Assembly: GCF_006440675.2 (NCBI RefSeq)
Contig: NZ_CP083951.1
Location: forward strand, 620,001-684,000
From: Mesorhizobium sp. B2-8-5
Lineage (GTDB): Bacteria > Pseudomonadota > Alphaproteobacteria > Rhizobiales > Rhizobiaceae
DNA: 64,000 bases
Direction: 5' to 3'
Every line of letters starts with the position of its first letter. Position 1 is the stretch's first letter. Of this stretch, positions 1 to 64,000 are shown in pieces. Both the position numbers and the translations under genes were made by a program. The notes under the pieces were generated by a model. It did no database searches. It saw nothing but the letters and a program-made list of their open reading frames with translations, and was not told where the DNA came from.

Positions 1-764
1 TCATAATCGACCAACGAGCCGGTCATGACGCCGGCCTGGGGGCTCAGCATATAGGTGATCAGCCGGGCAAGCTGCGCCGGCTTGACCAGTTGGCCCATGG
101 GCTGCGCTGCCTCGGCCTTTGCCAGCCAATCGTCGGGGGCGTCGTGCCACTTCTTCTGCACGATCGCCTCGCCTTCGGTGTCCATCCAGCCGGGCAGCAC
201 CGCGTTGCAGCGGATGCGGTTCTTCCGGTAGGAGCTCGCAACATTCTTGGTCAGCGTCATCAGCGCGCCCTTGCTGGTCGAATAGGGCGTCAGGAACGAC
301 TGGCCGGCATGCGCCGACATCGACAGCACGTTGACGATCGAGCCGGGCGCCTTGCGTTCGAGCAGATGCGCGACGAGGCCCTGCATCAGGAAGAAGGGGC
401 CGCGCACATTGGTGTCGAAGATCTGGTCGAAAAGCTCTTCCGAGGTCTCGACCAGCGAGCCGCGCGCGGAAGTGGCGGCGGCGTTGACCAGCGCGTTCAG
501 CGTGCCGAAATGCGCGATGGCCGTTGCCACGGCGCGCTTGCAATCGGCGACCTTGGCGACATCGGCGCTGATGAAGATGGCGTCGACGCCGTTCTTCTTC
601 AGCGCCGCGACCGCCCTGTCGCCCTTTTCCTGCGAGCGGCCGATCAGGGCCAGCGCGCGGCAGCCCTCGTCGGCCAAGGCTTCCGCAACCGCGAAGCCGA
701 TGCCCTGCGCGCCGCCGGTGACGATGGCACGCGTTTCTGAATTGCGACCGGCCAAACCGTTCAT
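1..764 (-). CDS. SDR family NAD(P)-dependent oxidoreductase (3' end outside window)
   Basis: Reading leftward from an ATG at 764, about 254 codons stay open to the window edge, so the C-terminus is missing. The N-terminus has the Rossmann motif TGGAQGIG (about residues 16-23). Further on are an NAAAT stretch, a serine in the VLSMSAHAG strand and a YSTSK catalytic Tyr/Lys pair. This is the classical short-chain dehydrogenase/reductase layout, so it is an NAD(P)-dependent alcohol or sugar oxidoreductase. The substrate cannot be read from sequence. It points the same way as the inositol-type dehydrogenase and importer genes to its right, but a 377-bp gap containing a repeat separates them, so operon membership is uncertain. 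Confidence 0.85.
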   Translation of the reverse strand, partial: MNGLAGRNSETRAIVTGGAQGIGFAVAEALADEGCRALALIGRSQEKGDRAVAALKKNGVDAIFISADVAKVADCKRAVATAIAHFGTLNALVNAAATSARGSLVETSEELFDQIFDTNVRGPFFLMQGLVAHLLERKAPGSIVNVLSMSAHAGQSFLTPYSTSKGALMTLTKNVASSYRKNRIRCNAVLPGWMDTEGEAIVQKKWHDAPDDWLAKAEAAQPMGQLVKPAQLARLITYMLSPQAGVMTGSLVDY

Positions 765-879
765 CGCTCTGCTCCTGTGTTTTGAATGACCAATGGATTT
801 TCGAGGTTCATTGACGTTCCGATCAGCTTCCCGGTGCCTTGTCGCGACGTTCACAACTTGGCCGAGGCGTCCCCAACTT

Positions 880-1062
880 CGTCATCCTAGGGCGAAGCAG
901 GAGCGAAGCTCCGTCGCGGAGACCCTAGGATCCATGCCGTGACCCCGGCCGAAGAATGCCGCGGCGCAGAATTCTGGACCGTTGGGCACCGCTCCGATGT
1001 AACGGCATGGATCCTCGGGTCTGCGCGCGTCGCTTCGCTCCTTGCTCCGCCCGTGGATGACG
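880..1062. repeat. Palindromic repeat family A, copy 1 (about 183 bp)
   Basis: This is a long imperfect inverted repeat in the gap 765-1141. The left arm begins CGTCATCCTAGGGCGAAGC and the right arm ends GCCCGTGGATGACG. Each arm is about 60 bp and has an inner copy of the CCATGCCGT / ACGGCATGG pair. A second copy lies at 5618-5798. Short open frames inside it are a by-product of the repeat and I do not call them genes. The rest of this gap shows no gene. Confidence 0.85.
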
Positions 1063-1141
1063 ACGCGATGGATGTTCCGGCTACTCGCCACCCTTGCAGA
1101 CCAACAAACCGACCATCCTTCAAAGCGTTCGCCCAGCCGGA

Positions 1142-2134
1142 CTAGTCGACGCGGACGGTCTTGCCCGTCTTGGCCGACTGCAAGGCAGCGTCCGCCAGCT
1201 TCAGCGCGATCAGCCCATCCTTGCCGCTCGGTGCCGCCTTCTTGCCTGCGGTGGCAGCGGCGATGAAGGAGGCGATCTCATTGGCATAGGCGTCGATGTA
1301 GCGGGTCATGAAGAAGTCGTGCAGCGGCGGGCGGGTGTAGCCCTTGTCGTTGGCGAGCTCGATCGACACCGGCCGCTGGTTCTCGGCCGCGACCATGCCC
1401 TTGGAGCCATGCACCTCGATGCGCTGGTCGTAGCCATAGGTGGCACGGCGCGAATTGGAGATGACGGCCTGCTTGCCGGAGGCGGTTTCGAGGATGACGC
1501 TGACGCTATCGAAATCGCCTGCTTCGCCGATCTTCCTGTCGACCAGCACGGAGGCGTGGGCGCTCACCGCAACCGGCTCCTCGCCGAGCAGGAAGCGCGC
1601 CATGTCGAAATCATGGATGGTCATATCGCGAAAAATGCCGCCCGAGCGGGCGATGTAATCGAGCGGCGGGGCGCCGGGATCGCGCGACGTGATGGTGACC
1701 ATCTCGACCGTGCCGATGGCGCCGTCATCGATCGCCTTGCGGACGGCGGCGAAATGCGGATCGAAGCGGCGGTTGAAGCCGACCATCAGCGTGGCGCCGG
1801 TCTTTTCGACCACCGCCAGGCATTTTTCGACGCGCTCGACGGAGAGGTCGATCGGCTTTTCGCAGAAGATCGCCTTGCCGGCCTTGGCGAAGCGCTCGAT
1901 CAGATCGGCGTGGGTGTCGGTCGGCGTGCAGATGATGACGGCGTCGATGTCCTTGGCCTTCTCGATCGCCTCGATCGTGCGGACTTCCGCGCCATAGGCG
2001 GAAGCGAGCTCCGTCGCCGCTTTCTCGAACGCATCGGCGACGGCGACCAGCTTGGCCTGCGGGTTGGAGGCGACGGCGCGGGCATGCACCTTGCCGATAC
2101 GGCCGGCGCCGAGGAGAGCGAAGCGGAGTGTCAT
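1142..2134 (-). CDS. Inositol 2-dehydrogenase-like Gfo/Idh/MocA oxidoreductase
   Basis: This is a 330-aa NAD-dependent dehydrogenase of the Gfo/Idh/MocA family. It has the N-terminal GAGRIG nucleotide loop (residues 9-14), the EKP motif (92-94) and the D170/H174 pair. These match the Lys-Asp-His triad of myo-inositol dehydrogenases, which oxidise a cyclitol ring hydroxyl to an inosose in the cytoplasm. The start at 2134 is preceded by AAGGA; longer upstream reading belongs to the previous gene's other frame. It is the last gene of the minus-strand run after the ABC importer, about 83 bp behind the ATPase. Rhizopine MocA belongs to the same family. The exact substrate (inositol, inosamine or a methylated derivative) is inferred from context. 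Confidence 0.85.
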   Translation of the reverse strand: MTLRFALLGAGRIGKVHARAVASNPQAKLVAVADAFEKAATELASAYGAEVRTIEAIEKAKDIDAVIICTPTDTHADLIERFAKAGKAIFCEKPIDLSVERVEKCLAVVEKTGATLMVGFNRRFDPHFAAVRKAIDDGAIGTVEMVTITSRDPGAPPLDYIARSGGIFRDMTIHDFDMARFLLGEEPVAVSAHASVLVDRKIGEAGDFDSVSVILETASGKQAVISNSRRATYGYDQRIEVHGSKGMVAAENQRPVSIELANDKGYTRPPLHDFFMTRYIDAYANEIASFIAAATAGKKAAPSGKDGLIALKLADAALQSAKTGKTVRVD

Positions 2135-2217
2135 GGAATGTCCTTCGAGGGTGGGTTTTGTAGGCATATCCGCGCCTTCCGGCGCGGATGACTGGTTTGA
2201 TCCCGTCGTGGCCCCCG

Positions 2218-2988
2218 TCAGGCGGCCTGCAGCTCCGCCTGTCCGGTCTTGGCGCCGGTGATGTAGGCGACGATGTCGTTGCCGTCGGTGTCTTGTTTGC
2301 GCAGATTGGCGACGATCTTGCCGCGACGGAAGACGACGATGCGGTCGACCAGGTCGAACACCTGGCGCATGTTGTGGCTGACCAGGATCAGCGGCTCGCC
2401 GTTTTCCTTCAGCGTGCGGATGATGTTTTCGACCTGCGCCGTCTCTTGCACGCCGAGCGCCGCCGTCGGCTCGTCCATGATGATCAGCTTGGAGGCGAAG
2501 GTCGCGGTCCTGGCGATCGCCACGCACTGGCGCTGGCCGCCCGACATGTGGCGAATGGTGCTGGAGAGGTTCGGGATCTTCACCGCCGTGCGGACAAGTG
2601 CTGCCTCCGTCGCCTTGCGCATCGCCTTGCGGTCGAGGATCGAGAACGGCCCGAGATTGAACAGCACCTTCTCGCGGCCGAGGAACAGGTTCGACGGCAC
2701 GTCGAGGTCGTCGGCCAGAGCGAGGTTCTGGAACACTGTCTCGATGCCCGCCTCGCGCGCCTCGATCGGGCCGGCGAAATTCACCTCCTTGCCGTCGAAC
2801 CAGATCTTGCCGTCGGTGCGCTGCTCGACGCCGGTGATCTGGCGCACGAAGGTCGACTTGCCGGCGCCGTTGTCGCCCATGATGGCGACGTGCTCGCCCT
2901 TGCGCAGCTCGAAATTCGCCTCCTGGAGCGCGTGCACGCCGCCATAGTGCTTGGTGAGGTTTTCGGTCTTCAGAACGATGTCGGACAT
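2218..2988 (-). CDS. Sugar/cyclitol ABC transporter ATP-binding protein (half-size)
   Basis: This 256-aa ATPase carries Walker A GDNGAGKST (38-46), a Q-loop around VFQNLAL, the signature MSGGQRQ and Walker B LIIMDEP followed by the switch histidine in SHNMRQ. It is a single nucleotide-binding domain, unlike the duplicated RbsA/IatA type. It is closer in size to rhizobial FrcA, so two copies should act with the permease. The start at 2988 lies 2 bp after the permease stop, which suggests translational coupling. It powers uptake of the ligand bound by the periplasmic protein encoded at 4204-5145. Confidence 0.92.
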   Translation of the reverse strand: MSDIVLKTENLTKHYGGVHALQEANFELRKGEHVAIMGDNGAGKSTFVRQITGVEQRTDGKIWFDGKEVNFAGPIEAREAGIETVFQNLALADDLDVPSNLFLGREKVLFNLGPFSILDRKAMRKATEAALVRTAVKIPNLSSTIRHMSGGQRQCVAIARTATFASKLIIMDEPTAALGVQETAQVENIIRTLKENGEPLILVSHNMRQVFDLVDRIVVFRRGKIVANLRKQDTDGNDIVAYITGAKTGQAELQAA

Positions 2989-2990
2989 GG

Positions 2991-4067
2991 TCAAGCTCCT
3001 ATCGCGCGGCGGCGCTGGCGCCATTGATCGAGAACGACCGCGCCGACGATGATCACGCCCTTGACCATCTCCTGATAGTAGGCGTCGAGGCGCAGGAAGG
3101 TGAAGCCGGAAATGATGACGCCGAAGATCAGCGAGCCGATCACGGTGCCGATGATGGAACCGCGGCCGCCCGACAGCGAAACGCCGCCGATGACCGCCAT
3201 GGCGATGGCGTCGAGCTCGTACATGACGCCCATGCCGGCCTGGGCGGTGAGGTTCTTGGAGGAGAGAACCACCGCGGCGATCGCTGCCAGGATACCGGCG
3301 ATGGCATAGACCAGCACCTTGTGGTTGGCGATCTTGATGCCGGACATGCGCGCGGCATCCTCGTTGGAACCGATGGCGTAGCAGTGCTTGCCGTATTTCG
3401 TGTAGGTCAGGATGAGCTGGAACAGGATCGCCAGCGAGATGAAGATGACGACAGGCATCAGGCCCTTGCCGATGGCCGCGAAGCTCTCGGTCGGGAACGA
3501 GATCGGCTGGCCCTTCGACCACCATTTGGCGATGCCGCGGGCGGTGACCATCATGCCGAGCGTGGCGATGAAAGGCGGGATGCGGGTGTAGGCGATCAAC
3601 AGGCCGTTGATCAGGCCGGCGATCAGGCCACAGCCGACCGCAACCAGCAGCGGCACGACGACCGGCAGGTCGGTCCAGCCATAGTCGATGAACATCGCCT
3701 TGGGATTGGGATTGCCGTTGACGGTCGCGACTTGCGCGAAGCTCATGGCGATCATGGCGGTGGCGCCGACGATCGAGCCCGAGGAGAGGTCGATGCCGCC
3801 GCAGATGATGACCTGGGTGACGCCGATGGCGATGATGCCGACGATCGACACCTGCAGGATGATGATTTCCAGACGCTGCTGGTTGAAGATCGCGTTGACG
3901 TTCTCGCGGGTGTTGAACAGGAAGCTGTCGCCAAGGAAGACTCGGCCGATCAGTTCGAAGGCGACGACGAGGATGACCAGCGCCAGAAACACGTTGAATT
4001 CGGCGGGCCATGGACGCTTCTTGGCGTCATAGCTCAACCCGCCAATGCCATGCGATGTCTGTGACAC
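2991..4067 (-). CDS. Sugar/cyclitol ABC transporter permease (RbsC/IatP family)
   Basis: This is a 358-aa inner-membrane permease of the BPD_transp_2 type. It has about ten hydrophobic segments starting near residue 25 and a cytoplasmic loop with GSNEDAARMSGI, the usual RbsC-family coupling region. It forms the membrane channel for the neighbouring binding protein and ATPase. The gene order (binding protein, permease, ATPase, dehydrogenase) matches inositol import loci in Rhizobiales and Caulobacter. A strong hairpin lies in the gap between this gene and the binding protein gene upstream of it. Confidence 0.93.
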   Translation of the reverse strand: MSQTSHGIGGLSYDAKKRPWPAEFNVFLALVILVVAFELIGRVFLGDSFLFNTRENVNAIFNQQRLEIIILQVSIVGIIAIGVTQVIICGGIDLSSGSIVGATAMIAMSFAQVATVNGNPNPKAMFIDYGWTDLPVVVPLLVAVGCGLIAGLINGLLIAYTRIPPFIATLGMMVTARGIAKWWSKGQPISFPTESFAAIGKGLMPVVIFISLAILFQLILTYTKYGKHCYAIGSNEDAARMSGIKIANHKVLVYAIAGILAAIAAVVLSSKNLTAQAGMGVMYELDAIAMAVIGGVSLSGGRGSIIGTVIGSLIFGVIISGFTFLRLDAYYQEMVKGVIIVGAVVLDQWRQRRRAIGA

Positions 4068-4093
4068 GTCTTCTTCCTCCGAATGACCGCGCC

Positions 4094-4123
4094 CGTTCTC
4101 CCGCCCGGTGGGGCGGGAGAACG
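4094..4123. promoter_or_regulatory. Intercistronic hairpin between binding-protein and permease genes
   Basis: This is a perfect 13-bp stem (CGTTCTCCCGCCC / GGGCGGGAGAACG) with a 4-base loop, in the 136-bp gap downstream of the binding-protein gene. No T-run follows on the minus strand, so it is not a clear terminator. By analogy with malE-malF, such stems can protect the upstream mRNA so that the binding protein is made in excess. Confidence 0.7.
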
Positions 4124-4203
4124 AAGGGAGCGGCGCCGCTTTAACAGCAGCCGATTTCAGCCGGTCCGATGCGTCGGCGCGCCGCTCATCGAGAAGTCCA
4201 GCC

Positions 4204-5145
4204 TCAGTTCTTCTTCAGGAACTTGTCGATGTTCGCCGGGGTGACAAGCTGGAAGGGCACATAGACCTTGTGCTCGACCTTCTCGCCCTTGGCGAGCTTC
4301 AGCGCCGCGTCGAGCGCGCCGGCGCCCTGGCCGGCGGCGTCCTGGAACACCGTCACATCAAGATCGCCGGCCTGCATCGCGGCCAGCGCGTCCTGGGTGG
4401 CGTCGACGCCGCCGACGACCACCGACTTCATGTCGACATTCGCGGCCTTCATTGCCTGGATGGCGCCGATGGCACTCTCGTCGTTGTTGGCGATGACGCC
4501 GTCGAACGGCTTGCCGGACGACAGCCAGTTGGTCATCAGGTTCTGCGCCTGGTCACGATCCCAATTCGAGGTCTGCTTGTCGATGATCTTGATGAAGCTG
4601 CAGTCCGGGGTGGCGATCACTTCCTCGATGTCCTTGGTGCGCTGCACCGCGGCCTGGTTGGATAGCTCGCCCATGATCACATAGACATTGGCTTCCTTCT
4701 TGCCGGCTTCCTTGAACAGGCGGCAGGCTTCCTTGGTCTCGAGCGTGCCGGATTCGGATTCGTTCGAAGCGACGAAGGCCTGGTTGTCGGGCAGCGAGTC
4801 GACATTGACCGGCTGGCGATTGACATAGACCAACGGGATCTTGGCCGCGGCGGCCGCATCCGACATCGCCTGGGTGGCCGAGGTGTCGACCGGATTGACG
4901 ATGATGGCGTCGACGCCCGATGCGGCAAAATTCTTGATCTGGTCTAGCTGCTTGGCCACGTCGTTCTGCGCGTCCTCGACCTGCAGCTCGACGCCGTCCA
5001 TGCCCTTGGCCTGCGCGATCATGCCGTTGCGCAGCACGGTCAGGAAGTTGTCGTCGAACTTGGCCATCGAAACGCCGATCTTGGCGGCGAAGGCGGATGA
5101 ACACATCAGCGCCGAAAGCGCGACGCCCAAAAGCAGTTTCTTCAT
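4204..5145 (-). CDS. Periplasmic sugar/cyclitol-binding protein of ABC importer (IbpA/MocB-like)
   Basis: This 313-aa protein has a clear Sec signal peptide (MKKLLLGVALSALMCSSAFA, cleavage after AFA). A type I periplasmic binding fold of the RbsB/IbpA class follows: KIGVSMAKFDDNFL, the VDAIIVNPVD strand and the hinge region VIANNDESAIGAIQAMK. The start at 5145 is chosen because GGAGGAG sits just upstream and the signal peptide begins there. It is the first gene of the importer operon and delivers the ligand to the permease. Inositol or an inositol derivative is the best guess, because of the downstream inositol-type dehydrogenase. Confidence 0.92.
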   Translation of the reverse strand: MKKLLLGVALSALMCSSAFAAKIGVSMAKFDDNFLTVLRNGMIAQAKGMDGVELQVEDAQNDVAKQLDQIKNFAASGVDAIIVNPVDTSATQAMSDAAAAAKIPLVYVNRQPVNVDSLPDNQAFVASNESESGTLETKEACRLFKEAGKKEANVYVIMGELSNQAAVQRTKDIEEVIATPDCSFIKIIDKQTSNWDRDQAQNLMTNWLSSGKPFDGVIANNDESAIGAIQAMKAANVDMKSVVVGGVDATQDALAAMQAGDLDVTVFQDAAGQGAGALDAALKLAKGEKVEHKVYVPFQLVTPANIDKFLKKN

Positions 5146-5324
5146 TTTATCTCTCCTCCACTTGGTGTCCGGCTGCACCCATTTGAACCGGAATCCCCGG
5201 TTTGCCCGGGGAATCTCTCCCTGCGGCCATGCGGCGCTGCCAATCCGGTGGAACGCCTCTTCCTCCGTTCGAAACAGACGCTTCGGAACGAAAGAACCAA
5301 AAAGCCTAGTTAGTGAAATATTTA

Positions 5325-5341
5325 TTCCATTTCGTTTGGAA
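5325..5341. promoter_or_regulatory. Candidate LacI-type operator upstream of the importer operon
   Basis: The inverted repeat TTCCA-N7-TGGAA has a central TTTCGTT and lies in an AT-rich stretch about 180 bp upstream of the binding-protein start. Centred CG dyads of this kind are usual for LacI-family regulators, and one is encoded at 5887-6918. The assignment is inference. Confidence 0.35.
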
Positions 5342-5445
5342 ACGTCAAGGGTGATTCCGACTGGGGCAGTCGGTTTTTCGATCGCGATCGTCGCGGCGAA
5401 GACCCACGATCATCGCTGCATGGGCCAGAATCGCGGCAAACCGCC

Positions 5446-5480
5446 GTGAAAGAATCCATCAGCCTGATGGATTCTTTCAC
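5446..5480. repeat. Perfect 15-bp hairpin palindrome
   Basis: GTGAAAGAATCCATC and its exact reverse complement are separated by the 5-base spacer AGCCT, within the 741-bp gap 5146-5886. No T-tract follows on either strand, so a simple intrinsic terminator is unlikely. It may be an mRNA-stabilising stem or a repeat remnant. The rest of the gap holds a candidate operator (5325-5341) and repeat family A copy 2; I see no gene there. Confidence 0.75.
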
Positions 5481-5617
5481 ATCGATCCCATTGCTCCGGG
5501 AGTCAGTTCCCCGACACAGGGATTTTGAAAGGTTGCCGTTTGTCTTGGTGCAGGACTTTCCGTTCATTTCCGTGAATCAGCGCAAACGCCGGGGATTGGT
5601 TGAAGCCGCCCCAACCT

Positions 5618-5798
5618 CGTCATTCTATGGCGGAGCAAGGAGCGAAGCGACGCGCGCAGACCATAGAATCCATTCCGTGACTTGGAAGCGTTGCTGCGGT
5701 GAAGAATTTTGCTCCGTCGCACGCCTTGGCGAAGGTAACGGCATGGATTCCAGGGTCTTCGCGACGGAGCTTCGCTCCTGCTCCGCCCTAGAATGACG
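5618..5798. repeat. Palindromic repeat family A, copy 2 (about 181 bp)
   Basis: This has the same architecture and orientation as 880-1062. It opens CGTCATTCTATGGCGGAGC, closes GCCCTAGAATGACG and contains inner CCATTCCGT / ACGGCATGG blocks. Several stem changes are compensatory between the copies, which suggests the structure matters. The two copies flank the importer operon. Confidence 0.85.
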
Positions 5799-5886
5799 AT
5801 CGCGAAGGGCGTTTCGGCCAATCTCCAACGCATGCCACCTGCCAACGCAAACAAAGCCGACCGGTCAAAATCCCTGTGCTGGGGAA

Positions 5887-6918
5887 CTAGATATTTTCCG
5901 GCAGGTAGATGTCGAAGGGCAGGAAGGTCTGTCCCGGCGCATTGGCCGCGCCGCTTTCGATGGCATGGGCCATCAGCCCGACGAGTTCCCGGCAGAGTGC
6001 CGCGAGCGGTGTCGAGATGACCATGGTGAGGATGTTATCGGCGAGCGCGGCGCGCGAGACGGCGTTGATCTCGTTGCAGATGACGATCGGCATCTCGGCC
6101 GGGCTCGCCGCCCTCAGCGCCGAGACCGCGCCCTCCATGCCGCCGCCGGCGACATAGCAACCGGCAAGATCGGGATGGCGCGCCAGAAGATCGAGCATGG
6201 CGTCATGCGTGACGTCATTGGCCTCGAGGTTGACCAGCGTCTCCATCACGGTGAAGTCCGGCGCGTGCTCGCGGAAATAGGAGCGGAAGCCGATCTCGCG
6301 CAATTCATGGCCGTGGAAGCGATGGCTGCCGACGAAGAGCGCGACCTTGCCTGGCTTCCTGGCGGCCTTGGCGATCATCCAGGCGGCGCTGCGCCCGACC
6401 TTGCGGTTGTCGAGACCGACATAGCCCTCGCGGATACCGGCGGCAAAATCGGACAGCAGCGAGAAGACCGGCTGCCCCCTCGCCTTCAGCGCCTCCACGA
6501 CCGCCGTCAGCGTCGGATGATCCGGGCCGACGACGGCAATGGCTCTCGACTTCGCCGCCAGCCCACGCATCTGGGCGGCAATCTCGTCGGGCGCCAGCGA
6601 GGCGGCGAAATCGACTGTCGCAGCGCCGCGAAAGCGTTGCGATTGTGCGACCGCCAGCTCGAGTTCCCTGGCGAAATCGCCATAGAAGACGTCATTGCCC
6701 CTCAGCAGCAGGAAGCCGAGCCGGTATTCCGGCAATTCCTGTCGCATGCGCTGCTTGATCAGTCCCGCCGCGTGATAGCCGATCTCGGTGGCGGCCTCGT
6801 AGACCCGGCGCGCCGTCTCCTCGCGCACAGGCAGGCGGCTGTTCAGCACTCTGTCGACGGTAGCGACGCTGACGCCCGAGACGCGCGCGAGATCGGTAAT
6901 GGTCGGCCGCTTTGCCAT
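5887..6918 (-). CDS. LacI family transcriptional regulator
   Basis: This 343-aa protein has an N-terminal LacI helix-turn-helix (TITDLARVSGVSVATVDRVL, about residues 5-24). A periplasmic-binding-protein-like sensor domain with an elongated linker follows. It lies between the importer operon, which reads the same way after a 741-bp gap, and the divergent oxygenase operon. It is therefore well placed to control both in response to the imported compound. The ligand is inferred, not seen. The start at 6918 begins the conserved MAKRPTITDLA sequence. Confidence 0.92.
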   Translation of the reverse strand: MAKRPTITDLARVSGVSVATVDRVLNSRLPVREETARRVYEAATEIGYHAAGLIKQRMRQELPEYRLGFLLLRGNDVFYGDFARELELAVAQSQRFRGAATVDFAASLAPDEIAAQMRGLAAKSRAIAVVGPDHPTLTAVVEALKARGQPVFSLLSDFAAGIREGYVGLDNRKVGRSAAWMIAKAARKPGKVALFVGSHRFHGHELREIGFRSYFREHAPDFTVMETLVNLEANDVTHDAMLDLLARHPDLAGCYVAGGGMEGAVSALRAASPAEMPIVICNEINAVSRAALADNILTMVISTPLAALCRELVGLMAHAIESGAANAPGQTFLPFDIYLPENI

Positions 6919-6968
6919 GAATGCTCCATCGCTTATCCGGCTGAGGGTATCTCATTCTGATAGGAAAT

Positions 6969-6981
6969 GATAGAAACTATC
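6969..6981. promoter_or_regulatory. Candidate operator in the divergent regulator/oxygenase promoter region
   Basis: The dyad GATAG-AAA-CTATC lies about 50 bp upstream of the regulator start and 110 bp upstream of the desaturase start. The short arms make this tentative. It does not match the candidate site at 5325-5341. Confidence 0.3.
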
Positions 6982-7091
6982 TTTCTGATGTTGAGCCTAT
7001 CATGGGCTGGCGGTATGTTGAAGTGCAAGCTGGCCATGGACGAGCCCGGACCTGCCGGAGCCGTTCACCAGGCGCTGTTGGAGGAACCTCA

Positions 7092-8198
7092 ATGACGGCC
7101 ATGACGTCTTTGGCAACGCCGCCACGCGACTACAGCCTGACCGGCCGCGATGCAAAACGCGCCGTCGAGAACGGGCTGTCGGCGGCCGAGTGGTACCACA
7201 CCGAAATCCCGCGCAAGCGGATGAAGGAGTTGATGCAGCGCTCGGACCAGCCGGCGATCCGCGACACCATCATATGGCTGGCCGCTTTCATCGTCAGCGC
7301 CGCGGGCGGCATCTGGTTCTGGGGCAGCTGGTGGTGCGTGCCGTTCCTGTTCGTCTACGGCACGCTCTACGGTTCCTCGACCGATTCCCGCTGGCACGAA
7401 TGCGGCCACGGCACGGCCTTCCGCACGCAGTGGATGAACGACGCCGTCTACCAGCTGGCCTGCTTCATGATCATGCGCAACCCGGTGACCTGGCGCTGGA
7501 GCCACACGCGCCACCACACCGACACCATCATCGTCGGCCGCGACCCGGAGATCGCCGTTATGCGGCCGCCGGACCTGCTGCGCGTGGTGCTCAACTTCTT
7601 CGGCATTCTCGACGCCTGGCACGCGGTCGTCGACATGGTGCGCAACGCCGCCGGCGTCATCAGCGCCGCTGAAAAAACCTTCATTCCAGAGCGGGAGCAG
7701 CCGAAGGCGATCCGGGTGGCCCGCATATGGCTCGCCATCTACGTCGCGACCATCGCCTTGGCCCTCTACCTGCATTCGTGGCTGCCGCTGATGCTGATCG
7801 GCCTGCCCCGGCTCTATGGCGCCTGGCATCACGTCATGACCGGCCTGCTGCAGCATGGCGGCCTCGCCGACAATGTCATCGACCACCGCCTGAACAGCCG
7901 CACGGTGCTGATGAACCCGATCAGCCGCTTCATCTACTGGAACATGAACTACCATGTGGAGCACCACATGTTCCCGATGGTGCCCTATCACGCGCTGCCG
8001 AAGCTGCATGAGATGATCAAGCACGACCTGCCAGCGCCGACGCCTTCGATCCTGGCCGGTTATCGCGAGATGGTTCCGGCCTTCCTGCGCCAGTTGCGCA
8101 ACGAGGATTATTTCCTCAAGCGCGCGCTGCCGCCGACGGCGAAGCCCTATCGCGAGGAACTGCATAACGATATTCCGATGGCTGCCGCCGCGGAGTGA
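7092..8198 (+). CDS. Desaturase-like di-iron oxygenase (MocD-like)
   Basis: This 368-aa membrane protein of the fatty acid desaturase superfamily has the three histidine boxes HECGH (102-106), HTRHH (138-142) and HVEHH (288-292). It also has hydrophobic spans around 60-95 and 215-240. The start at 7092 is chosen for the GGAGGA just upstream and the MTAMTSLATP beginning. It overlaps the next gene's upstream frame and is followed 38 bp later by a Rieske ferredoxin and then a reductase, which would supply its electrons. This trio has the composition of mocD-mocE-mocF of rhizopine catabolism, where the system is thought to remove an O-methyl group. A lipid desaturase role cannot be excluded from sequence alone. 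Confidence 0.82.
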   Translation: MTAMTSLATPPRDYSLTGRDAKRAVENGLSAAEWYHTEIPRKRMKELMQRSDQPAIRDTIIWLAAFIVSAAGGIWFWGSWWCVPFLFVYGTLYGSSTDSRWHECGHGTAFRTQWMNDAVYQLACFMIMRNPVTWRWSHTRHHTDTIIVGRDPEIAVMRPPDLLRVVLNFFGILDAWHAVVDMVRNAAGVISAAEKTFIPEREQPKAIRVARIWLAIYVATIALALYLHSWLPLMLIGLPRLYGAWHHVMTGLLQHGGLADNVIDHRLNSRTVLMNPISRFIYWNMNYHVEHHMFPMVPYHALPKLHEMIKHDLPAPTPSILAGYREMVPAFLRQLRNEDYFLKRALPPTAKPYREELHNDIPMAAAAE

Positions 8199-8236
8199 GG
8201 CCCAAAGAAATTCAAGGATATTCGCTGGAGGACGAG

Positions 8237-8551
8237 ATGAGCGACTGGGTCGAGGCCTGCGCGGCCGGAGACATTGACGAAGAGGACGTGATGCGGTTCG
8301 ACCATGCCGGCCGCACCTTTGCCATCTACCGCAGCCCGGACGACGAATATTTCGCGACCGACGGCCTGTGCACGCATGAAAAGGTGCATCTGGCCGACGG
8401 GCTGGTGATGGACGACATCATCGAATGCCCCAAGCACAACGGCCGCTTCAACTACAAGACCGGCGACGCGCGCGGCGCGCCGGTCTGCGTCAACCTCAAG
8501 ACCTATCCGGTCAAGGTCGACGCCGGCAAAGTCCTGATCCAGATCGGGTGA
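8237..8551 (+). CDS. mocE: MocE-type Rieske [2Fe-2S] ferredoxin
   Basis: This is a 104-aa soluble Rieske ferredoxin. The cluster ligands are C45-T-H47 and C64-P-K-H67, with the 16-residue spacing seen in this family. The start at 8237 has GGAGGACGAG immediately upstream; an earlier in-frame ATG overlaps the desaturase stop and is less likely. The protein should pass electrons from the reductase encoded next to the di-iron oxygenase before it. The MocE subfamily was named from the Rhizobium rhizopine locus. The gene symbol reflects the subfamily, not a proven role in rhizopine use. Confidence 0.85.
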   Translation: MSDWVEACAAGDIDEEDVMRFDHAGRTFAIYRSPDDEYFATDGLCTHEKVHLADGLVMDDIIECPKHNGRFNYKTGDARGAPVCVNLKTYPVKVDAGKVLIQIG

Positions 8552-8555
8552 GATC

Positions 8556-9785
8556 ATGCAAGCGGGGATGGTGATCATCGGAGCAGGCGAATGCGGCGGG
8601 CGCGCCGCGCTTGCGCTCCGCGATCTCGGTTTCGAAGGGCCGGTCGCGCTGGTCGGCGACGAGCCGCATCTGCCCTATGAGCGGCCGCCGCTGTCGAAGG
8701 AAGCGATGACCGGCGAGGCGCCGGCCATCAAGGCGATCGCCAGCGACGCGTTTTTCGCCGAACGCTCGATCCGCCACATCCATTCCGTCCGCGCCGTCGC
8801 GATCGATCGCGGCGCGCACGTCGTGCGGCTGTCGGACGGCTCTTCCCTGCCATATGAAAAGCTTTTGCTGGCGACCGGATCGGTGCCGCGCAAGCTGTCG
8901 ATGCCGGGGCTTGGCGGCCGCTGCGTCTATCTCAGGACCTTCAACGACGCTTTAGCCATTCGCGCCCATCTCAGCGCCGGCAACCGTGTCGCCATCATCG
9001 GCGGCGGCTTCATCGGCCTCGAGCTCGCGGCCTCGGCGCGCAAGCTTGGCGCCATCGTCACGGTCATCGAGGCGCAGCCGCGCATCCTGATGCGCGGCGT
9101 GCCGGCCGAGATCGCCGAAATCATCCACAAGGCGCATGAGACCGAGGGTGTTGCGATCCGCACCGGCCAGGGAATCGCAGCGATTGACGATGACGGCGCG
9201 GAGGTCGGCATCACGCTGGCCGACGGACGGAAGGTCATCGCCGATCTCACGGTGATCGGCATCGGCGCCGTGCCGGTGACGGCGCTTGCCGCCGAAAGTG
9301 GGCTAACAATCGACAACGGCATCGCTGTCGATGAGCATTTGCGCACAGCCGATCCGGATATCTTCGCCGCCGGCGATTGCTGCTCGTTCCCGCTCGCCGT
9401 CTATGGCGGCCGGCGGGTGCGGCTGGAGGCCTGGCGCAACGCCCAGGAACAGGGCGCACTGGCTGCGAAGAACATGCTGGGCGCCGATGCGGCGCATGCC
9501 GCCGTGCCGTGGTTCTGGTCGGATCAGTACGGGCTTACCCTGCAGATCGCCGGGCTGTCGGACGAAGGCAAGAGCATCGTGCGGCGCGACCTCGATGACG
9601 GCGCCTTCATCCTGTTCCACCTGGCGGAAGACGGCAGACTGGTCGCCGCCAGCGGCATCGGCCCCGGCAATTCGGTGGCGCGCGACATCCGCCTGGCGGA
9701 GATGCTGATCGCCAAGAGAGCGAGCCCGGCGCCGGAAGCGCTCGGCTCGCAGGCGGTCAAGCTGAAGTCGCTGCTGGCGGCGTGA
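8556..9785 (+). CDS. NAD(P)H-dependent ferredoxin reductase (MocF-like)
   Basis: This 409-aa FAD-dependent reductase belongs to the oxygenase-coupled family (like ThcD, putidaredoxin reductase and BphA4). It has an N-terminal IIGAGECGG dinucleotide loop, the PYERPPLSK segment typical of this family, a second Rossmann motif (IIGGGFIGLE, near residue 148) and the FAAGDC FAD motif. It starts 4 bp after the ferredoxin stop, so the two are probably co-translated. Its expected role is to reduce the Rieske ferredoxin for the desaturase-like oxygenase. Confidence 0.9.
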   Translation: MQAGMVIIGAGECGGRAALALRDLGFEGPVALVGDEPHLPYERPPLSKEAMTGEAPAIKAIASDAFFAERSIRHIHSVRAVAIDRGAHVVRLSDGSSLPYEKLLLATGSVPRKLSMPGLGGRCVYLRTFNDALAIRAHLSAGNRVAIIGGGFIGLELAASARKLGAIVTVIEAQPRILMRGVPAEIAEIIHKAHETEGVAIRTGQGIAAIDDDGAEVGITLADGRKVIADLTVIGIGAVPVTALAAESGLTIDNGIAVDEHLRTADPDIFAAGDCCSFPLAVYGGRRVRLEAWRNAQEQGALAAKNMLGADAAHAAVPWFWSDQYGLTLQIAGLSDEGKSIVRRDLDDGAFILFHLAEDGRLVAASGIGPGNSVARDIRLAEMLIAKRASPAPEALGSQAVKLKSLLAA

Positions 9786-9791
9786 GGTTTT

Positions 9792-10748
9792 TTAGAAAAG
9801 CGCCTTCAGCTCGTCCAGCTTGTCGTTGACCAGCCAGCCGTAATAATTCTCCTCCGGCAGCTTTTCCGGCTCGCCGGCGGCGCTGCGCTTCTCGTTCTCG
9901 GCCTTCAGTGCATAGGCGCGCTGCTCGGGATTGCCGACATTGTAGAGCGTGGCGGTCAGGCCCGGATTTTTCGAGATGTCGAAGCCTGCGATGCCGCGAT
10001 AGGCGTCGATCGACTTTTTGATGGTCGCGGCGACGTAGGGCAGCGTCAGGTCCGGGTCCATGATGGTCTTGTAGACCGCGTTGGGGTCGCTGACGTCGAG
10101 CCTGGGCAGGCCGGAGACCTTGTGCACCAGGTCGCTCATCTGCAGCGCCGTCAGCGGGTTCAACTGGCCGAGCCCGAACGTCTGGCCGGCATAATAAGGC
10201 TGGAAGAAGGTGGCGCCGAAGCGGTCGTCGGGGAAATCCTCGCCGCCGACGCTCTTGCCGCGGAAGGAGCGGTTCCAGACCTGCTCGCGGCATTCCCAAA
10301 GGTCGTAGCTGTCCATGCCGGCGCATTTCTTGAATTCCGGCCGCTGGATGAAATCGCTGACGTCCTCACCGTGATAGGCGAAGGAAAGCTTGCTCGACAG
10401 GTATGAGATCGCCTTGACGTAGTAGGTCTGCAGGCGGTCGTAGGCGTCGACATTGTAGGTGTGCTCGCCGACGATGGCGCCGACAATATGCATGGGATCT
10501 ATGCCGTAGGCCGCCGCCACCTTCCTGATCTTGCCGCGTAGCTCGGCGTCGTTCTGCAACAGCGCGTAGACCTTGCGGTACTTGGCCTGGAAGGTGGTGT
10601 TGGTGGCTTGGGTGCGCCGGCTGGAGGCGCCCGGAATATCCGGCTGCACGCTGTAGCGGTTGCCCGGCGGCACCATTGTCGCGGCATCGGCGGTTGCCAC
10701 CGCCGTCGCCAAGGCCATGCCGAGAAAAAGCAGGATAAGTTTCTTCAT
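9792..10748 (-). CDS. DUF1402 family exported protein
   Basis: This 318-aa protein has a signal peptide (MKKLILLFLGMALATAVATADA). The mature region contains AYGIDPMHIVGAIVGEHTYNVDAYD, then a long conserved segment with FGLGQLNPLTAL. The GEH and GLGQLNP stretches recall lytic transglycosylase-type folds, so a role at peptidoglycan is possible but unproven. The family is known from Rhizobiales as DUF1402. The start at 10748 is set by the signal peptide. It converges with the ferredoxin reductase gene, leaving only 6 bp between the stops. Confidence 0.85.
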   Translation of the reverse strand: MKKLILLFLGMALATAVATADAATMVPPGNRYSVQPDIPGASSRRTQATNTTFQAKYRKVYALLQNDAELRGKIRKVAAAYGIDPMHIVGAIVGEHTYNVDAYDRLQTYYVKAISYLSSKLSFAYHGEDVSDFIQRPEFKKCAGMDSYDLWECREQVWNRSFRGKSVGGEDFPDDRFGATFFQPYYAGQTFGLGQLNPLTALQMSDLVHKVSGLPRLDVSDPNAVYKTIMDPDLTLPYVAATIKKSIDAYRGIAGFDISKNPGLTATLYNVGNPEQRAYALKAENEKRSAAGEPEKLPEENYYGWLVNDKLDELKALF

Positions 10749-10925
10749 ACGCCGCCGCTTTCGAATGCGCGGCAAACTAGGTAAAGCGCGTGGCAGAGTC
10801 GAGAGAAGGCTTCGAGCCACCCACCAGAATGGTGGCCAGATGCTTCCATTTGGCCACACTTCGCATTGGAAGGGCGTTTCAGGCCGGCCTGAACCCGGCT
10901 CTAAATCGGGCATTGGCGAGGGGGC

Positions 10926-10953
10926 GTTTCGGGGCGAGCTTGAGCCCCGAAAC
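10926..10953 (-). terminator. Hairpin downstream of hslU
   Basis: A 10-bp perfect stem (GTTTCGGGGC / GCCCCGAAAC) with an 8-base loop lies 11 bp after the hslU stop in the minus direction. The T-run is weak, so termination is likely but not certain. The remainder of the gap to 10749 shows only a tRNA T-arm-like fragment. Confidence 0.5.
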
Positions 10954-10963
10954 CAAGACAGGC

Positions 10964-12274
10964 TTAAAGGATGAACCGCGACAGGTCGGTGTTGCGCGAC
11001 AAGTCGCCGACATGCTTCTCGACATAGGCGGCGTCGATGGTGACGGCCGTGCCGTTGCGGTCCGGGGCGTCGTAGGAGATTTCGTCCAGCACGCGCTCCA
11101 TTACCGTCTGCAGGCGCCGGGCGCCGATGTTCTCGACGCTGGCGTTGAGGTCGACGGCGATGCCGGCGAGCGAATCGATGGCGTCGTCGGTGAAGGTCAG
11201 ATCGACGCCTTCGGTCTTCATCAGCGCGATATACTGCTTGATGAGGCTTGCCTCCGTCTCGGTGAGGATGCGGATGAAATCCGCCTTCTCCAGCGCGCGC
11301 AGCTCGACACGGATCGGCAGGCGGCCCTGCAGCTCGGGCAGCAGGTCGGACGGCTTGGAGACGTGGAAGGCGCCCGAAGCGATGAACAATATATGGTCGG
11401 TCTTGATCGGCCCATATTTGGTCGCGACCGTGGTGCCTTCGACCAGCGGCAGCAGGTCGCGCTGCACGCCTTCGCGCGACGGGCCGCCCGAAATGTCGCT
11501 CCTGGCCGCGATCTTGTCGATCTCGTCGAGGAAGACGATGCCGTCGTTTTCGGCCGATTCCAGCGCTCTGCGCACCACCTCGTCCTGATCGAGCAGCTTG
11601 TCGGACTCGTCATTGACCAGCAGCGCGTAGGAATCGCGCACCGTGGTCTTGCGGGTCTTGGTCTTGCGGCCGCCCATCGCCTTCGACAGCATGTCGTTGA
11701 TGTTGAGCACGCCGACATTGGCGCCGGGCATGCCGGGAATCTCGAAGCCGGGCATGCCGCCGGTGCCGGTGTCGGCCACCTCGATCTCGATCTCCTTGTC
11801 GTCGAGCTCGCCGTCGCGCAGCTTCTTGCGGAACGAATCGCGGGTCGCCGGGCTCGCCGTCTTGCCGACGAGGGCTTCCAGCACGCGTTCCTCGGCATTG
11901 ACCTGGGCGCGCGCATTGACATCGCCGCGCATCTTTTCGCGCGCCAGGCCGATGGCAACCTCGACGAGGTCGCGCACGATCTGTTCGACATCGCGGCCGA
12001 CATAGCCGACCTCGGTGAACTTGGTCGCCTCGACCTTGACGAAGGGCGCGCCGGCAAGCCGCGCCAAGCGGCGCGAGATCTCGGTCTTGCCGACACCGGT
12101 CGGGCCGATCATCAGGATGTTCTTCGGCATCACCTCTTCGCGCATCTGGCCTTCCAGCTGCTGGCGGCGCCAGCGGTTGCGCAAGGCGATCGCCACGGCG
12201 CGCTTGGCGTCCTTCTGGCCGATGATGAAGCGGTCGAGTTCCGAAACGATTTCACGGGGAGAAAAGGTGCTCAT
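10964..12274 (-). CDS. hslU: ATP-dependent protease ATPase subunit HslU
   Basis: This is a 436-aa AAA+ unfoldase with the N-terminal [16 protein letters not shown] signature, Walker A GPTGVGKT (57-64) and Walker [12 protein letters not shown]. The C-terminal tail ending DLSRFIL is expected to dock into HslV and activate it. The length matches the family. HslU hexamers unfold substrates for the HslV peptidase in the cytoplasm. It is the last gene of the hslV-GNAT-DUF2585-hslU cluster and starts 5 bp after the DUF2585 stop, so it depends on upstream transcription. Confidence 0.98.
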
Positions 12275-12279
12275 AAGAC

Positions 12280-12879
12280 TCAAATTCCACTTTGCCACTG
12301 CTTGATGGACTCGAACGGATGCAGCAGCATGATCACGTTGAGCGTCAGATTGTCCCGGATGATGTAGCCCGTGCCGAGCTCGAAGATGAGCGCCAGGGCC
12401 ACGATCACCCATATAGGTAGCTTTCGCGCCATCACAAACCCCAGCGCCATGAACAGCGTGTCGGACACCGAGTTGATGATGGAGTCGCCGTAATAGTTGA
12501 GCGAGATCGTGCCGGCGCGGTAGCGGTCGATGATGAAAGGGCTGTTTTCCAGAAGCTCCCAGCCCCCCTCGATCAGGACCGCGAAAGCGAGCCTCAGCCC
12601 GACCGGCGAGCGTGGAAACAGGAACGTCGCCAGCGCGTAGAACAGGAAGCCGTGGATGATGTGCGAGAAGGTGTACCAGTCGGCGATGTGCTGGGAATTC
12701 TCCGAGCTGTTGACCACGCCGTGCCAGAGCTTGACGTAGCCGCAGGTGCAGATCGGCGGATGGCCCATGCCGTACAAGGCGCCCGCCTGGAAGACGACCA
12801 GGGCAAGCACGAGCAGCAGGCCCATTCGCCAGCTGTCCTCATAGGCCGATAGCGTCTTATCCTGTTCGGATGCGGTCAT
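12280..12879 (-). CDS. DUF2585 (UPF0314) membrane protein
   Basis: This 199-aa protein has hydrophobic segments near residues 18-38, 80-95, 130-150 and 155-170. It contains a conserved [11 protein letters not shown] patch and histidines in [13 protein letters not shown]. It matches the DUF2585 family, found next to hslU in Rhizobiales. No function is established. It lies 4 bp after the GNAT stop and 5 bp before hslU, so it belongs to the hsl transcript. Confidence 0.85.
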
Positions 12880-12883
12880 TCAG

Positions 12884-13468
12884 TCAGTCCCCCAAAATTT
12901 CGTCGTCTTCGGCCGCATCGACAGCCATCAGCACGACGTCCCCATATTGCGAATGCCTGCGGCCGATCGGCCTGAAGCCCGCCTTCTCATAGGCGCGGAT
13001 GGCGCGGCCATTGTCGGGATGCGGATCGATGATGACGCGCGGCGCGCCTTCCTCGAACAGCTCCTCGACGAACTGGCGCACGATGGCCGAGCCATGGCCG
13101 ATGCCGACCAGCTCCGGCGGACCGATCGACAGATCGATGCCAACCGTGCCGAAGGGCTGATCGGCATAGGGATGATCGTCCTCCATATGCGGGTCATAGC
13201 TCTGCAGATAGGCGATCGGCCTGCCGTCGAGCTCGACGATGAGCGGTTCCACCGAGACCGAATCGATATGCTCGCGGATCTCGGCGATTTCCTTGGTCGG
13301 ATCGTCCCACCATGCGGCAACATGCGGCTCGCGCAGCCAACTGGCGATCATCGGCAGGTCTTTTTGCGTGACCGGCCGAAAATCATATGTGTCTGCTGGT
13401 TCGACCATGATCTTGTCCGAAAACCGGCGGCCACTTTTCGCTTTCGCGGTCCTTCGGTTCGGGATCAT
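12884..13468 (-). CDS. GNAT family N-acetyltransferase (AAC(6')-like)
   Basis: This is a protein of up to 194 aa whose acetyltransferase core begins near YDFRPVTQKDLPMIASWL. It includes the acetyl-CoA region GIGHGSAIVRQFVEELF and the IDPHPDNGRAIRAYEKAGF motif. The WLREPHVAAWW and AYLQSYDPH stretches resemble the aminoglycoside 6'-acetyltransferase / IucB-type branch; the acceptor is unknown. Two starts are possible: 13468 (4 bp after the hslV stop) and 13408. The first 20 codons of the longer form are entirely repeat-derived (see 13406-13469), so the shorter form may be the native protein. Confidence 0.85.
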   Translation of the reverse strand: MIPNRRTAKAKSGRRFSDKIMVEPADTYDFRPVTQKDLPMIASWLREPHVAAWWDDPTKEIAEIREHIDSVSVEPLIVELDGRPIAYLQSYDPHMEDDHPYADQPFGTVGIDLSIGPPELVGIGHGSAIVRQFVEELFEEGAPRVIIDPHPDNGRAIRAYEKAGFRPIGRRHSQYGDVVLMAVDAAEDDEILGD

Positions 13469-13469
13469 G
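13406..13469. repeat. Short palindromic element overlapping the GNAT N-terminus
   Basis: The ends CATGATC and GATCATG flank a core with CCGAAAACCGG and CCACTTTTCG. This core recurs in diverged form at 23768-23816, 30958-31058, 37619-37642, 47821-47866 and 57844-57887. Here it lies between hslV and the body of the acetyltransferase gene and supplies an upstream ATG. Confidence 0.65.
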
Positions 13470-13473
13470 GTCG

Positions 13474-14025
13474 TCAGGCGGCATCGAGCGTTTCGACAAC
13501 AAAATTGTTGTTGGTATAGACGCAGATGTCGGCCGCGATCTGCATCGCCTTGCGGGCGATCTCCTCGGCATCCTTGTCGGTGTCGATCAGCGCGCGGGCA
13601 GCCGCCAGCGCATAGTTGCCGCCGGAACCGATGGCCATGACGCCATGCTCGGGCTCCAGCACGTCGCCATTGCCGGTCAGCGCCAGCGAGACCGACTTGT
13701 CGGCGACCAGCATCATGGCTTCCAGGCGGCGCAGATAGCGGTCGGTGCGCCAGTCCTTGGCGAGCTCGACGCAGGCGCGCGTCAGCTGGTCGGGATATTG
13801 CTCGAGCTTGGCCTCGAGCCGCTCGAGCAGGGTGAAGGCATCGGCGGTGGCGCCGGCGAAGCCGGCAATGACGCTGCCGCCCTTGCCGATGCGGCGCACC
13901 TTGCGGGCGTTGCCCTTCATGATCGTCTGGCCGAGGCTGACCTGGCCGTCGCCGGCGATCACGACCTTATTGCCCTTGCGCACGCTGATGATGGTCGTGG
14001 CGTGCATGGTGAGTTCGTTCGACAT
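13474..14025 (-). CDS. hslV: ATP-dependent protease peptidase subunit HslV
   Basis: This 183-aa threonine peptidase has the conserved [19 protein letters not shown] beginning, with [17 protein letters not shown] and [14 protein letters not shown] further on. It forms the double-hexamer proteolytic core that HslU feeds. The catalytic threonine must be exposed by removal of the short leader MSNELTMHA or of a shorter one starting at the internal ATG. Alphaproteobacterial HslV commonly carries such a leader. It is the first gene of the hsl cluster and is divergent from hisB across a 216-bp gap that should hold both promoters. Confidence 0.97.
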
Positions 14026-14241
14026 TTGAGCTCCGATGCGCGCTATCCCTTGAAAAGGCGATTGGCGCGGTACGAGTGAGTTTGATCGGCCATATGTATG
14101 CATAGGGCCAACGATTGCAAACCGCCCCTCAGCCGAGGCCATACCGCTAGGAATGGCAACTGGCAATCGCCGGATCATGCTGATAGAAGGCTTTCGTTTT
14201 CAAGCCCTGGCGCCTCCGAACAGGGCAACAAGGACAGAGCG

Positions 14242-14838
14242 ATGACGCGTTCGGCCGAAGTTAGCCGCAAGACCAAGGAAACCGAGATTTCGGTCTCCGT
14301 CCATGTCGACGGCAAGGGAAAATCCGACATTTCGACCGGTGTCGGCTTCTTCGACCATATGCTCGACCAGCTGTCGCGGCATTCGCTGATCGACATGACG
14401 ATCAAGGCCAAGGGCGACCTGCATATCGACGACCACCACACGGTCGAGGACACCGGGATCGCGATCGGCCAGGCGTTGAGCAAGGCGCTGGGCGAGCGGC
14501 GTGGCATCATGCGCTACGCCTCGATCGACCTCGCCATGGACGAGACGCTGACCAGGGCGGCGATCGACGTCTCCGGCCGGCCTTTCCTGGTCTGGAATGT
14601 CGCCTTCTCGTCGCCGAAGATCGGCACGTTCGACACCGAACTGGTGCGCGAGTTCTTCCAGGCGCTGGCGCAGAATGCCGGCATCACGCTGCATGTGACC
14701 AACCATTACGGCGCCAACAACCATCACATCGCCGAAACCTGCTTCAAGGCGGTGGCGCGGGCGCTGCGCGCGGCGCTGGAGCGCGATCCGCGCCAGCCTG
14801 ACACGGTGCCTTCCACCAAGGGATCCCTGAAAGGATAG
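14242..14838 (+). CDS. hisB: Imidazoleglycerol-phosphate dehydratase HisB
   Basis: This 198-aa monofunctional dehydratase acts at the sixth step of histidine synthesis. The metal-binding histidine motifs are visible: [29 protein letters not shown] and, in the second half, [16 protein letters not shown]. The start at 14242 ([16 protein letters not shown]) is preferred over longer in-frame reading into the promoter gap. It opens the his operon and is followed 4 bp later by a DUF2628 gene. Confidence 0.97.
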
Positions 14839-14842
14839 CCCT

Positions 14843-15319
14843 ATGGCGATCTATGTGGTGATGCAGCCGCCGGCTGGCGGCAACAAAGCCGAGGACGCGA
14901 TCTTCGTGCGCGACAGTTTCACCTGGCTGGGCTTCCTGGCCGCGCCGCTCTGGCTCGCCTGGCACCGGCTGTGGATCGAGGCGGCCCTGACCTTCATCGT
15001 CATGGCGCTCCTGTCGGTGCTCGGCGAGAGGCTCGGGCTCGAAGCGGCCGGATCGCTGCTGTCGCTGCTGGTCTCGCTCTATGTCGGGTTCGAAGGCCGG
15101 GGCCTGCGCATCGCGGCACTTCGCCGGCGCGGCTGGCGGGAATGGGGCGTGGTCGAGGCCGGCAATCTCGGCGATGCCGAGACGCGCCATGCGCTGGAAA
15201 CCGCCGACGATGTCGAGGAGGAGGCGCCAATGCCGCGCATCGTGCCGGATGCGTCGCTGGCCCGTCCGCCACAGACAGGCATGGCGCTGGGACTGACCCA
15301 TACGCCCGGAAGGCCCTGA
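14843..15319 (+). CDS. DUF2628 domain membrane protein
   Basis: This is a 158-aa protein. Its conserved N-terminus (IYVVMQPP, then FVRDSFTWLGFLAAPLWLAWHRLW) and two to three hydrophobic spans (about 28-45, 50-68 and 70-84) identify DUF2628. The tail from residue 110 is polar and probably disordered. The function is unknown. It sits between hisB and hisH with gaps of 4 and 1 bp, so it is co-expressed with histidine synthesis. Rhizobial his operons often carry this gene. Confidence 0.85.
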   Translation: MAIYVVMQPPAGGNKAEDAIFVRDSFTWLGFLAAPLWLAWHRLWIEAALTFIVMALLSVLGERLGLEAAGSLLSLLVSLYVGFEGRGLRIAALRRRGWREWGVVEAGNLGDAETRHALETADDVEEEAPMPRIVPDASLARPPQTGMALGLTHTPGRP

Positions 15320-15320
15320 C

Positions 15321-15971
15321 ATGCGGGTAGCCATCATCGACTACGGCTCGGGCAATCTGCGCTCGGCCACCAAGGCCTTCGAGCGCGCCGCGCACGAGGC
15401 TGGCCTTGCCGCGGCCATCGAGTTGACGGCCGACGCCGAGCGGGTGCGTTCCGCCGACCGCATCGTACTGCCGGGTGTCGGCGCCTATGCCGACTGCGCC
15501 GCCGGCCTGCACGCGGTGGCGGGCATGTGGGAGGCGGTGGAGGAAGCGGCAATCGCCAAGGGGCGGCCTTTCCTCGGCATCTGCGTCGGCATGCAGCTGA
15601 TGTCGGAACGCGGCCTCGAAAAGACCGTCACCAAGGGCCTCGGCTGGGTCGCCGGCGACGTCAAGGAGATCACGCCGTCCGATCCGGCGCTGAAAATTCC
15701 GCAGATCGGCTGGAACACGATCGAGCTTACCCGCCCGCATCCGCTGTTTTCCGGCATCGAGACCGGCGCGAAGGGATTGCACGCCTATTTCGTCCATTCC
15801 TATCATCTGGAAGCGAAGAATCCGGCCGAGATCGTGGCGACAGCGGACTATGGCGGCGCGGTGACAGCAGCGGTTGCGCGCGACAATATCGCCGGCACGC
15901 AGTTTCATCCTGAAAAGAGCCAGGCGCTCGGCCTGGCCTTGATCACCAATTTCTTGAAGTGGAGGCCCTGA
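15321..15971 (+). CDS. hisH: Imidazole glycerol phosphate synthase subunit HisH
   Basis: This is the 216-aa glutamine amidotransferase subunit. It begins VAIIDYGSGNLRS and has the nucleophile C88 in GICVGMQLM and the C-terminal FHPEKSQ with the catalytic His and Glu. It hydrolyses glutamine and channels ammonia to HisF. It is separated from hisF here by DUF1330, hisA and an arginase-fold gene, all packed tightly. Confidence 0.97.
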   Translation: MRVAIIDYGSGNLRSATKAFERAAHEAGLAAAIELTADAERVRSADRIVLPGVGAYADCAAGLHAVAGMWEAVEEAAIAKGRPFLGICVGMQLMSERGLEKTVTKGLGWVAGDVKEITPSDPALKIPQIGWNTIELTRPHPLFSGIETGAKGLHAYFVHSYHLEAKNPAEIVATADYGGAVTAAVARDNIAGTQFHPEKSQALGLALITNFLKWRP

Positions 15972-15973
15972 AA

Positions 15974-16264
15974 ATGAGCAAGAAGGGCTATTGGATGGCG
16001 ATGATCGATGTCCGCGATCCGGACGTCTACAAGCAGTATATCGAAGCGAATGCCGTCGCCTTCGCGAAATACGGCGCGAAGTTCCCGGTCCGGGCCGGCC
16101 GCTACGAGAGCCCGGAAGGAGCGACCGGCAACCGTCACGTGCTGGTCGAGTTCGACACCTACGACAAGGCGATCGAATGCTATCACTCGCCTGAATACCA
16201 GCATGCCTCGAAGTTCCGGCTCGCCGCCTCGACCGGCCATTTCGTCATCGTCGAGGGCGCCTGA
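15974..16264 (+). CDS. DUF1330 family protein
   Basis: This is a 96-aa protein beginning MSKKGYWMAMIDVRDPDVYKQY. It has the ferredoxin-like dimeric alpha-beta barrel pattern and the VEFDTYDKAIECYHSPEYQ motif of DUF1330. No enzymatic role is established. An alternative ATG at 15959 would overlap hisH and is less likely. It lies 2 bp after hisH and 3 bp before hisA. Confidence 0.85.
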   Translation: MSKKGYWMAMIDVRDPDVYKQYIEANAVAFAKYGAKFPVRAGRYESPEGATGNRHVLVEFDTYDKAIECYHSPEYQHASKFRLAASTGHFVIVEGA

Positions 16265-16267
16265 CCC

Positions 16268-17014
16268 ATGATCCTGTTTCCGGCGATCGACCTCAAGGAC
16301 GGCAAGTGCGTGCGCCTGAAGCACGGCGACATGGCCACCGCCACCATCTACAATGACGATCCCGCCGCGCAGGCCAAGGCCTTCGAGGACCAGGGGTTCG
16401 AGTGGCTGCATGTCGTCGACCTCAACGGCGCCTTCAAGGGCCAGAGCGTCAACTCAGCGGCGGTCGACGCCATCCTGAAGGCGACGAAGAATCCGGTGCA
16501 ACTCGGCGGCGGCATCCGCACCTTGCCGCAGATCGAAGACTGGCTGGACCGCGGCCTGACGCGCGTTATCCTCGGCACGGTGGCGGTGCGCGAACCCGAA
16601 CTGGTCAAGCAAGCCTGCAAGGTTTTTCCCGGAAAAATAGCGGTCGGCATCGACGCCAAGGGCGGCAAGGTCGCCGTCGAGGGCTGGGCCGAGGCCTCCG
16701 AGCTCGGCGTCATCGAGCTGGCGAAGAAGTTCGAGGGGGCAGGTGTGGCCGCCATCATCTACACCGACATCGATCGGGACGGTGTGCTGACCGGCATCAA
16801 CTGGGATTCGACCATCGACCTCGCCGAGGCGGTGTCCATTCCGGTGATCGCGTCCGGCGGCCTCGCCTCGATCGCCGACATCGTGCGCATGACCATGCCG
16901 GACGCGCACAAACTCGAAGGCGCGATCTCCGGCCGCGCCCTATATGACGGACGTATCGACCCGGCCGAGGCGCTGGCGATCCTGCGCGGCGAGCGGGCGG
17001 AGGCAAGAGCGTGA
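16268..17014 (+). CDS. hisA: HisA: ProFAR isomerase of histidine synthesis
   Basis: This 248-aa TIM-barrel isomerase begins [16 protein letters not shown] with catalytic Asp8. It has the duplicated phosphate-binding loops GGGIRT and GGLAS, and the second catalytic Asp lies in IYTDIDRDG. It catalyses the Amadori rearrangement of ProFAR to PRFAR. Its stop overlaps the GTG start of the following arginase-fold gene. Confidence 0.97.
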
Positions 17015-17850
17015 ACATTTCCATCATCCTGGCATCCTATGACAGCGGCCATTTCCACGGCGGCTGCGGCCAGGGCCCGGACGCGCTGATCTCGGGTGGG
17101 CTGGCCGAGGCGCTGAAGCTCGCCGGCCACGACGTCGAGGTGCATGACATCGGCAAGGTGGTCGAGGACGAAGAAGAGCGCGAGATCAGCACCGGATTCG
17201 CCGTCTGCAATGCCGTTTCGGGCCAGGTCCGCATCGCGATGGACAAGAAGCGGTTTCCGATCGTGCTGGCGGGCAACTGCCTGACCGCCGCTGGCGCCGT
17301 GGCCGGTGCCGGCGCTGACGCCATCATCTGGGCCGACCAGCATGGCGACCTCAACACGCCTGAGACCTCCACCACCGGTTTCCTCGACGGCATGGCGCTG
17401 GCTGTCGCACTCGGCCTGTGCTGGCGGACGATGGCCAACCAGATTCCCGGCTTCAAGCCGGTCGATCCGTCGCGTTGTGTTTTGGTCAATGCGCGCGACC
17501 TCGACGAGGCCGAGAAGGAGCTGCTGAAAGCGCTGCCCGTCATCCGGACCGAGTGCCCGGACTGGAAGGCTGCTGCGCAAAGGCTGAAGGCCGACGGCGC
17601 AAACCAGGTGCACATGCATGTCGACCTCGACGTGCACGATCCCGAAAAGCTGCAGGCCAACCGCTACACCACGCCCGGCGGTCCGGCGCCCGAACAGGTG
17701 CGCACCGCGATGTGCGGTCTCGCCGGTCCGCTCGCCATCGCCGGGCTGACCATTTCCGCCTATGATCCGGCCTTCGATCCCAAGGGCGACGTGCCGCCGC
17801 TGGTCGGCGAGCTGGTGGTCGACCTGCTCTCGACCCTGGAAGGCAAGTGA
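17011..17850 (+). CDS. Arginase/ureohydrolase-fold protein inside the his operon
   Basis: This 279-aa protein starts at GTG 17011, overlapping the hisA stop. Two manganese-binding motifs of the arginase family are present: WADQHGD (D109, H111, D113) and VDLDVHDP (D205, D207). The first motif, normally GGDH, reads AGNC (87-90), so the usual metal-ligand histidine is a cysteine. Reactions in this family release urea or formamide from guanidino or formimino compounds. The changed ligand suggests either a distinct substrate class or reduced activity. Its stop overlaps the hisF start region, giving tight coupling to histidine synthesis. Confidence 0.85.
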
Positions 17851-18641
17851 TGCTCAAGGCCCGCGTCATCCCCTGCCTCGACGTCAAGAACGGCCGCGTG
17901 GTCAAGGGCGTCAATTTCGTCGACTTGATCGATGCCGGCGACCCGGTCGAAGCCGCCAAGGCTTATGATGCGGCTGGTGCCGACGAGCTCTGCTTCCTCG
18001 ACATCACCGCATCGTCCGACAATCGCGAGACGATCTTCGACGTGGTCGCCAGGACGGCCGAGCAGTGCTTCATGCCGCTTACCGTCGGCGGCGGCGTGCG
18101 CCAGGTGGCCGACATCCGCAAGCTGCTTCTGGCCGGCGCCGACAAGGTATCGATCAACACCGCGGCGGTGAAGAACCCGGATTTCGTCGCGGAAGCCGCC
18201 GACAAGTTCGGCAACCAGTGCATCGTCGTGGCGATCGACGCCAAGAAGGTGTCGGCGGCCGGCGAAGCCGATCGCTGGGAGATTTTCACTCATGGCGGAC
18301 GCGAGAAGACCGGCATAGACGCGGTCGAATTCGCCAAGACGATGGTCGATCGCGGCGCCGGTGAGATCCTTTTGACCTCGATGGACCGCGACGGCACCAA
18401 GGCCGGCTACGACATTGCGCTCACCCGCGCGATTGCCGACGCGGTGCGCGCGCCGGTGATCGCTTCCGGCGGCGTCGGAACGCTCGATCACCTGGTCGAA
18501 GGCATCCGCGACGGCCATGCGGGCGCGGTGCTTGCCGCCTCGATCTTCCACTTCGGCACCTTCACGATCGCCGAGGCCAAGGCGCACATGGCCAGAGCCG
18601 GCCTGCCGATGCGGCTGGACTCGTCGGCACATCGGACTTAA
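17850..18641 (+). CDS. hisF: Imidazole glycerol phosphate synthase subunit HisF
   Basis: This 263-aa TIM barrel begins [20 protein letters not shown] with catalytic Asp11. It has the second acid in [14 protein letters not shown] and phosphate loops GGGVRQ and SGGVG. It cyclises PRFAR with ammonia from HisH, giving imidazole glycerol phosphate and AICAR. The ATG at 17850 is used; a GTG three bases earlier is also possible. The arginase-fold gene's TGA overlaps this start. Confidence 0.97.
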
Positions 18642-18650
18642 ACCACTGCT

Positions 18651-18974
18651 ATGGCTCAATTTTCGCTCGCCGAGCTGGAAACGATCATCCATCAGCGCGC
18701 CCATTCCGGCGACGCTGACTCATGGACGGCGAAGCTGTTCGCCAAGGGCATGGACAAGGCGGCGCAGAAGCTCGGCGAGGAAGCGGTCGAGACCGTGATC
18801 GCCGCCATCCGCGGCGACAGGCAGGCCCTCGTTTCGGAAAGTGCCGATCTTATATATCATTGGCTGGTCGTCCTTGGCATAGCGGGCATTCCGCTTGACG
18901 ACGTGCTGAAGGAGCTCGAGAGCCGAACCGGACGCTCGGGCATCGCCGAAAAGGCGTCTCGTCCCCGCGGTTGA
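18651..18974 (+). CDS. hisE: Phosphoribosyl-ATP pyrophosphatase HisE
   Basis: This 107-aa all-alpha pyrophosphatase contains the MazG-like [13 protein letters not shown] and [13 protein letters not shown] helices with the metal-binding acidic residues. It carries out the second step of histidine synthesis, hydrolysing phosphoribosyl-ATP. It is a stand-alone subunit, not fused to HisI. It lies 9 bp after hisF and 37 bp before coaA. hisG, hisD, hisI and hisC are not in this window. Confidence 0.95.
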
Positions 18975-19011
18975 TGGCCCGGGGCTGACGGCGAGGAGGG
19001 TAGGAAACCCG

Positions 19012-19971
19012 ATGGACCAGCTTGCTCCGACCGAGAAGTATTCCCCCTATCGATTCTTCTCCGCCGAGCAATGGTCGCAGTTCCGCGCCGACACGCCGCT
19101 GACGCTGACCGGAGAAGAGATCGACCGGCTGCGCTCGCTGAACGATCCGGTCGACCTGGAAGAGGTCAAGCGCATCTACCTTTCGTTGTCGCGCCTGCTT
19201 TCGGCGCATGTCGAGGCGAGCCAGCTTTTGTTCAGGCAGCGCCAGGCCTTCTTCAAGGCGCAGGATGTCGTCAAGACCCCCTTCATCATCGGCATCGCCG
19301 GCTCGGTCGCGGTCGGCAAGTCGACCACGGCGCGCGTGCTGAAGCAGCTTCTGGCGCGCTGGCCGTCGAGCCCGAAGGTGGACCTCATCACCACCGACGG
19401 CTTCCTGTTGCCCAACGAGATCCTGCGCCGCGAGAACCTCATGGAGCGCAAGGGATTCCCCGAGAGCTACGACGTCGGCGCGCTGCTCAGGTTCCTGTCC
19501 GGCATCAAGTCGGCGCAAAACAGCGTCATCGCGCCGGTCTATTCGCACCTGACCTACGACGTGATCCCCGGCGAGTTCGTCACCATCGACCGTCCGGACA
19601 TACTGATCTTCGAAGGCATCAACGTCCTGCAGCCGGGCAAACTGCCGAAGGACGGCAAGATCGTGCCGTTCCTGTCCGACTTCTTCGACTTCGCCATCTA
19701 TATCGATGCTGACGAGAAGCTGATCCATCAATGGTACATCCAGCGCTTCATGCGCCTGCGTGAAACCGCCTTCCGCAATCCGGACTCCTTCTTCCACCGC
19801 TATTCGCAGCTCTCCGAGGATGCCGCGCGGGCCATCGCCGAAGGGCTCTGGGCCAACATCAACCTGAAGAACCTGCGCGAGAACATCCTGCCGACCAGGG
19901 CGCGGGCCGATCTCATCCTGCGCAAGGGCACCAACCACCTGATCGAGGAAGTGGCGTTAAGGAAATTGTGA
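19012..19971 (+). CDS. coaA: Type I pantothenate kinase
   Basis: This 319-aa bacterial type I pantothenate kinase has the P-loop GSVAVGKST (97-105), [11 protein letters not shown], and RKGFPESYD for pantothenate binding. The length and N-terminal [12 protein letters not shown] match the family. It phosphorylates pantothenate, the first and CoA-feedback-controlled step of CoA synthesis. It follows hisE by 37 bp and is probably transcribed with the his genes. Confidence 0.96.
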
Positions 19972-20044
19972 CCCCTTAACGGCGCCTTAGGCAATCCCGA
20001 CTAGCGTTGCCAGCCAAACTCCAGCGGGTGTCGGGAGGCAACCG

Positions 20045-21082
20045 GTGATCAATGCGGGCAATGCCGCCGGCCGCAAGGCCCCGGTCTATTCACTGGTCAT
20101 TCCGATCTTCAACGAGGAGGCGGTGCTGCCGCTGCTCGTGCGGCGGATCACGGCCTTGCTCGACAAGCTCGACGCCAGCGCCGAGGCGATCTTCGTCGAC
20201 GATGGCAGCCGGGATACAAGCGTCATCTTCCTGCGCGGCATGTCGGCCTCGGACCCACGTTTCCGGCTGATCGAACTGTCGCGCAATTTCGGCCACCAGA
20301 TCGCGATCACCGCCGGCATGGACGCCGCTGCCGGCGATGCCGTGATCGTCATGGACGCGGACTTGCAGGATCCGCCCGAAGTGGTGCTCGACCTCGTCGC
20401 CAAATGGAAGGAAGGCTATGAGATCGTCTATGCCCGCCGCACCAAACGCGAGGGGGAAACGCTCTTCAAGCGTGCGAGCGCCAGCCTCTTCTACCGCGCT
20501 CTCGAGCAGATGACCTCTGTGACCATCCCCCGCGACGTCGGCGATTTCCGGCTCGTGGGACGAAAGGCCCTGGAAACCTTCAAGCAGATGCCCGAGCGCG
20601 ACCGCTTCGTGCGCGGCATGTTCGGCTGGATGGGTTTCAAGCAAACGGCGGTGTCGTTCGAACGGCCCGAGCGCGCGGCCGGCGAAACCAAATATCCGTT
20701 CTGGAAAATGGTGCGGCTGGCGGTCCATGGCGTCATCAGCTTTTCCGACAAGCCCTTGCGGCTGGCGCTGTGGTCGGGCCTCGCCATTTCCGGCTTTGCG
20801 GCCGTGCTCGGCCTTTACGCCCTGGCTTCCTGGCTCTTCACCAACGACGTCGTCCATGGTTGGACATCGACGGTGGTGATCATCTCCTTCCTGTCCGGCA
20901 TCAATCTCTTCATGACCGGCATCATCGGCCTCTATGTCGGCGGTATCCATGCCGAGGTGAAGCGGAGACCGCTCTATGTGGTCGATCGATTAACCGGTTT
21001 TGAGGAAGCGATCGCCGCGATGAGAAACGCCGAAGCGCCGAAGGACCGTGTGCCGGCGACGCGCGAACGGCGGCTCGGCTGA
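20045..21082 (+). CDS. GtrB-like polyprenyl-phosphate glycosyltransferase (GT2)
   Basis: This 345-aa protein has an N-terminal GT2 domain (SLVIPIFNEEAVLPLL, VDDGSRD, MDADLQDPPE) and two C-terminal transmembrane helices (about 240-262 and 275-300). This is the GtrB/ArnC/DPM1 architecture, which moves a sugar from a nucleotide donor to polyprenyl phosphate on the cytoplasmic face. The start is GTG at 20045, preceded by GGGAGG. It heads a three-gene set with GtrA and a GT-C-type membrane protein. Confidence 0.9.
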   Translation: MINAGNAAGRKAPVYSLVIPIFNEEAVLPLLVRRITALLDKLDASAEAIFVDDGSRDTSVIFLRGMSASDPRFRLIELSRNFGHQIAITAGMDAAAGDAVIVMDADLQDPPEVVLDLVAKWKEGYEIVYARRTKREGETLFKRASASLFYRALEQMTSVTIPRDVGDFRLVGRKALETFKQMPERDRFVRGMFGWMGFKQTAVSFERPERAAGETKYPFWKMVRLAVHGVISFSDKPLRLALWSGLAISGFAAVLGLYALASWLFTNDVVHGWTSTVVIISFLSGINLFMTGIIGLYVGGIHAEVKRRPLYVVDRLTGFEEAIAAMRNAEAPKDRVPATRERRLG

Positions 21083-21084
21083 CT

Positions 21085-21561
21085 TTGCTGCAGGCGCTCA
21101 ATCAGCAGAAGATCGTGGCTGCAGGAGCTCCCTCGCCCGGCCAGCGATTACGATCATGGGCCATGGGTCGTTCGGAGTCGGCGCGAATCCTGCGGTTTGC
21201 CGCGATCGGCGGCGTATCGACCCTGATCTATGCGGGAGTGACGCTGGCGGTATCGGACCGGGATGGCTTCGGCATGCCGGCGACGGTCGCCTCGATCGCT
21301 GGCTACGGCACCGGCGCGGTGTTCTCCTACTGCGGGCACCGCTTCGTGACGTTCATGTCTGACGGCGCGGTGGGCTTCGAGATCATCCGCTTTGCCTGCG
21401 CCACGGCGATCGGCTTCCTGCTCACGGTCGGGCTGACCGTAGTGCTCGCCGACGTCGTCGGGCTGCCGGCATTGGTGCCGGTGGCAATGGCCTGCACGCT
21501 GGTTCCGGTCCTGAACTTCATTATCCTGCGCAAATTCGTCTTCACGGCGGTGGTCCGATGA
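21085..21561 (+). CDS. GtrA family membrane protein
   Basis: This is a protein of up to 158 aa whose hydrophobic core starts ILRFAAIGGVSTLIYAG and ends with FIILRKFVF, with four membrane helices. GtrA proteins are proposed to flip polyprenyl-linked sugars across the inner membrane. The N-terminus is uncertain: TTG at 21085 lies just after the upstream stop, and an ATG at 21163 would give a more typical GtrA length. Its 3' end overlaps the next start by 4 bp. Confidence 0.88.
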   Translation: MLQALNQQKIVAAGAPSPGQRLRSWAMGRSESARILRFAAIGGVSTLIYAGVTLAVSDRDGFGMPATVASIAGYGTGAVFSYCGHRFVTFMSDGAVGFEIIRFACATAIGFLLTVGLTVVLADVVGLPALVPVAMACTLVPVLNFIILRKFVFTAVVR

Positions 21562-23162
21562 ACATGGAAACCCGCGCTTCGCTTGCCGAGAGGTCGGCCA
21601 TGACCCCGATCCTGGACCGCTCGCCGGCCGGCGTGTCCAGCGCCGGCGTGGTGACACGGACCTTGGTCCTCTGCCTGCTCGTCTTGGCGGCGGCGGTGCC
21701 CTGGCAAATGCGATGGGGCGTCATACCCGACACCAGCTGGGCAATCACCATGGCCGAACGGGTGCTTTCCGGCTCCCGGCTCTATGTTGATCTGTTCGAG
21801 GTCAATCCGCCGTTCACGCCCTGGTTGTTCATGCCGGCCGTGGCCCTGGCGCAGGCTCTCGGCCTGTCGCCGGAAGTGGTGATCCATGTCTACGCCTATG
21901 CGGTCTGCCTGATTGGTCTCGGCTTTGCCGCGCTGATCGCCAGACGGGCCGGCTTTGCGGAGAACAGCGCGCTGTTGTCCATGCTGCCGCTGTTCCTGGC
22001 GCTGCTGGTCATCTTTCCCGGCAATGCCTTCAGCGAGCGGGAGCATCTGGGCGTTGCGTTGTTCCTGCCTTTGCTGGTGCTGATGGCCTGGCGCGCGGCG
22101 CCGGCGAACGAGACACGACCAAGCCTGCTGGTGGCGGTGCTTGCCGGGCTTGGCGGCAGCGTCCTGTTGTTGGTGAAGCCTTACTACGCGCTGGTGGTGT
22201 TCGTCCCGGCGCTGTACGTGGCCTGGCGGCGCCGGTCGATTTTGCCATTGCTGGCGGTCGAATATTGGGTGATCGGCCTGATCTGCGTCGCCTATGCCGT
22301 GGCCGTGATGCTTTGCTATCCGGAATTCCTCAGCGTCATCTATCCGATACTGGCCGACACCTACATGCGGATGGGGAACATGCAGGCGCTGCTGATCGAC
22401 TATGCCCCGGTCTATCTTATCGCGCTCCTGATGCTGCATTTTCTTCGGCCGGGCTTAACCCCGTCGCCATTGGTCAGCGTGCTCACGCTCGCTTCGCTGG
22501 CGGCAACGGCGCCGTTGATCTACCAGGCCAAGGGTTGGCCCTATCACGCATTCCCGGCGTTTAGCCTGCTGCTGGCGGCGCTCCTGATGAGAACCGCGCA
22601 AATCGATCCGGCGCCACGTTCGTCGGCGGGCAGGACGATGGAACCGGGGCAAAAGCTGTTGTTGGCCGCCATCGTCGTCGCCGCGGCCATTCCGTTCATG
22701 AAAACACAAAAGCCGGGCGCTGAATTCGTCGCCAAGGTCAAGGCCGCGGTTCATCAACCGACCGTCGCACTCGTCGGCTCAGACATCGCGGCGGGCCATC
22801 CGCTTACCCGCATGCTCGGCGGAACATGGATCTCACGCTATTGCAGCGACTGGCTGAGTGATACGGCGCTTTACCTTTCGGCGATCGCAACCCGGGACGG
22901 CAACAAAGAGGCGGCCTCTCACTATCGTGAGATGGCCGACCGCTACATCGACGGCAAGCTTGCCGAGCTCGAGACGAAACGACCGACGATACTCATCATT
23001 CAGAAAAACAACCAAGCCTTGGCCGAAGAGCTGTCGCGCCACCAGGACTATGTCCGTCTGATGCAAGACTACCGGCCAATCGCCGAGGACGAGACCGTGC
23101 GGGTGCTGCTTCGCGATACTCGCGTCAGCCCGGCACCGTCACCCGCCGAAGCGTCAGATTGA
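21558..23162 (+). CDS. Putative GT-C type membrane glycosyltransferase
   Basis: This 534-aa polytopic membrane protein has about nine to ten hydrophobic spans between residues 33 and 385 and a C-terminal soluble part. The first loop contains PDTSW and EVNPPFTPW, typical of the acidic first periplasmic loop of GT-C (PMT/ArnT-like) enzymes using polyprenyl-phosphate sugars. The GtrB and GtrA neighbours make it the likely enzyme that transfers the sugar to a surface glycan. I do not recognise a named family. Its last 38 bp overlap the convergent alkB gene. Confidence 0.75.
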   Translation: MNMETRASLAERSAMTPILDRSPAGVSSAGVVTRTLVLCLLVLAAAVPWQMRWGVIPDTSWAITMAERVLSGSRLYVDLFEVNPPFTPWLFMPAVALAQALGLSPEVVIHVYAYAVCLIGLGFAALIARRAGFAENSALLSMLPLFLALLVIFPGNAFSEREHLGVALFLPLLVLMAWRAAPANETRPSLLVAVLAGLGGSVLLLVKPYYALVVFVPALYVAWRRRSILPLLAVEYWVIGLICVAYAVAVMLCYPEFLSVIYPILADTYMRMGNMQALLIDYAPVYLIALLMLHFLRPGLTPSPLVSVLTLASLAATAPLIYQAKGWPYHAFPAFSLLLAALLMRTAQIDPAPRSSAGRTMEPGQKLLLAAIVVAAAIPFMKTQKPGAEFVAKVKAAVHQPTVALVGSDIAAGHPLTRMLGGTWISRYCSDWLSDTALYLSAIATRDGNKEAASHYREMADRYIDGKLAELETKRPTILIIQKNNQALAEELSRHQDYVRLMQDYRPIAEDETVRVLLRDTRVSPAPSPAEASD

Positions 23163-23742
23163 TGCGGCCGCCATTCTTCAAGAGGGCCGACGTCGCGGGA
23201 TAGATGCGGTCGACGCCATGGAAGGCGAGGCGTCCCTCGCCGCCCAGCACGACGACGTCGCCGCTCTTCAGCTTGAACGACTTCGTGCCATTTTCGCGCC
23301 TGTGCTGACCGACCCGGAACAGGCAGTCGTCGCCCAACGAGACCGACACCACGGGCGCGGCGAAATCCTGCTCGTCGCGATCCTGATGCAGGCCCATTCT
23401 TGCGTCCGCCGAATAGAAGTTGACCAGGCATGCCTCGGGCGGATGCGAATAGGCCGAGACCTCGCGCCACAGTTGCAGCAAGGCTTCCGGGATCGGCGGC
23501 CAGGGCTCGCCCGTCACCGGATGCGTGGGCTGGTAGCGATAGCCGCGCTCCTTGTCGGTGACCCAGCCGAGCGCGCCGCAATTCGTCATGCGCACGCTCA
23601 TCTCCTTGCCGGTGCGCGGCATGGCCGGCACGTAGAGGGGGGCTGCCTGCACGACGCGCCTGATCTCCTCGACCAGCGCTTCCTGGGCCGGCCGGGCGAT
23701 GTAGCCCGGCATATGGCGGACGCCTTTGGGAAGAACGAGCAT
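23125..23742 (-). CDS. alkB: AlkB-type DNA/RNA alkylation-damage dioxygenase
   Basis: This 205-aa Fe(II)/2-oxoglutarate dioxygenase has the metal ligands H119 and D121 (in LHQDRDE) and H175 (in FHGVDRI). The 2-oxoglutarate-binding arginines are in RINLTLRR. RYQPTHPVTGEPWPPIP is the substrate-loop region seen in AlkB. It oxidatively removes methyl groups such as 1-methyladenine from nucleic acid. Its 3' end overlaps the convergent membrane protein gene. Confidence 0.95.
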   Translation of the reverse strand: MLVLPKGVRHMPGYIARPAQEALVEEIRRVVQAAPLYVPAMPRTGKEMSVRMTNCGALGWVTDKERGYRYQPTHPVTGEPWPPIPEALLQLWREVSAYSHPPEACLVNFYSADARMGLHQDRDEQDFAAPVVSVSLGDDCLFRVGQHRRENGTKSFKLKSGDVVVLGGEGRLAFHGVDRIYPATSALLKNGGRINLTLRRVTVPG

Positions 23743-23767
23743 GGGTCGATCCGGTTTATCCGCCCTG

Positions 23768-23876
23768 GAGCACGACGCCGAAAAGCGTGAAGCGGCTTTC
23801 GGACGACATCATGCTCTATCTTTTTGATTTAGAGCCGGATGATTTCAGGTCGAACAGACCTGAAATCATCCGGCTC
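23768..23876. repeat. Composite palindromic repeat (two adjacent hairpins)
   Basis: The first element, 23768-23816, has GAGCA / TGCTC ends and a CCGAAAAGC...GCTTTCGG stem. The second, 23832-23876, is a perfect 20-bp stem (GAGCCGGATGATTTCAGGTC and its complement) around GAACA. Both lie between alkB and the LysM gene, which also reads leftward. The first belongs to the short-element family seen at 13406-13469. Confidence 0.8.
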
Positions 23877-23945
23877 CAGCATGCCACCGGCAAAAGAAAA
23901 CGGCGACCCGAAAGCCGCCGTTCGTTCAATCTCGGCGATATGCCC

Positions 23946-24422
23946 TCAGGCCTGGTCGATATCCGGTATGCGCAGCACCTGGCCGGGATAGATCTTGTCG
24001 GGATGCGTCAGCATCGGCTTGTTGGCCTCGAAGATGACGTTGTTCTTGGCGCCCTTCCCCTTGCCGTAATATTTCTCGGCGATCTTCCAGAGATTATCGC
24101 CCTTCTGGACGGTATAGAGCGTCGGTTCCTTGGCCGGCGCCGCCTTGCCGGCCTCGGGCGCGACCTTCAGCTCGTCCGCCTGCACCTTGGAGACGCCGAG
24201 CGTGTTGCCGACGGCGATCACCGCCTTTTCGAAGGCCGACTGATCCTTGACCGTGCCCTTCAAAACCGCGGTGTCGCCCTGGACGGCAACCTCGACGCCG
24301 TCCGTGCCCAGCTTGTGGGAATCGAGCTCCTTCTTCAACGTATCCGCGTTTGGCGATGCCTCGTCGTCGCCGCCGATGCCGAGCTTCTTGCCGACGCCTT
24401 TGACGAAATCGAAAATACCCAT
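23946..24422 (-). CDS. BON and LysM domain protein (YgaU/Kbp-like)
   Basis: This 158-aa protein begins MGIFDFVKGVGKKLG without a signal peptide. A BON domain spans about 26-86 and a LysM domain about 102-153 (YTVQKGDNLWKIAEKYYG ... ILRIP-type ending). The same two-domain plan and length occur in E. coli YgaU/Kbp, a cytoplasmic potassium-binding protein. The start at 24422 has GGAGG upstream. The BON-LysM linker is rich in Ala and Lys. Confidence 0.9.
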   Translation of the reverse strand: MGIFDFVKGVGKKLGIGGDDEASPNADTLKKELDSHKLGTDGVEVAVQGDTAVLKGTVKDQSAFEKAVIAVGNTLGVSKVQADELKVAPEAGKAAPAKEPTLYTVQKGDNLWKIAEKYYGKGKGAKNNVIFEANKPMLTHPDKIYPGQVLRIPDIDQA

Positions 24423-24500
24423 GGCTGGCCTCCTCGCTGTTGCAGCAATCGGAGCTTGCCATCTGCAACCCAGAATTGGAAGCAGCTGATACAACCGTGC

Positions 24501-24950
24501 TTAATCGTTCTCGACACGGCCGCGCAGCTTTTTCACCGTCGATCGGCCCGCCTTGCTCTTGAGGCGGCGCTCCACGGCACCTTTGGACGGCCTGGTCTTC
24601 TTGCGCGGCGGCGGTGGCGGCTCGGCCGCCTTGGCGATCAACGCCATCAGCCGCGCCCGCGCATCGGCCCGGTTCTGCTCCTGGGTGCGGAAACGGCCGG
24701 CCTCGATGACGATGACGCCGTCCTTGGTGGCGCGCTGGCCGGCAAGCTTGATGGCGCGCTCGCGCACCCGCTCGGACAGGCCGGAAGCGTTCGCCGCGTC
24801 GAAGCGCAGCTGCACGGCGGTGGCCACCTTGTTGACGTTCTGGCCGCCCGGACCGGACGAGCGGATGAAGTCCTCATGCAGGTCGCCCGCACGAATGACC
24901 GCTTCGCCCGAGATGATGATGTCGTCGTCGCTTGCCATGCACGCACTCAT
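24501..24950 (-). CDS. arfB: Alternative ribosome-rescue factor ArfB (peptidyl-tRNA hydrolase)
   Basis: This 149-aa protein has the release-factor GGQ loop in SSGPGGQNVNKV (about 31-42) and a basic C-terminal tail (RKKTRPSKGAVERRLKSKAGRSTVKKLRGR). In YaeJ/ArfB and ICT1 this tail enters the empty mRNA channel of stalled ribosomes. It hydrolyses peptidyl-tRNA on non-stop complexes. A start at 24938 (MASDDDIIIS) is equally possible. It lies 78 bp upstream of the BON/LysM gene on the same strand. Confidence 0.94.
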   Translation of the reverse strand: MSACMASDDDIIISGEAVIRAGDLHEDFIRSSGPGGQNVNKVATAVQLRFDAANASGLSERVRERAIKLAGQRATKDGVIVIEAGRFRTQEQNRADARARLMALIAKAAEPPPPPRKKTRPSKGAVERRLKSKAGRSTVKKLRGRVEND

Positions 24951-25021
24951 GACGCGATGACGGCAAAAAGAAAAGGCCCGGCGCGAGCCGGGCCCTGGAG
25001 GAAAGATATGAGAAGCGGCCG

Positions 25022-26632
25022 CTATTCAGCCGCTTCCTGCAAGCGCGGCGCGGCGCCGAGGATAGTGGCGTCGACATGGCGTTCGAACTTCTCGAAATTG
25101 GTCGCGAACATGTTGACCAGTTTTGCGGCCTGGCGGTCGTAACCGGCCTTGTCCGCCCAGGTCGAGCGCGGGTCGAGAATGGCGCCGTCGACACCCGGGA
25201 CTGCCACCGGCACCTCGAAGCCGAAATTGGCGTCGGTGCGGAACTCGGCCGAGTTCAGCGAACCGTCGAGCGCGGCGCCCAGCAAGGCGCGCGTCACCTT
25301 GATCGGCATGCGGCGGCCGGTGCCATAGGCGCCGCCGGTCCAGCCGGTGTTGACCAGCCAGCAGTCGACGCCGTGGCTGGCGATCAGCTCGCGCAGCAGA
25401 TTGCCGTATTCGGACGGGTGGCGCGGCATGAACGGGGCGCCGAAGCAGGTCGAGAACGTCGCTTCCGGCTCGGTGACGCCCTTTTCCGTGCCGGCGACCT
25501 TGGCGGTATAGCCCGACAGAAAGTGATACATCGCCTGCGCCGGCGTCAGCCTGGCGATCGGCGGCATGACGCCGAAGGCGTCGGCGGTAAGCATGATGAT
25601 GTTCTTCGGATGACCGGCGCGGCCGGTCTTCGAGGCATTGGGGATAAAGTCCAGCGGATAGGCGCAGCGCGTGTTCTCGGTCAGGCTGCCATCGTTGAAA
25701 TCCGGAACGCGGCCGGCGTCGAGCACCACGTTCTCCAGCACCGTGCCGAAGCGCTGCGTGGTGGCGAAGATCTCCGGCTCGGCCTCTGCCGACAGCCTGA
25801 TCGTCTTGGCGTAGCAGCCGCCCTCGAAATTGAAGATGCCCTGCGGACCCCAGCCATGCTCGTCGTCGCCGATCAGCGTGCGCGACGGATCCGCGGAAAG
25901 GGTCGTCTTGCCGGTGCCGGACAGGCCGAAGAAGACGGCCGCGTCGCCGTCCGGACCTTCATTGGCGGAGCAGTGCATCGGCATGACGCCCTTTGCCGGC
26001 AGCAGGTAGTTCAGCATCGTGAACACCGACTTCTTCATCTCGCCGGCATAGGAGGTGCCGCCGATCAGCACGATCTTGCGGGTGAGGTCGACCGCGATCA
26101 CCGTCTCGGTGCGGGTGCCGTGACGTGCCGGATCGGCGCGGAAGGAGGGCAGGTCGACGATCGTCATCCGCGGCACGAAACGCTCGAGCTCCGCGGCTTC
26201 AGGGCGGATCAGAAGATTGCGGATGAACAGCGAATGCCAGGCGAATTCGGTGACGACCCGGGTCGGCAGCTTGAGATCGGCGTCGGCGCCGCCGACGAGG
26301 TCCTGCACGTAGAGGTCCTTGCCGGTTGCGTGAGCCTTGAAATCCGCGAGCAGCGCTTCGAACTGTGCTGGCGAGATCGGCTTGTTGTTGTCCCACCAGA
26401 CTTGGCCGCCGGTCGCCTCGTCGCGCACGACGAATTTGTCCTTCGGCGAACGCCCGGTGTGCTGGCCGGTCTCGGCGACCAGCGCGCCCTGCGCGGTCAA
26501 CCTCGCCTCGCCGCGCCGGATCGCTTCCTCGTAGAGTTCCGCCGCGCCAAAATTATAGCGCACCATACCCGTTGTCTTCAGGCCGATCGCGTCGATGGCG
26601 CAGTCGGGGTTGCGTTTGCCGGCTTCCGACAT
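25022..26632 (-). CDS. pckA: Phosphoenolpyruvate carboxykinase (ATP)
   Basis: This 536-aa enzyme has TGRSPKDKF (59-67), the P-loop GLSGTGKTT (236-244) and the metal/kinase-2 motif LIGDDEHGW (253-261). These are diagnostic of ATP-dependent PEPCK. It converts oxaloacetate to PEP, the entry to gluconeogenesis when growing on C4-dicarboxylates, as in legume nodules. The start at 26632 ([10 protein letters not shown]) is preferred over a longer frame into the promoter. It is divergent from chvI across a 323-bp gap with candidate operators. Confidence 0.98.
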
Positions 26633-26955
26633 CAAATTTCCTCTCTGGATTTGGCCGCATCTGACGGGTGGCTTCCCGGAGCCCGCGCTGGGGCCGTCAG
26701 GTTCAAAACCAGAAAAGCCGAATGATATCAAATCATTAATCGATTTAAAAAATTTGAAAGTTGTTTAAATCGTTTATATGTGCAAAAAATCGCAGAGGTT
26801 GCCCAAAGGATTGGCAGGCTTGGTGCGTCCAATCCCAATTAGGGTGCGATGTCGTGTGACGGCAGGCCGCTCGTGACTTCGGACAAGGCCCGTGCCACAT
26901 TTTGTACCCAATTTGTCCTGCAAAAGCCCCTTCTCGACGACAGAAGGGACAGCTC
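26633..26955. promoter_or_regulatory. pckA-chvI divergent regulatory region
   Basis: This 323-bp gap contains no gene. An AT-rich stretch holds two similar sites about 15 bp apart. TTAATCGATTTAA (26736-26748) contains the perfect palindrome AATCGATT, and TTTAAATCGTTTA lies at 26764-26776. Central-CG dyads fit a LacI-family operator, and in Sinorhizobium pckA is repressed by PckR, a LacI-type protein. Assignment to PckR is inference. Confidence 0.45.
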
Positions 26956-27675
26956 ATGAGGGAGCCGCTTGAAATGGCAACAATCGCGCTTGTCGACGAC
27001 GACCGCAACATTCTGACCTCGGTGTCGATCGCGCTCGAGTCCGAGGGCTATCGGGTCGAAACCTACACGGACGGCGCGTCGGCGCTGGAAGGCCTGGCGG
27101 CGCGGCCGCCGAACCTCGCCATCCTCGACATCAAGATGCCGCGCATGGACGGCATGGAGCTGTTGCGCCGCATGCGCCAGAAGTCGGACCTGCCGGTCAT
27201 CTTCCTGACGTCGAAGGATGACGAGATCGACGAATTGTTCGGCCTCAAGATGGGCGCCGACGACTTCATCCGCAAACCCTTCTCGCAGCGCCTCCTTGTC
27301 GAGCGCGTGCGCGCCGTGCTGCGTCGGACCAGCGCCCGCGAGGCGGCGGCCAAGGCGCCGAGCCAGCAGGCCCGCTCGCTCGAACGCGGCCAACTGGTGA
27401 TGGACCAGGAGCGGCACACCTGCACCTGGAAGGGCGAGCCGGTGACGCTGACGGTGACCGAGTTCCTCATCCTGCATTCGCTGGCGCAGCGTCCCGGCGT
27501 GGTAAAAAGCCGTGATGCGCTAATGGATTCGGCCTATGATGAGCAGGTCTATGTCGACGACCGCACCATCGACAGCCACATCAAGCGGCTGCGCAAGAAG
27601 TTCAAGGCCGTCGACGACGACTTCGAGATGATCGAAACCCTTTACGGAGTCGGATACCGGTTCCGCGAAGCATGA
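26956..27675 (+). CDS. chvI: Response regulator ChvI (OmpR family)
   Basis: This 239-aa response regulator has a receiver domain ([18 protein letters not shown], phospho-acceptor D58 in [23 protein letters not shown]). A winged-helix output domain ends [10 protein letters not shown]. The sequence matches ChvI/BvrR/ExoR-pathway regulators, which control envelope, motility, exopolysaccharide and host-interaction genes. The partner kinase ChvG is encoded downstream. The start at 26956 has AAGGGA upstream; 26974 ([10 protein letters not shown]) is the alternative and matches known ChvI ends. Confidence 0.97.
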
Positions 27676-27680
27676 GAATA

Positions 27681-27784
27681 GGCAGTAGGCAGTAGGGAAT
27701 AGTCCGTAGTCAGTTTTGAATGATGCGAGCGGCCATTCGTGCATAGCCGCAGTCAGCCAATCATTGCTCCTACTGCCTACTGCC
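27681..27784. repeat. 16-bp inverted repeat flanking the chvI-chvG gap
   Basis: GGCAGTAGGCAGTAGG at 27681-27696 and its exact complement at 27769-27784 enclose 72 bp. Each arm contains two tandem GGCAGTA units. The element fills most of the 147-bp gap between chvI and chvG. Confidence 0.75.
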
Positions 27785-27822
27785 CACTCACTACCCACTA
27801 ACTAAGCAGGGCCTGCTAGTCG

Positions 27823-29607
27823 ATGGCAGTGGAAGTAGAGCGAGGCAGACGGATGGGCGCGGCAAGGCGCCCGTCGCGGATCGTGCCCGCCTTCGTGTCG
27901 AAATTCACGGTGCCGATGCGCCGGTTTCTCGGCCATCACATTTTCTCCAGCCTGACCCGGCGCATCCTGTTCCTCAACCTGGCCGGCCTCGCCGTGCTGG
28001 TCACCGGCATCCTTTACCTGAACACCTTCCGCGACGGGCTGATCGACGCGCGGGTCGAAAGCCTGATGACGCAGGGCGAGATCATCGCCGGCGCGATCGC
28101 GGCCTCGGCGACCGTCGAGACCGATTCGATCAGCATCGACCCGGAAAAGTTGCTTGAGCTGCAGGCGGGCGAAAGCCTGGGGCCGGGGTCGGACCAGCTC
28201 GACAACCTCGATTTCCCGATCAATCCCGAGCGCGTGGCGCCGGTGCTGCGACGCTTGATCTCGCCGACGCGCACCCGCGCCCGCATCTATGACCGCGACG
28301 CCAACCTGCTGCTCGATTCGCGGCATCTTTATTCGCGCGGCCAGATCCTGCGCTACGACCTGCCGCCCGTCGACGACGAACAGCCCGGCGTCGTGGAGCA
28401 AGTCGAGAAATTCATCTTCGACTTCTTCCGCAACAAGGACCTGCCGGTCTACCACGAGCAGCCCGGCGGCAATGGCGCGGCCTTCCCCGAAGTGGTCAAG
28501 GCGCTGACCGGCAGCCCTTCGACCATCGTGCGGGTGAGCGAGCAGGGCGAGCAGATCGTCTCCGTCGCGGTGCCGATCCAGCGCTTCCGCGCCGTGCTCG
28601 GCGTGCTGATGCTGTCCACCGAAGGCGGCGACATCGACAAGATCGTCGCGGCCGAGCGCAAGGCGATCCTGCGCGTGTTCGGGGTGGCGGCGCTCGTCAC
28701 CGCGATCCTGTCGATGCTGCTCGCCTCCACCATCGCCAATCCGCTGCGCCGGCTTTCCGCGGCCGCCGTCAGGGTGCGGCGCGGCGTCAAGAACCGCGAG
28801 GAAATCCCCGATTTTTCCGATCGCCAGGACGAGATCGGCAATTTGTCCATTGCCGTGCGCGACATGACGAATGCGCTGTACGCGAGAATCGAGGCGATCG
28901 AAAGTTTTGCGGCGGATGTCTCGCATGAATTGAAGAACCCGCTGACTTCGCTGCGCAGCGCGGTTGAGACGCTGCCCCTGGCGAAGAACGAGAACTCGCG
29001 TGGCCGGCTGATGGAAATCATCCAGCACGATGTGAGGCGGCTCGACCGGCTGATCACCGACATCTCGGACGCTTCGCGGCTCGATGCCGAGCTGGCGCGC
29101 GAGGATGCCGCGACCGTCGACCTGAAGAAATTCACCACCGATCTCATCGCGGTCTCGCGCGAGGCGACGCGCAACAAGAAGGCCGTCGAGATCGAGCTCA
29201 AGGTCGCCAAGCTGCCGGCCGGCGCCAAAGGCTATTTCGTTGTTGGCCACGACCTCAGGATCGGCCAGGTCATCACCAACCTGATCGAGAACGCGCGCTC
29301 CTTCGTGCCCGACGAGCATGGCCACATAGCGATCTCGTTGGCGCGCGCGGGCAAGTTCAACATCATCACCGTCGACGACAACGGCCCGGGCATCCGGGCC
29401 GAAAAGATCGACCGCATCTTCGAGCGCTTCTACACCGACCGGCCGGCCGGCGAGGCATTCGGCCAGAATTCCGGCCTCGGGCTGTCGATCAGCCGCCAGA
29501 TCGTCGAGGCGCATGGTGGCACGCTGACGGCCGAAAACATCCCCGGCACCAAGCCCGGCGAGATCAAGGGCGCGCGTTTCGTGGTGACGCTGCCGGCGGA
29601 AGGCTGA
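27823..29607 (+). CDS. chvG: Sensor histidine kinase ChvG
   Basis: This 594-aa inner-membrane kinase has a first transmembrane helix near 47-65 (ILFLNLAGLAVLVTGILYL) and a periplasmic sensor of about 220 residues. A second helix lies near 287-305, followed by HAMP. The H-box FAADVSHELKNPL carries phospho-His368, and the ATPase domain has NLIENARSF, DDNGPGI and GLGLSISRQIVEAHGG. In rhizobia ChvG responds to acid and envelope cues and is inhibited by periplasmic ExoR; ExoR is not in this window. An initiator further downstream (for example at the MRRFLGHH segment) is possible. Confidence 0.96.
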   Translation: MAVEVERGRRMGAARRPSRIVPAFVSKFTVPMRRFLGHHIFSSLTRRILFLNLAGLAVLVTGILYLNTFRDGLIDARVESLMTQGEIIAGAIAASATVETDSISIDPEKLLELQAGESLGPGSDQLDNLDFPINPERVAPVLRRLISPTRTRARIYDRDANLLLDSRHLYSRGQILRYDLPPVDDEQPGVVEQVEKFIFDFFRNKDLPVYHEQPGGNGAAFPEVVKALTGSPSTIVRVSEQGEQIVSVAVPIQRFRAVLGVLMLSTEGGDIDKIVAAERKAILRVFGVAALVTAILSMLLASTIANPLRRLSAAAVRVRRGVKNREEIPDFSDRQDEIGNLSIAVRDMTNALYARIEAIESFAADVSHELKNPLTSLRSAVETLPLAKNENSRGRLMEIIQHDVRRLDRLITDISDASRLDAELAREDAATVDLKKFTTDLIAVSREATRNKKAVEIELKVAKLPAGAKGYFVVGHDLRIGQVITNLIENARSFVPDEHGHIAISLARAGKFNIITVDDNGPGIRAEKIDRIFERFYTDRPAGEAFGQNSGLGLSISRQIVEAHGGTLTAENIPGTKPGEIKGARFVVTLPAEG

Positions 29608-29621
29608 CCGCCGAGCCGAAC

Positions 29622-30083
29622 ATGCCAGACGCCGCCGCAAAGCCCCGCAACATCCATGGGACGGCCATACTGGTCGGCGAGCGCGGCGTGCTGATCACCG
29701 GGCCGTCGGGCGCCGGCAAGACGACGCTGGCGCTGGCGCTAATCGATCATTGCCGCGCGCGGGGGCTTTTTGCCCGGCTGGTGGGCGACGACCAGTTGTT
29801 TGCGGTGGCCCATGGCGGCCGGCTGGTGTGCCGCGCGCCGGCGAGCATCGCCGGTCTCGCCGAGGTGCACGGCATCGGCCCGCGGCCGCTGGCTTTCGAA
29901 CCGGCCGCCGTGATCGACCTCATGGTGCGGCTGGTCGAGGCGGCCGACATGCCGCGCCTGCAGGACGAAGCCACGGAAACGATCGACGGATGCCGGCTGC
30001 CCCGCGTCGACGTCGCCCGGCAAAACGTCACCGCCGCGCTGCCCCTGCTGATGGCGCGGCTGTCGATCCAGCCTTTTTCATGA
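29622..30083 (+). CDS. hprK: Truncated-type HPr kinase/phosphorylase
   Basis: This 153-aa protein contains only the catalytic half of HPr kinase/phosphorylase. It has the P-loop GPSGAGKTT (26-34), LVGDDQLF, the HprK signature around EVHGIG and a C-terminal helix. The N-terminal domain of Firmicutes HprK is absent, which is normal for alphaproteobacteria. It should phosphorylate or dephosphorylate the regulatory serine of the HPr encoded at 30646-30942. It starts 14 bp after chvG, linking ChvG/ChvI with PTS signalling. Confidence 0.93.
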   Translation: MPDAAAKPRNIHGTAILVGERGVLITGPSGAGKTTLALALIDHCRARGLFARLVGDDQLFAVAHGGRLVCRAPASIAGLAEVHGIGPRPLAFEPAAVIDLMVRLVEAADMPRLQDEATETIDGCRLPRVDVARQNVTAALPLLMARLSIQPFS

Positions 30084-30247
30084 TCCGCCCCGGGTTTTTT
30101 GCTGCGATGCGTCAAAATGGCCCGAGCTGCCGCAATTTTGGGCTTGTCAACCGGCCGTGCGTCGACAAGATAGCGCTCCCGCCGCCTGGAATGGCTGGCG
30201 AACATAAGATACGCCTGTGAAGAGGCGATGACGGGAGCCACCAGAGA

Positions 30248-30649
30248 ATGATCGGACTCGTGCTCGTGACGCACGGTCAACTCGCTACCGAGTTCCGGCA
30301 TGCCGTAGAGCATGTCGTCGGGCCGCAGGACAATTTCGAAACCGTGGCGATCGGCGCCGATGACGACATGGAGCAGCGCCGGGCCGACATCGTCGACGCC
30401 GTGGCGCGCGTCGACACCGGCGCCGGCGTCATCGTGCTCACCGACATGTTCGGCGGCACGCCCTCCAACCTCGCCATCTCGGTGATGGAATCGGGCCGCA
30501 CCGAGGTGATCGCCGGCATGAACCTGCCGATGCTGATCAAGCTCTCCTCGATCCGCAAGGGCGACAACATGGCCGCCGCGCTCGACGAGGCGCAGGCGGC
30601 GGGCCGCAAATACATCAACGTCGCCAGCCAGCTCCTGAGCAGCAAATGA
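30248..30649 (+). CDS. PTS EIIA component, mannose family
   Basis: This 133-aa protein has LVLVTHGQLATEF, with His9 as the expected phosphorylation site, and VLTDMFGGTPSNLA, both typical of EIIA-Man. No EIIB or EIIC transporter partner is near, so it likely acts in regulation within a PTS-Ntr-type phosphorelay, not in sugar uptake. Its stop overlaps the HPr start by 4 bp (ATGA). Confidence 0.94.
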   Translation: MIGLVLVTHGQLATEFRHAVEHVVGPQDNFETVAIGADDDMEQRRADIVDAVARVDTGAGVIVLTDMFGGTPSNLAISVMESGRTEVIAGMNLPMLIKLSSIRKGDNMAAALDEAQAAGRKYINVASQLLSSK

Positions 30650-30942
30650 ACGCACCGGCGCCGCGTACGGATGAGGTGGTGCGGGAGTTCCCGATCATCA
30701 ATCAGCGCGGCCTGCACGCGCGCGCTTCGGCCAAGTTCGTCCAGGTCGCCAGCGGCTTTGATGCCACCATCCATGTCGAGAAGGACGGCGTGAAGGTCGG
30801 CGGCACCTCGATCATGGGCCTGATGATGCTGGCGGCAAGCCCGGGTTATTCGATCCGCGTCATCGCCAGCGGCCCGGAAGCCGTGCCGGCCATGGATGCG
30901 CTGGAGCAGCTGGTCGCCTCGCGTTTCGGCGAGGAAATCTGA
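30646..30942 (+). CDS. Phosphocarrier protein HPr
   Basis: This 98-aa HPr has catalytic His24 in QRGLHARASAKF and a regulatory serine at S55 in GGTSIMGLMML. It relays phosphate from Enzyme I (EI-Ntr, not in the window) to EIIA proteins and is the target of the HprK encoded upstream. The overlap with the EIIA gene implies equal expression of the two. Confidence 0.95.
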   Translation: MNAPAPRTDEVVREFPIINQRGLHARASAKFVQVASGFDATIHVEKDGVKVGGTSIMGLMMLAASPGYSIRVIASGPEAVPAMDALEQLVASRFGEEI

Positions 30943-30957
30943 AATTTTTGCTTTGGT

Positions 30958-31058
30958 GCATGTCGTGATCGCAAAACCGCCGCACACTTTTGGGCGACAT
31001 GATTTCTGCTTGTGCATGTCGTGATCCCAAAACCGCTGTGCACTTTTGGGCGACATGC
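30958..31058. repeat. Two tandem copies of a 44-45-bp palindromic element
   Basis: Copies lie at 30958-31001 and 31014-31058. Each starts GCATGTCG, ends CGACATG(C) and has the core CAAAACCGC...CACTTTTGGG. With a period of 56 bp they could extend the HPr transcript into stem-loops. They also resemble the elements at 13406-13469 and 57844-57887. Confidence 0.85.
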
Positions 31059-31082
31059 ACCGCCCCGCAGAGACATGCGCGC

Positions 31083-31098
31083 ATAAAGATTTCTTTAT
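31083..31098. promoter_or_regulatory. Candidate SahR/SamR-type operator upstream of ahcY
   Basis: The inverted repeat ATAAAGA-TT-TCTTTAT lies 112 bp upstream of the ahcY start. From memory, ArsR-family regulators of S-adenosylmethionine/homocysteine metabolism in alphaproteobacteria use an ATAAAGATATCTTTAT-like site. The link to a specific regulator is inference. Confidence 0.5.
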
Positions 31099-31209
31099 AT
31101 CCCATTGTCGGGCGACGGCCGATCTGCTAGTCAAGCCGGCAACCGCGCCCTTCCACGCGCCTCCCGGCGCCGGCGCGTCTTTGAGAAAAAATCACACCGG
31201 AGCACTGCC

Positions 31210-32610
31210 ATGACGGGTAGCAAGGACTATGTGGTCGCCGACATCTCGCTTGCCGGCTGGGGCCGCAAGGAGATCGAGATCGCCGAAACCGAAATGCCAG
31301 GCCTGATGGCCTGCCGCGAGGAGTTCGGCGCCAAGAAGCCGCTGAAGGGCGCGCGCATCACCGGCTCGCTGCACATGACCATCCAGACGGCGGTGCTGAT
31401 CGAGACGCTGAAGGCGCTGGGCGCCGACATCCGCTGGGCCTCCTGCAACATCTTCTCGACCCAGGACCATGCGGCCGCGGCGATCGCCGAGGCCGGCATC
31501 CCGGTGTTCGCGGTCAAGGGCGAGTCGCTCGAGGACTACTGGGATTACACCGACAGGATCTTCCAGTGGGCCGATGGCGGCCTCTCCAACATGATCCTCG
31601 ACGATGGCGGCGACGCCACCATGTATATTCTGGTCGGCGCGCGCGCCGAGGCCGGCGAGGATGTGCTGTCCAATCCGCAGAGCGAGGAGGAGGAATACTT
31701 CGTCGCGCAGATCAAGAAGCGCCTGAAGGCCTCGCCCGGTTTCTTCACCAAGCAGCGGGAGGCGATCCGCGGTGTCACCGAGGAGACCACCACTGGTGTC
31801 AACCGCCTCTACCAGCTTCAGAAGAAGGGCCTGCTGCCCTTCCCGGCGATCAACGTCAACGATTCCGTCACCAAGTCGAAATTCGACAACAAATACGGCT
31901 GCAAGGAATCGCTGGTCGACGGCATCCGCCGCGGCACCGACACGATGATGGCCGGCAAGGTCGCGGTGGTCTGCGGCTATGGCGACGTCGGCAAGGGCTC
32001 GTCGGCTTCGCTGCGCGGCGCCGGCGCCCGCGTCAAAGTCACCGAGGTCGACCCGATCTGCGCGCTGCAGGCGGCGATGGACGGCTATGAGGTGGTGACG
32101 CTGGAAGACGCGGCCCCCAACGCCGACATCGTCATCACCACCACCGGCAACAAGGACGTCGTCACGCTCGACCATATGCGGTCGATGAAGGACATGGTGA
32201 TCGTCGGCAATATCGGCCACTTCGACAACGAGATCCAGGTGGCGTCGCTGCGCAACCTGAAATGGACCAACGTCAAGCCGCAGGTCGACCTGATCACCTT
32301 CCCGGACGGCAAGCGGATGATCCTTCTGTCCGAGGGACGCCTGCTCAACCTCGGCAACGCCACTGGTCATCCGAGCTTCGTCATGTCGGCCTCGTTCACC
32401 AACCAGGTGCTGGCGCAAATCGAGCTTTTCAGCAAGCACGGCCAGTACGAGAACCAGGTCTATGTGCTGCCCAAGCATCTCGACGAGAAGGTCGCGCGGC
32501 TGCATCTCGACAAGCTCGGCGCCAAGCTCACCGAGCTGTCCGGCGAACAGGCCGCCTATATCGGCGTGACGCCGCAGGGCCCGTACAAGCCCGAACACTA
32601 CCGCTATTAA
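31210..32610 (+). CDS. ahcY: Adenosylhomocysteinase
   Basis: This 466-aa enzyme cleaves S-adenosylhomocysteine to adenosine and homocysteine, relieving methyltransferase inhibition. It has the NAD-binding loop [10 protein letters not shown] and [16 protein letters not shown]. It also has the bacterial insertion around [24 protein letters not shown] and the C-terminal PYKPEHYRY. The start at 31210 ([12 protein letters not shown]) is the conserved one. It stands alone between the HPr gene and divL. Confidence 0.98.
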
Positions 32611-32798
32611 CCAAAGCGAAATTATCTACCATATATTGAAGCCGGGTGGTTGACTTTCCATCCGGCTTTATTTTTTGCGCCATGATTCTTCACGCCGATT
32701 CCGGCAAGCGTTATTGTTGTGATTCGCGGCTCGGGGACATGTTGGGCCGGGACGCATTCAGGGCGGTCTTGCATTCAAGCGGCGAAGAGGACCAAGAC

Positions 32799-35378
32799 AT
32801 GCCGGGGGATTACCCGCCACGCGCGGGAAAGGCCGTTTCCGGCGGCCATGAGGATTCGAACGAGGCTGGCCCCGCCGTGAGCGGCGGCGGTTTTCGTGCC
32901 GGCTTGCGGCTGGCGTCGCTGCTTGCCACCTCGGCGCTTGCAGGCCCGCTGCTCGCCTTTGCCGCCCATGCCGAGACAGGCATCCCGGGAAAGGCCGCGG
33001 CGCCGGTCAGCACCGTCGAGGTCATGCAGCTCGCAATGTTCGTCGGCGTCATGGGCGCGGCGCTGGTTTCGGCCATCTTCCTGATCCGCGAGCGCGCACG
33101 CACCGCCTCGCAGAATCTACAGCTCAGGGCCCGCATCGCGGACGTCAACGCGGCGCTGCAGCGCTCCGAGGCGCTGCTCAACCTGCGCGACCAGCGCCTG
33201 GTGGTGTGGACCACGGACAACAAGAAGCCCGAGCTCATCGGCAGCCTGCCGCTGGAAAGCGGCGCGCCCGACGACAGGTCCGCTTTCCTGGCCTTCGGCC
33301 GCTGGCTGATGCCGCGCTCGGCGGCGGCGCTGGAGCACGCGGTTGCGGCGCTGCGCGAACAGGCTAGGGCCTTCGATCTCGTCATCGAAACGCAGGCCGG
33401 CGTGCCGCTGGAGGTGCATGGCCGCAAGAGCGCGGCGCATGTGCTGGTGCGCTTCGTCTCACTGTCGGAGACGCTGCGCAACCAGGCCAGGCTGAAGATC
33501 GAGAACCAGCGGCTCAGCGCCGACTACGACACCATGGTCGGCCTGCTCGACGCGTTGAAGATGCCGGCGTGGCTGCGCGGCGCGGACGGGCGATTGCAAT
33601 GGGTCAACCGCGCCTATGCCGAGGCGGTGGAGGCGGAAAGCACGGCCGCGGCCGTGCGCGACGCGAAGGAATTCCTCGGCGGCCAGGCGCGCGAGCAGAT
33701 CGCCGAACAGCACAAGTCGCGCCCGGTCTTCGAGCAGACGCTTTCCACCGTGATCGAGGGCGACCGCCGCATGTTCGCGGTCACCGATTTCGCCGGCGCC
33801 GACGGTTCGGCGGGACTTGCCTGCGACACCAGTGCCGCCGAGACGATCCGCGCCGAATATGAGCGGACCGTGCGCAGCCATGCCGACACGCTCGACCAGT
33901 TGAACACAGCGGTAGCGATCTTCGACACCGAGGAAAAGCTGCGCTTCTTCAACCAGGCCTTCCAGAAGCTGTGGGGTCTCGACTCGGGTTTCCTGCTCAG
34001 CGCTCCCTCCAACACGTTGCTGCTCGACAGGCTGCGCAGCGAAGGCAGGATCGCCGAGCAGCCCGAATGGCGGCGCTGGAAGGAAAACCTGCTCAGCGCC
34101 TATCGCGCCGTCGAATCGCAGGAGCATTGGTGGCATCTGCCGGACGGCAAGACGATCCGCGTCGTGGCGAACCCGCAGCCGAAGGGCGGCGTCACCTGGG
34201 TATTCGAGAACCTGACCGAGAAGATGGATCTCGAAAGCCGTTACCAGACCGCCGTGCGGGTGCAGGGCGAGACGCTGGACAACCTCGCCGAAGGCGTGGT
34301 CGTGTTCGGTCCGGACGGCCGGCTGCGCCTGTCCAATCCGGCCTTCGTCGCGCTGTGGGGGCTGACTGTGGAAGCGGTCAAGCCGAAAGTCCATGTCTCG
34401 GCGATCCGCGACTTTTGCGACCAGCGCGCCGCGAACAGCCCGTGGGGCGGCTTCGTCGCCGCGGTCACCGGCTTCGACGACGAGCGCCGCGACCGCCGCG
34501 GCCAGATCGAGCTGGTCAACGGCACGGTGCTGAGCTACGCGGTGATCCACCTGCCCAACGGCCAGGTGATGATCACCTTCGTCGACGTCACTGACACCGT
34601 CAATGTCGAACGGGCGCTGAAGGACAGGAACGAGGCGCTGGAGAAATCCGACCAGCTGAAGAACGAATTCGTGCAGCACGTGTCCTATGAGCTGCGCTCG
34701 CCGCTGACCAACATCATCGGCTTCACCGAGCTTCTGTCGCTGCCCGCGACCGGGCCACTGACACCGAAACAGCGCGAATATGTCGAGCATGTCGGCTCGT
34801 CGTCCTCAGTGCTGCTCACCATCGTCAACGATATCCTCGATCTGGCCACCGTCGATGCCGGCATCATGCAGCTCGACATCTCCGAAATGAACATCGACCG
34901 GACGATCGCCGCGGCCGCCGAACTGGTCGCCGACCGGCTGGACGAGCATCAAATCAAGCTCACGATCGACGCGGCCGAGGCGCCGACGAGCTTTCATGGC
35001 GACGAGACCCGCATTCGCCAGATCCTCTACAACCTGCTCAGCAACGCGGCGAACTACGCGCCGGAGGCAAGCACGATCCGGCTGACCTGCCGCCGCTTGG
35101 CCGACGGCGTCGAGTTCTCGGTGCATGACGACGGGCCGGGCATGCCGCCGGACGTGCTTGAATCGGTCTTCCGCCGCTTCGAGCCGCGCGCCAATGGCGG
35201 GCGTCGGCGCGGCGCGGGGCTTGGGCTCTCGATCGTCAAGAGCTTCGTCGAACTGCATGGCGGGACCGTGCGCATCGAGACCGGCCAGGACAGGGGCACG
35301 ACCGTCATCTGCACCTTCCCGGACAAGCCTTCCGGAATCCCGGATACGCCGGCGGGCATCCGCGACGCGGCCGAGTAG
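32799..35378 (+). CDS. divL: DivL-like cell-cycle kinase with tyrosine in the H-box
   Basis: This protein is about 859 aa. A hydrophobic N-terminal segment and a membrane helix (MQLAMFVGVMGAALVSAIFL) are followed by a coiled region and several PAS-like domains, then a DHp domain and an ATPase domain (NLLSNAANY, DDGPGMPP, GAGLGLSIVKSFVELHGG). The H-box reads QHVSYELRSPL. The canonical phospho-histidine of HELR is Tyr630, the hallmark of Caulobacter DivL, which modulates CckA and thus CtrA. The ahcY neighbour and the tsaE-amgK gene agree with the Agrobacterium divL locus. The start at 32799 (MPGDYPPRAG) is an estimate; an ATG at 32646 is in frame. Confidence 0.88.
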   Translation: MPGDYPPRAGKAVSGGHEDSNEAGPAVSGGGFRAGLRLASLLATSALAGPLLAFAAHAETGIPGKAAAPVSTVEVMQLAMFVGVMGAALVSAIFLIRERARTASQNLQLRARIADVNAALQRSEALLNLRDQRLVVWTTDNKKPELIGSLPLESGAPDDRSAFLAFGRWLMPRSAAALEHAVAALREQARAFDLVIETQAGVPLEVHGRKSAAHVLVRFVSLSETLRNQARLKIENQRLSADYDTMVGLLDALKMPAWLRGADGRLQWVNRAYAEAVEAESTAAAVRDAKEFLGGQAREQIAEQHKSRPVFEQTLSTVIEGDRRMFAVTDFAGADGSAGLACDTSAAETIRAEYERTVRSHADTLDQLNTAVAIFDTEEKLRFFNQAFQKLWGLDSGFLLSAPSNTLLLDRLRSEGRIAEQPEWRRWKENLLSAYRAVESQEHWWHLPDGKTIRVVANPQPKGGVTWVFENLTEKMDLESRYQTAVRVQGETLDNLAEGVVVFGPDGRLRLSNPAFVALWGLTVEAVKPKVHVSAIRDFCDQRAANSPWGGFVAAVTGFDDERRDRRGQIELVNGTVLSYAVIHLPNGQVMITFVDVTDTVNVERALKDRNEALEKSDQLKNEFVQHVSYELRSPLTNIIGFTELLSLPATGPLTPKQREYVEHVGSSSSVLLTIVNDILDLATVDAGIMQLDISEMNIDRTIAAAAELVADRLDEHQIKLTIDAAEAPTSFHGDETRIRQILYNLLSNAANYAPEASTIRLTCRRLADGVEFSVHDDGPGMPPDVLESVFRRFEPRANGGRRRGAGLGLSIVKSFVELHGGTVRIETGQDRGTTVICTFPDKPSGIPDTPAGIRDAAE

Positions 35379-35388
35379 CGCGGCCTAT

Positions 35389-36900
35389 ATGACAGGGATG
35401 GCGCTGGAGCGTTTTCTCGCCGACGAGGCGGCAACAGCAAGGCTTGGCGAGGATCTCGCCATGGCATTGCGCGCCGGCGACGCGATCGCGCTGAAAGGCG
35501 ATCTCGGCGCCGGCAAGTCGACGCTGGCGCGCGCGCTGATCCGGGCGCTCGCCGACGATAGCGGCCTCGAAGTGCCCAGCCCTACCTTCACGCTGGTGCA
35601 GAGCTACGAGACGCGCGTTCCGGTGCATCATTTCGACCTCTACCGCCTCTCTTCACCGGACGAGCTCGACGAGCTCGGGCTCGACGACGCGCTGACGCAG
35701 GGCGCGGCGCTGATCGAATGGCCGGAACGGGCCGGAGACCGGTTGCCGGCAGGCGCGCTGTGGGTCGATCTTGCCGAACATGGCGAGGGCCGCGTGGCAA
35801 GGCTGTCCGGAAACGGGCCGGTCTATGATCGCGTGGCGCGATCGCTGGCGATGCGCGATTTCCTGGCCTCGGCCGGATGGGGCGAAGCCAGCCGCCGCCA
35901 TTTCGTCGGCGACGCCTCCGCCCGCTCCTATGAGATCGTCTCGCTGCCCGGCAAGGCGCCGCGCGTGCTGATGAACTCGCCGCGCCTCGTGCTCGGGCCG
36001 CCCGTGCGCGACGGCAAGCCCTATGCGGTGATCGCCCATACGGCGCAATCCGTCACCGCCTTCGTCGCCATCGACCGGGCGTTGCTTGCGGCCGGCGTCA
36101 GCGTGCCGGCGATCCATGCCCAGGATCTCGACCAGGGTTTTCTGCTCATCGAGCATCTCGGCTCGGAAGGCTTTTTGAGCAAGGACGGCCAGCCTGTCGC
36201 CCAACGCTACGAGGCGGCGGCCGAGTTGCTGGCCATGATGCATGGCGAGACCTGGCCCACACGCATGGAAGCGGCGCCGCGCGCATTCCACGACGTGCCG
36301 CCTTTCGACCGGGAAGCCATGCTGATCGAAGCCGACCTTTTGGTCGCCTGGTATGTGCCATGGATCACCGGCGAACCGGCAAACGACGAGTTGCGGGCAG
36401 GCTACCACAAGGTATGGAACGCGGTTCTCGACCGCCTGGCAGGCAGCGAATACACGCTGATGCTGCGCGATTTCCATTCGCCCAACATCATCTGGCGGGC
36501 CGAGCGTTCCGGCCTCGACCGGCTCGGCATCGTCGATGTGCAGGACGCGCTGATCGGGCCGGCGGCCTATGACGTCGCCTCCTTGGCCATGGATGCGCGC
36601 GTCACCGTCCCGCCCGAGATCGAGCGGCGGACGGTCGCGGCCTATGTCGCGGCGCGACGCGCCGCCGGCGCTTTCGACGAGGCCGGCTTCGCCGAGACCT
36701 ATGCGATCATGGCCGCGCAGCGCAATTCGAAGATCCTCGGCATCTTCGTGCGGCTCGAAAAGCGCGACGGCAAGCCTTACTATCTGAAGCACCTGCCGCG
36801 CATCCGCGACTATCTGAGGCGGGCGCTGGCGCATCCGGCGCTGGCCGGCCTGAAGGATTTCTACATGGCCCACGGCCTGCTCGAGGAACGGGTCCCATGA
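35389..36900 (+). CDS. TsaE-AmgK fusion (tRNA t6A ATPase plus amino-sugar kinase)
   Basis: This 503-aa protein has two domains. Residues 1-150 are TsaE, the ATPase for tRNA t6A37 synthesis, with P-loop GDLGAGKST (37-45), PSPTFTLVQSY, HHFDLYRL and EWPER. Residues 165-503 form an aminoglycoside-phosphotransferase-type kinase (LMLRDFHSPNIIW, IVDVQDALIGPAAYDVASL). This part resembles AmgK, the N-acetylmuramate/N-acetylglucosamine anomeric kinase of cell-wall recycling. The next gene encodes MurU, which acts directly after AmgK and overlaps this stop by 4 bp. A GTG or ATG slightly downstream (35398) is also possible. Confidence 0.92.
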   Translation: MTGMALERFLADEAATARLGEDLAMALRAGDAIALKGDLGAGKSTLARALIRALADDSGLEVPSPTFTLVQSYETRVPVHHFDLYRLSSPDELDELGLDDALTQGAALIEWPERAGDRLPAGALWVDLAEHGEGRVARLSGNGPVYDRVARSLAMRDFLASAGWGEASRRHFVGDASARSYEIVSLPGKAPRVLMNSPRLVLGPPVRDGKPYAVIAHTAQSVTAFVAIDRALLAAGVSVPAIHAQDLDQGFLLIEHLGSEGFLSKDGQPVAQRYEAAAELLAMMHGETWPTRMEAAPRAFHDVPPFDREAMLIEADLLVAWYVPWITGEPANDELRAGYHKVWNAVLDRLAGSEYTLMLRDFHSPNIIWRAERSGLDRLGIVDVQDALIGPAAYDVASLAMDARVTVPPEIERRTVAAYVAARRAAGAFDEAGFAETYAIMAAQRNSKILGIFVRLEKRDGKPYYLKHLPRIRDYLRRALAHPALAGLKDFYMAHGLLEERVP

Positions 36901-37658
36901 AGCCGACGACGGCGATGGTGCTGGCGGCCGGGCTCGGCAAGCGCATGCGGCCGATTACCGATTCGATGCCGAAGCCGCTGGTGAAGATCGCTGGCAAGAC
37001 CTTGCTCGACTGGGGGCTGGATAGCCTGGAAGCCGCCGGCGTCGCCAAGGCCGTCGTTAACGTGCACTATCTGCCCGAGCAGATCGTCGCCCATGTCGCC
37101 CATAGGCGCGCACCGAAGATCGTTATCTCCGACGAGCGCGAGGCGCTGCTGGAATCGGCTGGCGGCATCGTCAAGGCGCTGCCGCTTTTGGGCAGCGAGC
37201 CCTTCTACATCATCAACGCCGATACGTTCTGGATCGACAGCGGCCAACCCAGCCTCGAGCGCCTTGCCCTTGCATGGGACGCCGCGAGAATGGATATTCT
37301 GCTGATGCTTACCGATCTCGACTCAGCGACCGGGCACTGCGTCGGCACCGATTTCCTGATTGTGCATGACGGCGCGCTGCAGCGCTCGAAGGGTGATCCG
37401 ACGGGGTTGATCTATGCCGGTGCCGCGATCATCCATCCGCGCATCTTCAAGGACGCTCGCACCGGCTCGCATTCGCTCAACATCTATTTCGACAAGGCGA
37501 TCGCCGCCGGCCGCCTGTTCGGCATGAAGATGAACGGAAGCTGGATCACCGTCGGCACCCCGGACGCCATTCCAGCGGCCGAGGCGGCCGTGGCCGGCGC
37601 GCTCGCATCCGCATCGGCCCGAAAATCGGCTCCGATTTTCGGAAAGCACGATGCGTAG
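36897..37658 (+). CDS. murU: MurU-like N-acetylmuramate 1-phosphate uridylyltransferase
   Basis: This 253-aa nucleotidyltransferase begins TTAMVLAAGLGKRMRPIT with the PKPLVKIAGK motif and NADTFW for metal and sugar-phosphate binding. Directly after the AmgK-like kinase, it should turn MurNAc-1-phosphate into UDP-MurNAc. This bypasses de novo synthesis and fosfomycin-sensitive MurA. The last residues (about RKSAPIFGKHDA) are encoded by an intergenic repeat (37619-37642), so the C-terminal end has been remodelled by the element. Confidence 0.9.
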   Translation: MKPTTAMVLAAGLGKRMRPITDSMPKPLVKIAGKTLLDWGLDSLEAAGVAKAVVNVHYLPEQIVAHVAHRRAPKIVISDEREALLESAGGIVKALPLLGSEPFYIINADTFWIDSGQPSLERLALAWDAARMDILLMLTDLDSATGHCVGTDFLIVHDGALQRSKGDPTGLIYAGAAIIHPRIFKDARTGSHSLNIYFDKAIAAGRLFGMKMNGSWITVGTPDAIPAAEAAVAGALASASARKSAPIFGKHDA

Positions 37659-37710
37659 AGTCAAAGGGTTAGATCGTCCTTTGTGCGCCCAAACGGGCGC
37701 ACGGCGATCT
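37619..37710. repeat. Repeat overlapping the murU 3' end, two stem-loops
   Basis: The first stem is CCGAAAATCGG-CT-CCGATTTTCGG (37619-37642), inside the murU reading frame. The second is GTGCGCCC-AAAC-GGGCGCAC (37683-37702), enclosed by an outer AGATCG / CGATCT pair (37671-37676 and 37705-37710). It ends 8 bp before the addB start, so it occupies the addB leader. Confidence 0.8.
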
Positions 37711-37718
37711 AATGCGGT

Positions 37719-40700
37719 ATGAGCGGCGCGCGCCGCGTCCTTTCCATTCCGTCCGGAGCGCCGTTCCTGCCGACGCTGGCTGGAGCGTTGCTCGATGGAC
37801 GCCTGATCCCCGGCTTCCGCTTCGACGGCGATCCGCTGGCGCTTGCCGACGCCACCATCTATGTGCCGACGCGCCGTGCGGCGCGTGCGCTGCGCGGCGC
37901 CTTCGTCGACATGCTCGGCAGACGCTCGGCCATCCTGCCGACGGTGCGGCCGCTCGGCGAATTCGACGAGGACGAGGCCGCCTTCGACGCCGAGGCGGCG
38001 CCGGCCATCGAACTCGCGCCGCCGATCGCCGCGCAGGAGCGGCTGTTGTTGCTGGCGCCGCTGGTGCGGGCCTGGAAGGAAAGCCTCCCGGCGCATGTCA
38101 GAGCCCGGTTCAACGAGGAATTCGTCGTGCCGGCCTCGGCCGCCGACGCCATCTGGCTGGCGCGCGACCTTGCCCGGCTGATGGACGAGATCGAGACCGA
38201 AGGCACGGATTGGGCGAAGCTCGCGACGCTGGTGACCGGCAACCTCGCCGGCTGGTGGCAGGTGACGCTCGATTTCCTCGGCATCGTCACCGACAACTGG
38301 CCGGAATTGCTGAAGGAGCGCGACCGTTCCAATCCTGCCGCGCATCGCAGCGCGCTGATCCGGCTGGAGGCGGCGCGGCTGAAGCGCAATCCGCCGGCCG
38401 GGCCCGTCATCGCCGCCGGTTCGACCGGCTCCATTCCCGCCACCGCGGAACTGCTTGGCGTCATCGCCGGCCTGCCCAACGGCGCCGTCGTGCTGCCCGG
38501 GCTCGACCGCGAGCTGGACGACGCATCCTTCGCGGCGATCACGGCGCCTGGCGCGCGTCCGGCGACGCTCGGCCACCCGCAATACGGCCTCGCCAAGCTG
38601 ATCGGAAGCATCGGCATTGCGCGCCGCGACGTCGAGGATATCGTCGCCGCGCCACCGCCGCTTGCGTTGCGCGCCGCCCTTGTCGGCGAGGCGCTGCGGC
38701 CGGCCGAAACCACCGAATACTGGACCGAGACGCGGCCGCGCTTCACGGCGCACGATGTCGAACCGGCGCTTGCCGGCGTGACGCTGGTGGAAGCGGCGAA
38801 CGAACGCGACGAGGCGGCGGCAATCGCCATCGCGTTGAAGCGCGCGGTGGAGATCCCAGGCAAGCGCGCGGCGCTCGTCACCGGCGACCGGGCGCTGGCG
38901 CGACGGGTTTCGGCCGAGCTTTTGCGTTTCGGCGTCGTCGCCGACGATTCCGGCGGCGCGCCGCTCGTCAACACGCCGGCCGCCAGCCTGCTCAGGCTCG
39001 CGCTGAGCGCCGCCTTCCGGCCCGGCGATCCGGTAAGCCTCCTGTCATTGCTCAAGCATCCGCTGCTTGGACTCGGTCTCGAACGCCGGAGCGTGCGCAA
39101 GGCGGCCGAGCTCGTCGAACTGGTGGCGCTGCGCGGCGGCACGGGGCGCCCCGATGTCGCCTCGCTTGGCGCGCTTTTCGAGACACGACTCGCGGAGCTG
39201 AGCGGCGACGCCAGGCAGCCTTTCTGGTTTTCGCGCCTGACCGTGCGCGGCATCGAGCAGGCGCACGGCATGCTTAGCCGCCTTACCAAGGCGCTCTCGC
39301 CGCTCAACGCGATGCGCGACGAGAAGGACGCCGACATCGCGACGCTGACGCGCGCGAGCGTTGTCGCGCTGGAGGATTTGGGCCGCGCGGCTGATGGCGG
39401 TCTGGCGGAACTCTATGCCGGCGACGCCGGCGAAAAACTCGCCGAGCTGTTGCGCGGGCTGGTGGCGGCGTCCTCGCCCTTCACCTTCGCCGCTTCGGAA
39501 TGGCCCGACGTGATGGAAGCGCTGATCGCGCCGGAGACGGTGAAGCCGGCGCAAGGCACCGACCGCAACATCGCCATCTGGGGCGCGCTGGAAGCCCGAT
39601 TGCAGAACGTCGACACGCTGGTCATCGGCGGGCTCAATGAAGGTGTCTGGCCGCGCAAACCCGAGAGCGACCGCTTCATGTCGCGGCTGATGAAGACCGG
39701 CATCGACCTCGAACCGCCGGAACGGCGCATTGGCCTTGCCGCGCATGATTTCCAGATGGCGATGGGCGCGAGCGAAGTGGTGCTGACGCGTTCGGCACGT
39801 TCGGGCGACGCGCCGGCGGTGCCGTCGCGCTGGCTGCAGCGCATCCTGACCTTCATCGGCAAGGAGCCGGCGGCAGCACTTCGCGGGCGCGGCGACGCGC
39901 TGCTTGCCTGGGCGCGCGCGCTCGATGCCGGCGAGAAGAAGGATTTTGCCGCCCGCCCGCAGCCGAAGCCGCCGCTCAGCATGCGCCCGCAGCATTTCTC
40001 GGTCACCGAGATCGAGACGCTGCGCCGCGACCCCTACGCGGTCTACGCACGGCGCATCCTTGGCCTGATGCCGCTGGAGCCGCTTATCCGCGATCCGGGC
40101 GCCGCCGAACGCGGCACATTGTTCCACGAAATCCTGCATTTGTTTTCGCGCCGCGTCGAAGACCCCCGGGCACCAAACGCGCTGCAAAGCCTCATCGAAG
40201 CGGGTCGTGTCTGCTTTGCCGAGGCAAAGCTTCCGGCGGATATCGAGGCGATCTGGTGGCCGCGCTTCGAAAAGCTCGCCGAAAACATCATCGAATGGGA
40301 GCATGGCCGCGCCGATGCGGTGGCGAGGCGCTATGCCGAGGAACGCGCGGAGAAGACAGTGGTCGGCCGCACCGGCGTGACGCTTTCCGGCTATGCCGAC
40401 CGCGTCGACCTGCTTGCCGGCGGCATGGCCGACATCCTCGACTACAAGACCGGCTCCTCACCCTCGAAAGCGCAGGCGCACACGCTGCTGTCGCCGCAGC
40501 TTGCGTTGGAGGGCGCGCTGCTGAGACGCGGCGCCTTCAAGGAACTCGGCATTCGCGAGCCCTCGCAACTCGCCTTCGTGCGGCTGAAACCGAATGGCGA
40601 GGTGTTCGAGGAATCGATCCTCGAATACAACCGCAAGCCCCGTACCGCCAACGACCTTTCCGAGGAAGCCTGGGCGCGGCTGGAGCGGCTGCTTTTCCAT

Positions 40701-40838
40701 TATGCCGATCCGACCGCCGGCTATCTGTCGCGCGCCCTGCCATTCCGCGAGGGCGAAGCCGACGGCGACTACGACCATCTGGCGCGTGTGCTCGAATGGT
40801 CGGCCGGCGGCGCCAGCGAAGACGAGGCGGACGGATGA
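37719..40838 (+). CDS. addB: Double-strand break repair protein AddB (alpha type)
   Basis: This 1039-aa subunit of the AddAB helicase-nuclease has a C-terminal PDDEXK nuclease core visible in GYADRVDLLAGGMADILDYKTGS, preceded by AAERGTLFHEILHLF. The N-terminus lacks a Walker A motif, so AddA is the motor. The protein has a single cysteine and therefore cannot form the AddB iron-sulfur staple known from Bacillus. AddAB resects double-strand ends for RecA loading. It overlaps addA by 4 bp (ATGA). Confidence 0.95.
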   Translation: MSGARRVLSIPSGAPFLPTLAGALLDGRLIPGFRFDGDPLALADATIYVPTRRAARALRGAFVDMLGRRSAILPTVRPLGEFDEDEAAFDAEAAPAIELAPPIAAQERLLLLAPLVRAWKESLPAHVRARFNEEFVVPASAADAIWLARDLARLMDEIETEGTDWAKLATLVTGNLAGWWQVTLDFLGIVTDNWPELLKERDRSNPAAHRSALIRLEAARLKRNPPAGPVIAAGSTGSIPATAELLGVIAGLPNGAVVLPGLDRELDDASFAAITAPGARPATLGHPQYGLAKLIGSIGIARRDVEDIVAAPPPLALRAALVGEALRPAETTEYWTETRPRFTAHDVEPALAGVTLVEAANERDEAAAIAIALKRAVEIPGKRAALVTGDRALARRVSAELLRFGVVADDSGGAPLVNTPAASLLRLALSAAFRPGDPVSLLSLLKHPLLGLGLERRSVRKAAELVELVALRGGTGRPDVASLGALFETRLAELSGDARQPFWFSRLTVRGIEQAHGMLSRLTKALSPLNAMRDEKDADIATLTRASVVALEDLGRAADGGLAELYAGDAGEKLAELLRGLVAASSPFTFAASEWPDVMEALIAPETVKPAQGTDRNIAIWGALEARLQNVDTLVIGGLNEGVWPRKPESDRFMSRLMKTGIDLEPPERRIGLAAHDFQMAMGASEVVLTRSARSGDAPAVPSRWLQRILTFIGKEPAAALRGRGDALLAWARALDAGEKKDFAARPQPKPPLSMRPQHFSVTEIETLRRDPYAVYARRILGLMPLEPLIRDPGAAERGTLFHEILHLFSRRVEDPRAPNALQSLIEAGRVCFAEAKLPADIEAIWWPRFEKLAENIIEWEHGRADAVARRYAEERAEKTVVGRTGVTLSGYADRVDLLAGGMADILDYKTGSSPSKAQAHTLLSPQLALEGALLRRGAFKELGIREPSQLAFVRLKPNGEVFEESILEYNRKPRTANDLSEEAWARLERLLFHYADPTAGYLSRALPFREGEADGDYDHLARVLEWSAGGASEDEADG

Positions 40839-43800
40839 AATATCCGATCCCCTCCGATACCGCGGCCATCCAGGCGCGCGCCTCAGATCCGGCCTATTCC
40901 GCCTGGGTGTCGGCAAATGCCGGCTCGGGCAAGACGCATGTGCTGGCGCAGCGCGTCATCCGGCTCCTGCTCAACGGCACCGACCCATCGAAGATCCTGT
41001 GCCTCACCTATACGCGGGCCGCCGCCGCCAACATGTCGAACCGTGTGTTCTCGACCCTGTCAGAATGGACGGCGCTGCCCGATGCGGAACTTGGCGTGCG
41101 GATCGCGGCGCTGGACGGCCGCGGCGCCGACCGCGACACGATGCGGCGCGCGCGGCGATTGTTCGCCGAGGCGCTCGAGACGCCGGGCGGGCTGAAGATC
41201 CAGACCATCCACGCCTTCTGCGAATCGGTGCTGCACCGGTTCCCGCTCGAAGCCAATATCCCGGCGCATTTCGAGATGCTCGATCCGCAGATGGAGGCCT
41301 CACTGTTTGGCGACGCTCGTCGAGACATGATTTCGGGGGCGGGCGCCGGCGTCGAAGGCCTGGCGGAGGCCTTCGCCACCGTGCTGGAACGCGGCGGCGA
41401 GTTCGGGCTCGACACGCTGCTTGGCGAAATCGTCGGCAAGCGCGACGAATTGCGCGATTTCATCGCCAAGCTCGGCAGGGATCGGGATTTCCGGCCGTTG
41501 TTCGCCGAATTCGGTTTCAGGCCCGGACAGACGGCCGAGGGCATCGCCGCTTCGCTGTGGCCGCTGCCTGGCTTCGCCCCCGGCCAATTCGCCGAATTCG
41601 CGCAGGCCGCCGAAACCGCCGACGCGCGGCAGGTGCTGAACAATGTCATCCCCTATGCACGGGGCGCCTTCGCCGAAACCGACCCGATCCGCCGGCTGCG
41701 GCTGCTGGCAAAGGCCTTCCTGAAGGCCGACGGCGACCCCTATGAGCCGCCCAAGATCTTCAAGAAGGCGCTGGTCGACCGGCTGCCGGACTTGGCCGAT
41801 CGCTATCTGGCCGCGGCCAAGGCGATCCTCGAGGTAACCGACCGGCTGGCGCTGTTCCGCATGCTGGAAGGGACAGCGGCGGCGCTCACCGTCGCCGGCT
41901 GGCTGATCGCGCGCTACGAGCAGTTGAAGCGCGGGCGGGGTTTTCTCGACTTCAACGATCTGATCACACGCACGGTCGGTCTCTTGTCGCGGCCGGATGC
42001 CGGACCGTGGGTGCAGTTCAAGCTCGACCAGGGCATCGACCACATCCTGCTCGACGAGGCGCAGGACACCAGCCCCGACCAGTGGGAAGTGGTGAAGAAA
42101 CTGACGGAAGACTTCTTTGCCGGGCTTGGCCAGCGCGAAACGGTGCGCCGAACTGTCTTTGCCGTCGGCGACGAGAAGCAGTCGATCTACTCCTTCCAGG
42201 GAGCAGCACCCGATTCCTTCGCCGAAAGCCGGCTGTTGTTCGCCGGCCGCGTGCGCGGCGCCGAAGCCGCCTTCGCCAATCTCAAGCTCACCTGGTCGTT
42301 CCGTTCGAGCGACGACGTGCTGGCCGCCGTCGACCGGGTCTTCGCCGAGCCGGGTGTCTGGCGCGGCATCAGCCACGATCCCGATCCGCTGAGCCACAAG
42401 GCGATCCGCAATGATGCGCCGGGCTATGTCGAGGTGTGGCCTTCGATCGGCGCCGAAATGGTCGAGGAGCCCGACGATTGGATCTTGCCGGTCAACCATG
42501 CCAGCGCGCCGGCCGTGCGCGTGGCCGAGCATGTGGCCGCGACGATCCAGACCTGGCTGCGCAGCGGCGAGGTGATCGAAGGCAAGGGCAAGAAACTGAC
42601 CGCCGGCGACATCCTCGTCCTGGTGCGCAAGCGCGACCGCTTCGTCCATGCGCTGTCGCGCAGCCTGAAGAACCGGCAAATCCCGGTTGCCGGCGCCGAC
42701 AGGCTGAGCCTGCCCGGCCATATAGCCATCCAGGACCTGATCGCGCTTGGACATTTCCTGATCCAGCCGGAAGACGATCTTTCGTTGGCCGCGGTGCTGC
42801 GCAGTCCGATCTTCGAGGTCTCCGAGGAGACGTTGCTGGCGTTCGCTGGCTCGAGGCCGAAAGGCCAGTCGCTGATCGCTTCGCTGCGGCACCAAGCGGC
42901 GGAAGATGTCGCGCTCACCGCTGTCGTTAGCCGGCTCGACGCCTGGGCGAGCGAAGTGGCGTTCAAGCCGGTGTTCGAATTCTATGCCGCGGTGCTGGCG
43001 CGTGACGGCCTGCGCCGCAAGATGACGGCGCGGCTGGGGCCCGAAGCCGGCGATATCCTGGACGAATTCCTGAGTTTCTGCCTGGCCGAGGAACGCACTG
43101 GCCTGCCGGGGCTGGAGTCCTTCCTGTCGACGCTGGAAAATGCCGGTCCCGAGATCAAGCGCGAGATGGACCAGACGCGCGACGAGGTCCGCGTCATGAC
43201 CGTGCACGCCGCCAAGGGCCTGGAGGCGCCGGTGGTTTTCCTGGTCGACGGCGGCTCGGCGCCGTTCAGCGACCAGCATCTGCCGCGGCTGATGCCGTTC
43301 GAGGGCTCGGGCGCGCACTGGAAGGGCAAGGGCTATCTGTGGCGCTCGGCCAGCGATGTCGCCAATGGCGTCTCAAAGGCGGCTTCGATCCGGGCGCGCG
43401 AACTGGCGGACGACGAATACCGACGGCTGCTCTATGTCGGCATGACGCGCGCCGAGGACCGGCTGATCGTCTGCGGCTATCACGGCAAGCGTCAGCCCAG
43501 CCCCGGCACGTGGCATTCGATCGTCAGCCGCGCGTTGCTTGGTGCGCCGGAAAGCGAGGAGCGCCGGCATCCGGCAACGAACGATGTGGCCGTGCACCGC
43601 TTCCACATGACCAAATTGCCGCCGGTGGCGCTGACCGGCGTCGACAAGGCGGGGTTGTTCGAGCATACCGCGCCATTGCCGGACGGCCTGTTCCGGCCGC
43701 TGCCGCCCTATGAGGAGCTGCCGCGGCCGCTTTCGCCTTCCGGCGCCTCGGCGCTGATCGACGAGGCGAAAGACACCGCGCCCGACACACGCTCGCCGGT

Positions 43801-44347
43801 ACTCGATGCCGCCGCCGAGCCCGGCTTTGCGGTGATGCGCGGCCTGGCCGTGCACAAATTGCTGCAGATGCTGCCCGGGATCGCTGAAGATGAAAGGCGC
43901 GGCGCGGCGGAGCGCTATCTGGCACGCGCCGGTGTCGATTGGCCGGAAAGCGAGCGCGACCGGACGCTGGAAGCGGTGCTGTCGATCCTGTCCGACAATC
44001 ATTTCGCGGCGTTGTTCTCGCAATCCTCGCGCGCGGAAGTCGCGGTGATGGGCAGCCTGGAGGTGAAAGGCAAGCTGCGCTCGATCTCCGGCAAGATCGA
44101 CCGGCTGGCCGTCACGCCGGAAAAGGTTTCAATCGTCGACTACAAGACCAATCGCCCGGCGCCCACGAGTCTGGCCGAAGTGCCGCCCGCCTATGTGCTG
44201 CAGCTTGCGCTTTACCGGGCGCTGCTCCAGCCGCTCTATCCGGGCCGCGAAGTAACGGCCGCGCTGCTGTTCACCGAGGCGCCGGGGCTGATCGAGCTGC
44301 CGGCGGCGGCCATGGACGACGCCCTTGCCCGACTCACGGCAGCGTGA
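40835..44347 (+). CDS. addA: Double-strand break repair helicase AddA
   Basis: This 1170-aa UvrD/Rep-type helicase-nuclease has P-loop [16 protein letters not shown] (about 27-42), [39 protein letters not shown] and [15 protein letters not shown]-terminal nuclease domain includes IVDYKTNRP. The start at 40835 overlaps the addB stop and gives the conserved beginning. It works with AddB in homologous recombination at double-strand breaks. About 75 bp separate it from trxA. Confidence 0.97.
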
Positions 44348-44421
44348 CACAAGAACTGCTTGAACATCGCCGCCACAACCACCACATTTGGTGCAACCCG
44401 AGTTTTCGAAAGGATTTCAGC

Positions 44422-44745
44422 ATGGCCACCGTCAAGGTCGACAAGGGCAATTTCCAGGCCGATGTGCTCAACGCCAAGGAGCCGGTCGTGGTGGATTTCT
44501 GGGCGGAATGGTGTGGCCCCTGCAAGATGATCGCCCCGGCGCTGGAAGACATCGCCAACGAGCTCGGCGCGAAGATCAAGGTCGCCAAGCTCAACATCGA
44601 TGAGAATCCCGAGCTAGCCGCGCAGTACGGCGTGCGCTCGATCCCGACGCTGATGATCTTCAAGGGTGGCGAAGTGGCCGACATGAAGGTGGGCGCCGCG
44701 CCGAAGACCGCGCTGTCGCACTGGATCAACGGCAGCCTCGCCTGA
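44422..44745 (+). CDS. trxA: Thioredoxin 1
   Basis: This 107-aa thioredoxin has the active site WCGPCK (about residues 30-35), FWAEWC, the cis-proline segment [12 protein letters not shown] and the full family length. It is the main cytoplasmic disulfide reductant. AAGGA lies just upstream of the start at 44422. A good intrinsic terminator follows, so it ends the murU/addB/addA-side transcript. Confidence 0.98.
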
Positions 44746-44769
44746 GCCAATCCGAAAAGTTCAAGAACG

Positions 44770-44796
44770 AGCCCGGCCAATCGCGCCGGGCTTTTC
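44770..44796 (+). terminator. Rho-independent terminator after trxA
   Basis: The stem AGCCCGG / CCGGGCT with a 9-base loop is followed by TTTCTTT, 24 bp after the trxA stop. Confidence 0.85.
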
Positions 44797-44876
44797 TTTG
44801 GCGTCATCGCTCGACGCGCTCTGGCCCTCGCACGCAGGCACGTCATACTCTCTGCTTCAGAAAAAAGGAGAGCGCC

Positions 44877-45158
44877 ATGACCGGAACAGCCAAGGCCACA
44901 GTGCACGTCGACAACGAGCGCGTCATCGTCACCGAATACCGCTTCGCGCCGGGCGCCAACACCGGCTGGCACCGCCATGGCCACGACTATGTCGTCGTGC
45001 CGCTGATGGACGGCAAGGTGAAGCTGGTGACCAAGGACGGCGAGTCCTTTGCCGAGATGAAGCAAGGCGCGCCCTATTTCCGGCGGGAAGGCGTCGAGCA
45101 CGACGTCATCAACGCCAATGACGGCGAGTATGCTTTCATCGAGATCGAGCTGAAGTAG
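44877..45158 (+). CDS. Small cupin-domain protein
   Basis: This 93-aa single cupin begins MTGTAKATVHVDNERVIVTEYRF. The metal-site motif GWHRHGHDYVVVPL and the second motif with VEHDV are present. The substrate is not evident; it may be a small-molecule binder or isomerase. AAAGGAGAG lies directly before the start at 44877. It is monocistronic, or co-transcribed with the transporter encoded 42 bp downstream. Confidence 0.85.
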   Translation: MTGTAKATVHVDNERVIVTEYRFAPGANTGWHRHGHDYVVVPLMDGKVKLVTKDGESFAEMKQGAPYFRREGVEHDVINANDGEYAFIEIELK

Positions 45159-45200
45159 GCCGGCCGTGGTTGCCGGCTTGCACGGTTCCATTTCGGCCCC

Positions 45201-45977
45201 GTGCGGGATGTCGTGACTGTAGCATCTCTCCTCGCCTTTGCCGGTTTTGCGGCGGTGGCCGCATATGTCCAGACCCTGACAGGCTTCGCCTTCGGCCTGG
45301 TGATGATGGGCGCGATTACGCTTGTCGGCTTGCTGCCGCTGCCCGACGCAGCCGCAATGGTCGGCATGCTGACCCTGGTCAACGCCACGCAGATGCTGAT
45401 CCAGGGCGGCTGGCGCGAGATTGCCCGCCGGGAGCTGCGGCTTATCCTGGTAGCAAGCCTGCCTTCGCTGCTCTTGGGGTATGCCCTGTTGGAATGGCTG
45501 GCGGACACGCGGGCCGACCTGCTGAAAATCGGACTCGGCCTGGTCATCATGGTGTCCAGCCTGCAACTGGCCATCAGGCCCGCCGGCTTGGCAAAACGGT
45601 CGTCGGATGCGAGTTTCGTCGGCTTCGGTGTCGTTTCGGGCCTGATGAGTGGGCTGTTTGCGACCGGCGGCCCACCGCTCGTTTATCATCTCTTTCGCCA
45701 GCCAATGGCGCACGTACGTGTCCGTGAAACGCTCGTCACCGCCTTCGGTGCCGCGCAGGTGGTCCGGCTCATCCTGGTGATGGCAAGCGGCAACCTCCCG
45801 ACTATGTCGCCTGTCGCGCTCGTCCTCGCCATACCGGCCGTAATGCTGATGACCTATGCCGCGCGCCGCTGGCCACCGTCATTGTCGCAAGGGACGATGC
45901 GAAAGATCGTCTTTGTTCTGCTTTTCCTGTCAGGGCTCTCGCTGGCGCTGCCCGCCGCGATGCATCTTGCCGTCTAA
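45201..45977 (+). CDS. TauE/SafE family transporter
   Basis: This 258-aa membrane protein has about eight hydrophobic helices. It carries the family's repeated pattern: AYVQTLTGFAFGLVMMGA near the start and FGVVSGLMSGLFATGGPPLV in the second half. Family members export or import sulfite, sulfoacetate or other small organic anions; the ligand here is unknown. It converges with the VOC protein gene at 46012. Confidence 0.88.
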   Translation: MRDVVTVASLLAFAGFAAVAAYVQTLTGFAFGLVMMGAITLVGLLPLPDAAAMVGMLTLVNATQMLIQGGWREIARRELRLILVASLPSLLLGYALLEWLADTRADLLKIGLGLVIMVSSLQLAIRPAGLAKRSSDASFVGFGVVSGLMSGLFATGGPPLVYHLFRQPMAHVRVRETLVTAFGAAQVVRLILVMASGNLPTMSPVALVLAIPAVMLMTYAARRWPPSLSQGTMRKIVFVLLFLSGLSLALPAAMHLAV

Positions 45978-46011
45978 GTTCAATTGCTCACGCCGGCGAT
46001 GCATAGCTCCA

Positions 46012-46431
46012 TCACCAGTCGGCGATGCGGTCGCCGCCGGCGAATTGCGCGCTCTTGGCGGTGTATTCGAACAGCTCGATCTTCACGCCGTTGGGATCGG
46101 CGATCCAGGCCTGGAACGTGTCGTCGCAGGCAAGCTTCTTTGGCGTCACCGCGACGCCTTTCGACCGGATGTGAGCGATCGCCGCATCGATGTCTTCCAC
46201 CTCAAGGCAGAAGTGGTTGATCTGGTTTGCGTCGCTGTAGCTGGCTTCACTTTTCTCGAACACCTCGACGTGGCTGCGGCCACTGCAATCGAGGTAGAAG
46301 CCGAAGATCTTGCCGTCACGCAGGAAATTGAACCGCGTGTCCATGCCGAGCACGTCACGATAGAAGCGGCGCGTCTCCTCCAAGTCATGCGCGAAGATGC
46401 AGACATGGGCAAGCTGCTTCACCTTGATCAT
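46012..46431 (-). CDS. VOC superfamily (glyoxalase-like) protein
   Basis: This 139-aa protein has two beta-alpha-beta-beta-beta units. Likely metal ligands are His8 in QLAHVCIF, the glutamate in HVEVFE, the His in INHFCLEVED and the glutamate in IELFEY. This fits lactoylglutathione lyase-like or extradiol-type VOC proteins; the reaction is not determined. The start at 46431 (MIKVKQLAH) has AAAGGA upstream. It lies 51 bp downstream of folC on the same strand and may be its last co-transcribed gene. Confidence 0.85.
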   Translation of the reverse strand: MIKVKQLAHVCIFAHDLEETRRFYRDVLGMDTRFNFLRDGKIFGFYLDCSGRSHVEVFEKSEASYSDANQINHFCLEVEDIDAAIAHIRSKGVAVTPKKLACDDTFQAWIADPNGVKIELFEYTAKSAQFAGGDRIADW

Positions 46432-46482
46432 GGCCGGTTCCTTTCGACCCCCGCCGAAATCCAACACGCCATGCTGATCGCT

Positions 46483-47808
46483 TCAGGTCGGCGGCGTGCC
46501 GTTCTCGGCCAGCACGGCGCCGGCGAAATAGAGCGAGCCGCCGATCAGGATGCGCGGTGCCGGGCCGTCCCAACTGTCACGCAACAGCATCAGCGCGCTG
46601 GCGACGGAGCTGACCGGCTCGGCCGACAGCCCGGCCTCTGCGGCACGCAGGGCCAGCTCATCATTCGGCACGCCGGCGTCGCTGTTGTTCACCGGCACGG
46701 TATAGACATGGCGGGCCAGCCCCTTGAAGGCGCTGAAATAGCCCGTCTGGTCCTTGGTGTTGATCATGCCGGAGATCAGGACCAGCGGCCTCGGGTTCTT
46801 TTCCTCCTGCTCGGCCAGCGCCTCGGCGATGACGATGCCGGCGCCTGGATTGTGGCCGCCGTCCAGCCAGATCTCGGCGCCCTTCGGCGCCAGGTCGACG
46901 AGCTTGCCCTGCGTCAGCTTCTGCATGCGCGCCGGCCAGGCGACTTGGGTCATCGCCCGCTCGGCGGCGCGGTGGCCGATCTCGAAGCCGGCCGCCTTGA
47001 CGGCGGCGATCGCCGCGGCGGCGTTGGCGTATTGATGGCGCCCCGGCAGGCGCGGCGAGGGCAGGTCCATCAGCCCGTCCCCGTCCTGATAGACCATGCG
47101 GCCGTTCTCCTCGAAAGCGAGGAAATCCTGGCCATAGACCACGGTCGGGCAATCCAGCCGCTCGGCCGTCTCGATCAGCACCTGAAGCGCGGTGTCGCTT
47201 TCCTGGGCGCCGATCACCACCGGGCAGCCGTGCTTCATGATGCCGGCCTTTTCGGCGGCGATCAGCTCGACGCGGTCGCCGAGATAGGCCTCGTGGTCCA
47301 TCGAGATCGGCATGATCACCGAAACCGCCGGCCGCTTGATGACATTGGTGGCGTCGAAGCGGCCGCCGAGGCCGACCTCGATGATCGCCGCCTCCGCCGG
47401 GTGCTCCGAAAACAGGATGAAGGTGACGGCGGTGAGGATCTCGAAGACGGTGATCTTCTGGCCGCCATTGGCCTCGGCGACACGCGCGATGGCCTCGGCG
47501 AAGATATCGTCATCGACGAGCTTGCCGCCGCCTTCGTCCGCCAGCCGGTAGCGTTCGTGCCAGTTCACCAGATGCGGCGAGGTGTGGACGTGAACGAGAT
47601 GGCCGGCCGCCTCCAGCAGCGCGCGCGAGAAGGCGGCGCAGGAGCCCTTGCCGTTGGTGCCGGCGATGTGGATGACCGGCGGCAGCCGGTCCTGCGGATT
47701 GCCGAGGCGCTCGAGAAGCCGCGTGACACGGTCCAGCGAAAGGTCGAAGCCTTTCGGATGCAGCGTCATCAGATGTTCGATTTCGCGTTCGGCGGAAAGC
47801 GTTGTCAT
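46483..47808 (-). CDS. folC: Folylpolyglutamate synthase/dihydrofolate synthase FolC
   Basis: This 441-aa Mur-ligase-family enzyme has P-loop IAGTNGKGSCAAF (near 48-60), HTSPHLVNWHERYRL, the FEILTAVTF and EVGLGGRFDATN signatures, and WLDGGHNPGA in the C-terminal domain. It adds glutamate to dihydropteroate and to folates. It follows accD, an arrangement shared with many proteobacteria. A 137-bp gap with a short repeat separates the two. Confidence 0.97.
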   Translation of the reverse strand: MTTLSAEREIEHLMTLHPKGFDLSLDRVTRLLERLGNPQDRLPPVIHIAGTNGKGSCAAFSRALLEAAGHLVHVHTSPHLVNWHERYRLADEGGGKLVDDDIFAEAIARVAEANGGQKITVFEILTAVTFILFSEHPAEAAIIEVGLGGRFDATNVIKRPAVSVIMPISMDHEAYLGDRVELIAAEKAGIMKHGCPVVIGAQESDTALQVLIETAERLDCPTVVYGQDFLAFEENGRMVYQDGDGLMDLPSPRLPGRHQYANAAAAIAAVKAAGFEIGHRAAERAMTQVAWPARMQKLTQGKLVDLAPKGAEIWLDGGHNPGAGIVIAEALAEQEEKNPRPLVLISGMINTKDQTGYFSAFKGLARHVYTVPVNNSDAGVPNDELALRAAEAGLSAEPVSSVASALMLLRDSWDGPAPRILIGGSLYFAGAVLAENGTPPT

Positions 47809-47820
47809 GATGGAATCCTA

Positions 47821-47866
47821 GCGCACGGTCCCGAAACCGGGAATCGGTTTCAGAACGGCCATGCGC
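47821..47866. repeat. Short palindromic element between accD and folC
   Basis: The ends GCGCA / TGCGC flank a core CCCGAAACCGG...CGGTTTCAGAACGG. It belongs to the short-element family listed at 13406-13469. Confidence 0.55.
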
Positions 47867-47945
47867 AAATCAGAGGCTACAGCACGCAACGGGCGGCGCA
47901 AATCGCGGTTCGCGGCGAGCGATGTCGCGTCGGGCCGATATCGCG

Positions 47946-48863
47946 TCAGGCTTGCGGCCGCGCCTCGGCATTGACCACCGCCGGCGGCAGGATCTCCGGC
48001 TTCTCGGCCTCCGGCATCTTGAGCAGCATCTTCAAGAGCTGGGAAATGGTCCGGCGCATCTCGAGGCGCGAGACGACCATGTCGACCATGCCGTGTTCCA
48101 TCAGATACTCGGCGCGCTGAAAACCATCGGGCAGCTTTTCGCGGATGGTCTGCTCGATGACGCGCGGGCCGGCAAAGCCGATCAGCGCGCCGGGCTCGGC
48201 GATCTGGACGTCGCCCAGCATGGCGTAGGAGGCGGTGACGCCGCCGGTGGTCGGGTTGGTCAGCACGACGATATAGGGCAGGCCGGCTTCCTTCAGCCGG
48301 TCGACGCCGACCGTTGTGCGCGGCAATTGCATCAGCGACAGGATGCCTTCCTGCATGCGGGCGCCGCCGGAGGCGGCGAACAGGATCAGCGGCCGTTTGC
48401 GCTGCAGCGCGACCTCGAAGGCATGCACGATGGCTTCGCCGGCGGCCATGCCGAGCGAGCCGCCCATGAAGGCGAAATCCTGCACGGTGACGATGACCGG
48501 CAGGCCGTCGATGGTGCCGGCGCCGTTGAGGATCGCGTCCTCGAGGCTGGTCTTGGCCTTCGCCTCCTTCAGGCGATCGGTGTAGCGCTTCTCGTCGCGG
48601 AACTTCAGCGGATCGAGGACGACCTTGGGGTTTTCCAACACCTCGTATTTGCCGTCGTCGAAGAAGTATTTCAGCCGCTCCTTGGCCGAGATCTTCATGT
48701 GGTGGCCGGAAGCCGGGATGACGAACTGGTTGGATTCGAGATCCTTGTGGAAGATCATCTCGCCGGTCTCGGGATCCTTGATCCAGAGGTTTTCCGGCAT
48801 GTCAGTGCGCCGGCCGAGCATCGAATTGATCTTCGGGCGGACGTAATTGGTGATCCAGTTCAT
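47946..48863 (-). CDS. accD: Acetyl-CoA carboxylase carboxyltransferase subunit beta
   Basis: This 305-aa protein has the catalytic [18 protein letters not shown] and [17 protein letters not shown] regions of AccD. With AccA it transfers carboxyl from biotin to acetyl-CoA, the first step of fatty acid synthesis. The zinc ribbon seen in E. coli AccD (four cysteines near the N-terminus) has lost all its cysteines ([23 protein letters not shown]), and the whole protein has none. The catalytic core is intact, so loss of zinc binding, not of function, is likely. It sits between trpA and folC. Confidence 0.97.
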
Positions 48864-48958
48864 GGCTTCGGCTCCTGTCCTGGAAAGAACTTCAAGCTAT
48901 TCCAGGAAAAGTCTGTGGCGGTTTTCCGGCCGGAATTGCTCAAGAACAAATAGTCAGG

Positions 48959-49798
48959 CTATTCGGCGGCGGCAAGGCGGGCCGAGCGGACGCCCTGGGC
49001 AAGGCCGCTGACCAAAGTGGCGACGGCCTCGGCCGGATCGGCGGTTTTCTCGCCCTTCGGTCCAAGCACATTGGCTATCGCGTTGACGATCGCCGTACCG
49101 ACGACGACGCCATCAGCCGAGGCGCCGATGACACGCGCCTGCTCGGCGGTCTTGACGCCGAAGCCGACGCAGACCGGCAGCGCCGTATGGCCCTTGATGC
49201 GGGTGACAGCCGCCGAGACCTTGCCGGTGTCGGCCAAGGCCGAGCCCGTGATGCCCGTCATCGAGACGTAATAGACGAAGCCGGAGGTGTTTTCCAAAAC
49301 CTTGGGCAGGCGCTTGTCGTCGGTGGTCGGGGTCGCCAGCCGGATGAAGTTGACGCCGGCTTTCAGCGCCGGAATGCAAAGCTCCTCATCCATCTCCGGC
49401 GGCAGGTCGACGACGATCAGGCCGTCGATGCCGCTCGCCTTGGCATCCGCGAGGAAGCGGTCGACGCCATAGATGTAGATCGGATTGTAGTAGCCCATCA
49501 GCACGATCGGCGTCTCGTCGTCGCCGGCGCGGAATTCGGACGCCAGCTTCAGCGTCTTGGCCAGCGTCTGGCCGCCCTTCAGCGCTCGAAGACCGGCCGC
49601 CTGGATCGCCGGGCCATCGGCCATCGGATCGGAGAAGGGCATGCCGAGCTCGATGACGTCGCTGCCGGCGCCCGGCAGCGCCTTCATGATGGCCAAGGCG
49701 GTATCGTAGTCCGGGTCGCCGCCCATGAAATAGGTGACCAAAGCCGGGCGGCCTTCGGCTTTGAGCTTGGCCATGCGGCGGTCGATGCGGGTGGTCAT
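48959..49798 (-). CDS. trpA: Tryptophan synthase alpha subunit
   Basis: This 279-aa TIM barrel has the catalytic acids in [16 protein letters not shown] (Glu) and [10 protein letters not shown] (Asp region), and the phosphate loop VGFGVKT. It cleaves indole-3-glycerol phosphate and channels indole to TrpB. It is 2 bp after trpB on the minus strand and 95 bp before accD. Confidence 0.98.
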
Positions 49799-49800
49799 TG

Positions 49801-51021
49801 TCAGATCTCCATGCCCAGCATGTTCGCCACCGTGTGCACGTCCTTGTCGCCGCGGCCGGACAAATTGACGATGACGATCTGGTCCTTGTCCATCTTGGGC
49901 ACGATCTTCATCGCGTGGGCGATGGCATGCGCCGATTCCAGCGCCGGGATGATGCCTTCGACCCGGGTGGTGAGCTGGAAGGCTTCCAGCGCCTCGTCGT
50001 CGAGGATCGGCTCATACTGGACGCGGCCGGAATCGCGCAGCCAGGAATGCTCGGGGCCGACGCCCGGATAGTCGAGGCCGGCCGAGATCGAGTGGCCGTC
50101 GAGGATCTGGCCGTCCGAGTTCTGCAACAGATAGGTGCGGTTGCCATGCAGCACGCCTGGCTTGCCGGCATTCATCGAGGCGCAATGCTCGATGCCGTCG
50201 AGACCGCGCCCGCCTGCTTCGATGCCGATGATGCGCACATCCTTGTCGTCGAGGAAGGGATGGAACAGGCCGATGGCGTTGGAGCCGCCGCCGACGGCGG
50301 CGATGATGACATCGGGCAACCGGCCTTCCTGCTCCAGCATCTGGGCGCGGGCTTCCGTGCCGATCACAGACTGGAAGTCGCGCACCAGCTCCGGATAGGG
50401 ATGCGGGCCGGCGGCGGTGCCGATCAGGTAGTAAGTGTCCTCGACATTGGTGACCCAGTCGCGCAGCGCCTCGTTCATGGCATCCTTCAGCGTGCCGTGG
50501 CCGGCGGTGACCGGCCGCACCTCGGCGCCGAGCAGCTTCATGCGGAAGACGTTGGGGCTCTGGCGGGCGACGTCGGTGGCGCCCATGTAGACGACGCACG
50601 GATAGCCGAAGCGCGCGGCGACGGTTGCCGAAGCCACGCCGTGCTGGCCCGCACCCGTCTCGGCGATGATGCGTTTCTTACCCATGCGCTTGGCGAGCAG
50701 GATCTGGCCGAGGCAATTGTTGATCTTGTGCGAGCCGGTGTGGTTGAGGTCCTCGCGCTTGAAATAGACCTTGGCGCCGCCGAGATGCTTCGTCAGCCCT
50801 TCGGCGAAATAGAGCTTTGATGGCCGCCCGGCATAATGGGTCGACAGGTTCTGCAATTCGGCCTTGAACTCTGGATCGTTCTTGACCTCGTTCCAGTTCC
50901 TTTCCAGATCGAGGATCAGCGGCATCAGCGTTTCGGCGACGAAACGACCGCCGAAAATGCCGAACATGCCCTGCTCGTCGGGGCCGGTGCGGAAGGAATT
51001 GGGCATTGCCGGCTTGTTCAT
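49801..51021 (-). CDS. trpB: Tryptophan synthase beta subunit
   Basis: This 406-aa PLP enzyme has the lysine in [14 protein letters not shown], the GGGSNAIG phosphate cup and [10 protein letters not shown]. It condenses indole and serine to tryptophan. It is flanked by trpF (27 bp upstream) and trpA (2 bp downstream) in one operon. Confidence 0.98.
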
Positions 51022-51048
51022 CGCCGATCTCCTAGTGTGAATTGTGCT

Positions 51049-51708
51049 TCAGGCGGCGCGGTCGTCGCGCGCGGCCCTGACGGCCCGGAAAAACTGCTCG
51101 ATCAGCGCCGGATCCTTGACGCCCGGAGCGCTTTCCACGCCGGACGAAACGTCTATTCCGGGCGGATTGGCCTGTCTCAGGGCATCGCCGACATTGGCGG
51201 CGTTTAGCCCACCGGAAAGCATGTAATCGAGCCCGGCGTCAAGGCCGGCAAGGACGCGCCAGTCGAAGGCGACGCCGTTGCCGCCCGGAAGCTGCGATCC
51301 CTTCGGCGGCTTGGCGTCGAACATGAGACGATCGGCAATCCCGACGAACGGCTTTATCCGCTCGAGGTCGGCTGCCTCGCTGACGGAAAACACCTTCATG
51401 ACCGGCAGGCCATAGCGGGCCTTGAGCTCCGCCACGCGCCCGGGCGTTTCCGAGCCGTGCAGTTGCAGCATGTCCGGCTGCATCTTGGCGACGATCTCGT
51501 CGAGGAAGGCATCGTCGGCATCGACAGTGACGGCGACCGCCTTGGCCTTGCCGCGCGCCGCTTCGCGCAGGCGCCCGGCCTCAGCGGGCTCGACATAGCG
51601 CGGGCTCTTGGCGAAGAAAATAAAGCCGACATGGCTGGCGCCGCCGGCAAGCGCGGCGGTCATCGCGGCGTCGGTCTTCAATCCGCAGATCTTGATGTCG
51701 AGCGTCAT
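51049..51708 (-). CDS. trpF: Phosphoribosylanthranilate isomerase
   Basis: This 219-aa TIM barrel begins DIKICGLKTDAAM with the catalytic Cys. It has MLQLHGSE, LSGGLNAANV and IDVSSGVESAPGVKD. It catalyses an Amadori rearrangement in tryptophan synthesis and is the first gene of the trpF-trpB-trpA-accD-folC set. The start at 51708 (MTLDIKICG) is preferred over a longer frame into the promoter. It is divergent from the small gene at 51819. Confidence 0.97.
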   Translation of the reverse strand: MTLDIKICGLKTDAAMTAALAGGASHVGFIFFAKSPRYVEPAEAGRLREAARGKAKAVAVTVDADDAFLDEIVAKMQPDMLQLHGSETPGRVAELKARYGLPVMKVFSVSEAADLERIKPFVGIADRLMFDAKPPKGSQLPGGNGVAFDWRVLAGLDAGLDYMLSGGLNAANVGDALRQANPPGIDVSSGVESAPGVKDPALIEQFFRAVRAARDDRAA

Positions 51709-51818
51709 GGCGCGGGATTGGCACGAAACGGCCAAAGAGTCGAGAAAAAGCATGCTGTTGCCGGTTCTGCGGAAAACACTACGTTGATATAGGAACCACA
51801 GGCGGGAGAACGATAAGC

Positions 51819-52034
51819 ATGGCCGACCGGACCGTCGCCGAACTCAAGCAGAAGATCGCGCAGGCGCGCGAGGTGATCGCGCATCTGATGGACAAGGCCG
51901 CCTATAACGGCGCCGAAGCGCACCGGGCGCTGGAGTATTTCAGCAGCGACGCGTTCGATCGGAATTTCCTGCCCTGGCCGCATTCCGAGGAAGGACTGCG
52001 GCCGGAGGAACTGAATGCGGCGAATGACGATTGA
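51819..52034 (+). CDS. Small conserved-looking protein of unknown function
   Basis: This 71-aa acidic protein (MADRTVAELKQKIAQAREVIAHLMDK ...) has a predicted helical first half and a C-terminal FDRNFLPWPHSEEGLRPEELN stretch. No family is recognised. Codon usage fits the neighbours, and GGGAGAA lies upstream. It is divergent from trpF across 110 bp and followed by repeat family B, which ends its surroundings. Confidence 0.65.
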   Translation: MADRTVAELKQKIAQAREVIAHLMDKAAYNGAEAHRALEYFSSDAFDRNFLPWPHSEEGLRPEELNAANDD

Positions 52035-52074
52035 AACTGCTTATGCCGTGAACCCGGCAAGCGTCGGCGGGACA

Positions 52075-52233
52075 GCGCCCCCGTCTGTCCTGCCGGACAT
52101 CTCCCCCACGAGGGGGGAGATTGGATTTAACGCCGGCTTTCGCCAATCACCAACATTACAGAAAGAGCGAGGCGCCCGAGCTGCTGATCTCCCTCCTTGT
52201 GGGGGAGATGCCCGGCAGGGCAGAGGGGGGCGC
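52075..52233. repeat. Palindromic repeat family B, copy 1 (about 159 bp)
   Basis: This is a large inverted repeat in the gap 52035-52288. The outer arms are GCGCCCCC...CCTGCCGGACATCTCCCCC and their near-complement GGGGGAGATGCCCGGCAGGGC...GGGGGGCGC. Internal hairpins form from the ATCTCCC / GGGGAGAT blocks. The central segment is shared with 63074-63248. No gene is seen inside. Confidence 0.85.
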
Positions 52234-52288
52234 GAAGGAACTCGGCGTCTAGATGTTGCGCGCGCATCCGCGCGCAACATCAGAGTAG

Positions 52289-53047
52289 CTACTCGAACAC
52301 AATCGCCTGCAACGCCCCACCATTCCGCTTCAGCCAGTCCTTGCAGCGGTCGGTGTCGGGGCAGAGCTTCTCGCACAGTTTCCAGAATTTCGGGCCGTGG
52401 TTCATCTCTTTCAGATGCGCCACCTCATGCGCCACCAGGTAGTTTATCACCGCCGGCGGCGCCATCATGATGCGCCACGAGAAGGAGAGATTGCCCTCCG
52501 AGGTGCATGACCCCCAGCGGCTGGAGGTATCCTTATACCTTATCGCCTTGGCGCGCTTGCCGATCGCCTCGGTGTGCTTCACCACCAGCTTCTCGATCTC
52601 CTTCTTGGCCTCGCGCTTGAGGTAATCGGCGATGCGGCGCGGCAGGTGGATGCGCTCGCCATGGACGATCAGGAGCGGGCCGCGCTCGTCGCGCGCGACG
52701 GTGACGGTGCCGCGCCTCGAAGACTCATGCACGATACGGTGCGGCACGCCGCGGATCGGGATCCTGATGCCCGGGCGCACCTGCGGCCTCGTCGGCACCT
52801 TGGCCAGCCGCTGTTCCAGCCAGTCCTGATGGCGGTCGAGGAATTTCTCCACCTCGCCCCGGCGCAGGCCCGGCGGCACGGTGACGCGCAGGCCCTGGCC
52901 GCCCGAATCGATGCGCAGCGTGAGCCGCCGGGCTCTGGCGCTTTCGACGATTTTCAGCGGCAGTGTGCGGCCGGCGACGCAATGTTCGCGCTCCACGACA
53001 GGCGTGGGCTTTGGCTTGGTCAGATTGCGAAAGAAGCCGAGGGTCAT
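52289..53047 (-). CDS. YgjP-type (M48-like, DUF45) metal-dependent hydrolase
   Basis: This 252-aa protein has the zinc-protease motif HEVAHLKEMNHGPKFW (H-E-x-x-H with a downstream His) and the SRWGSCTSEGNLSFSW segment typical of DUF45/YgjP. It is probably a cytoplasmic metallopeptidase. The start at 53047 (MTLGFFRNLTKP) is preferred; the earlier in-frame ATG at 53107 has no support. It is 120 bp after the DUF2852 gene on the same strand. Confidence 0.9.
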   Translation of the reverse strand: MTLGFFRNLTKPKPTPVVEREHCVAGRTLPLKIVESARARRLTLRIDSGGQGLRVTVPPGLRRGEVEKFLDRHQDWLEQRLAKVPTRPQVRPGIRIPIRGVPHRIVHESSRRGTVTVARDERGPLLIVHGERIHLPRRIADYLKREAKKEIEKLVVKHTEAIGKRAKAIRYKDTSSRWGSCTSEGNLSFSWRIMMAPPAVINYLVAHEVAHLKEMNHGPKFWKLCEKLCPDTDRCKDWLKRNGGALQAIVFE

Positions 53048-53167
53048 GGCTGGACGATACGCGATTCGAAAAAAACGGCCAGTGGAGGGAAGGCACATGG
53101 AGAACAAAAAAGAAACGGCGCCGCTCGCGCGACGCCGTTTTATCAGCCTAAGACCTGTCGCCGGATC

Positions 53168-53647
53168 TTAGTCGTCGAGCAGGGTCGTGCCCTTGCCGCG
53201 CTTGGGAGCGGTCTTGTCGGTCGAGCCGGTGGTGGTCGGCGCGGTCGACTTGTTGCGGTTCGCCATGAAGCGGTCGAACTCGTCCTGGTCCTTGGCGCGG
53301 CGCAGTTCGCGGGCGTAGTCATCGAACTCGGTCAGCATCTCGTCGAGCTTGCGGCGCTCCTCGGCGAGGCGCTCGAGTTCCTTCTCGCGCCAGTCGTCGA
53401 AGGCGACGTTGCCGGTGCGGGCCGAGCCGTGGCCCCAGCGGGCCGCCTTGTCGGAACCGCGGCGGCAGCCGGCGAAGATGCCGTCCGTGGCGCGGTTGAC
53501 GTCGCGCTTGAAGCCTTCCAACCGATCGCCCCAGATGATGTAGGCGAGCATGGCGAAGCCGAGCGGCCAGAACACCATGAAGCCGATGACCATCAGCGCG
53601 ATGGTGGCCGGCGTCCAGGCCGGACGGATCAATGCACTTGTGTTCAT
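53168..53647 (-). CDS. DUF2852 family membrane protein
   Basis: This 159-aa protein has one or two N-terminal helices (IALMVIGFMVFWPLGFAMLAYIIW). A cytoplasmic charged coiled-coil-like region (WREKELERLAEERRKLDEMLTEFDDYARELRRAKDQDEFDRFM) and a Thr/Lys-rich tail follow. It is a Rhizobiales family (DUF2852) of unknown function. AAGGATTGGGAG lies upstream of the start at 53647. Confidence 0.85.
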   Translation of the reverse strand: MNTSALIRPAWTPATIALMVIGFMVFWPLGFAMLAYIIWGDRLEGFKRDVNRATDGIFAGCRRGSDKAARWGHGSARTGNVAFDDWREKELERLAEERRKLDEMLTEFDDYARELRRAKDQDEFDRFMANRNKSTAPTTTGSTDKTAPKRGKGTTLLDD

Positions 53648-53763
53648 TTTCTCCCAATCCTTCCATTGGAGACAGCCAAACCGGCTGCGTGGAATCGAAA
53701 TGGGAAGGCGAAATCGGCTATTCAAGGCAAACCCGGCCAAAACCGGCGAAGCACCTGAAATGA

Positions 53764-54906
53764 TTATCGCTTTTTGAGCTTCTCGAGGAAAAGCACTGCC
53801 ATTCCGGCGACCAGCCCCCAAAATGCGGCGCCGACGCCGAAGAGCGTGAGCCCCGAAGCCGTCACGGCGAAGGTGACGGTGGCCGGCATGCGTTCGGCCT
53901 CGTCCTTCAGCGCGATCGACAGCGCGTTGGCCAAGGGCGCCGTCAAGGCGAGCCCCGCGACCAGCACGATCAGGCTTTGCGGCAGGACGGCGAAGATCGC
54001 CACGAGCGAGGCGCCGAAGATCGCGAAGATGAGATAGGCGAGCGCGTAGAACGGCCCGGTCTTCCAGCGCTCGGCCGGGTCGGGATGGACATCGGGACCG
54101 GTGCAGATGGCGGCCGAGATCGCCGCAAGATTGGTGGTAGCGGCGCCGAACGGCGCCGAGAGCAGCGAAAACAGACCGGTGACGCCGATCAGCGGACCGG
54201 GCTCCGGATGATAGCCCGCGGCGCGCAGCACGGCGAGGCCGGAAAGGTTCTGGGATGCCATGGTGACCAGATAGAGCGGCAGGGCAAGGCCGATGATCGC
54301 CGAGGCGGTGAATTGCGGCGCAATGAACGTCAATGTCGACAGTTCCGGCGCCGGCAGGCTGCCGACGCGGCCAGTAAGGAAAGCGGCGAGGCCGCCGCCG
54401 ATCAGCACCACCAGCACCGATAAGGCCGGGTTGAACAGGCGGATGACGAAGAAGGCGGCGATCAAGGGCAGGATCAGCCAAGGGTCGGCTGGAATGGCCT
54501 TCACCGCATTGACGGCGAAGCTCACCAGGATGCCGGCCAGCATGCCGGACGCGACCGAGGCCGGGATCTTCGCGATCAGCCGGGTCAGCGGTCCGAACAG
54601 GCCGGTGGCGACCAAAAGGATGCCGGTGACGATGAAGGCGCCGACGGCCTGCGGCATGGTAAAACCGCTGGAGGCCGCGATCAGCGCCAGGCCGGGCGTC
54701 GACCATGCGGTGATCACCGGCATCTTGGTGCGCCAGGATAGCCACAGACATTCCACGACCATGGCCAGGCAGATCGCCGTCACGCCGCTTGCGGTCTCGA
54801 TCTGCGTGGCGCCGACCGCCTTGGCGGCGGCGATGACGAGGGCCAGCGTGCCGCCGAAGCCGACGATCGCCGCGACGAAGGCGGATATCGGGATGGAGAT
54901 GCGCAT
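53764..54906 (-). CDS. BenE family transporter (benzoate/proton symporter type)
   Basis: This 380-aa membrane protein has about eleven hydrophobic spans, WSTPGLALIAASSG in the first half and GLFSLLSAPFGAATTNLAAISAAICTG in the second. These are signatures of the BenE family. No aromatic catabolism genes are near, so benzoate as ligand is not assured. Its ATG overlaps the hydrolase stop (TAATG), so the two genes are translationally coupled. Confidence 0.9.
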   Translation of the reverse strand: MRISIPISAFVAAIVGFGGTLALVIAAAKAVGATQIETASGVTAICLAMVVECLWLSWRTKMPVITAWSTPGLALIAASSGFTMPQAVGAFIVTGILLVATGLFGPLTRLIAKIPASVASGMLAGILVSFAVNAVKAIPADPWLILPLIAAFFVIRLFNPALSVLVVLIGGGLAAFLTGRVGSLPAPELSTLTFIAPQFTASAIIGLALPLYLVTMASQNLSGLAVLRAAGYHPEPGPLIGVTGLFSLLSAPFGAATTNLAAISAAICTGPDVHPDPAERWKTGPFYALAYLIFAIFGASLVAIFAVLPQSLIVLVAGLALTAPLANALSIALKDEAERMPATVTFAVTASGLTLFGVGAAFWGLVAGMAVLFLEKLKKR

Positions 54907-55679
54907 TATCCCGCGGCCCGCTTGACCATGTCGCCTACGGCTCGCTTGAGCATATCGAGATCCTCGGGGCGGGACAGGCGATGGTCGCCGTCCGGGATCA
55001 GCGACAGCGTCACGTCGTCGGCGGGCAGCATCGCGGCCAGCTTCAGCGCATGGCCCGAAGGCACGTCCGGATCGGCCAGGCCCTGCAGGATGTGCACCGG
55101 GCAATGGGTGTCGATCGGCCCCGTCATCACCCGGTTGGCGCGGCCATCCTCGATCAGCGCGCGCGTGTAGATGTAAGGCTCGTCCGAATAGTCGGACGGC
55201 TCGGCGAAGAAGCCTTTTTCCTCGAGATCGCGGCGCTGCGCGTCGGTCAGCACCGGCTCGATCAGCTCGATGGTGAAATCAGGCGCCGGGGCGAGCAGAA
55301 CGAGGCCGGCAACCCTCGTGTCGCCCGCCTTGCGCAGCTCCTGCGCCATGCGCAGCGCGATCCACGCCCCCATCGAGGAGCCGACCAGTATCTGCTTGCC
55401 CTGGCTGAACCGGCGAAAGACGGCAAGGCTCTCGGCCAGCCATCTGGAGATCGTGCCGTCGGCGAACGCGCCGCCCGATTCGCCATGGCCGGAATAGTCG
55501 TGGCGCAGACAGGCACGACCTTCGCTCGTGGCCCAGGCGGCAAGCGTCTCCGCCTTCGTGCCCAGCATGTCGGACTTGTAGCCGCCCAGCCAGACCACGC
55601 CGGGCGCCGCGCCAGGCGCCTGCCTGACGGCGATGTCCGATCCGTCCACATCGATGAAAACCGGAGCGCTGGCGGCCAT
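54906..55679 (-). CDS. Alpha/beta hydrolase
   Basis: This 257-aa hydrolase has the nucleophile elbow GSSMGAW (Ser near residue 104), DYSGHGES for the oxyanion side and a C-terminal GDHRLS histidine. It is a cytoplasmic serine esterase of the BD-FAE/S9-like type; the substrate is unknown. The start at 55679 (MAASAPVFIDVDG) has GAGGAC upstream. It leads a two-gene operon with the BenE-type transporter and is divergent from infC. Confidence 0.9.
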   Translation of the reverse strand: MAASAPVFIDVDGSDIAVRQAPGAAPGVVWLGGYKSDMLGTKAETLAAWATSEGRACLRHDYSGHGESGGAFADGTISRWLAESLAVFRRFSQGKQILVGSSMGAWIALRMAQELRKAGDTRVAGLVLLAPAPDFTIELIEPVLTDAQRRDLEEKGFFAEPSDYSDEPYIYTRALIEDGRANRVMTGPIDTHCPVHILQGLADPDVPSGHALKLAAMLPADDVTLSLIPDGDHRLSRPEDLDMLKRAVGDMVKRAAG

Positions 55680-55892
55680 GAGCTTGTCCTCTCGGCCGGT
55701 CTTTTGGCACAGGCGGTGGTTCAACGAAAAGTGCTCGCGGCATTTCTTTGCTTGGTGCAGACAATTGCCAGTCGGCAGGTGATTTTCCGGCGGGGCTATG
55801 CTATTGACTCACGCCCCGCGCTCACCACATAGGCGCGTCCACCTATTTTTGTCTAAAGAACCCAGAACGAAACGGCCGAGGAGACCACGACC

Positions 55893-56429
55893 ATTCGCAG
55901 ACCTTTCAAAGCAGCGGCACCCACCAAGGACGGGCCGCGCTCCAACCGAGACATCCGGGTGCCCCGGGTCCAGCTTATCGACGCCGACGGCCAGAACCGA
56001 GGCGATGTTTCCATCAACGACGCATTGCTGCTGGCCGAAGAGGCCGGGCTCGATCTGGTCGAGATATCGCCCAACGCGGTACCGCCGGTCGTCAAGATCC
56101 TCGATCTCGGCAAGCTGAAATACGCCAACCAGAAGAAGGCGGCCGAAGCGCGCAAGAACCAGAAGGTCATCGAGATCAAGGAGATCAAGATGCGCCCGAA
56201 CATCGACAGCCATGACTACGAGACCAAGATGAAGGCCGTGCGGCGCTTCTTCGAGGAAGGCGACAAGGTCAAGCTGACGCTACGCTTCCGCGGCCGCGAG
56301 ATGGCGCATATGGAACTCGGCATGCAGCTTCTGAACAAGGTGCGCGAGGAAGTTGCGACGATCGCCAAGGTCGAGGCGGAGCCGAAGCTCGAAGGCCGTC
56401 AGATGATGATGGTGCTGGCGCCGCGCTGA
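55893..56429 (+). CDS. infC: Translation initiation factor IF-3 with ATT start codon
   Basis: This is a 178-aa IF-3. The conserved reading frame extends upstream of the first ATG/GTG to ATT at 55893, giving the N-terminus (M)[20 protein letters not shown] expected for rhizobial IF-3. GAGGAG stands 8-10 bp before that codon. Both IF-3 domains follow, including [20 protein letters not shown] and [16 protein letters not shown] non-standard ATT start allows IF-3 to repress its own translation, as in E. coli. A frame starting at GTG 55959 would remove part of the N-terminal domain. Confidence 0.96.
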
Positions 56430-56628
56430 CCGGGAAAGGCGCGGCCGTCAAAGCGTCGCGTCTATCACGGTTTCGAGAGTTGCCGGGCTCTTCGTATCCC
56501 GCTCTAAAATCCGCCCGAATTGCCGGGCACGGCGTCCCGGCGATCGGCGGGGCGCTGTTTTCCATCCGATCGCGAACAAATCGATGATCGGGTTTCCCGA
56601 TCGCGAGCAAAATGCGATCGGATGGGTC

Positions 56629-57276
56629 ATGGTCGATGAAATGAAGGTCCCGGCCGACAACCAGAATGAAGGGTTGGGCGGCTACCAGCACATGCGCCGG
56701 ATCGTGCTGGCGGTGCTGATCGTGGTGCTGTTCTGCGCATTGCTGTTCGGCCAATCGAGCTTTCCGCCCGAGACCTCGATGCATGAGTCGATCGAGATGT
56801 TCGGCGTGCTTCTGATCTTCCTCGGCATCGTCGGGCGGCTGTGGTCGACGCTCTATATCGGCGGGCGCAAGTCGGCCGAAGTGGTCACCGGCGGGCCTTA
56901 TTCGATCACCCGCAACCCGCTCTACCTGTTTTCGACGGTTGCTGCCGCCGGCGTCGGCGCGCAGATCGGCTCGTTCAGCGGCATCGTCCTGTTTTCGCTG
57001 CTCTGCGCCGGCGCCTTCCACATCGTCATCCTGCGCGAGGAGCGGTATCTCAAGGAAGTGCTCGGCGCGCCCTACCAGGCCTATCTCGCCAGGGTGCCGC
57101 GCTTCTTCCCGAACCTTTCGCTCTACCAGGAAGGCGACACCGGCAGCTTCAAGCCCCGCCTGCTCTTGAACACGCTGCTCGACGGGCTGGTGTTCCTTGT
57201 CGCGCTGCCGGCCTTCGAACTGATCGACGGCATGCAGCAGTCGGGGATGCTGCCGGTGTGGTTCACGCTGCCGTAG
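56629..57276 (+). CDS. Isoprenylcysteine carboxyl methyltransferase-like membrane protein
   Basis: This protein is about 215 aa and has five hydrophobic spans. The C-terminal SAM-binding motif is GPYSITRNPLY ... HIVILREERYLKEVLGAPYQAYLARVPRFFP. This is the ICMT/PEMT-like family of membrane methyltransferases. The acceptor is unknown and a protein prenyl-cysteine is unlikely in bacteria. Starts at 56584, 56629 and 56641 are all in frame; 56629 has GGATGG upstream. Confidence 0.83.
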   Translation: MVDEMKVPADNQNEGLGGYQHMRRIVLAVLIVVLFCALLFGQSSFPPETSMHESIEMFGVLLIFLGIVGRLWSTLYIGGRKSAEVVTGGPYSITRNPLYLFSTVAAAGVGAQIGSFSGIVLFSLLCAGAFHIVILREERYLKEVLGAPYQAYLARVPRFFPNLSLYQEGDTGSFKPRLLLNTLLDGLVFLVALPAFELIDGMQQSGMLPVWFTLP

Positions 57277-57287
57277 GAACGGTGATC

Positions 57288-57403
57288 TTCAGGTGAGGTC
57301 GGCCTGCAAATGGCGGCTTCCTGCGCTTCCGGTGCTCACGTACGAAAAGTACGCTCCGCTCCGGTTCTCGGAACCCACCATTTTCGACTCGGCCTGACCT
57401 GAA
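57288..57403. repeat. Palindromic repeat family C upstream of rpmI (about 116 bp)
   Basis: The arms TTCAGGTGAGGTCGGCCTG...AAATGG and their near-complement CCATTTTCGACTCGGCCTGACCTGAA enclose an inner CGTAC-GAAAA-GTACG hairpin. It fills much of the 335-bp gap 57277-57611; the remainder up to rpmI shows no gene and should hold the rpmI promoter/leader. Confidence 0.7.
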
Positions 57404-57611
57404 TCTCAACCGTTCCCGCCGGCGCACGGCGAGGACAGCGCGTCGCATGGCTTCAGGTGTTGCGCACCGGCCCTGTTTGATCTATAGGACCGCCGTTCCA
57501 AGAAAACCGCCCGGCAGGGCATGCCGTGGCGGTTTCATTTGCTTTTCGGGCTTTGGTCGGCCCGAAGCGAAAAAGAAGCGCGATGGTGCGCCACCAATAC
57601 GGAGTAGCAAA

Positions 57612-57815
57612 ATGCCCAAGATGAAGACCAAATCGGCCGCCAAGAAGCGGTTCAAGATTACTGCCACCGGCAAGGTGCTGTCGGCTGCCGCCGGCAAGCG
57701 CCACGGCATGATCAAGCGTTCCAACAAGTTCATTCGCGATGCCCGCGGCACGATGGTTCTGGCTGAACCGGACGGCAAGAAGGTCATCAAGAATTTTCTG
57801 CCGAACGGCCTCTGA
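57612..57815 (+). CDS. rpmI: 50S ribosomal protein L35
   Basis: This 67-aa basic protein ([22 protein letters not shown] ... [33 protein letters not shown]) is full length. The start at 57612 follows GGAGTAGC. It pairs with rplT, 91 bp downstream; a short repeat lies between the two. Confidence 0.98.
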
Positions 57816-57843
57816 GCATTCGGCCTGGACGCATTTGTTTGAC

Positions 57844-57887
57844 GCAATTCCGAACGGAAAACCGCTAGACACTTTTCCTGGAATTGC
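57844..57887. repeat. Short palindromic element between rpmI and rplT
   Basis: The ends GCAATTCC / GGAATTGC enclose a core GGAAAACCGC...CACTTTTCC, as in the elements at 30958-31058. It ends just before the rplT ribosome-binding site (AAGGAG). Confidence 0.75.
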
Positions 57888-57906
57888 TTTTTAAGGAGAT
57901 CATGAC

Positions 57907-58308
57907 ATGGCACGCGTAAAGAGAGGCGTCACCGCCCACGCCAAGCACAAGAAGGTTTTGAAGGCCGCCAAAGGTTTCTACGGCCGCCGCAAGAACACCA
58001 TCCGCATCGCCAAGCAGGCGGTGGAAAAGTCGCTGCAGTACGCCTACCGCGACCGCAAGAACCGCAAGCGCTCGTTCCGCGCGCTGTGGATCCAGCGCAT
58101 CAACGCCGCGACGCACGAGCACGGCCTGACCTATGGCCGCTTCATCGACGGCCTCAACAAGGCCGGCATCGAGATCGACCGCAAGGTTCTTTCGGACATG
58201 GCCATCCACGAGCCGCAGGCTTTCGCCGCGCTGGTCGCGAAGGCCAAGGTCGCGCTCGAATATCTGAAGAACACCACGCCGAATGCTTTTGAGAGCGCTG
58301 TCGCCTAA
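57907..58308 (+). CDS. rplT: 50S ribosomal protein L20
   Basis: This 133-aa L20 begins [30 protein letters not shown] and ends with the RNA-binding globular part ([19 protein letters not shown]). It is early in 50S assembly and in many bacteria represses the infC-rpmI-rplT transcript. Here infC is separated from rpmI by an unrelated methyltransferase-like gene, so that circuit may be altered. AAGGAG precedes the ATG. Confidence 0.98.
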
Positions 58309-58346
58309 GCCAGCGCTTCCCAAGCATTTTTAGTACTGATTTGGGG

Positions 58347-58381
58347 AACCCGCGCTGGCACGGCTGGCGCGGGTTCTTTTT
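58347..58381 (+). terminator. Rho-independent terminator after rplT
   Basis: The stem AACCCGCGC / GCGCGGGTT with an 11-base loop is followed by CTTTTTT, 39 bp after the rplT stop. pheS therefore needs its own promoter in 58382-58450. Confidence 0.88.
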
Positions 58382-58450
58382 TGCGCCTGACCTGTCACGT
58401 TTAAAGTGATTTTCACCTTTAGCGTGATTTCCAACGAAGCGAGTTTGACC

Positions 58451-59548
58451 GTGAACGACGCAACTACCGGCTTGGATACACTTGAAAATTCCCTTCTAGC
58501 CGAAATCGCGGCCGCGGCCGACGAGCCGGCGATTGAGGCGGTGCGCGTCTCGGCGCTGGGCAAGAAGGGCTCGGTTTCCGAAATGCTGAAGACGCTCGGC
58601 GCGATGAGCGCCGAGGAGCGCCAGGTGAAGGGCCCGGCGATCAACGGCCTGAAGAACCGCGTCACCGAGGCGCTCGCCGCGCGCAAGGCGGAGCTCAAGG
58701 ATGTGGCAATCGCCGCCCGGCTCGCTGCCGAGAAGGTCGATGTCACGCTCCCCGTTCGCCAGTCGCCGGCCGAGCGTGGCCGCATCCATCCGATCAGCCA
58801 GGTGATCGACGAGATCGCGGCGATCTTCGGCGATCTCGGCTTCGCCATCGCCGAAGGCCCCGATATCGAGACCGACTACTACAATTTCACCGCGCTGAAT
58901 TTCCCCGAGGGGCATCCGGCGCGCGAAATGCACGACACCTTCTTCTTCCAGCCGGACGAGAAGGGCGAGCGCAAACTGTTGCGCACACACACCTCGCCCG
59001 TGCAGATCCGCACCATGGAGCGGCAGAAGCCGCCGATCCGCATCGTCATCCCCGGCAAGACCTACCGGCAGGATTCCGACGCCACCCACTCGCCTATGTT
59101 CCATCAGGTCGAGGGGCTGGTGGTCGACAAGTCGGCCAATATTGCCAACATGAAGTGGGTGCTGGAGGAGTTCTGCAAGGCCTTCTTCGAGGTGCCGTCG
59201 GTCAAGATGCGCTTCCGCCCGTCCTTCTTCCCGTTCACCGAACCCAGCCTCGAGGTCGACATCCAGTGCGACCGCTCGCGTCCCGGCGAAGTGCGCTTCG
59301 GCGAAGGCACCGACTGGATGGAGATCCTGGGTTGCGGCATGGTTCACCCCAACGTGCTGCGCGCCGGCGGGCTCGATCCCGACGAGTATCAGGGCTTTGC
59401 CTGGGGCATGGGCATCGACCGCATCGCCATGCTGAAATACGGCATGCCGGATCTGCGCGCCTTCTTCGACGCCGACGTGCGCTGGCTTTCGCATTACGGC
59501 TTCAGGCCGCTCGACCTGCCGACGCTGTTCGGGGGATTGTCGACATGA
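58451..59548 (+). CDS. pheS: Phenylalanyl-tRNA synthetase alpha subunit
   Basis: This is a 365-aa class II synthetase subunit. An N-terminal coiled-coil arm (about 1-90) is followed by the catalytic domain with [13 protein letters not shown], the motif 2 region [11 protein letters not shown] and motif 3 [17 protein letters not shown]. The start is GTG at 58451, giving the usual length; ATG 58406 would add 15 residues. Its TGA overlaps the start of a GFA-type gene. Confidence 0.97.
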
Positions 59549-59997
59549 CCGCACCCCACACCGGGGGTTGCCGCTGCGGCGCCGTGCGGTTCGAGGCTTC
59601 GGCCGAGCCGCACCACATCAGCTATTGCCATTGCGGCGATTGCCGGCGCGCCACGGGCGCGCCGGTGTCGGCCTTTGTCGGCTTCATGGCCGACAAGGTC
59701 GCGCTCAACGGCAAATCGCTGAAAAGCTACCGCAACGGTCCGGTGGAGCGCTCGTTCTGCGGCATCTGCGGCTCGCCGATCGCCTATATCGACCAACGGC
59801 TCGACAACCAGATCTATTTCATGCTCGGCGCCATGGACATGCCGGCTTATTTCAAGCCGACGCTGCATGCCTATGTGCGTGAGCAGCTGCCCTTCCTGCA
59901 CATGCCGGACGATCTGCCCAGACATCTGAAGACCAGCGTGCCCCGCCCCAACCAACAAGGGTCGGACGGGCAAGGACCAAACGGAACAGAACCATGA
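59545..59997 (+). CDS. GFA/CENP-V family zinc protein between pheS and pheT
   Basis: This 150-aa protein has the GFA zinc cysteines GGCRCG (C9, C11), SYCHCGDC (C28, C30, C33) and SFCGICG (C72, C75). Members include the glutathione-dependent formaldehyde-activating enzyme, but most have no proven activity. Both ends overlap the pheS stop and pheT start by 4 bp (ATGA), so all three genes are translationally coupled. A tRNA-synthetase role is not implied by the sequence. Confidence 0.92.
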
Positions 59998-62402
59998 AAT
60001 TCACCCTCTCCTGGCTCAAGGACCATCTCGAGACCGACGCCTCTCTGGCCGAAATCGTCGAGCGGTTGACCGCGATCGGCCTCGAAGTCGAGCATGTCGA
60101 CGACAAGGCCGGCCTGAAGCCCTTCGTCATCGCCAAGGTGCTGACTGCGGTGCAGCATCCCGACGCCGACCGGTTGCGCGTGCTGACCGTCGACACCGGC
60201 GACGGCAAGCCGCCGGTGCAGGTCGTGTGCGGCGCGCCCAACGCCCGCGCAGGCCTGATCGGCGCCTTCGCGGCGCCCGGCACCTATGTTCCCGGCATCG
60301 ACGTGACGCTCTCGGTCGGCAAGATCCGCGGCGTCGAAAGCCACGGCATGATGTGCTCGGAGCGCGAGCTGGAAATCTCCGACGAGCATAACGGCATCAT
60401 CGATTTGCCGCAGGACGCGCCGGTCGGCACCAGCTTCGCGGCCTACGCGCATCTCGACGATCCGGTGATCGAGATCAACCTGACGCCGAACCGGCCGGAC
60501 GCGACCAGCGTCTACGGCATCGCGCGCGACCTCGCGGCGAGCGGGCTTGGCCGGCTCACCGGTGGCGGGATCATGCCGCATGCCGGCGATGGCCTGTGCC
60601 CGGTCAAGGTCACGATCGAGGCGCCTGAGCTCTGCCCCGGCTTCGCGCTGACGCTGGTGAAGGGCGTCAAGAACGGCCCGTCGCCGAAATGGCTGCAGCA
60701 GCGGCTGATCGCCATCGGGCTTCGCCCGATCAGCGCTCTTGTCGACATCACCAACTACGTCACCTTCGACCGCGGCCGGCCGCTGCATGTCTTCGATGCC
60801 GCCAAGGTCGCCGGCAACCTCGTGGTGCGCCGCGCCAAGGACGGCGAGACGGTGCTGGCGCTGGACGGGCGCGAATACACGCTGACGCCGGAGATGTGCG
60901 TGATCGCCGACGACAATGGCGTGGAATCGATCGCCGGCATCATGGGCGGCGAGCATTCGGGCTGCGACGAGAACACCACCGACGTGCTGATCGAATCGGC
61001 GCTCTGGGATCCGATCACCACGGCCCGCACCGGTCGCGCGCTCGGCATCATCAGCGATGCGCGCTACCGCTTCGAGCGCGGCGTGGACCCGGAATTCATG
61101 GTGCCGGGCGTGGAGCTGGCGATCAAGCTGGTGCTCGATTTCTGCGGCGGCACGCCTTCTGAAATCGAGGTTGCCGGCTATGCCGGCCACAAGCCGAAGA
61201 TCGTCTCGTTCCCGCTGTCGGAAGTGAAACGGCTGACCGGCATCGAGGTGCCGAGAGAGGAAGCCCTCGGCATCCTGACCCGGCTCGGCTTCGAGCCGAA
61301 AGGACTGAGCGACGTCGTCAAAGTGGAGGTGCCGTCCTGGCGCCCGGATGTCGACGGCAAGGCCGACCTGGTCGAGGAGGTGATGCGCATCCATGGCGTC
61401 GACAACATCGCGCCGCAGCCGCTGACCTCGCATGACGCCGTCAACGGCAGGATCCTGACCACGCTGCAGGTGCGCACCCGCGCGGCCAAGCGCGCGCTGG
61501 CCGTGCGCGGCATGATGGAGGCCGTCACCTGGTCGTTCATCCCGGCAAAGCATGCCGAGCTGTTCGGCGGCGGCCAGACGGGGCTCAAGCTCGCCAACCC
61601 GATCGCCGCCGACATGTCCGACATGCGGCCGTCGCTGCTGCCCGGCCTGATCGCGGCCGCGCAGCGCAATGCCGACCGCGGCATCGGCGACGTGGCGCTG
61701 TTCGAGGTCTCCGGCACCTATGAAGGCGATGCGCCCGAACAGCAGCGGCGCGTCGCCGCTGGTGTGCGGCGCGGCACCGCCAAGCTCGACGGTTCGGGGC
61801 GCAGCTGGGCCGGCAATGCCGGGCCGGTCGGGGTGTTCGATGCCAAGGCGGACGCGATCGCGGCGCTCGAGGCCTGCGGCGCGCCGGTCGACCGGCTGCA
61901 GATCGAGCCGGGTGGTCCCGCCTGGTATCATCCCGGGCGCTCGGGTACGATCAAGCTCGGCCCCAAGACTGTGCTCGGCACCTTCGGCGAATTCCATCCG
62001 AAGACGCTGGACGGGCTGGACGTGTCCGGTCCGCTCTGCGGCTTCGAGGTTTTCGTCGACGCCGTGCCGGAGCCGAAGGCCAAGCCGACGCGCACCAAGC
62101 CGAAGCTGGAACTCTCGCCCTTCCAGGCTGTGAAGCGCGATTTCGCCTTTGTCGTCGACCGGACGGTCGAGGCCGGCACGCTGGTGCGTGCGGCTTTAGC
62201 CGCCGACAAGAAGCTGGTCACCGGCGTTTCGGTGTTCGACGTGTTCGAAGGCGCCTCGCTGGGGGCGGCCAAGAAGTCGATCGCCATCGAAGTGTCGATC
62301 CAGCCGGTCGAAAAGACGCTGACCGACGAGGATTTCGAGGCGCTGGCAAAGCGCATCGTCGAGAACGTCAACAAGCAGACGGGCGGCGTGCTGCGGACCT
62401 AA
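59994..62402 (+). CDS. pheT: Phenylalanyl-tRNA synthetase beta subunit
   Basis: This 802-aa protein has the full domain order. An N-terminal tRNA-binding (EMAP-like) domain ([30 protein letters not shown]) is followed by B3/B4 with the editing region, B5 ([16 protein letters not shown]) and a catalytic-like domain. The C-terminal FDX-ACB anticodon domain is [21 protein letters not shown]. It pairs with PheS as an (alpha-beta)2 enzyme. Confidence 0.98.
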
Positions 62403-62448
62403 AGAATTCAGAATTGCGGAGCGATGGCGAATCGCCCTCCAAAGGGCG

Positions 62449-63051
62449 ATGGACCATCTCCGCTATTCCGGCCTTTCCTTCGAAGAACAGCGCGCGGCCT
62501 TCCTCGCCATCGTCGCGGCCGATCCAGTGCTCAGCGACACGCTGCCGCGGGTTCGTGAGCTTGCGCTGCCGGATTGGCTGGTGGTTTCCGGCGCGCTCTA
62601 CAACAGCGTCTGGAACCATCTGACCGGCAAGCCGCCTGGATACGGCATCAAGGATGTCGACCTGTTCTATTTCGACGACGCCGATTTGTCCTACGAGGCA
62701 GAGGATGCGGTGATCCGCCGGGCGGCGAAGCATTTCGCGGGGTTGGCTCTGCCGGTCGAGGTGCGCAACCAGGCGCGGGTGCATCTGTGGTATCCGCAGA
62801 AATTCGGGCAGGAGTGCCCGCGCTATGCGAGCGCGAGCGAGCCGGTGAGCTATTTTGCCTCGAAGACGCATGCGGTCGGGGTGCGGTTCGGACGGGACGG
62901 TGCGTTGGAGCTGGTGGCGCCATTCGGGCTCGACGACATTTTTTCGTTTCGGATTACGCCGAACAGGGTGCTGGACAATCAGCGGACGCATGAAGCCAAG
63001 GGGAAAAGGGCGCGGGACTACTGGCCGGAGATTGGTGTGGTGGCGTGGTAG
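62449..63051 (+). CDS. Nucleotidyltransferase family protein (DUF925/NTP_transf_6)
   Basis: This 200-aa protein has VVSGALYNSVWNHLTG and GIKDVDLFYFDDADLSYEAED, where the D-x-D pair forms the nucleotidyltransferase metal site. HLWYPQKFG and FASKTHAVGVRF are conserved in DUF925. The substrate is not known. It follows pheT by 46 bp and may share its transcript. Confidence 0.85.
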   Translation: MDHLRYSGLSFEEQRAAFLAIVAADPVLSDTLPRVRELALPDWLVVSGALYNSVWNHLTGKPPGYGIKDVDLFYFDDADLSYEAEDAVIRRAAKHFAGLALPVEVRNQARVHLWYPQKFGQECPRYASASEPVSYFASKTHAVGVRFGRDGALELVAPFGLDDIFSFRITPNRVLDNQRTHEAKGKRARDYWPEIGVVAW

Positions 63052-63073
63052 GGGCACAGAGATAAGATAGGTC

Positions 63074-63248
63074 GGCGCGAGGCCCCCCTCTCTGTCCTGC
63101 CGGACATCTCCCCCTCAAGGGGGGAGATCAGATGTCGCGCCGGCTTTCGCCAATCGCCAACATTGCAAGGAGAAGCGAGGCGTCTGAACTGCCAATCTCC
63201 CCCCTCGAGGGGGAGATGTCCGGCAGGACAGAGAGGGGGCCTCGCGCC
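63074..63248. repeat. Palindromic repeat family B, copy 2 (about 175 bp)
   Basis: The outer arms GGCGCGAGGCCCCC...TCCTGCCGGACATCTCCCC and the near-exact complement (over about 40 bp) bracket a centre shared with 52075-52233 (CGCCGGCTTTCGCCAATC, AACATT). The stem is more perfect than in copy 1. It lies between the convergent nucleotidyltransferase and aldo/keto reductase genes. Confidence 0.9.
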
Positions 63249-63290
63249 GAGCCGTCAACAAAAAGGGCGCCGAAGCGCCCCTTTCAACTC

Positions 63291-64000
<710 letters not shown>

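What the first reader, a model, noticed from the sequence alone, without database searches (positions are those of the whole stretch)
1142..9785. Cyclitol importer plus MocD-MocE-MocF-like oxygenase under one LacI regulator: candidate methyl-inositol or rhizopine catabolic locus
Seen: an ABC importer with an inositol-type dehydrogenase (EKP and D/H triad), a LacI regulator, and a divergent operon of a three-histidine-box di-iron oxygenase, a MocE-type Rieske ferredoxin and a ferredoxin reductase. Known: rhizopine use in Rhizobium needs a MocA (Gfo/Idh) dehydrogenase, a MocB binding protein and MocD/E/F, thought to demethylate 3-O-methyl-scyllo-inosamine. Inferred: this locus takes up an O-methylated cyclitol, strips the methyl group and oxidises the ring. 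Legume compounds such as pinitol or ononitol are as plausible as rhizopine. mocC and a GntR-type mocR are not seen.
Basis: partly seen in the sequence, partly recalled or inferred. Interest (0 to 1): 0.8.

Follow-up and report, generated by a model that had tools for sequence, protein, structure and literature searches.

The report
Candidate methyl-inositol uptake and demethylation locus
A gene cluster kept in many Mesorhizobium species probably imports methylated plant inositols (such as pinitol) and strips off the methyl group, and its regulator is a close relative of one that switches on nitrogen fixation in some nodule bacteria.

Summary
The genes are where stated (plus an SDR after iolG). 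IolG and the MocE ferredoxin pass curated cut-offs; the oxygenase has three histidine boxes. The locus recurs: 69 of 80 LacI relatives have MocD divergent, 60 of these the importer next.

A 17-bp palindrome (aTGATAGAaTCTATCAt) learnt from 51 other LacI|mocD regions gives the three best sites of the 64-kb window: one at the mocD promoter, two before the importer. One LacI probably controls both operons. In 35 of 43 mocD promoters the site lies exactly 16 bp before the -35 box, an activator-like place.

It is not a rhizopine (moc) locus: the binding protein scores 36.7 of 420 bits and no moc-box was found; a MocR/MocB locus lies 25-33 kb to the left. A KPHMT-like gene follows mocDE in 58 of 82 loci, sometimes with PurU, which fits one-carbon release.

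Best reading: uptake and oxidative O-demethylation of plant methyl-inositols (pinitol, ononitol). Substrate and enzyme activity are inferred. FixV-type regulators next to nifA nest among these LacI proteins, which makes methyl-inositol a testable FixV ligand; the operator evidence there is weak.

The parts
1..764 (-). SDR-family dehydrogenase downstream of iolG; 264 aa in all, its end lies beyond base 1 of the window
   Evidence: read across the window border into the adjoining bases; PF13561 170.1 bits, PF00106 167.7; an SDR-looking protein (judged by sequence, not scanned) lies near MocD in 15 fetched loci
879..1063 (.). MITE-like repeat copy between iolG and the SDR (inverted with respect to the copy at 5617-5799)
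   Evidence: I1, I2: 103 and 78 nt, 82-83% complementary
1142..2134 (-). iolG: inositol 2-dehydrogenase (Gfo/Idh/MocA)
   Evidence: TIGR04380 428 bits > 355; best solved relative 4hkt 551.9 bits
2218..2994 (-). CUT2-type ABC importer ATPase
2991..4067 (-). CUT2-type ABC importer permease (PF02653)
4204..5142 (-). periplasmic binding protein (PF13407); closest solved chain by sequence 4yo7; not MocB
5446..5462 (.). predicted LacI operator, importer side, site 1 (15.1 bits)
   Evidence: matching sites in relatives
5464..5480 (.). predicted LacI operator, importer side, site 2 (15.1 bits)
5505..5888 (.). repeat-bounded segment (outer arms 5505-5540/5853-5888) with a MITE-like element 5617-5799 inside it, in the LacI-binding protein gap, where relatives carry a TIM-barrel gene or a shorter gap
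   Evidence: I4, I5; gaps in relatives
5887..6918 (-). LacI/GalR regulator, relative of FixV
6967..6983 (.). predicted LacI operator at the mocD promoter (20.7 bits, best site in the 64-kb window)
6991..7019 (+). predicted mocD promoter: -35 TTGAGC (6991-6996), 17-bp spacer, -10 TATGTT (7014-7019)
7092..8198 (+). mocD-like membrane di-iron oxygenase (FA_desaturase fold, His boxes at residues 102, 138, 288)
8237..8551 (+). mocE-like Rieske ferredoxin (ORF opens at 8195 GTG; the ATG at 8237 gives the length of the own-genome paralogue)
   Evidence: TIGR02377 193.8 bits > 136.15
8556..9785 (+). mocF-like ferredoxin reductase (Pyr_redox_2 + Reductase_C)

Best explanation
A catabolic locus for O-methylated inositols of plants (pinitol, ononitol or a close relative). 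The CUT2 importer (binding protein, permease, ATPase) brings the methyl-inositol in. The MocD membrane di-iron oxygenase, fed electrons from NAD(P)H through the ferredoxin reductase (MocF) and the Rieske ferredoxin (MocE), hydroxylates the methyl group, so that formaldehyde leaves and a free inositol remains. IolG (perhaps with the SDR) oxidises the inositol to an inosose that enters the iolCDEB pathway encoded about 18-24 kb to the left. The LacI/FixV-type regulator binds palindromes in front of both operons and, with an imported methyl-inositol or a product as ligand, most likely activates them. Shown by computation: gene identities, conservation, the shared predicted operator and its fixed position. 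Inferred: substrate, demethylation, direction of regulation, ligand.
For: IolG and MocE pass equivalog/subfamily cut-offs; iolB, iolC, iolD, iolE of the same genome pass theirs. The operator motif, learnt without the window, gives its three best sites of 64 kb exactly at the two promoters: 20.7, 15.1, 15.1 bits, next 9.2. In named relatives the operator is >=15 bits at mocD in 67 of 69 and at the importer in 34 of 60 (>=11 in 49 of 60), against 0 (12) of 1066 control windows. A -35 TTGA starts 16 bp after the operator centre in 35 of 43 mocD promoters, an activator-like position; the related FixV activates nifA2 (PMC3538637, section 9 read). A KPHMT(PanB)-like gene lies downstream of MocD in 58 of 82 loci, PurU near it in 12, FolD in 1; PanB-like confirmed as KPHMT-fold in the own-genome copy, PurU and FolD by Pfam in M. 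huakuii: a folate one-carbon set that suits formaldehyde release. In Rhizobium mesoamericanum mocDEF homologues rise 1.53-2.11-fold in Mimosa exudate in which pinitol is the main compound (145 uM; inositol 0.73 uM) (PMC5789663, passages).
Confidence: 0.6

Rival explanations
1. Rhizopine locus in two pieces: the window's MocDEF demethylates 3-O-methyl-scyllo-inosamine taken up by the MocB importer encoded 25-33 kb to the left, and the window's importer and IolG handle inositol made from it.
For: The same genome has MocR (729.8 bits, cut-off 650) and MocB (504.5, cut-off 420) with an IolE-type (mocC-like) gene and a moc-box-like direct repeat between mocR and that gene. All 8 genomes with MocB over cut-off, of 297 searched, also have a MocD relative. 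Published mocDEF belong to the rhizopine system (PMC10107442, passages).
Against: The window's mocD promoter carries a LacI operator and no moc-box (best 9 mismatches of 22; 4 at the moc locus). 78 of the 86 MocD genomes lack MocB over cut-off. A MocB probe hit none and a MocR-type probe hit one (L117) of the 99 fetched MocD neighbourhoods. The window's binding protein is not MocB and shares only a weak local match with it. Nothing here excludes that MocDEF also serves rhizopine.
Confidence: 0.17
2. The oxygenase removes the methyl group from (or hydroxylates) another O-methylated sugar or sugar acid of plants or cell walls, and the IolG-type dehydrogenase and importer act on that sugar, not on a cyclitol.
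For: The binding protein ties in fold with glucose/galactose receptors. Sister clusters pair the same MocDE with other importers, Gfo/Idh, TIM-barrel and DUF4432 genes, so the enzyme class is not tied to one substrate. IolG-family members can be promiscuous (recalled).
Against: IolG passes the inositol 2-dehydrogenase equivalog cut-off and its best solved relative is named inositol 2-dehydrogenase; an iolC, iolD, iolE or iolB gene lies within reach in 5 of the 47 LacI-type loci. Exudate data point to pinitol.
Confidence: 0.15
3. The desaturase-like protein modifies lipids and its neighbourhood is accidental.
For: It belongs to PF00487.
Against: Scores for lipid desaturase models are trivial (DesB 31.3 vs 500); dedicated ferredoxin and reductase in the same operon; shared operator with the importer; conserved arrangement.
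Confidence: 0.03

Closest known systems
mocDEF of the rhizopine catabolic (moc) system of Sinorhizobium meliloti L5-30 and Rhizobium leguminosarum
   Same: oxygenase, MocE-type ferredoxin and reductase in one operon; Gfo/Idh dehydrogenase and CUT2 importer nearby
   Different: LacI in place of the GntR/aminotransferase MocR, LacI operator in place of moc-boxes, binding protein outside the MocB family, no mocC-like gene in the cluster; the genome's MocR/MocB locus is elsewhere. The L5-30 sequences themselves were not compared
LacI(FixV homologue)-mocDEF clusters noted in M. loti MAFF303099, S. meliloti, NGR234, R. etli, R. leguminosarum (PMC3538637)
   Same: the same divergent LacI and mocDEF; some with the Msi119-type TIM-barrel gene
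   Different: here the importer and iolG are tied in by a shared predicted operator; the paper's text has no hit for 'operator' or 'palindrom' and it calls the mocDEF cluster rhizopine catabolism
FixV of M. loti R7A, activator of nifA2
   Same: nifA-adjacent relatives (L253, L254) are 65-66% identical to the window's LacI and nest inside the mocD-adjacent LacI tree
   Different: controls a nitrogen-fixation activator instead of a catabolic operon; R7A FixV itself was not compared
myo-inositol ABC importers (IntABC; IatA/IatP/IbpA, recalled)
   Same: CUT2 class
   Different: in this genome the importer next to iolCDEB has the MocB-type binding protein; the window's is a second, distant importer (25% identity over 151 residues)

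Membership tests
rhizopine catabolic (moc) locus | MocB-type binding protein (NF052284) | tested here: not met
   36.7 bits, cut-off 420
rhizopine catabolic (moc) locus | MocR (GntR + aminotransferase) as regulator of the cluster | tested here: not met
   regulator is LacI; MocR at 586.5-587.9 kb in the genome, outside the window
rhizopine catabolic (moc) locus | moc-box direct repeat (AAAGYGGYTCT, 13-bp spacer) at the mocD promoter | tested here: not met
   best 9 mismatches of 22 in 6891-7110; 4 mismatches at L020:2285-2319; motif from PMC10107442
rhizopine catabolic (moc) locus | MocE-type ferredoxin with MocD-type oxygenase and reductase | tested here: met
   TIGR02377 193.8 > 136.15; PF00487, Pyr_redox_2/Reductase_C
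rhizopine catabolic (moc) locus | mocC in the cluster | tested here: not met
   an IolE probe (mocC-like) hits nothing in the window at E<=1e-12; it hits L020:2536-3426, which is an IolE-type protein (TIGR04379 394.1 > 290)
rhizopine catabolic (moc) locus | growth on 3-O-methyl-scyllo-inosamine | not testable with these tools
   needs a culture experiment
inositol 2-dehydrogenase (IolG) | TIGR04380 equivalog score over cut-off | tested here: met
   428 > 355 bits
lipid (fatty acid) desaturase | equivalog score with a lipid desaturase model | tested here: not met
   best NF052549 31.3 of 500 bits; no solved relative at E<=1
FixV-type LacI regulators | groups with nifA-adjacent LacI rows | tested here: met
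   nifA-adjacent rows nest inside the mocD-adjacent set, quick tree, SH-aLRT only; R7A FixV itself was not in the set
FixV-type LacI regulators | operator shared with fixV-nifA2 promoters | tested here: inconclusive
   L259 17.1 and L255/L257/L258/L261 12.0 bits in LacI-TIM loci; in the two LacI-nifA loci only half-sites with one extra base between them
inositol-specific ABC importer | binding of a (methyl-)inositol | not testable with these tools
   sequence and fold neighbours only

The most novel reading that the evidence does not exclude
The LacI/FixV family are activators that sense host O-methyl-inositols (pinitol, ononitol). Its ancestral job is the importer-IolG-MocDEF regulon described here; in some Mesorhizobium symbiosis islands a copy and its operator were captured in front of nifA2, so that a legume's methyl-inositol, plentiful in Lotus nodules, tells the bacterium that it is inside a nodule and may start nitrogen fixation.
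Probability: 0.3. Interest if true: 0.88.

Novelty: new variant of a known kind. Interest (0 to 1): 0.62.

Why it matters
Legumes widely make methyl-inositols; they accumulate in Lotus nodules (PMC8730688, passages) and pinitol is the most concentrated component measured in Mimosa exudate (PMC5789663, passages). My paper searches (listings and abstract starts only) showed no bacterial gene set for demethylating them. A defined regulon with predicted operator, importer and enzyme makes this directly testable, questions 'rhizopine' as the default label for the widespread mocDEF genes, and gives a concrete candidate ligand for FixV, whose inducer the 2013 paper left as possibly an inositol derivative.

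Tried and rejected
Rhizopine locus as the whole answer: rejected for the window on binding protein, regulator and promoter tests, kept as a rival because the genome has a MocR/MocB locus and all 8 MocB genomes (of 297) have MocD. Lipid desaturase: rejected. Housekeeping inositol importer: less likely, because the iolCDEB locus has its own importer. Repressor by a site over the promoter: less likely, because the site is upstream of -35 at a fixed 16 bp. NifA in the window's genome: none over cut-off (best 343.5 of 528.85), so the strain itself looks non-symbiotic.

What led nowhere or stands against me: the operator motif has no site over 7 bits in the sister clusters L021 and L022; MocD has no solved relative; the MocD tree is not used, because two of its three outgroup rows (OUT_L001, OUT_L005) were wrongly picked open frames and the careful search was not finished. 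L024 held one 15.7-bit motif match (1350-1366) that I did not follow, and a simulated 6.46-Mb sequence gave 6 positions over 14 bits, so the motif alone does not find targets genome-wide. The FixV test has a result against it: in R7A the shortest Fix+ fragment starts 22 bp after fixV (536 of 558 bp; PMC3538637 section 8), which would cut off a site placed at +4 to +19 as in L253/L254; R7A's own sequence was not examined. The rigid 17-bp matrix gave at best 1.6 and 2.9 bits in the two LacI-nifA gaps, and nothing after LacI in L179, L216 (the same record) and L242.

Rows dropped before counts: 19 of 101 MocD loci with under 6 kb on a side (the three plasmid records L045-L047 were not counted); 11 of 54 non-redundant intergenic regions with a best site under 12 bits; 11 of 80 LacI loci without a divergent MocD; 25 of 105 LacI relatives not kept by the tool.
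Full report
WHAT IS THERE. The window is G000:C1:620001-684000 of a 6.46-Mb single-contig genome; its nearest named relatives at this locus are Mesorhizobium. The genes reported at 1142-9785 are all present. On the minus strand: LacI regulator, binding protein, permease, ATPase, IolG, then an SDR dehydrogenase that runs past base 1. On the plus strand, divergent from LacI: an oxygenase of the FA_desaturase fold with boxes HECGH, HTRHH and HVEHH, a MocE-family Rieske ferredoxin (TIGR02377, 193.8 bits, cut-off 136.15) and a ferredoxin reductase. IolG passes the inositol 2-dehydrogenase equivalog cut-off (428 against 355 bits) and its best solved relative is 4hkt, named inositol 2-dehydrogenase.

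ONE REGULATOR, TWO OPERONS. I took the LacI|MocD intergenic regions of 57 loci, left out the window, its close copies L078-L081 and redundant ones, and learnt a palindromic motif from the remaining 51: aTGATAGAaTCTATCAt, 17.5 bits. In the 64-kb window the three best matches are 6967-6983 (20.7 bits, LacI|mocD) and 5446-5462 and 5464-5480 (15.1 bits each, about 300 bp before the binding-protein gene); the next is 9.2. In 127,611 background positions one exceeds 10 bits. A plain pattern search agrees: 6 strand matches in the window, all from these three sites, against 0.19 expected. Over the whole genome the same pattern (two mismatches allowed) matches 43 times against 18 for the reversed control; three places match with one mismatch, one of them the mocD site, the other two not followed. 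In 80 named LacI relatives (the best of 105), 69 have MocD divergent and 60 of these have the binding protein next to LacI; the operator is at least 15 bits at mocD in 67 of 69 and at the importer in 34 of 60 (at least 11 bits in 49 of 60), against 0 and 12 of 1066 control windows. This set is biased towards Mesorhizobium by the query and shares a few mocD promoters with the training set (see Tried and rejected); the importer sites were not trained on.

LIKELY AN ACTIVATOR. In 43 usable mocD promoters (of 54 non-redundant), a TTGA -35 box starts exactly 16 bp after the operator centre in 35; of 30 TA-type -10 hits scored behind such boxes, 25 have a 17-bp spacer. In the window this gives TTGAGC 6991-6996 and TATGTT 7014-7019, so translation of mocD from 7002 is unlikely. 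A site about 52 bp before the inferred start of transcription is where activators sit; that FixV, a relative, activates nifA2 is published (PMC3538637: sections 8 and 9 read, passages otherwise). At importer promoters (50 with a site of 11 bits or more, the window among them) a TTG stands 48 bp after the operator centre in 16, at 15 bp in 9 and at 47 bp in 7; the 48-bp cases include several near-identical promoters, and the window's own has it at 15. 16 and 48 differ by 32 bp, about three helical turns.

NOT THE RHIZOPINE LOCUS. The binding protein scores 36.7 bits on the rhizopine binding-protein model (cut-off 420). The mocD promoter has no moc-box: best 9 mismatches of 22 (motif from PMC10107442, passages). 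The genome has a rhizopine-type locus elsewhere, in L020 = 586-605 kb: MocR 729.8 bits (cut-off 650), an IolE-type (mocC-like) gene, YdjC, MocB 504.5 bits (420), permease, ATPase, a second IolG (52% identical to the first), with a moc-box-like repeat (4 mismatches) between mocR and the IolE-type gene, and iolC, iolD, iolE, iolB next to it. MocB over cut-off occurs in 8 of 297 genomes, and all 8 have a MocD relative, so some MocDEF may serve rhizopine; but 78 of the 86 MocD genomes have no such MocB, and MocB and MocR-type probes hit 0 and 1 of the 99 MocD neighbourhoods. I therefore keep rhizopine as a rival (0.17) and prefer plant methyl-inositols.

LINK TO NITROGEN FIXATION. In M. albiziae (L253) and M. 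camelthorni (L254) a relative of this LacI (66 and 65% identical) stands directly before NifA (758.3 and 627.7 bits, cut-off 528.85). These proteins, and those followed by the TIM-barrel gene in M. amorphae, M. escarrei and M. metallidurans, form one group nested inside the mocD-adjacent LacI proteins in a quick tree. Just after the LacI stop, the TIM-type loci carry operator matches (17.1 bits in L259; 12.0 in L255, L257, L258, L261). In the two nifA loci the same place holds TGATGAAAGTCTATCA and TGATGGAAGTCTATCA, half-sites with one extra base between them, centred 48.5 bp before TTGACT; the TIM loci L255, L257 and L259 give 48-49 bp, L182 gives 35. The rigid motif does not score the nifA-side sites, and the R7A deletion data are not in plain agreement (see Tried and rejected). 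The 2013 paper proposed an inositol derivative as FixV ligand; the regulon described here suggests which: a methyl-inositol. The window's own genome has no NifA over cut-off.

VERDICT. Observation confirmed, interpretation partly supported. It is a new variant of a known kind: mocDEF-type oxygenase in a LacI/FixV-type regulon with a cyclitol-type importer and IolG. Confidence in methyl-inositol demethylation 0.6.

Noticed in passing
L020 (G000:C1:586000-605000), outside the window: Rhizopine-type locus mocR | iolE/mocC-like-ydjC-mocB-permease-ATPase-iolG followed by an RpiR-type regulator and iolCDEB, with a moc-box-like repeat at L020:2285-2319; no mocDEF beside it.
   Followed up: partly
L021 (G000:C1:3106000-3125000): Sister cluster Gfo/Idh-TIM barrel-CUT2 importer-DUF4432-MocD-MocE-PanB-like; 17 of 82 loci with full flanks are of this kind; no reductase in the own-genome copy.
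   Followed up: partly
L022 (G000:C1:5508000-5527000): Third cluster: LacI | FA_hydroxylase-type (PF04116) enzyme, CUT2 importer, Gfo/Idh, TIM barrel, MocE ferredoxin, TIM-barrel and PanB-like pieces: the membrane oxygenase family is swapped while the rest of the set stays.
   Followed up: no
L024 (G000:C1:6205000-6224000): Fourth set: FA_desaturase-type enzyme (31% identical to MocD), CUT2 importer, FGGY kinase, Rieske ferredoxin and a ring-hydroxylating-type subunit.
   Followed up: no
PanB-like genes, e.g. L021:13472-14275, L046:14718-15518: A KPHMT-fold family downstream of MocD in 58 of 82 loci that looks altered at catalytic positions (roles recalled); annotated as 3-methyl-2-oxobutanoate hydroxymethyltransferase, function unknown.
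   Followed up: partly
window 5505-5888, 5617-5799 and 879-1063: Nested repeat elements in the LacI-importer gap and a further copy between iolG and the SDR.
   Followed up: no
L253:2944-3010, L254:9033-9100: Operator-like half-sites with an extra base, 48.5 bp before TTGACT, between LacI (FixV-type) genes and nifA.
   Followed up: partly
L182 (Mesorhizobium loti DSM 2626): The LacI with TIM barrel on one side and PanB-like, PurU and the importer divergent on the other, without MocD: the one-carbon and import genes of the regulon kept while the oxygenase is not within 8 kb.
   Followed up: no
PMC6341043 and PMC5132102 (passages): Naming trap: mocD/mocE of the mannopine plasmid pAoF64/95 are other genes; in Pseudomonas syringae mocDEF stand beside a second xylose-isomerase gene (xylA2), which recalls the TIM-barrel neighbour seen here.
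   Followed up: no
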